From: Flammeovirgaceae bacterium
Lineage (GTDB): Bacteria; Bacteroidota; Bacteroidia; Cytophagales; MED-G16
DNA length: 24,274 nucleotides
Assembly: GCA_002702205.1 (NCBI GenBank)
Contig: NZYP01000046.1
Span: 1 to 24,274, forward strand
Reading direction: 5' to 3'
Below are positions 1-24,274 of the stretch, piece after piece. The number at the start of each line of letters is the position of its first letter. The stretch's first letter is position 1. The position numbers were made by a program, and so were the translations under genes. The notes beneath the pieces are model-generated. The model saw only the letters and a list, made by a program, of their open reading frames with translations. It searched no databases and was not told the origin of the DNA.

Positions 1-881
1 CCTAGGGTCGCAGCATCTCCAGCATCGCTAGGATCAAAAGGAATAACAGCTGTAGGATTAATAGCCTGGAAGAATGGTGAAGCAAGTACGTCAGGTACCG
101 TTCCAACAACTCCTTTCCATGATGGATTGTTATCTACCATAGATTTTAGAGCCGTTTCAAACTGTGCGCCAACTACTGCTGCCGTCGGCTCAGGGAATAC
201 GTTCTCGTTTCCACCTCTTGCGTAATGTGCTAAAAAGTCATATGCTCCTAACCATGCCATGAAGAAAGTACCTCCAGACCCAATCATCTGAGCCAATGCA
301 CTTTGAGTGCCACTCGATGCATCAAATCTAGCATAGTAGGGGTTGACTGGTGCTACTGTTCCGTCATTAGGAATCATAAACTGACCCATAGTCTGCTTAC
401 CAACACCAAAATTTTGTATGGCAGTCTTGTCTCCTGGATACGATGTGCCGACAGATGCAAAATCACCTGGCGCCCTCTTTATACCAATAGTTCCCTCTGA
501 ATTCATGTTTAGGTACCATCTTCCTTCGTCGTCTGCAGTTCCGTCTACTCCGTCAGCTCCAGCACCAAAATACCCATTCTCTGAGTTGATGTCTGGCTGG
601 ATAAATGTTCCTGAACCACCAGCATGTGCTAGCTGTAAGGCAATCATTCTCCCGACAGAATAAGGTTGTAAACCACTGTGAAGTAATCCTCCGTCACCAA
701 AACCGGCAGTGTAAGCACCACCAATTGAGACGAATTTAGTAAAATCTGCAGTTCCAGCTTCTCCTGATGGCGCAGATACGTCATCTTGTGGAAAGGCTTT
801 AAATTCAGTTTGTTCCTGCTCACAGGCAAAGAATGTAACTGAAAGTATTAACGTTAAAAATATTGATTTAAACTTTATCAT
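1..881 (-). CDS. SGNH/GDSL-hydrolase-like lipoprotein, catalytic residues apparently lost (3' end beyond window)
   Basis: The frame is open from an ATG at 881 to the left edge, giving 293 residues with no stop. The N-terminus is a lipoprotein signal (charged start, hydrophobic stretch, FFAC with Cys20), followed by an acidic segment (EQEQTE) like Bacteroidetes surface lipoproteins. The body resembles the Bacteroidetes SGNH/GDSL lipoprotein family: a block-I-like segment at 52-60 (SIGGAYTAG, where the family has about SLGNSLTAG), a block-II-like NFGVGKQTMG at 157-166, a block-III-like WLGAYDFL at 210-217 (family about WIGNNDVL), and TVPDVLASPFF at 261-271. By this alignment the nucleophile Ser is Ala56 and the block III Asn is Tyr214, so hydrolase activity is doubtful; this is inference from remembered family patterns. 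It lies 13 nt downstream of the TonB receptor, presumably in one transcript, so it may be an outer-membrane partner or ligand-binding protein. The block V Asp/His lie outside the window. Confidence 0.75.
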   Translation of the reverse strand, partial: MIKFKSIFLTLILSVTFFACEQEQTEFKAFPQDDVSAPSGEAGTADFTKFVSIGGAYTAGFGDGGLLHSGLQPYSVGRMIALQLAHAGGSGTFIQPDINSENGYFGAGADGVDGTADDEGRWYLNMNSEGTIGIKRAPGDFASVGTSYPGDKTAIQNFGVGKQTMGQFMIPNDGTVAPVNPYYARFDASSGTQSALAQMIGSGGTFFMAWLGAYDFLAHYARGGNENVFPEPTAAVVGAQFETALKSMVDNNPSWKGVVGTVPDVLASPFFQAINPTAVIPFDPSDAGDAATL

Positions 882-894
882 GATATTTAGTTTA

Positions 895-3696
895 TTAGTT
901 TAATAATTCGTCAAATGTTAGAGATGCGTAGAATAGCTTACCAATAAATGGTCCACCAGGTCTTGATCTGTAATCATTATTTCCTATACCGATATGATTT
1001 CCACCAACCTTAAGTATCGTACCGATACTCTCAATGTTATAACTCACTTGAGCATCTAGTGCTCCGTGAGAAGGAATCATCATAGTTGCAAATGTACTCT
1101 CGTACACGAAGTCGTCTTGGAATCTTAGACTTGCTGAGAACCCAAAATTCTTAAATACTTCCCTGTTAGAGAATGTAAATGAATACATATTCTCAGGTGT
1201 ATTGAAGTATGATAAGAAGTCACTGTTTGGTTCTGAGTAATCTATCTCCTGTCTCTGGAAGTTGTAGTTACCAATTAACTTGTAACCAGAACCGATGTCA
1301 AATGTAAGACCTAAACCAAATCCCCAAGTCTTCACGTCATCAGTAGTGTAACTGTCAACAGCAAAACCAGTTCCTGGAGCAAGAGTTTGTCCTCTGTGCG
1401 TAGTAGGAAGTTTTGAAACTAAGTTAACTCCACCCTCAAAATCTGTATAGTTAGTTACAAAGTAGTTGGCATCAACTAATACTTTATCTCCGATAACACC
1501 CTTGTAACCAAATTCAATTGCCTCCAGTCTCTCTGGCTTAATGTAGTTAGCATAAGCTTCCTGTAAAACAGCTGGGTTACCGCCTGTAGGGTTACCAGTA
1601 GTCTCATCTAAAACTCCACCAGTTGCTAGGTATGCATTATAAGAAGATCTTGTCCAAGCACCACCTTCCATAACTCCGTACCTCTCTGCATTATCTTTTG
1701 CTGTTCCAAGAAGTATAGTCGAACCAGCTGGGAAGTAGATATACTGACTCTGTGTGTCAGGATTTCTAAATCCAGTCTGGTAGCTGAATCTAAGGTTATG
1801 CTTTTCAGCAAAGGTATAGACTGCAGCCACTCTAGGAGTAACTCTTCCTTTATAGTTAGAGTTCTTATCATATCTTGCAGAACCAATAAATTTGAATCCA
1901 TTAAATATCTCCTTGTTTACTTGGAGAAAAGTTCCGAACTCATTGATTCCAATTTTTTCCATAACACCGTCTCCGTCAGGGTCCTGATTGTAAACCGTTC
2001 CCTCACCGTCTAGTGTATAATTTCTAAAATTAGCTCCGAAAAGTAACCAATCTGCCACGTCGTATGTGAAATCAGCATGTGTCAGAGTTGAGTTATCAAC
2101 TAACTTCGCACCAGGTGTAGTTGGGTCCTGGAACGGGCTACTTTTGATAGCATCTCTAACAGCGTTAAACGCAGCTGATCCAACAGCTGGAATTGGTGCG
2201 TCAGCCTGAAGTCTTGATATCGCATGTGCCGCAGTTGGATTACCAGCTGGAACACCTGTGACGTAACCTTGCATTGCTGTAAGGTAAGTTGTAAGGTAAG
2301 TTCCTACCCATCCTGATGCACTAGTAGGGCTGAAAGCCTCATTCATTGCAGCACCAAGGAAACCAATGTTATATGTATCTCCGCCATCTGTTGAGGACTG
2401 GTATACTTTAAACTTCATCTTATCGCTCTCAAGACCAAAACTTATAAACTGCTGACTGAAGCCATCTAATTTATATTTTTGAGTACCTGTGTATATGGTA
2501 TTTCCACCACCTTTTCTGTAGAGTAGGGAAGCCTCGAGGTTGTCGTTGATTCTGTAGTTAAGACCGATGTCGTACTTCATGTTACTCGCATCGTTATCTT
2601 CCATCAGAGCCTCCTCAGGGAAACCTGTTCTCCTTAGGTCTAGAACCTGGCCACCAGGAAGACTAGATACCCAAGGGAATCCAGAAGCAGCAAGTGGAAC
2701 TGGAATCGGAACATCATCTCCGTGGAGGTTTAATCCATTGAAGTTTGGCTGTCCTCTCATGTCTATATCACCGAATGCGTTTCCGTCTATATCTACATTT
2801 GTAGTGTAGTCGTTTGCAGCCCAGTCGTTAGCCATGTCATAAGCAAAATTTACTTTTATAGCTAGTTTATCGTTAAATGCCTTAGCGTATCTTATATTGT
2901 ATTTAGAGTATAGGTTCTGGTCATTATTATCTGCGTGAGATGTTGTGAAACCTTGTGTTACCTGAACAGAAAGACCCTGATACTCAAAAGGACTCTTACT
3001 AGTCATAAGCATTGTACCGTTGAAAGCGTTTGGTCCGTAGAGAGCTGAAGAGGCCCCTGGGATTAATTCAACACTTTCTAAGTCAAGAGGGTTGATACCA
3101 ACTAGGTTACCAGTTGGGAAGTTTAGTATAGGAGAAGAAGTATCCATACCATCAACTAACATCACAAATCTGGTGTTAGCGTCAGTCGCATAACCTCTTG
3201 TGTTTATAGATGGAAGATTTAAACTACCTCTACTTACTTTGACACCCTTCATGTGCTCAAGCTGATCCATGAAATCTGCAGTTGCAGAGTTCTGAATATC
3301 TAGTAGGTCCATCTTCTCAATTGTTACAGGAGACTCGAGTATACTCTGCTCGACTCTAGAAGCTGAAACCACAACTTCACTACCTATCAGTATTGATTCA
3401 GATAATGTTATATTTAAATCAGATACATTAGAAGAGACTTCTACCTCCTGATTTTCATAACCTACAATTGAAAAAATTAATGTTGCTGGTGTATCAGCAA
3501 CGTCTAAACTAAAGTTACCATCCCTATCTGAGATAGTACCTGCGATCTTACCTTTTATAAGTATATTAACTCCTACCAACGAACCGCTCTCATCTGATAC
3601 ATTACCAGATACAGTAATAGCCTGCGAGAAAGATTGGATTGATATAAAAGTGAATAAAGTAAAAAGGTAGACTAATTTCTTTGCAAAATTATTCAT
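895..3696 (-). CDS. TonB-dependent outer-membrane receptor with carboxypeptidase-regulatory-like N-terminal domain
   Basis: This 933-residue protein has a signal peptide (about 1-25, ending SFSQA), a carboxypeptidase-regulatory-like beta-sandwich at about 27-98 (VSGNVSDESG, then GTISDRDGNFSL and FSIVGYE), a possible TonB box near 107-115 (SEVVVSASR), a plug domain at about 118-235 (INTRGYA, MLVDGMD, ESVELIPGASSALYGPNAFNG), and a long beta-barrel to the C-terminus with many aromatic strands. The last strand (LFYASLTF) is followed by five extra residues. It should import a ligand across the outer membrane using TonB-ExbBD energy; the substrate cannot be read from the sequence. No SusD-type gene is adjacent. 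Instead an SGNH-like lipoprotein follows after 13 nt, so the pair may work as receptor plus surface lipoprotein. The ATG at 3696 gives a normal signal peptide. Confidence 0.93.
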   Translation of the reverse strand: MNNFAKKLVYLFTLFTFISIQSFSQAITVSGNVSDESGSLVGVNILIKGKIAGTISDRDGNFSLDVADTPATLIFSIVGYENQEVEVSSNVSDLNITLSESILIGSEVVVSASRVEQSILESPVTIEKMDLLDIQNSATADFMDQLEHMKGVKVSRGSLNLPSINTRGYATDANTRFVMLVDGMDTSSPILNFPTGNLVGINPLDLESVELIPGASSALYGPNAFNGTMLMTSKSPFEYQGLSVQVTQGFTTSHADNNDQNLYSKYNIRYAKAFNDKLAIKVNFAYDMANDWAANDYTTNVDIDGNAFGDIDMRGQPNFNGLNLHGDDVPIPVPLAASGFPWVSSLPGGQVLDLRRTGFPEEALMEDNDASNMKYDIGLNYRINDNLEASLLYRKGGGNTIYTGTQKYKLDGFSQQFISFGLESDKMKFKVYQSSTDGGDTYNIGFLGAAMNEAFSPTSASGWVGTYLTTYLTAMQGYVTGVPAGNPTAAHAISRLQADAPIPAVGSAAFNAVRDAIKSSPFQDPTTPGAKLVDNSTLTHADFTYDVADWLLFGANFRNYTLDGEGTVYNQDPDGDGVMEKIGINEFGTFLQVNKEIFNGFKFIGSARYDKNSNYKGRVTPRVAAVYTFAEKHNLRFSYQTGFRNPDTQSQYIYFPAGSTILLGTAKDNAERYGVMEGGAWTRSSYNAYLATGGVLDETTGNPTGGNPAVLQEAYANYIKPERLEAIEFGYKGVIGDKVLVDANYFVTNYTDFEGGVNLVSKLPTTHRGQTLAPGTGFAVDSYTTDDVKTWGFGLGLTFDIGSGYKLIGNYNFQRQEIDYSEPNSDFLSYFNTPENMYSFTFSNREVFKNFGFSASLRFQDDFVYESTFATMMIPSHGALDAQVSYNIESIGTILKVGGNHIGIGNNDYRSRPGGPFIGKLFYASLTFDELLN

Positions 3697-3751
3697 ACAC
3701 TTTATATGTTTTGTTTAACAACTTAAGTTAGTTTTTCTAACAACAATGGGG

Positions 3752-3770
3752 CAAAATTAATAAAATTTTG
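3752..3770. repeat. Perfect inverted repeat with overlapping -7-like motif between gldC and the TonB receptor
   Basis: CAAAATT-AATAA-AATTTTG is a perfect 7-bp inverted repeat with a 5-nt spacer. Read on the minus strand, its distal part contains TAATTTTG (3759 to 3752), which matches the Bacteroidetes -7 element TAnnTTTG, but I see no TTG at the expected -33 distance. It could be the weak 3' hairpin of gldC, an operator or part of the receptor promoter. AT-richness makes chance occurrence possible. Confidence 0.3.
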
Positions 3771-3784
3771 ACTTTTAGAGCAGA

Positions 3785-4117
3785 TTAATCAGACTTATTT
3801 TTAATGTAATCGATTAGCTTATCACACAACTTATTTGTCTCTTTTGACATATATTCATCACCTGTCGAGTTTAAAATGCTCTGACCTAAACCACCGAGGC
3901 AGTCAATATAAAACTTTTTCATGTCGTCTGTCTTCATATCTTTTGTCCATAAATCAATTCTCAGAGTATTCTTTTTCTCCTCATCCCAGAGAGATAGGCT
4001 TATAGATTTTGTTTCTTTCAGGTCCTGACTCAAACTATCCTCAGCTACCCACTCTATCTTCTCGGGAATGTTTTTTTCATCTAGACCGACAATAAATTTA
4101 ATTTCTGACTTCTTCAT
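3785..4117 (-). CDS. gldC: Gliding motility protein GldC
   Basis: The product is 110 residues, matching the small cytoplasmic GldC family of Bacteroidetes. Recognisable family features are an N-terminal IKF-V-LDE-N-PEKIEWVAED segment (about residues 6-27), a central LSLWDEEKKNTLRIDLWTKDM stretch (41-61) that is the most conserved part, and MKKFYIDCL (66-74). GldC is known from flavobacterial gliding and type 9 secretion work, but its exact biochemical role is not established, and no other gld gene is in the window. The start codon (ATG at 4117) lies inside the 3' end of ribF, a 20-bp overlap, so the gene probably belongs to a truB-ribF-gldC transcript. Confidence 0.9.
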   Translation of the reverse strand: MKKSEIKFIVGLDEKNIPEKIEWVAEDSLSQDLKETKSISLSLWDEEKKNTLRIDLWTKDMKTDDMKKFYIDCLGGLGQSILNSTGDEYMSKETNKLCDKLIDYIKNKSD

Positions 4118-5042
4118 TTTCTATAATTTTTAGTGTTTCAATCTTATCTACTCTAAGCTGTTTGCTAAGTTCTTTTAAATTTCTAAACCTCTTCTCGTCT
4201 CTTATCCTCTTTAAAAAGCTAATTTCCATACTTTCTCCATATATTTCACTCCCATAATCAAATAAATTCATCTCAAGTCTTCTCTCACTTCCATTAAGTG
4301 TTGGTCTGAAGCCAATGTTTATCATGCCATAATATTTTTTATCTGATACGTAGGTAAAACCTGCGTAGACACCGTCTCTGGGAAGAAGCTTACCATCATC
4401 TCTTATTTCAATATTTGCTGTTGGAAACTCTAACTTTTTACCTATCCCGTCTCCCTTCACGACCTTCCCGGAGATAAAGTACCTGTATCCAAGCATTTGA
4501 TTTGTCTTTGAGATATCTCCTTCTTTTATTTTATTTCTTATCTCAGATGAGCTTATCTTTAGTTTTTCGCTTATCTCTTTTCTCTTCACTTCCTCAATTG
4601 AGAAGCTAAGCTCATCTTTTTTACCTGCTAGGTACTTGAAGTTTCCTTCCCTCCTAAAACCAAAGTGATGGTTATAACCAATTATTAGCTTATTTATTTT
4701 TAATTTTTTCTCTAAAATTTGATCTATAAAATCATCGGCAGTTACTTTAGAAAATTCTTCTGTGAATTCAATTAAATATAAAATATCGATACCAAACTTT
4801 TGAAGAGATTTGAACTTATCATCACTCGACTGTATAAAATCAAAATGATCATTAGGGTATAAAACCTTCCTGGGATGTGGCCAGAATGACACTAATATCG
4901 ATTTTCCATCATTTTTTTTTGCGTCAGAAACCAACCTCTCAATTATTTTCTTATGACCTAGGTGGACTCCGTCAAAATATCCTACAGTACATACGTTGTA
5001 TCTATTGTTCTCTACAAATGAACTATCTCGAATTATTTTCAA
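4098..5042 (-). CDS. ribF: Bifunctional riboflavin kinase / FAD synthetase RibF
   Basis: This 314-residue enzyme phosphorylates riboflavin to FMN and adenylylates FMN to FAD. The N-terminal FAD synthetase domain carries GYFDGVHLGH (21-30), GYNHHFGFRREGNF (122-135) and ISSSEIR (163-169). The C-terminal flavokinase domain carries GDGIGKKLEFPTAN (197-210), DGVYAGF (223-229) and NIGFRPTLNG (242-251). Length is normal. The start is TTG at 5042; no ATG lies between it and the first conserved motif. The TTG overlaps the truB stop as TTGA and is preceded by a purine-rich AAAGGAAAG, which supports this start and coupling to truB. The 3' end overlaps gldC by 20 bp. The fairly low-complexity, Lys-rich sequence is typical of this AT-rich genome. 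Confidence 0.95.
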   Translation of the reverse strand: MKIIRDSSFVENNRYNVCTVGYFDGVHLGHKKIIERLVSDAKKNDGKSILVSFWPHPRKVLYPNDHFDFIQSSDDKFKSLQKFGIDILYLIEFTEEFSKVTADDFIDQILEKKLKINKLIIGYNHHFGFRREGNFKYLAGKKDELSFSIEEVKRKEISEKLKISSSEIRNKIKEGDISKTNQMLGYRYFISGKVVKGDGIGKKLEFPTANIEIRDDGKLLPRDGVYAGFTYVSDKKYYGMINIGFRPTLNGSERRLEMNLFDYGSEIYGESMEISFLKRIRDEKRFRNLKELSKQLRVDKIETLKIIENEEVRN

Positions 5043-5728
5043 TACTTTCCTTTAAGGTTAAATTCAAATTCTTCAATGGTACTAGCATCGTCTACGTCAA
5101 AGTTACCTATTTTGGTTCTCCTAAGCTCAGAAAGATAAGCACCACAGCCCAGCTCTAATCCGAGATCTCTTGCCAGTGACCTGATGTATGTCCCTTTTGA
5201 ACAGGATATAGAAAAGTGAATGACTGGAAGTTTGATGTCTAATATATCAAAACTATTAACTTTTATTTCCTTCTCTTCAATTATCACTTTCTCATCTCTT
5301 CTGGCTAGTTCGTACGCCCTTTTACCGTTAACCTTTACAGCTGAGTATTTTGGAGGTCTCTGAAATTGAGTTCCTAAAAATGTCTCTGCTATATCTTTTA
5401 TTTTCTTCTCGTTAATGCCAGATAATGATTTAGTCTCTGAAACTTCTGTCTCTAGATCGTGCGATGGAGTAGTAGAGCCAAGAACAAACTTACCGGTATA
5501 TGTCTTGTCTAGGTTAAGGAACTCATTTATTTTTTTTGTGTGTTTACCAGTACAAATGATTAGAAGACCACTCGCAAGAGGATCTAAAGTTCCAGCATGT
5601 CCAACCTTCTTGCTTTTGGTGATATTTCTTATTTTCTTCACCACATCGAACGATGACCAATCAAGTTTTTTATCGATCAGAAGTGTATATCCTTCATTAA
5701 AATTTATATTTGAATCAATCATCTTCAT
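5039..5728 (-). CDS. truB: tRNA pseudouridine(55) synthase TruB
   Basis: TruB converts U55 of tRNAs to pseudouridine. From ATG at 5728 it is 229 residues, the usual size for Bacteroidetes TruB. The start region NEGYTLLIDKKLDWSSFDVV is the canonical family beginning. The catalytic motif KVGHAGTLDPLASGLL holds the nucleophilic Asp (residue 49), followed by KTYTGKFVLG, RPPKYSAVKVNGKRAYELAR and the C-terminal CSKGTYIRSLARDLG motif. A longer reading from TTG at 5746 is possible but adds six residues unlike the family; a second ATG is at 5722. The stop overlaps the ribF TTG. In many Flavobacteriia truB directly follows uppP; here a plus-strand pair of genes lies between the two. Confidence 0.95.
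   Translation of the reverse strand: MKMIDSNINFNEGYTLLIDKKLDWSSFDVVKKIRNITKSKKVGHAGTLDPLASGLLIICTGKHTKKINEFLNLDKTYTGKFVLGSTTPSHDLETEVSETKSLSGINEKKIKDIAETFLGTQFQRPPKYSAVKVNGKRAYELARRDEKVIIEEKEIKVNSFDILDIKLPVIHFSISCSKGTYIRSLARDLGLELGCGAYLSELRRTKIGNFDVDDASTIEEFEFNLKGKY
5045..5053 (-). promoter_or_regulatory. Shine-Dalgarno-like site supporting the TTG start of ribF
   Basis: On the minus strand AAAGGAAAG ends 2 nt before the TTG; the AGGA core (5051 to 5048) is 5 nt upstream. Most genes here have only A/T-rich leaders, so this site is unusual, and it coincides with the only non-ATG start that is tied to a 4-nt stop/start overlap (truB TGA within TTGA). It lies inside the last codons of truB. Confidence 0.5.
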
Positions 5729-5736
5729 AATGATTT

Positions 5737-5765
5737 TTGACAGCAAATTAAATCATTTAATTTAG
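5737..5765 (+). promoter_or_regulatory. Candidate Bacteroidetes promoter for the plus-strand island
   Basis: TTG at 5737-5739 and TAATTTAG at 5758-5765 are separated by 18 nt. This fits the Bacteroidetes sigma factor layout (TTG, about 19 nt, TAnnTTTG) with one mismatch in the -7 element. Transcription would start about 8 nt before the ATG at 5779. It sits in the 50-bp gap between divergent truB and the island. Confidence 0.35.
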
Positions 5766-5778
5766 TAAGAGAGAAAAC

Positions 5779-7164
5779 ATGGTCAGATATTTATTAACAC
5801 TATTTATTTTTTCATCATATGGCTTAATAGCTCAAGAAAACACCTATAGTGGACAAAATATAAATGTTAAACTTTTTTCTTCTATTAATTTAGAAAGGAA
5901 TTTTGGTGTTACTGATAATGAGATAAAACCTTATTTCACTGATGCACTAAAGGAAAATAACTTAGTTTTTACGGAAGATGATTATAACTATTATTTTTCA
6001 CTATCTCACGGCTGGAAAAAATCTAAAAAAATAACCTATAGAGTAGATAATTTCAGAGGACTACTAATTGAAACAGGCACAAATGGAATTGTAGCAGAGT
6101 TCAATGTATCCAAGACAAAAGACCTCCAAGAGTCTGTAAGTATTATTTTAGATAAACTAGTAGAAATGAATGCGGATAATACCGAGAAAAAATTTATTGA
6201 CATATCAGATCATTTTATGAAAATGGAAATGAACTCATGGGATTCTTCAAGACCTGACTCACACGCTCCATCAAGTATTCATGCAGACCACACACACATG
6301 AGAGGTGGAATCATGATCGGTTATAAGTTTTCTTTATCTGATAATAATAAAATTTATAAAGGAAATAAAACTGTATCTAATAATGTGCTCTTTCAAGATT
6401 ATGAGAATGTAATTGAGTCCAGTAATTTCTTATATCATTCTTTCGAATTTATGTATGGTCTTTCAGATAAACTGACAATTTTTTCTAAGTTTGATTATAT
6501 CGATAAGCAGATTACATATTCAGATATTAATTTAGATAAGTCAAATTATTTTTCTAGTGGCTTTGGAGATATTAACCTACAGTTTCTTTACAGTATAGTA
6601 AATAGGAGTTCTATAAAATTACATTCTAATATAGGTTTGGATTTACCTACTGGAAAGTTCAGGGGATCAGATCAATTGCCATATAATATTTTCACAGGAA
6701 AAGGCTACTTCAGCTCAATATTAGGTTTTACCAGTTTCTTTCAGTTCCCAAAAATCTCTGCAGGAATTCAGCCTATTATAAGTTTACCATTAAATACAAA
6801 TTCTAACAGTTTTAATTTGGGTTCTAGCATAGACATATATTACTGGTTCTCTCTGAAGGTTAACAACGTGATTAGTATCAGTTACAGTCAAAATTATATA
6901 AACCAAAGAAAGGTTAATGGGTCACCTCTTTTCTTAATCCCTGATAAAAATTCAGATTTTGATATTAGGAATACAGGGTATAGAATATTAAGTAATTCTT
7001 TTGGTTTAAATATATCCCCAGCAAAAGGAGCTCTTAAAAACTTTAGATTTTCAGCCGAATATATTTTACCTCTTTTCCAGTCATATAATGGTTATCAAAA
7101 TAGTAAAATAAATGATTTTATATTAAGTTTACAGTTAAGCCCAGGAGGTCATATGGGACACTAG
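5779..7164 (+). CDS. Putative outer-membrane beta-barrel protein with His/Met-rich motif (MetA-pathway/transporter-like)
   Basis: This 461-residue protein has a signal peptide (about 1-19, ending GLIAQ). Residues about 27-133 form a separate domain I do not recognise. A His/Met-rich segment follows: MKMEMNSWD (147-155) and DSHAPSSIHADHTHMRGG (160-177; His162, 168, 171, 173). The rest looks like a beta-barrel with SGFGDINLQFLY (260-271) and LHSNIGLDLPTGKF (281-294). The His motif followed by an SGFGDI/LPTG barrel resembles the family whose members carry a GDHxHxxGxxM-type motif (annotated transporter or phenol-MetA-like), some of which sit near copper-handling genes; this relation is from memory. 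The C-terminus GGHMGH is again His/Met-rich. A metal-related role is inference. It is followed after 2 nt by a lipoprotein gene. Confidence 0.7.
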   Translation: MVRYLLTLFIFSSYGLIAQENTYSGQNINVKLFSSINLERNFGVTDNEIKPYFTDALKENNLVFTEDDYNYYFSLSHGWKKSKKITYRVDNFRGLLIETGTNGIVAEFNVSKTKDLQESVSIILDKLVEMNADNTEKKFIDISDHFMKMEMNSWDSSRPDSHAPSSIHADHTHMRGGIMIGYKFSLSDNNKIYKGNKTVSNNVLFQDYENVIESSNFLYHSFEFMYGLSDKLTIFSKFDYIDKQITYSDINLDKSNYFSSGFGDINLQFLYSIVNRSSIKLHSNIGLDLPTGKFRGSDQLPYNIFTGKGYFSSILGFTSFFQFPKISAGIQPIISLPLNTNSNSFNLGSSIDIYYWFSLKVNNVISISYSQNYINQRKVNGSPLFLIPDKNSDFDIRNTGYRILSNSFGLNISPAKGALKNFRFSAEYILPLFQSYNGYQNSKINDFILSLQLSPGGHMGH

Positions 7165-7166
7165 AT

Positions 7167-7586
7167 ATGAGGTTACTATTTGTATATTTATTTTTATTTA
7201 TTTCTTGTAAGAGTGAGGTTAATACCCACCAATCTAACATGAACATTTTAGATGAAGTGATAACGACCCATGATGAGCTAATGGTAAAAATGAAAGATTT
7301 AAAATCATTAAAAAATAAACTTACTCAAGAGGGTATCGATCCTGAAAATAAGTTAGTCTTAGATTTAGATGAGGCAAGATCTTCCATGATGAATTTCATG
7401 AAAAAATTTAGTGAAGAATTTCAATATGATAAGTATCCAATGGATAAAGATTCATACCAAGATATTGATGAAAAAACTCTATCTATGATAAATTCTAAAC
7501 TAGAAATGCAAAAAAAGATGGTTCTAGAAGTTTCTGATCTTTTTGAAAATAGTATAAATAATGCCGAAGCAGCAATTAAGAAATAG
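7167..7586 (+). CDS. Small Met-rich helical lipoprotein of unknown function
   Basis: This 139-residue protein begins with a short hydrophobic signal and a lipobox-like LFISC (Cys14), so it is probably a lipoprotein. The remainder is predicted helical, with repeated Met and charged residues (HDELMVKMKDLKSLKNKL at about 35-52, SSMMNFMKKF at about 72-81, and a C-terminal helix rich in Glu, Asn and Ala). It resembles small flavobacterial lipoproteins that begin their mature part with a MDEVM-IHDEVMPKM-type stretch and have sometimes been misannotated as viral inclusion proteins; function unknown. The start lies 2 nt after the upstream barrel gene, so the two are probably cotranscribed. Its last codons overlap the 3' end of the uppP-vanX fusion by 11 bp on the opposite strand. 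Confidence 0.75.
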   Translation: MRLLFVYLFLFISCKSEVNTHQSNMNILDEVITTHDELMVKMKDLKSLKNKLTQEGIDPENKLVLDLDEARSSMMNFMKKFSEEFQYDKYPMDKDSYQDIDEKTLSMINSKLEMQKKMVLEVSDLFENSINNAEAAIKK

Positions 7587-9048
7587 AGTTCAAAGAATCT
7601 AAATCCTTAAAAGAATAATTCATCACCCCAGACTCGCATTCATTATAATTAAAATGCCACCATTCGAATTGGTAAACTGAAAAATTATTTTTAGTCATTA
7701 TTTTAATGAGTTCATCTCTTATCTCTCTTTGATATTTAGTCCCCCCTGTGTAAGATGGGTATGCCTTATCTGTGAACTCGTCGTATCCAGATATCATTTC
7801 AACTGGTGTTCCGTCAGATAAATTATAAAGACCAATATCAATTGCACAGCCTCTATTGTGGACGGAACCTTTAGAAGGGTCTGCTACAAAATGTTTTAAA
7901 TTATCTGGAGTACCCTCCCAAAACATTTTAGTTACAAACCAAGGTCTGTAAGCATCATATATAATTAACCCGTATCCCATCTCATTCAATTGTCTACTTG
8001 CATTTAAGATATTAGGGGCAGCGTCTTTATTTATGAATGCTCTAGCATCTTCATAAAAAACTGATTTCATAAAATTATTTTCTGATGAATATCTTATATC
8101 TAGTATCAATTTATCATCTAACTTTTCTAGGTCTACCATGTCTAAACCTGATTTTAAATCAAACTCAAAAGGAGGTTTAGAGTCTAATGCTATCTCTTTA
8201 ATTTTTTCAATAGGAAGAATTGGCTCAATTGAAAAACTTTCTTTTTCATTTTTTGTACAAGATGAAAAAACAGCAATTAGACCTACAGCCATACAGTAGA
8301 ATGAGAAATATATTAATTTACTCTCCCTTACTATTTTCAGCATAAGTTTGCATGCAAAAATGCCACTAAGTAAAGAGGAGGCAAATCCTACAATATAGGC
8401 AGTGGTTAAATTTTTGTTTATAAATATTTCTGGACCCTGAAACCCATCTACTATCTTAAGTATCAGTATTCCAAAGATTGGAACCAGCACCATCAAAAAT
8501 GAGAATCTTGTAGATTCCTTTTTATCAATATTTAGTAATAATGCAGTAGCTATGGTTGCTCCAGATCTAGATATTCCTGGCATTATCGCAAATGCTTGAG
8601 CTAATCCAATAATTAAAGCTTTTTTATAAGTTATTTTACCTTTAGAATCACTCTTAGAGTAGTTGGAAAGAAACAGAAGTATTGAAGTTAATATTAACAT
8701 TGACCCAACTAATAATATATTCCCCGTAAAAAGTTTTTCTACTTCATCTTCAAAGAGAATACCTATTATCCCAACTGGAATACTTGATAAAATGATTTTT
8801 GAAGCAAAGGAAACTTGTTTGGGTTCTAGTCTAATTAGTCCCCTAATTAGTTTAAATATATCCACTCTAAATACATAGAGTATACTAAATGCAGTTGCTA
8901 TATGAACTAGCATATTAAAAAATAAATTTTGTGAGGTATCAGTTTTAAGTAGAAAAGAAGTTATCTCAAGGTGGCCACTGCTACTGACAGGTAAAAATTC
9001 GGTAAGGCCTTGAATAATTCCTAGTAAAAGGGCTTCATACCATTCCAT
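7576..9048 (-). CDS. uppP: Fusion of undecaprenyl-diphosphatase (UppP/BacA) and VanX-type D-Ala-D-Ala dipeptidase
   Basis: One uninterrupted 490-residue frame holds two enzymes. Residues 1 to about 262 are a full-length UppP, an integral membrane phosphatase that recycles undecaprenyl diphosphate: QGLTEFLPVSSSGH (13-26; Glu17, His26), PGISRSGATI (157-166; Arg161), and a last membrane helix at about 245-262. Residues about 265-490 are a peptidase M15D/VanX domain: YDAYRPW (364-370; Arg368), SVHNRGCAIDI (395-405; zinc ligands His397, Asp404) and EWWHF (462-466; Glu462, His465). All key residues of both halves are present. The junction reads VFSSC (Cys264), a good lipobox, and Met236 (ATG at 8343-8341) precedes a charged then hydrophobic stretch, so an internal start could also yield a free lipoprotein dipeptidase. 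It follows the DUF3098 gene by 3 nt. The fused reading is what the sequence shows; whether one or two products are made is inference. Confidence 0.92.
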   Translation of the reverse strand: MEWYEALLLGIIQGLTEFLPVSSSGHLEITSFLLKTDTSQNLFFNMLVHIATAFSILYVFRVDIFKLIRGLIRLEPKQVSFASKIILSSIPVGIIGILFEDEVEKLFTGNILLVGSMLILTSILLFLSNYSKSDSKGKITYKKALIIGLAQAFAIMPGISRSGATIATALLLNIDKKESTRFSFLMVLVPIFGILILKIVDGFQGPEIFINKNLTTAYIVGFASSLLSGIFACKLMLKIVRESKLIYFSFYCMAVGLIAVFSSCTKNEKESFSIEPILPIEKIKEIALDSKPPFEFDLKSGLDMVDLEKLDDKLILDIRYSSENNFMKSVFYEDARAFINKDAAPNILNASRQLNEMGYGLIIYDAYRPWFVTKMFWEGTPDNLKHFVADPSKGSVHNRGCAIDIGLYNLSDGTPVEMISGYDEFTDKAYPSYTGGTKYQREIRDELIKIMTKNNFSVYQFEWWHFNYNECESGVMNYSFKDLDSLNSIS

Positions 9049-9051
9049 TTA

Positions 9052-9255
9052 CTATTTTCCCTTATGAAAAATTGCAAAAAACTGGAAGACAAAACCGAAT
9101 AAAACTACAAGAGGCCCAAGGGTCAAACCAAGGAAACCATAGCCGTATTCCTCCCCATCAACTGACATAATTATAAAACCAGAAACAATAATTAATATGC
9201 CTATAAGCATTAACTTATAATTTTTAGAATTAAAAGGCATATTTGATTTTTCCAT
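9052..9255 (-). CDS. DUF3098 family small membrane protein
   Basis: From ATG at 9255 the product is 67 residues with two membrane segments (about LMLIGILIIVSGFIIM and LGPLVVLFGFVFQFFAIF) and the family start MPFNSKNYKLMLIG. DUF3098 proteins are small, of unknown function, and in Bacteroidetes are usually encoded between ftsX and uppP, exactly as here. A TTG at 9279 would extend the frame into ftsX by eight residues; I prefer the ATG because it lies 4 nt past the ftsX stop and keeps the family N-terminus. Confidence 0.85.
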   Translation of the reverse strand: MEKSNMPFNSKNYKLMLIGILIIVSGFIIMSVDGEEYGYGFLGLTLGPLVVLFGFVFQFFAIFHKGK

Positions 9256-9259
9256 TATT

Positions 9260-10156
9260 TTAGTCGTAAAGCTCGTCAAGTGAGGAGTTTAAGTATTTAC
9301 TCACAGCCGAATAAGTACTTAAGATTACCATAATAACTCCGGTAAAAATAAGAGATATAAATATAACTCCTAACTGTTCTAAACTAATTATTAGATCAAG
9401 GTTATTTATTTTGTTATCAGCAATTTCTATAATTATATATAATAGAAAAGATGAAATTATACCTGAAATTAGTCCATAAATCATTCCTCTAATTATAAAA
9501 GGTTTTAAAATATAGTTTGCTGTAGCTCCTACAAGTTGCATGCTTCTAATTAGAAATCGCTGAGAGAATAAAGCAATTCTTAGTGTATTGTTAATTAGTA
9601 TAATAGATATAAATAATAGTATAACAAATAAGCCTATAAAGACAATACTTATGTTAGTTATATTCTTATTTATGTTGTTAATAAGTTCTTTCGAGTATTG
9701 AACTTCATAGACACCAGGAATTTTTAGAATATCAGACTCTATAATACTTAGTCTTTCTATATCAAAAAAATCAGAGTTTATCTTTAATATTATAAGGTCT
9801 CTAAGTGGATTATTTCCAAGGAAATCAACAAATTCTTCCCCAATTTCATTTTCAAATTTAGATGCAGCTTCATCACTAGAAATAAAAGATAATGTTTCTT
9901 CATTATTTGCGAGTGAATATTCCTTTGTGTAGAGAGTCCTTTTTATCTGCTCAACTTGACTAGTTGAAATTTTTTTATTTAAGTAGATATTAATTTCAGT
10001 GTTATTTTCAAGGAAACTTTTTACATTGAAAGAAGTTAGAAGAAAAAAAGAAAATAGCCCAAGTAATAGGAGAGAAAGAGAAACACTAAATATTACACTC
10101 AAAAATGGGAAATTTCCAAATGTTTTTTTTGCTATCTTCTTTCTCTCCTTATACAT
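9260..10156 (-). CDS. ftsX: Cell-division ABC transporter permease-like protein FtsX
   Basis: This 298-residue protein has the FtsX layout: a cytoplasmic N-terminus, TM1 (about 19-41), a periplasmic domain (about 42-165), then three more membrane helices (about 168-190, 220-245, 262-282). The segment [24 protein letters not shown] (189-212), linking TM2 to TM3, is the conserved FtsX signature. With the ATPase FtsE it activates peptidoglycan hydrolysis at the septum in other bacteria; ftsE is not in this window, as is common in Bacteroidetes where it lies elsewhere. It starts 5 nt after the pyrophosphatase stop and precedes the DUF3098 gene, so it is probably part of one operon with hppA and uppP-vanX. 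Confidence 0.93.
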
Positions 10157-10161
10157 TTTGA

Positions 10162-12285
10162 TCAGACAAGTAATGGGGCAATTACAAGAGCAACCACTGA
10201 TATAAGTTTCAGTAGTATGTTAAGAGATGGACCTGATGTATCTTTAAAAGGATCACCAACAGTGTCACCAACTACTGCCGCTTTGTGAGCTTCTGTACCT
10301 TTATTTCCAGCTTCCTCTATCATCTTCTTTGCGTTATCCCAAGCACCACCAGCATTAGACTGGAATATTGCCATTAGGATACCGGATGAAGTTACACCCG
10401 CAAGGAGTCCCCCCAACATCTCTGCACCTCCTCCAAAACCAATAACTACTGGTACTAAAATTGCCATTAATCCTGGTAGTACCATTTCTCTGAGTGCTGC
10501 CTCAGTAGAAATCTCTACACATTTACTGTATTCTGCTACACCGTCAGCCTCATTAAAAATTTTCATATCAGCTTTTGATGCCTTTGATAAGTCAGCATCA
10601 TACTTTTTCATAATTTCTAAAGCTGCCTTCAGCTTTGGCAATTCCTTAAATTGTCTCCTAACCTCTTCAATCATACTCATAGCGGCTTTACCTACTGCGT
10701 TCATGGAAAGGGCTGAGAAAACAAATGGTAACATAGCTCCAATAAGAAGACCAGACATTACTATTGGGTTAGAGATATCAATCGAAGATATTTCTGCTGT
10801 CTGCATAAAGGCAGCAAATAGAGCCAATGCAGTAAGTGCTGCAGATGCAATTGCAAAACCTTTTCCTATAGCTGCAGTAGTATTACCAACAGCATCAAGC
10901 TTATCTGTCCTCTCTCTTACTTTTGGAGGTAGTTCGGCCATCTCTGCTATACCACCAGCGTTATCTGAAATAGGTCCGTAAGCATCAACTGCAAGTTGAA
11001 TACCTGTATTTGCTAACATACCTACAGCGGCTATGGCAATTCCATAAAGTCCAGCAAATTCATGAGAAATTAGTATTGCAGTACATATTAAAAGTATAGG
11101 AATAGCTGTTGACATCATACCGACTCCAAGGCCAGCAATTATTGTTGTAGCGGCACCTGTGTCAGATTGTTTTACAATAGAATTGACTGGACTTGTTCCA
11201 GTAGCTGTGTAGTATTCAGTAATTTTACCAACACCAAGACCAGCAACCAAGCCAGAAATTGTCGCAAAAAAGACACCAAGTGAAGAATATTCTTTCCCTC
11301 CAAATGACCAAGATCCTGGTAAGAATTCTTGGATGAGGAAGTAGGAAGCTACAATCATGAGACCTGCAGATACAAATTCACCAGTGTTTAATGCAGCGTG
11401 AGGGCTTCCACCTTCTTTTACTCTAACAAAAAGAGTTCCTATGATAGACATAATAATTCCAGTTGAAGCAATAAATAATGGCAGTAAAATTGCATTCGTT
11501 TCAATGCCAGAAAACTCTTGAACCCCAATGAATGCTGCACCAAGAACCATAGCGCCTATTATTGAACCAACAAAAGATTCAAATAGGTCTGCACCCATAC
11601 CAGCAACATCACCAACATTATCACCAACATTATCTGCAATAGTTGCAGGGTTAAGAGGGTGGTCTTCAGGTATGCCAGCTTCCACTTTACCTACAAGATC
11701 AGCTCCTACGTCTGCAGCTTTGGTATAAATTCCTCCACCAACTCTTGCAAATAAAGCAATTGAAGAGGCACCAAGTGAGAAACCTGATATTACCTTAATT
11801 ACAGTATCAATTTCTTGGAACATGCTTTTATATACTATAAAAAGCGACCCTAGTCCTAGAACCCCTAAACCTACTACTCCAAGGCCCATAACTGCCCCTC
11901 CTGAAAAGGCTATCTCTAGTGCTTTACCTAAAGAATCTTGTGCAGCGTTTGTGGTTCGGACATTTGCCTTAGTTGCCACCTTCATTCCAATATATCCTGC
12001 AAGACCAGAGCACAGAGCACCAACAACAAATGAGACTGATACAAGCCAACTTGTACCTTCATTCTCTCCTTTGAAAGCAAGAAGCACTGCAGTTATTAAT
12101 ACAAAGACTGATAATATTTTATATTCGGCTTTTAGAAATGCCATAGCTCCATCAGCAATATTTTTTGCTATACGTGCCATTTTTTCAGATCCAATTTCTT
12201 TGGATGCTACCCAATTGTTTTTAAAGTACACAAACAATAGAGCAATTATACCTGTTGCAGGTACGAAATATAGTATGTTATCCAT
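10162..12285 (-). CDS. hppA: Membrane-bound ion-pumping pyrophosphatase, K+-dependent type
   Basis: This 707-residue, multi-helix protein hydrolyses cytoplasmic pyrophosphate and pumps Na+ and/or H+ outward. The substrate motifs are intact: [13 protein letters not shown] (192-204), [20 protein letters not shown] (218-237) and [16 protein letters not shown] (434-449), plus a C-terminal [15 protein letters not shown]. The GNTTAA motif at 467-472 has Ala471 where K+-independent enzymes have Lys, so K+ dependence is expected. Glu236 in DLFESF corresponds, by my alignment, to the helix-6 glutamate typical of Na+-pumping members (Glu246 in the Thermotoga enzyme) rather than to the plant H+-PPase position; ion specificity remains inference. 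It opens a minus-strand operon leading to ftsX, and has a Bacteroidetes -7-like element just upstream. Confidence 0.95.
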
Positions 12286-12306
12286 AATTATTAATTTAAT
12301 TTAGCG

Positions 12307-12314
12307 CAAATATA
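12307..12314 (-). promoter_or_regulatory. Candidate promoter -7 element for the hppA operon
   Basis: TATATTTG on the minus strand (12314 to 12307) is an exact match to TAnnTTTG and lies about 22 nt before the hppA ATG, in the 39-bp gap after the bacilliredoxin gene. I do not see a TTG at the ideal -33 distance; the nearest is about 27 nt upstream. It would let the pyrophosphatase operon be expressed independently of the suf transcript. Confidence 0.4.
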
Positions 12315-12324
12315 GAATAAAATT

Positions 12325-12744
12325 TTAGCTACAGTACTCTTCAAATACGTTTTTGAGATGATCAGCGATCATACTTGCATCTCGACCTTCTATATGGTGT
12401 CTTTCTACAAAGTGAATAAGATTACCATTGTTGAAAATAGCTACTGCTGGTGAACTTGGTGGATAAGGTAGGCATAGCTCTCTAACTTTATCAACTGCTT
12501 CAAAATCTACACCTGCAAATACTGTAAGGAGTTTATCTGGACTTTTTTCAGATATTTTTATAGCATGTTTGACTCCTGGTCTAGCAGCTCCTGCTGCACA
12601 TCCACACACTGAATTTATCAGAACCAAACATATTCCTGAATTTTCATTCAATTCTTTAGTTACAGTTTCTGCATCTTTCATTTCTATAAATCCAACTGAG
12701 GTTAATTCCTCAGCCATTGGTCTTGTTAATTCCTCTGGGTACAT
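12325..12744 (-). CDS. BrxA/BrxB family bacilliredoxin (thioredoxin-like, CGC motif)
   Basis: This 139-residue protein belongs to the YphP/YqiW (DUF1094) family. It starts [15 protein letters not shown], and has the [14 protein letters not shown] active-site region (44-57, CGC at 47-49) and the [12 protein letters not shown] segment (about 93-104). In Firmicutes these proteins reduce mixed disulfides of bacillithiol with proteins; whether this organism makes bacillithiol cannot be told here. It follows sufT by 23 nt on the same strand, suggesting it supports Fe-S assembly or thiol redox balance. BrxA and BrxB cannot be told apart from the sequence alone. Confidence 0.9.
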
Positions 12745-12767
12745 TTTCTAATTTTTAATATTAAACA

Positions 12768-13088
12768 TTACATAAATCCTAACTCAAGTTTAGCCTCTTC
12801 AGACATTAGGTCGGAAGTGTATGGTGGATCAAAGGTGATCTCTACATCTACCTCATTAATTTCTTTAATCATTTCTATCCTGTTTTTTACGTCGCTTGGT
12901 ATAGATTCTGCTGCAGGACATGAAGGGGATGTTAATGTCATCAAGACATGTACGTCCTTATTTTTTTTAATATTAATCTCATAAATCAGACCAAGTTCGT
13001 AGACATCAACAGGAATCTCAGGGTCATAAACAGTCTTTATTGCCCTAAGAATTTTTTCATTTAATTCTTTGGTCTCTTTTTTATCCAT
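12768..13088 (-). CDS. sufT: SufT/MIP18-type (DUF59) iron-sulfur assembly protein
   Basis: This 106-residue DUF59 protein carries YDPEIPVDVYELGLIYEI (21-38) and LTSPSCPAAESIP (52-64, Cys57), the hallmark motifs of the SUF-associated branch. Such proteins help deliver or mature Fe-S clusters; the conserved Cys is needed in related members. Its start overlaps the 3' end of sufE by 8 bp, so it is cotranscribed and probably translationally coupled. It is the second-last gene of the suf operon. Confidence 0.92.
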   Translation of the reverse strand: MDKKETKELNEKILRAIKTVYDPEIPVDVYELGLIYEINIKKNKDVHVLMTLTSPSCPAAESIPSDVKNRIEMIKEINEVDVEITFDPPYTSDLMSEEAKLELGFM

Positions 13089-13503
13089 TTTTTAAAGAGT
13101 TTAATGCTATAATCTTAAATTTATTTTCCATTGCTTCTAATCCGTTTGATCTTTGTGTGCCAATGAACCTGCAGAGTCCAGTTTCATTAATAAAAAAAAG
13201 TTTTGATTCAAGAATTTCTTTTGGAGTTCTATTATTAAAAACACTAATCAACAAGCTTAGAAGTCCTTTGGTTATGGCTGTATTACTGTCTCCAAAAAAA
13301 ATAAGTTTATTGTCTTCAAAGGTATGTGATAGCCAAACTTTAGATTGGCAACCTTTTATAATATTATCATCTATTCTTAACTCATCACCTAAGGGCTCTA
13401 GTCCTTCTCCAAGCTCCATAAGATAGTTTAGTGACATCTCAATGTCATCATCAAGCATGTTGAAGTTATCAATTATCTCTTCTTGAATCTGGTCTATTAT
13501 CAC
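13081..13503 (-). CDS. sufE: Cysteine desulfuration protein SufE
   Basis: SufE accepts the persulfide sulfur from SufS and passes it to SufBCD. The 140-residue product has the NIIKGCQSKVWL motif (48-58) with the acceptor Cys52, and the late RSNGLEAM segment typical of the family. The start is GTG at 13503, overlapping the sufS stop as GTGA; no ATG lies near enough upstream of the conserved region (the next Met is residue 16). The 3' end overlaps sufT by 8 bp. The length is normal. Confidence 0.93.
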   Translation of the reverse strand: MIIDQIQEEIIDNFNMLDDDIEMSLNYLMELGEGLEPLGDELRIDDNIIKGCQSKVWLSHTFEDNKLIFFGDSNTAITKGLLSLLISVFNNRTPKEILESKLFFINETGLCRFIGTQRSNGLEAMENKFKIIALNSLKNG

Positions 13504-14717
13504 TTTGATATAATTTTTTTTAATTCATCTATAAAGTAATTAATCTCTTCATACGTATTATACATAGCCAAAGATACTCTGGCAGTTCCATCTAGATTCA
13601 TTTTATCCATGAGAGGCTGGGTGCAATGATGACCAGTCCTTATAGCTATTCCTTTTGCATCGAGGAATAGACCAAGATCGTAATAATGAAATCCCTCCAC
13701 ATAAAAAGAAAATATTCCTATTTTACTATCTGAAGTACCTACTAGCTTTATTCTGTCGATTTTTTTTAATTCTTTCCAAGCATGATCACGTATTTCTTTC
13801 TCGTATTTGTAAATATTTTGTCTACCCAGATCATTTAGGTATTCGATCGCTTTCTTGAATCCAATAACATCACCTATGTTTGGAGTTCCAGCTTCAAATT
13901 TATAAGGAAGGGTATTATATGTAGTGTCTTCAAAAGATACATCTTTTATCATTTCACCTCCTCCCATGTAAGGAGGCATCTTTTCTAATATTTTTTCTTT
14001 ACCGTATAGGATTCCAACACCTGTTGGCCCGTACATCTTATGAGCAGAAAATACAAAAAAATCACAATTAAGATCTTTAACATCTACGTTTTTATGAGAG
14101 GTTGCTTGTGCTGCATCTACCAAAACTTTAGCACCAGCATTATTTGAAATATTAACTAGCTCTTTAACTGGGTTGATAGTTCCTAGAGTATTTGATATGT
14201 AAACTATAGATACAAATTTTGTATTTTCATTTAATAGACTTTTAAAGTGTTCCATGTCTAGTTCACCTTTTCCTGTAACTTTTATCGTTTTAATAACAAG
14301 GTCATTTTCTTTCGCTACCATCTGCCAAGGGACAATATTTGAGTGGTGCTCCATCTCGGATATTATTATTTCATCGCCCTTCTTTAAAAAGTTTTTACAA
14401 TATGAAGCTGCTACAAGGTTGATACCTTCTGTTGCACCTCTTGTAAAGATGATCTCGTTAGTTGAGGATGCGTTGATAAAGCTTTTGGCTGTTTCCCTGG
14501 TGCTCTCAAACTCTTCTGTGGCCTTCTCAGCTAGTTGGTGAACTCCTCTATGTATGTTAGAATTAAAGCTTTTATAGTAGTTTGAGAGAGAGTCAATAAC
14601 TGATTGAGGTTTCTGTGTTGTTGCAGCATTATCAAAGTAAACTAGATCGTTCTTATTGATTTTTGTCTCTAGGATAGGAAAATCTTTTCTGATTTCTGAA
14701 ATAGGAAAGTTACTCAT
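13500..14717 (-). CDS. sufS: Cysteine desulfurase SufS
   Basis: This 405-residue PLP enzyme takes sulfur from cysteine for Fe-S assembly. Seen in sequence: the N-terminal YFDNAATTQKP (27-37), EMEHHSNIVPWQ (121-132, catalytic His), FSAHKMYGPTGVGILYG (223-239, PLP-binding Lys227) and RTGHHCTQP (360-368, persulfide Cys365), which places it in the group II SufS class. The start ATG lies inside the end of sufD (8-bp overlap) and the stop overlaps the sufE start, so the genes are tightly coupled. Confidence 0.95.
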   Translation of the reverse strand: MSNFPISEIRKDFPILETKINKNDLVYFDNAATTQKPQSVIDSLSNYYKSFNSNIHRGVHQLAEKATEEFESTRETAKSFINASSTNEIIFTRGATEGINLVAASYCKNFLKKGDEIIISEMEHHSNIVPWQMVAKENDLVIKTIKVTGKGELDMEHFKSLLNENTKFVSIVYISNTLGTINPVKELVNISNNAGAKVLVDAAQATSHKNVDVKDLNCDFFVFSAHKMYGPTGVGILYGKEKILEKMPPYMGGGEMIKDVSFEDTTYNTLPYKFEAGTPNIGDVIGFKKAIEYLNDLGRQNIYKYEKEIRDHAWKELKKIDRIKLVGTSDSKIGIFSFYVEGFHYYDLGLFLDAKGIAIRTGHHCTQPLMDKMNLDGTARVSLAMYNTYEEINYFIDELKKIISK

Positions 14718-15981
14718 CGTTAAACTTTTCTAATTGATTTTTAATCAAGCTAGTAAAAGCTGATTTCATCTTATCATCTTCAATTTTATCAATTATTTCT
14801 GAGCTAAAAGCTGATAATAAAAGACTTATTGATTCTTTTCTTGAAATTCCTCTAGACATCAAGTAAAAAATTGCGTCTTCATCCATCTGGCCAACAGTAC
14901 AGCCATGAGAACATTTAACATCATCGGCCCATATTTCAAGCTGTGGTTTAGTATTTACTTTTGCTTTGTCAGATAATATTATATTATTATTGGCTTGGAA
15001 AGCATTTGTCTTCTGGGCTTTTTTTCTCACAAAGATTTTACCGTTAAAAACCCCATTTGATCTTCCTCCCATTATGCCCTTGTAGTGCTCATTACTTAAT
15101 GAATTCTCATCTACATGATCTACGCTTGTGTGGTTGTCAACTAAAGATTTCTCATTGATAGCGTAGAACCCATACATATTGGCATAACAATTTTTATCGT
15201 TTAGACATATATTTAAGTTATTTCTTACAATGGATCCTGAGAAACTAAGAGTGTAAAAGTTTGATGTGCTATCTCTTCTCTGGAAGGTATTGATGCTGTT
15301 ATAGTGATAATTTTCTTTGAAGTCTTGTGCCGAATAAAAATTAAATTTTGAATTTTCAGAGAGATAAATCTCCGTGACCGAGGAAGAGAAGCTCTCTCCC
15401 TGACACAAATCAATAAATTGTTCGAAGAATGATACTTCAGAACTTTTATCACAAAATATCATTTTTCTGAAATTACTAACTTCATAATTTTCAATAATAT
15501 TTATGATTGATATATGATCCTTAGATATAAAATTATTATCTAAAGAAATAGTTAGGCAGTCATTATGAGTTATTGAATTTATAGAACTAAAAAAATCAGA
15601 TTTAGAGTCATCATATTTTTGGTAAATTTTCTCGAATAAATTTATCTCTTTATCTGAAAGCTCAGAATAGTTTTTGATTGAAATGTTAGGGGGGATATTT
15701 GATAATTCTGGTTTATAAAATCCATCAACACATAAAATATAAAATTCAGAATCAATATTTTTTTTTATTTCTGAGTAAGATTTTTGGGAAACAATTTCTT
15801 TGTTTTCAGGTAACAGGTTAAATTTTTTTTCAATTTTTTTTAATAATGGTGTGTATTTATATTCTTCTTTTTGTAGCGAGTAACTTTTTTCGATAGATTT
15901 AATAACATCAGATTTTCTCTTTTGAGAGTTTGAATCGTTTTCATTATCAATAAATCTTTTTAAATCTTCAGTGATATTCAT
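14710..15981 (-). CDS. sufD: Fe-S cluster scaffold subunit SufD
   Basis: This 423-residue protein forms the SufBC2D scaffold with SufB and SufC. The N-terminal half is divergent and Lys/Ser/Asp-rich, whereas the C-terminal half holds the conserved SufB/SufD beta-helix: HTSVDHVDENSLSNEHYKGI, KAQKTNAFQANNNIILSDKA, NTKPQLEIWADDVKCSHGCTVG and MSRGISRKES. The CSHG motif and the position between sufC and sufS make it SufD rather than a second SufB. It lies 10 nt after sufC and overlaps sufS by 8 bp. Confidence 0.93.
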   Translation of the reverse strand: MNITEDLKRFIDNENDSNSQKRKSDVIKSIEKSYSLQKEEYKYTPLLKKIEKKFNLLPENKEIVSQKSYSEIKKNIDSEFYILCVDGFYKPELSNIPPNISIKNYSELSDKEINLFEKIYQKYDDSKSDFFSSINSITHNDCLTISLDNNFISKDHISIINIIENYEVSNFRKMIFCDKSSEVSFFEQFIDLCQGESFSSSVTEIYLSENSKFNFYSAQDFKENYHYNSINTFQRRDSTSNFYTLSFSGSIVRNNLNICLNDKNCYANMYGFYAINEKSLVDNHTSVDHVDENSLSNEHYKGIMGGRSNGVFNGKIFVRKKAQKTNAFQANNNIILSDKAKVNTKPQLEIWADDVKCSHGCTVGQMDEDAIFYLMSRGISRKESISLLLSAFSSEIIDKIEDDKMKSAFTSLIKNQLEKFNDE

Positions 15982-15991
15982 TTAATGAATT

Positions 15992-16738
15992 TTAGTTTTC
16001 TGATTTAATCCAATCATAACCTCTCTCCTCTAACTCAAGAGCAAGGTTTTTATCTCCAGACTTAACAATTTTACCATCCATTAATACATGTACAAAGTCT
16101 GGTACTATATAGTCAAGAAGTCTCTGATAGTGGGTGACTACCACTGTAGCATTTTCATTTGATTTGAGTGCGTTAACGCCGTTAGAAACTATCTTAAGTG
16201 CATCGATATCAAGCCCTGAGTCTGTTTCGTCTAAAATTGAAAGTTTAGGATTTAGCATAGCCATCTGAAAAATCTCATTACGTTTTTTCTCTCCACCAGA
16301 GAAGCCATCATTTATAGATCTGCTGAGTAAGTCTTGCCTGATATTTACAAGTTTCATCTTTTCTTTCATAAGCTTTAGGAAAGCAACTGCATCAAGTGGT
16401 TTTTCTCCTTTTGACTCACGTATTTGATTAACAGCGGTCTTCATGAAATTAGTTGTAGAAACTCCAGGAATTTCAACTGGGTATTGAAATGCCAAAAATA
16501 TTCCTTCTCTAGCTCTTTCCTCAGGTCCCAGTTCTCCTAAATCTTTATCTTGAAAATTTATTTCACCTTCAGTGACATCGTAATCTTCTCTGCCGGCTAT
16601 GACTGATGCTAGAGTGCTTTTCCCTGATCCATTTGGTCCCATTATAGCATGTACTTCTCCGTTTTTGACCTCTAAGTTTAAGCCCTTTAAAATTTTGGTG
16701 TCTTCAACAGATGCGTGTAAATTTTTTATTTTTAACAT
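15992..16738 (-). CDS. sufC: SufBCD ATPase subunit SufC
   Basis: This 248-residue ABC-type ATPase lacks membrane segments and acts with SufB and SufD. Walker A is GPNGSGKST (34-42), the Q-loop AFQYP (83-87), the signature FSGGEKKR (146-153), and Walker [13 protein letters not shown] (167-178) followed by the late [13 protein letters not shown] switch region. The [10 protein letters not shown] form is typical of SufC. It sits between sufB (15 nt upstream) and sufD (10 nt downstream). Confidence 0.97.
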
Positions 16739-16753
16739 GTTATATATTTAAAT

Positions 16754-18199
16754 TTATCCTACACTTCCTTCAAGAGTAAGCGAAAGTAGTTTTTGTGCTT
16801 CAACAGAGAATTCCATGGGAAGTTGTTTCAAAACATCTTTTGCATAACCATTTACTATAAGAGCGATGGCATTCTCTTCATCCATTCCTCTCTGGAGACA
16901 ATAGAATATCTGATCTTCACCAATTTTTGATGTGGTTGCCTCATGCTCAACCATAGATGATTTGTTATCAATGTCAATATATGGAAATGTATGTGCCCCA
17001 CACTTATTTCCAAGAAGGAGGGAGTCGCACTGAGAGAAGTTCCTAGAGTTTGAAGCTCTATTCATTACTTTCACCTGACCTCTGTAACTATTTTGTGAAT
17101 GTCCTGCCGAGATTCCTTTTGAAATAATTTTTGATTTGGTGTTTTTGCCAATATGTATCATTTTAGTACCTGTGTCTGCTTGTTGGTAATTATTTGTCAC
17201 GGCAACAGAATAAAACTCACCAATTGAATTATTTCCTTTTAAGATACAAGATGGATATTTCCATGTTATTGCAGAACCAGTCTCAACTTGTGTCCAGCTT
17301 ATTTTAGAGTTATCACCTGCACATATTCCTCTTTTTGTCACGAAATTATATATACCCCCTTTTCCGTTTTTATCACCTGGGTACCAGTTTTGGACAGTTG
17401 AGTATTTTACCTCTGCGTTATTTCCAGCATAGATTTCAACAACAGCAGCGTGCAACTGATTCTCATCTCTCATGGGAGCAGTGCATCCTTCAAGGTAACT
17501 TACGTAAGAGCTATCATCTGCAATTATCAGTGTCCTCTCAAACTGACCAGTATTTGAGGCATTGATTCGAAAATATGTTGACAATTCCATTGGACATCGA
17601 ACTCCTTTAGGAATATAGCAGAAAGAACCATCAGAAAAAACTGCAGAGTTGAGAGAGGCAAAATAATTATCTTTAGATGGGATGACAGTACCAAGATATT
17701 TTCTCACTAATTCTGGATGTTCTTTTACTGCCTCAGAAAAAGAACAGAATATGATACCTAATTCACTTAATTTGTCTTTGAAAGTAGTTCCGATAGATAC
17801 CGAGTCAATTACTGCGTCTACAGCAACGCCACTTAATCTTTTTTGTTCCTGTAATGAAATACCAAGTTTCTCAAATGTTTTAATTAACTCCGGATCTACC
17901 TCATCCATAGATTTTAGTTCTTTTTTCTTTTTGGGAGCAGAGTAGTAAGATATTGACTGAAGATCAATTTCAGGTATTTTAAGATTTGCCCAATTAGGTT
18001 TTTCCATTTTATTAAAGATCTCAAATGCTTCTAGCCTCCAATCTAATAACCATTTTGGTTCATCTTTCTTTTTTGAAATAAGTCTTATGATATCTTCGTT
18101 GAGTCCGTTGGGAGCTTGATCCACCTCAAAGTCAACCGACCAACCATACTCGTATTCTTTGGAAGTAAAATCTTTTAAAATTTTGTCGTCTTTACTCAT
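16754..18199 (-). CDS. sufB: Fe-S cluster scaffold subunit SufB
   Basis: This 481-residue protein is the main scaffold of the SUF system. It contains [26 protein letters not shown] N-terminal sequence, the mid region [46 protein letters not shown], and the C-terminal [18 protein letters not shown] and [22 protein letters not shown], all diagnostic of SufB. It is the first gene of the sufBCDSE-sufT-bacilliredoxin operon. No sufA precedes it; the upstream gene is an Lrp/AsnC regulator 64 bp away. Confidence 0.97.
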
Positions 18200-18214
18200 A
18201 GTTCTTTATAAGCG

Positions 18215-18222
18215 CAAATTTA
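18215..18222 (-). promoter_or_regulatory. Candidate promoter -7 element for the suf operon
   Basis: TAAATTTG on the minus strand (18222 to 18215) matches TAnnTTTG and lies about 16 nt before the sufB ATG, in the 64-bp gap after the Lrp gene. A TTG at proper -33 spacing is not evident, so the match could be chance. The same GCGC-adjacent context (TTTGCGC) is seen at the hppA candidate promoter. Confidence 0.35.
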
Positions 18223-18263
18223 ACTAACAAAAACTAATTTAGCTAAGGATAAGGCTGAAACGC

Positions 18264-18725
18264 TCAGTTTAACGCTAAACCCTCTTTAATTGTTTCTTCG
18301 AAAGACATGAAAGTTTCTGTCCTAGTGATACCTTTGACTTTGTGAATAGTATCTAAGAAATTTCTAAAATGAGATGTGTCTTTACAGATTATTTTTATAA
18401 AAATTGTATACTGACCTGTTATTGCATGTATTTCAACAATTTCAGGAATTTTTTTTAAGAATTTTACAGTTTCTTTATATAGAAAACTTTTCTCAAGATA
18501 AATACCCATATAGCTAGATGTGTTATATCCAAGTTTACTGTAATCTATATCCAGTTTCGTTCCTCTCACCACTCCCATTTTCTCTAATTTCCTCATCCTT
18601 ACGTGTACTGTACCTCCTGAAACAAAAACTTTTTTTGCAACTTCAGTGTAAGGCATTTTTGCATTTTTTGATAAGACGTTAAGTATTTTAAGGTCAATAT
18701 TATCAATTTGGTAATTAGAGCTCAT
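18264..18725 (-). CDS. Lrp/AsnC family transcriptional regulator
   Basis: This 153-residue protein has an N-terminal winged helix-turn-helix (about 9-55: IDLKILNVLSKNAKMPYTEV, then GGTVHVRMRKLEKMGVV) and a C-terminal AsnC/RAM ligand-binding domain (about 65-145, with EIHAITGQYTIFIKIICKD). Such regulators sense amino acids or related metabolites and control transport and metabolism genes. It is transcribed towards the suf operon and divergently from the acyl-CoA ligase gene, so control of either neighbour or of itself is possible but not shown. ATG at 18725. Confidence 0.93.
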   Translation of the reverse strand: MSSNYQIDNIDLKILNVLSKNAKMPYTEVAKKVFVSGGTVHVRMRKLEKMGVVRGTKLDIDYSKLGYNTSSYMGIYLEKSFLYKETVKFLKKIPEIVEIHAITGQYTIFIKIICKDTSHFRNFLDTIHKVKGITRTETFMSFEETIKEGLALN

Positions 18726-18817
18726 TATTGGGTGGTTTTTTTTAATTTTTTTAAAAAACTATTTAAATATTAAATTATTTTAAAAAATTTCCAAACTATT
18801 AATATATAATTAAGTGA

Positions 18818-18834
18818 AACATGTATTTCATGTT
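18818..18834. promoter_or_regulatory. Inverted repeat, possible operator
   Basis: AACATG-TATTT-CATGTT is a perfect 6-bp inverted repeat with a 5-nt spacer, 93 bp from the Lrp ATG and about 140 bp before the acyl-CoA ligase ATG. The size fits a dimeric regulator site, and the mixed G/C content stands out from the surrounding A/T tracts. It does not clearly match the E. coli Lrp consensus. Which protein binds it is not known. Confidence 0.35.
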
Positions 18835-18882
18835 GAATATTTAATACATTGTTATATCATTTTTGGGTTAATGTTGTTTACC

Positions 18883-18919
18883 AGGGGACATCTTTTTTAG
18901 ATTTCCCCTTCTTTTTTTT
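18883..18919 (+). terminator. Intrinsic-terminator-like hairpin in the leader of the acyl-CoA ligase gene
   Basis: AGGGGA (18883-18888) pairs with TCCCCT (18904-18909); after one C/T mismatch ATCT (18890-18893) pairs with AGAT (18899-18902) around a five-T loop. The hairpin is followed by TCTTTTTTTT (18910-18919), giving a textbook Rho-independent terminator on the plus strand. No plus-strand gene ends before it: the upstream gene is on the other strand. It therefore may be a leader attenuator for the ligase gene or the end of a short RNA. Function is inference. Confidence 0.6.
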
Positions 18920-18972
18920 AATTAAAATTTTCTTAAATTTATTGTACTATCTAACCTCTTAAATTTAAAGAA

Positions 18973-20649
18973 ATGGAAAAGATTTGGTGTAAAAATTACC
19001 CATCTGGTGTAAAGCCAAATACCGATTTAAATAAGTTTAACTCCCTTGTAGAGTTTTTTGAGAATGGGTTTAAAAAATTCCCTGATAAGATCGCTTATGA
19101 AAATATGGGGAAAAAAATTACATATTCTGAGCTAGATGAATTAACAAAAATATTTTCAAATTTTCTAATTCATAACCTTAAACTTAAAAAAGGTGATAGG
19201 TTTGCTATCCAGACCCCAAACGTACTTCAGTATCCAATTGTATTGTATGGTGCATTAAGATCAGGCCTGATAGTAGTCAACACAAATCCATTGTACACAC
19301 CTGACGAAATGCTTCACCAGTTTAAAGATTCGGGATGTAAAGGAATTTTTATACTATCAAATTTTGCTAGTAATTTGGAAAAGATAATAGGTAAAACATC
19401 TATTCAGCATATTATAGTTTCAGACCTTGGGGATATGTTAGGAGGTTTAAAAGGCTCATTTGTAAACTTTGCAGTTAAATATATAAAAAGAATGGTTCCC
19501 AGTTATAATCTACCTTCATCGGTTAGGTTTAAAGACTCACTGAAGGAAGGGAAAAAGCATTCTTTTAATAAGATAGATATTGATTCTTCAGATATTGCTT
19601 TTCTTCAATACACTGGTGGTACAACAGGTGTTTCAAAAGGAGCAATGCTATCACATAAAAATGTTATCTCTAACGTTATGCAAGTATCTGAATGTATGGA
19701 CATTCTATTAGAAGATGGAGAGGAGGTAGTAATTACAGCCCTTCCTCTTTATCATATCTTTGCCTTAGTATGTAATTCTTTAGTGATGTTTAATTTCGGA
19801 GCCAGAAATATTTTAATAACAAATCCAAGAGATATGAAAAATTTTATTAAGGAAATTTCTAATCAAAAATTTTCAATTATAACTGGTGTTAATACATTAT
19901 TTAATGGACTACTGAACAACGCAAATTTTGAAGATATTGATTTCTCAAACTTAAAGGTTGCATTTGGTGGAGGTATGGCAGTTCAAGACTCAGTTGCTAT
20001 AAAATGGGAGGAAATAACAGGATGTCCTCTTGTTGAGGGATATGGTTTGACAGAGACCTCTCCTGTGGTTACTATAAATCCTCTTGATGGAACAAATAAA
20101 ATTGGTACAATTGGAATTCCAATTCCAGATACAGAAATTAAGTTAATTGATGATGATGGAAATGAGATGAGTGTAGGTGAGAGAGGTGAGCTATGTGTAA
20201 AAGGACCTCAGGTTATGGAAGGTTATTGGAACAGGAAAGATGATACAGATGATGTAATTAAAGATGGGTGGTTATTAACAGGTGATATAGCAGTCATAGA
20301 TTCAGATGGCTTTCTTAAGATTGTAGATCGAAAAAAAGAAATGGTACTTGTCTCTGGTTTTAATGTTTTCCCTAACGAGGTTGAAAACGTAATATCATCC
20401 CATCCTAAAGTATTAGAGGTGGGGGTAATTGGTGTTGAAGATGATAAAACAACAGAAGCGGTTAAGGCAGTAATAGTTAAAAAAGATGATTCACTTACAT
20501 CCGATGAAATTAAAATTTATTGTAAAGAAAAGTTAACAAATTATAAGTGTCCAAAACACATAGGTTTTGCTACTGAACTACCTAAATCTAATGTGGGAAA
20601 AATTCTTAGGAGATTAATAAAAGAAAAAGACCTAGAATCTCCATATTAA
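18973..20649 (+). CDS. Long-chain fatty acid-CoA ligase (FadD-like)
   Basis: This 558-residue member of the AMP-forming ligase superfamily activates fatty acids to acyl-CoA. In order: N-terminal KIWCKNYPSGV typical of FadD, the P-loop YTGGTTGVSKG (213-223), LPLYHIF (257-263), EGYGLTETSP (355-364), DGWLLTGDIA (431-440), DRKKEMVLVSGFNVFPNEVE (452-471) and the catalytic Lys543 in PKSNVGKILRR (537-547). Length and motifs match long-chain ligases; the exact chain length cannot be read. It is alone on the plus strand, with a terminator-like structure in its leader and a palindrome just after its stop. Confidence 0.93.
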   Translation: MEKIWCKNYPSGVKPNTDLNKFNSLVEFFENGFKKFPDKIAYENMGKKITYSELDELTKIFSNFLIHNLKLKKGDRFAIQTPNVLQYPIVLYGALRSGLIVVNTNPLYTPDEMLHQFKDSGCKGIFILSNFASNLEKIIGKTSIQHIIVSDLGDMLGGLKGSFVNFAVKYIKRMVPSYNLPSSVRFKDSLKEGKKHSFNKIDIDSSDIAFLQYTGGTTGVSKGAMLSHKNVISNVMQVSECMDILLEDGEEVVITALPLYHIFALVCNSLVMFNFGARNILITNPRDMKNFIKEISNQKFSIITGVNTLFNGLLNNANFEDIDFSNLKVAFGGGMAVQDSVAIKWEEITGCPLVEGYGLTETSPVVTINPLDGTNKIGTIGIPIPDTEIKLIDDDGNEMSVGERGELCVKGPQVMEGYWNRKDDTDDVIKDGWLLTGDIAVIDSDGFLKIVDRKKEMVLVSGFNVFPNEVENVISSHPKVLEVGVIGVEDDKTTEAVKAVIVKKDDSLTSDEIKIYCKEKLTNYKCPKHIGFATELPKSNVGKILRRLIKEKDLESPY

Positions 20650-20654
20650 TTATT

Positions 20655-20673
20655 ATTTAGAATAATTCTAAAT
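20655..20673. repeat. AT-rich palindrome after the acyl-CoA ligase gene
   Basis: ATTTAGAAT-A-ATTCTAAAT is a perfect inverted repeat starting 6 nt after the ligase stop. As RNA it gives a 7-bp stem with a 5-nt loop, weak because it is AT-rich, and no long T-tract follows, so it would be a poor terminator. It could be an operator near the actA promoter or a chance repeat. Confidence 0.3.
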
Positions 20674-20694
20674 TAATTTATATCCTAATAATTT

Positions 20695-20725
20695 TTTGAA
20701 GTTAATGCTGCCGATATTACATTTG
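20695..20725 (+). promoter_or_regulatory. Bacteroidetes-type promoter for the actAB operon
   Basis: TTTG at 20695-20698 and TACATTTG at 20718-20725, an exact TAnnTTTG, are separated by 19 nt, the consensus layout for the primary sigma factor of Bacteroidetes. Transcription would start about 6-8 nt downstream, leaving a leader of roughly 18-20 nt before the actA ATG at 20751. This is the best promoter match seen in the window. Confidence 0.6.
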
Positions 20726-20750
20726 TCTCAGCTTAAACATTGGTGCGTAA

Positions 20751-22031
20751 ATGCTTACTAAATTAACTAGAAACCTACCTATAATTAGTCGTTTTTTTCT
20801 ACCATTTATTGGCATAATTTCATTCGCTCTATTTTCACCGTCTTTCCACAAAATTAATGCGCAAGAACAACAAGAGGAGTCATTTGATCAAAATATAGTA
20901 AGTAATGGTGAGTCACTATTTAAAGGTAATTGTACAGTCTGCCACGCAATCAATGACGTGCTAATTGGTCCTGCTCTAAGAGATGTGCATGAAAGGCAGT
21001 CTGAGGAGTGGATATATGCTTTCATAAAAAATTCACAAAAAGTTATAAAAAGTGGTGATGAATATGCTGTTGATCTTTACAATCAGTATAACCAAACCTT
21101 GATGACTTCATTTGATTTTTCGGATGAGGAGCTAAACTCTATTCTGACTTACATTAAAAGTGAATCCTCAAAAGAGATTCAGGTTGCTGTTGTTGAAGGT
21201 GTAGATGTTCAAGGTGAGACTTCTTCTTCTATATCAACAGATAATTTCTATTTATCTCTTGGTCTTAATATTTTTCTATTATTGATCCTTATTTTCATTC
21301 TCCTCAGGTTCACTAATCTCTCAAAAAAATATGTAATACTTAAAGACAATCAGACGAAAGGAAAATTATTAGATGAAGAGGATAAAGAGATAGTTGATAG
21401 TGGTTTCAATATCAAAGATTTTATCAGAAGTAATAAAGTAGTGGGAATAGCATCTTTCGTATTTATTGCTGTTTTTGTGAAGTCATGTATCGATGGTATA
21501 TACACCATTGGTATTCAGCAAAATTATCAACCTACTCAGCCGATAGCTTTCTCTCATAAAGTCCATGCTGGTCAGTATGAGATAGATTGTAATTATTGTC
21601 ATACAGGAGTTAATATTTCAAAATCTGCTAATATTCCTTCTGTCAATATATGTATGAATTGTCATAACGCAATCAATACTGATAAACCAGAAATTCAAAA
21701 AATACTGACTGCTTACGAAGAAAATAGACCAATTGAATGGGTTAGGGTTCATAATCTGCCTGACCTTGCCTATTTTAATCATTCACAACATGTAGCTATA
21801 GGTGGGCTAGAATGTAATACTTGCCACGGTCCTATTGAGGAAATGGATGTAGTTTATCAGTACTCTGAACTTACCATGGGCTGGTGTATTAACTGCCACA
21901 GAGAATCTGAAATAAATTCAAAAGGAAATGATTATTATGATAAATTAGTTGAACTTCACAAAGGTTCTTCTAAGGAACCTCTAAAAGTCGAAGACATTGG
22001 TGGGCTTGAATGCTCCAAGTGTCACTATTAA
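20751..22031 (+). CDS. actA: Alternative complex III multiheme cytochrome c subunit ActA with N-terminal monoheme domain
   Basis: This 426-residue protein carries six CXXCH heme sites: CTVCH (61-65), CNYCH (280-284), CMNCH (301-305), CNTCH (355-359), CINCH (379-383) and CSKCH (421-425). The first lies in a single-heme cytochrome c domain (about 45-140, possible axial Met118) after a signal peptide; then come two membrane segments (about 167-187 and 229-249) and a pentaheme domain. This is the ActA layout of the quinol-oxidising alternative complex III in Bacteroidetes, which passes electrons to terminal oxidases. ActB follows after 2 nt; the rest of the complex would lie beyond the right edge. 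An exact -7 element lies upstream. Confidence 0.93.
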   Translation: MLTKLTRNLPIISRFFLPFIGIISFALFSPSFHKINAQEQQEESFDQNIVSNGESLFKGNCTVCHAINDVLIGPALRDVHERQSEEWIYAFIKNSQKVIKSGDEYAVDLYNQYNQTLMTSFDFSDEELNSILTYIKSESSKEIQVAVVEGVDVQGETSSSISTDNFYLSLGLNIFLLLILIFILLRFTNLSKKYVILKDNQTKGKLLDEEDKEIVDSGFNIKDFIRSNKVVGIASFVFIAVFVKSCIDGIYTIGIQQNYQPTQPIAFSHKVHAGQYEIDCNYCHTGVNISKSANIPSVNICMNCHNAINTDKPEIQKILTAYEENRPIEWVRVHNLPDLAYFNHSQHVAIGGLECNTCHGPIEEMDVVYQYSELTMGWCINCHRESEINSKGNDYYDKLVELHKGSSKEPLKVEDIGGLECSKCHY

Positions 22032-22033
22032 AT

Positions 22034-24274
22034 ATGAAGAAAGGAAATAAAACATACTGGAAAGGAATTGAGCAGCTTAAGAATGACCCTGCTTTTATAA
22101 AAAATTCGCAAAATGAGTTCCCTGAATTCTTACCTATAAATGGTTCATCAGATAATTCTAGACGTGATTTCTTAAAGATGATGGGTTTTGGTTTAGCAGC
22201 AGTTTCTACTGCAGCATGCGAGGCACCAGTAAAGTATGCCATTCCATATGTAGATAAGCCGGTTGATGTTGACGCATCCCTTGCAAATTATTACGCTTCA
22301 ACTTATTCTATGGGTAGTGACTACTGTAGTGTTGTTGTAAAGACCAGAGAAGGTAGGCCAATTAAGATTGATGGCAACAAATTTTCTAAAATAAGTGCTG
22401 GATGTACTTCCTCTCAGGTAGAGTCCTCAGTTCTAACCCTATACGACAGACAGAGGTTACAATTCCCAATGCTAAATAATAAAGAATCTAATTGGAGAGA
22501 CGTTGATAAGTATGTTAAGGAAGAGTTATCTAACAAAGGTTCAAATAAAATGTATATTGTTAGTCATTCTGTCAATAGCCCTTCGACTCTTGATGTGATT
22601 AATAAGTTTTCCAAAAAATTTGATGTTAAACATGTTGAGTACGATACCTCATCCTACTCAGGTATGCTTGATGCAAATAAAGAATCATTTGGAAAAAGAA
22701 AGATTCCATTTTATGATTTCTCGAAGGCCAAAACAATTGTTTCTTTTGGATATGATTTTTTAGGTAATTCATTTAACCATAATTTATTTAACAAACAGTT
22801 CACCAAACAAAGAGTTGTTAATAGAGATAAGAGAGAGATGTCAAGGCTCTACACATTCGAATCAAATCTGTCTCTTACAGGAGCAAATGCTGACCATAGG
22901 ATTCCAATCAAGTCATCTCACGCAAAGATTTATATCGCCGAACTTTGGAATATTTTAAATGATAAAATTGGATCGGGAAGAGATACTATTTCTTTTAACA
23001 AGAGTAAAAAGAGTTTACTGAAATTAGATATTTTAAATAAAGTTGCTGACGACTTAATTCAAAATCTAGGTTCATCTCTGGTCATATCCAGTTCTAATGA
23101 TAAATCAGTCCAATCTGTAGTGATAATGATAAATGAACTTCTAAGAAGTTATGGTAAGACTATTGACCTAAATAGATGTTATAATATCAGAAAAGGAGAT
23201 GATAGTAAAATGTTAGAATTTATCACTGACATGGAGACTAAATCAGTTCATGGTGTTATATTCCTTAACTCTAACCCAGTTTATAACCACTACCTATCAT
23301 CTAGGCTTAAGGATGCTCTTGAAAATGTTTCTTTAAAAATATCTACATCAGATAGAATAGATGAGACGTCTATCTTATGTAATGTGATTGCTCCAGATTC
23401 TCATTTCCTAGAGTCTTGGAATGACTATGAACCTATTGATAATCACTTTAGTTTTGGTCAGCCAACAATTCGAAGAATCTTTGATACTAGACAACATCAA
23501 GATTCTTTTCTAAAGTGGATTGATTCAAAAGAAAACTTTTTCTCAACTCTAAAAAATAATTGGAGAAAAAAACAGAAATTGCTGAAGTCTAATGAGCCAT
23601 TTCAAATGTTTTGGGATAGACTTCTCCACGATGGCGTTGCAGAAATAGTTGAAGAAAAACCTAGAAATTTAAACCCTCTCCCTAATATTTTTAAAACTAG
23701 GATATCTGAGGTGAGTAAAATATCAACTTTAATTGACACTGAAAGTGAAAATGAAGATTTTGAATTAAATCTATACCATAACTTAACTGTAAGTGATGGG
23801 ATTCAATCTAATAATCCATGGCTTCAAGAAATGCCTGATCCAATATCTAAAGTCTGTTGGGATAATTATATTTCTATTAATCCTAAAGATGCTTCAAAAC
23901 TAGAGGTGAAAACCGATGTGGGAACAATGACTACAAATGTTTTGAAAATACAAAACGGTCAGGAATCATTTGAGGTGCCTGTCATTATACAACCAGGTCA
24001 GGCAGAAGGCACTATTGGTCTTGCTCTTGGTTATGGTAGAAAACTTGCAGGACCTGTTGGAGACGGTGTTGGTTTTGATGCAAACCAGGTCCTTGATATA
24101 AATTCAAATATTCAAAATTTCATTGTTAACAATATCAAATTAGAAAATACCTTTAAAGACTATAGGATAGCTCAGACCCAGACTCATGATACCATCATGG
24201 CAAGAGAAAGTGTTATTCAGGAGACATCTTTAGATCAGTATAAAGAAGATCCTTATGCTGGTAAGTATCAGTTT
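22034..24274 (+). CDS. actB: Alternative complex III iron-sulfur/molybdopterin-like subunit ActB (3' end beyond window)
   Basis: The frame from ATG at 22034 is open to the right edge (747 codons) with no stop. The N-terminus has a twin-arginine motif NSRRDFLKMMGFG (41-53) and a hydrophobic stretch ending in a lipobox-like STAAC (Cys62), then EAPVKYAIPYVDKP, typical of ActB, which is exported as a folded Fe-S protein. The body matches the molybdopterin-oxidoreductase-like B1 domain: NLSLTGANADHRIPI and, near the edge, VIIQPGQAEGTIGLALGYGR. In known ActB the B1 domain does not bind molybdopterin and a ferredoxin-like B2 domain follows; that part would lie outside this window. It begins 2 nt after actA. 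Confidence 0.93.
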   Translation, partial: MKKGNKTYWKGIEQLKNDPAFIKNSQNEFPEFLPINGSSDNSRRDFLKMMGFGLAAVSTAACEAPVKYAIPYVDKPVDVDASLANYYASTYSMGSDYCSVVVKTREGRPIKIDGNKFSKISAGCTSSQVESSVLTLYDRQRLQFPMLNNKESNWRDVDKYVKEELSNKGSNKMYIVSHSVNSPSTLDVINKFSKKFDVKHVEYDTSSYSGMLDANKESFGKRKIPFYDFSKAKTIVSFGYDFLGNSFNHNLFNKQFTKQRVVNRDKREMSRLYTFESNLSLTGANADHRIPIKSSHAKIYIAELWNILNDKIGSGRDTISFNKSKKSLLKLDILNKVADDLIQNLGSSLVISSSNDKSVQSVVIMINELLRSYGKTIDLNRCYNIRKGDDSKMLEFITDMETKSVHGVIFLNSNPVYNHYLSSRLKDALENVSLKISTSDRIDETSILCNVIAPDSHFLESWNDYEPIDNHFSFGQPTIRRIFDTRQHQDSFLKWIDSKENFFSTLKNNWRKKQKLLKSNEPFQMFWDRLLHDGVAEIVEEKPRNLNPLPNIFKTRISEVSKISTLIDTESENEDFELNLYHNLTVSDGIQSNNPWLQEMPDPISKVCWDNYISINPKDASKLEVKTDVGTMTTNVLKIQNGQESFEVPVIIQPGQAEGTIGLALGYGRKLAGPVGDGVGFDANQVLDINSNIQNFIVNNIKLENTFKDYRIAQTQTHDTIMARESVIQETSLDQYKEDPYAGKYQF

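Follow-up and report, generated by a model that had tools for sequence, protein, structure and literature searches.

Recycling of the lipid carrier and, judging by fold, hydrolysis of D-Ala-D-Ala are two steps of cell-wall metabolism that usually belong to separate proteins; at a locus of a Flammeovirgaceae bacterium they meet in one conserved chain. Is this chain genuine, and does it act as one protein or is it made into two? The window analysed was positions 1-24,274 of contig NZYP01000046.1. The initial annotation had described a single frame joining an undecaprenyl-diphosphatase (UppP) to a VanX-type dipeptidase, and this was borne out: the frame was present at 7576-9048, both Pfam domains matched its 490-aa product (BacA at residues 6-258, E 1.7e-70; Peptidase_M15 at residues 303-469, E 1.4e-26), and the plus strand across the same positions carried stops throughout. 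The coordinates were correct as given, and the strand, which had been left unstated, is minus. The frame and its parts are as follows.

7576..9048, minus strand: uppP-vanX fusion open reading frame, 490 aa plus stop, ATG start
8260..9048, minus strand: UppP/BacA part, residues 1-263, ending about where standalone UppPs end
8257..8313, minus strand: last UppP transmembrane helix, residues 246-264 (by model and hydropathy), ending in a lipobox-like VFSS-Cys264
8152..8256, minus strand: linker, residues 265-299, a variable polar stretch and then an FxIxP segment (by column counts)
7642..8142, minus strand: VanX-type peptidase M15 domain, residues 303-469

The identical fusion was found uninterrupted in 13 of the 15 genomes of the window's family (three genera). 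The annotation had raised the prospect of close relatives with a stop near residue 262; instead, every BacA frame (14/14) of the 13 matching family genomes was fused. One genome (G008) held two copies, both fused, the second of which runs into the contig end. No copy was found in the other two family genomes, which are 62% and 87% complete, and neither a second, unfused BacA gene nor a separate M15D gene was found in the 13 fusion genomes. Among 5.8 billion database proteins, the best 120 of 7880 matches all had both domains (120/120; 485-491 aa), and a second database listing, overlapping the first, showed both domains in each of the 120 matches listed. Its uninterrupted presence in 13 family genomes and the two domains of the best 120 database matches rule out chance and a frame error, and an assembly error at 8200-8300 was rejected on the same grounds. 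The fusion is real, conserved and lineage-restricted, and it joins two known enzyme types. A literature search, with most subscription papers outside its reach, found no paper on a UppP-VanX fusion.

The named examples were metagenome-assembled genomes filed as Flammeovirgaceae or Marinoscillum, and one match carried a name from TMED290, assigned to Cytophagales by NCBI. We infer that the bearers are marine from isolate names and from the 'tara' source tags that some matches carry. Three overlapping genome samples, all within the window's own phylum, were searched. In the order sample (291 genomes, 15 of them family members), the best match in a non-family genome spanned residues 1-263 only (E 7.1e-83); in the class sample (395 genomes), none but the window's own reached 1e-75; and in the phylum sample (395 genomes, 1e-60), every match except the window's own was to one domain, a few of these extending back into the last helices of UppP in frames of 255-270 aa. 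A named-genome scan returned 43 loci, of which nine were fusions (one truncated at a contig end) and 34 matched one domain; two of its match ranges (L045, L051) reached the end of UppP, yet the frames were only 252 and 315 aa. A viral scan gave no fusion loci. As far as sampled, with the database view being the best 120 of 7880 matches, the fusion is confined to one Cytophagales family.

Some metagenome entries (P0121-P0134) were shorter than the full fusion, through truncations, frame errors or contig ends. Four of them (P0124, P0125, P0127 and P0128), of 373 aa, lacked roughly 116 residues at the N-terminus, and with these the UppP Glu/Ser/His motif; contig ends may not explain all of these, since the longest contig of one entry was 251 kb. 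An entry with an alanine-symporter-type start and a peptidase-domain end (P0154) was a single member, likely a chimera, and was set aside.

The N-terminal half scored 238.1 bits against the Pfam BacA cut-off of 33.4 and covered positions 1-257 of the 257-position profile. Alignment to the solved E. coli BacA chain (PDB 5OON) placed Glu17, Ser23, His26 and Arg161 at E. coli Glu21, Ser27, His30 and Arg174; the annotation had named Glu17, His26 and Arg161 correctly. All four residues were kept in 182/182 fusion rows, which are redundant, and the PGxSRS motif was present. E. coli BacA (PDB 5OON, 6CB2) and this half have in common the whole length, the fold, the Glu/Ser/His/Arg active site and the C-terminal helix. 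Unlike E. coli BacA, the fusion has Gln in place of Glu17 (Gln13, in 182/182 rows) and a C-terminal peptidase part of about 225 residues. The NCBIfam equivalog TIGR00753 was missed (173.4 vs 217.5 bits), and other matching UppP models also scored below their cut-offs; because Pfam, fold and active site agree, we keep the broad UppP/BacA family and do not claim the equivalog name. Standalone UppPs of relatives ended within about four residues of position 263 in 19/19 cases, so the fusion contains an entire UppP, to which the extra part is added from about residue 264 onward. A PAP2 phosphatase match occurred in 14/15 family genomes; UppP therefore need not be the sole such enzyme.

The C-terminal half scored 94 bits against the Peptidase_M15 (PF01427) cut-off of 27. 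Of the chains compared, VanX (PDB 1R44, peptidase M15D) was by far the nearest in fold; the half superposed on it at 1.7 A over 179 residues, with the zinc/catalytic motifs and the catalytic Arg in common. The four residues that the annotation had given for this domain, His397, Asp404, Glu462 and His465, were correct by alignment to 1R44. H397 and D404 were kept in 182/182 rows, E462 and H465 in 181/182, and the catalytic Arg likewise in 181-182/182. The VanX motifs matched by these four residues are SxHxxGxAxD and ExxWH. The cut-offs of the VanX equivalog NF033115 (67 vs 320 bits) and of the D-alanyl-D-alanine dipeptidase equivalog NF007557 (113.5 vs 176 bits) were missed, and the half is, as modelled, VanX-type by fold and not a member of the NF033115 equivalog. 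Enterococcal VanX is a standalone, cytoplasmic protein, and Salmonella PcgL also stands alone; here, unlike enterococcal VanX, the domain is joined to UppP, is predicted to be periplasmic and scores far below the VanX equivalog cut-off.

Because the matching NCBIfam UppP and dipeptidase models all score below their curated cut-offs, the substrate names are based on fold and residues. Those dipeptidase scores are what would favour a C-terminal domain with some other substrate, be it a further D,D-dipeptide or the end of a stem peptide, or with a role as a binding module, leaving UppP as the sole relevant enzyme; with the zinc ligands, catalytic Glu and Arg kept almost throughout and VanX as the nearest fold, we consider this improbable. 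Both halves are maintained: in 8/8 chosen genome pairs, dN/dS was 0.04-0.16 in both domains, and it was 0.05-0.30 in the linker. A structure model of the whole fusion had a pTM of 0.57, and the relative placement of the halves was not fixed by the model.

On which side of the membrane the peptidase lies can be predicted from the end of UppP. The active site and C-terminus of E. coli BacA are periplasmic, the C-terminus as shown by a beta-lactamase fusion at Phe273, and both halves were active when whole BacA was fused to mature beta-lactamase (PMC4641660). The BacA crystal-structure paper likewise places both termini in the periplasm by the positive-inside rule (PMC5852022). In the window's protein, residues 233-244, just before the last helix, hold four Lys/Arg, in agreement with an outward last helix. 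The periplasmic peptidase predicted by the initial annotation thus gained support, because the E. coli topology (PMC4641660) and the charge pattern of the query agree. A hydrophobic stretch stood near the N-terminus of 57/67 full-length-looking standalone VanX-type relatives, so an exported life fits this peptidase family. VanX is a D-Ala-D-Ala dipeptidase, and VanY takes the pentapeptide and is inactive on dipeptides (PMC6403190). PcgL, a periplasmic D-Ala-D-Ala dipeptidase of Salmonella (PMC3760250), resembles the added half in predicted place and reaction.

The reading that we favour, and hold to be probable, is one bifunctional inner-membrane protein, a UppP with a periplasmic VanX-type dipeptidase, fused once in the ancestor of the family. 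Its N-terminal 263 residues, as a complete UppP, would dephosphorylate undecaprenyl diphosphate at the periplasmic face, and the last helix, running outward, would place the zinc dipeptidase in the periplasm. There, the dipeptidase would most likely hydrolyse free D-Ala-D-Ala (or similar D,D-dipeptides) from wall turnover, and the alanine could be reused. The two reactions would not be in series, as they act on different by-products; the fusion would tie the peptidase to the membrane, to the vicinity of wall synthesis and to UppP expression. Should the peptidase prove active and periplasmic, the handling of D-Ala-D-Ala would be linked to the place where the wall is made.

The gene order around the frame bears on how the fusion arose. 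The neighbours are as follows.

9260..10156, minus strand: ftsX, upstream cluster member (Pfam FtsX_ECD and FtsX; synteny)
9052..9255, minus strand: small membrane protein of the DUF3098 type, lying between ftsX and the fusion (Pfam PF11297, E 4.5e-11)
5779-7164 and 7167-7586, plus strand: two convergent genes between the fusion and truB
5039..5746, minus strand: gene that we take to be truB-like (synteny by tblastn)
4098..5042, minus strand: gene that we take to be ribF-like (synteny by tblastn)

Outside the family, four loci (L053, L084, L085, L086) had the order ftsX, DUF3098, uppP, truB, with ribF next in 3/4 and the uppP and truB matches 2-8 bases apart. At six family loci (L033, L036, L039, L087, L088, L089), some of them representing a single genome taken from two collections, UppP carried the VanX-type domain on its end and the convergent pair stood before truB. 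DUF3098 occupied the ftsX-uppP position in 4/4 non-family loci and in 3/4 family loci tested (not found in L088). The convergent pair was present at all six family loci and had no match at E 1e-4 in the four non-family loci; neither gene had a Pfam match over the curated cut-off, the best for the second being E 0.0033, below cut-off. The 7167-7586 frame overlaps the 3' end of the fusion by 11 bases, and its start is lipoprotein-like by eye. Beside the ribF-like gene, at 3785-4117 on the minus strand, lies a GldC-like gliding-motility gene (Pfam PF19937, E 5.2e-33).

In a 62-row peptidase tree built by a quick method, with 25/59 inner branches open, the eight fusion peptidase parts formed one clade (SH-aLRT 99) beside P0135, their nearest relatives being P0135, P0230 and P0172. 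The VanX lipoproteins native to the order (L075-L079) stand apart in the tree, and descent from them was unsupported. Because the fusion clade sits away from them, the tree suggests, short of proof, that the added peptidase domain was acquired from another lineage. The order of events may be pictured as follows: the fusion would have arisen once, in the ancestor of the Cytophagales family, by insertion of an exported VanX-type gene behind uppP within the ftsX-DUF3098-uppP-truB-ribF cluster; the inserted peptidase would have lost its own signal peptide, and the last helix of UppP would have taken over its export.

The lipobox-like cysteine at the junction is the most interesting point of the locus. 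In Cys264 members, the last helix could act as a signal peptide of type II. Cys264 would be lipidated by Lgt and LspA would cut before it, freeing a lipid-anchored dipeptidase from a complete UppP. FbcH of Bradyrhizobium, a cytochrome b/c1 polyprotein, carries an exported part behind a polytopic one in a single chain; it is cut by signal peptidase I, not II, is unrelated to the fusion and is an analogue for a polyprotein only. Such processing would fit the position of Cys264, directly after the last helix and close to where standalone UppPs end, and the residue before it, which was Gly or Ser in 27/27 representatives (90% identity; 3 changes in column 263). LspA was matched in 15/15 family genomes, 14 over the cut-off and one as a 28-residue fragment, and several standalone VanX-type proteins (L075-L079, L045, P0176, P0182, P0223, P0225) looked lipoprotein-like by eye; against this, P0135 and P0230, the closest standalone relatives, resemble ordinary, non-lipoprotein precursors. 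The strict lipobox pattern, [LVI][ASTVI][GAS]C, was fitted by only 4/13 Cys-bearing junctions, rising to 7/13 when Phe or Met was accepted at -3. The FxIxP segment of the linker also precedes many standalone VanX-type domains, as seen at the N-termini of standalone relatives.

Residue 264 varied widely. Across the 182 redundant rows it was Ser in 113, Cys in 39, Phe in 25, Leu in 4 and Lys in 1; among the 27 representatives it was Cys in 13 and another residue in 14 (Ser 6, Phe 6, Leu 1, Lys 1). The lipobox Cys is thus not conserved across the family, and the window's own protein has it. A midpoint-rooted tree of the representatives (11/24 inner branches starred, 8 open) gave six Cys/non-Cys changes, with the Ser group on one side of a branch (100/100). 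Cys264 occurred on both sides of the root, in genera g1 and g3, and the two genomes of g2 had Phe. Given Cys on either side, these sequences are most simply read as an ancestral Cys that was lost about six times, though the counts would fit gain or loss alike. Column 264 showed 7 changes, compared with a mean of 6.3 over the linker (residues 257-290), hence no special constraint, and conserved lipidation was rejected. We conclude that signal-peptidase cleavage is not needed across the family, and we regard the polyprotein as unlikely. It is correspondingly doubtful that Cys264 members, the window's own included, are cleaved by LspA, with sister lineages that lost the Cys keeping the fusion uncut; if true, one family would hold both stages, from cleaved polyprotein to covalent two-headed enzyme. 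The variable junction offers a natural lipobox-bearing and lipobox-free set for signal peptidase II cutting after a polytopic enzyme.

A separate lipoprotein-like dipeptidase might also be made from the fusion gene by an internal start at Met236, which was invariant in 182/182 fusion rows and at which database entries P0121 and P0129 begin exactly. The longest contigs of those two clusters, however, were 2.7 and 1.4 kb, and standalone UppPs carried Met there in 19/19 cases (L024 and L027 by eye). Its conservation is therefore a property of UppP and was discarded as evidence, and we judge the internal start very improbable beside the single bifunctional protein.

Related VanX-type domains were also seen towards the end of frames spanning about 780-1175 aa, in Planctomycetes, Ignavibacteria, Gemmatimonadota and other groups (L041, L042, L043, L044, L047, L048, L049, L050, L052, L056, L057, L059, L064 and L070), which are possibly other fusions; some shorter related entries were named beta-lactamase-like LACTB by their source. 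Within the same order as the window, L082 carried a VanX-type domain behind an alpha/beta-hydrolase-like part (by eye) in one 511-residue frame.
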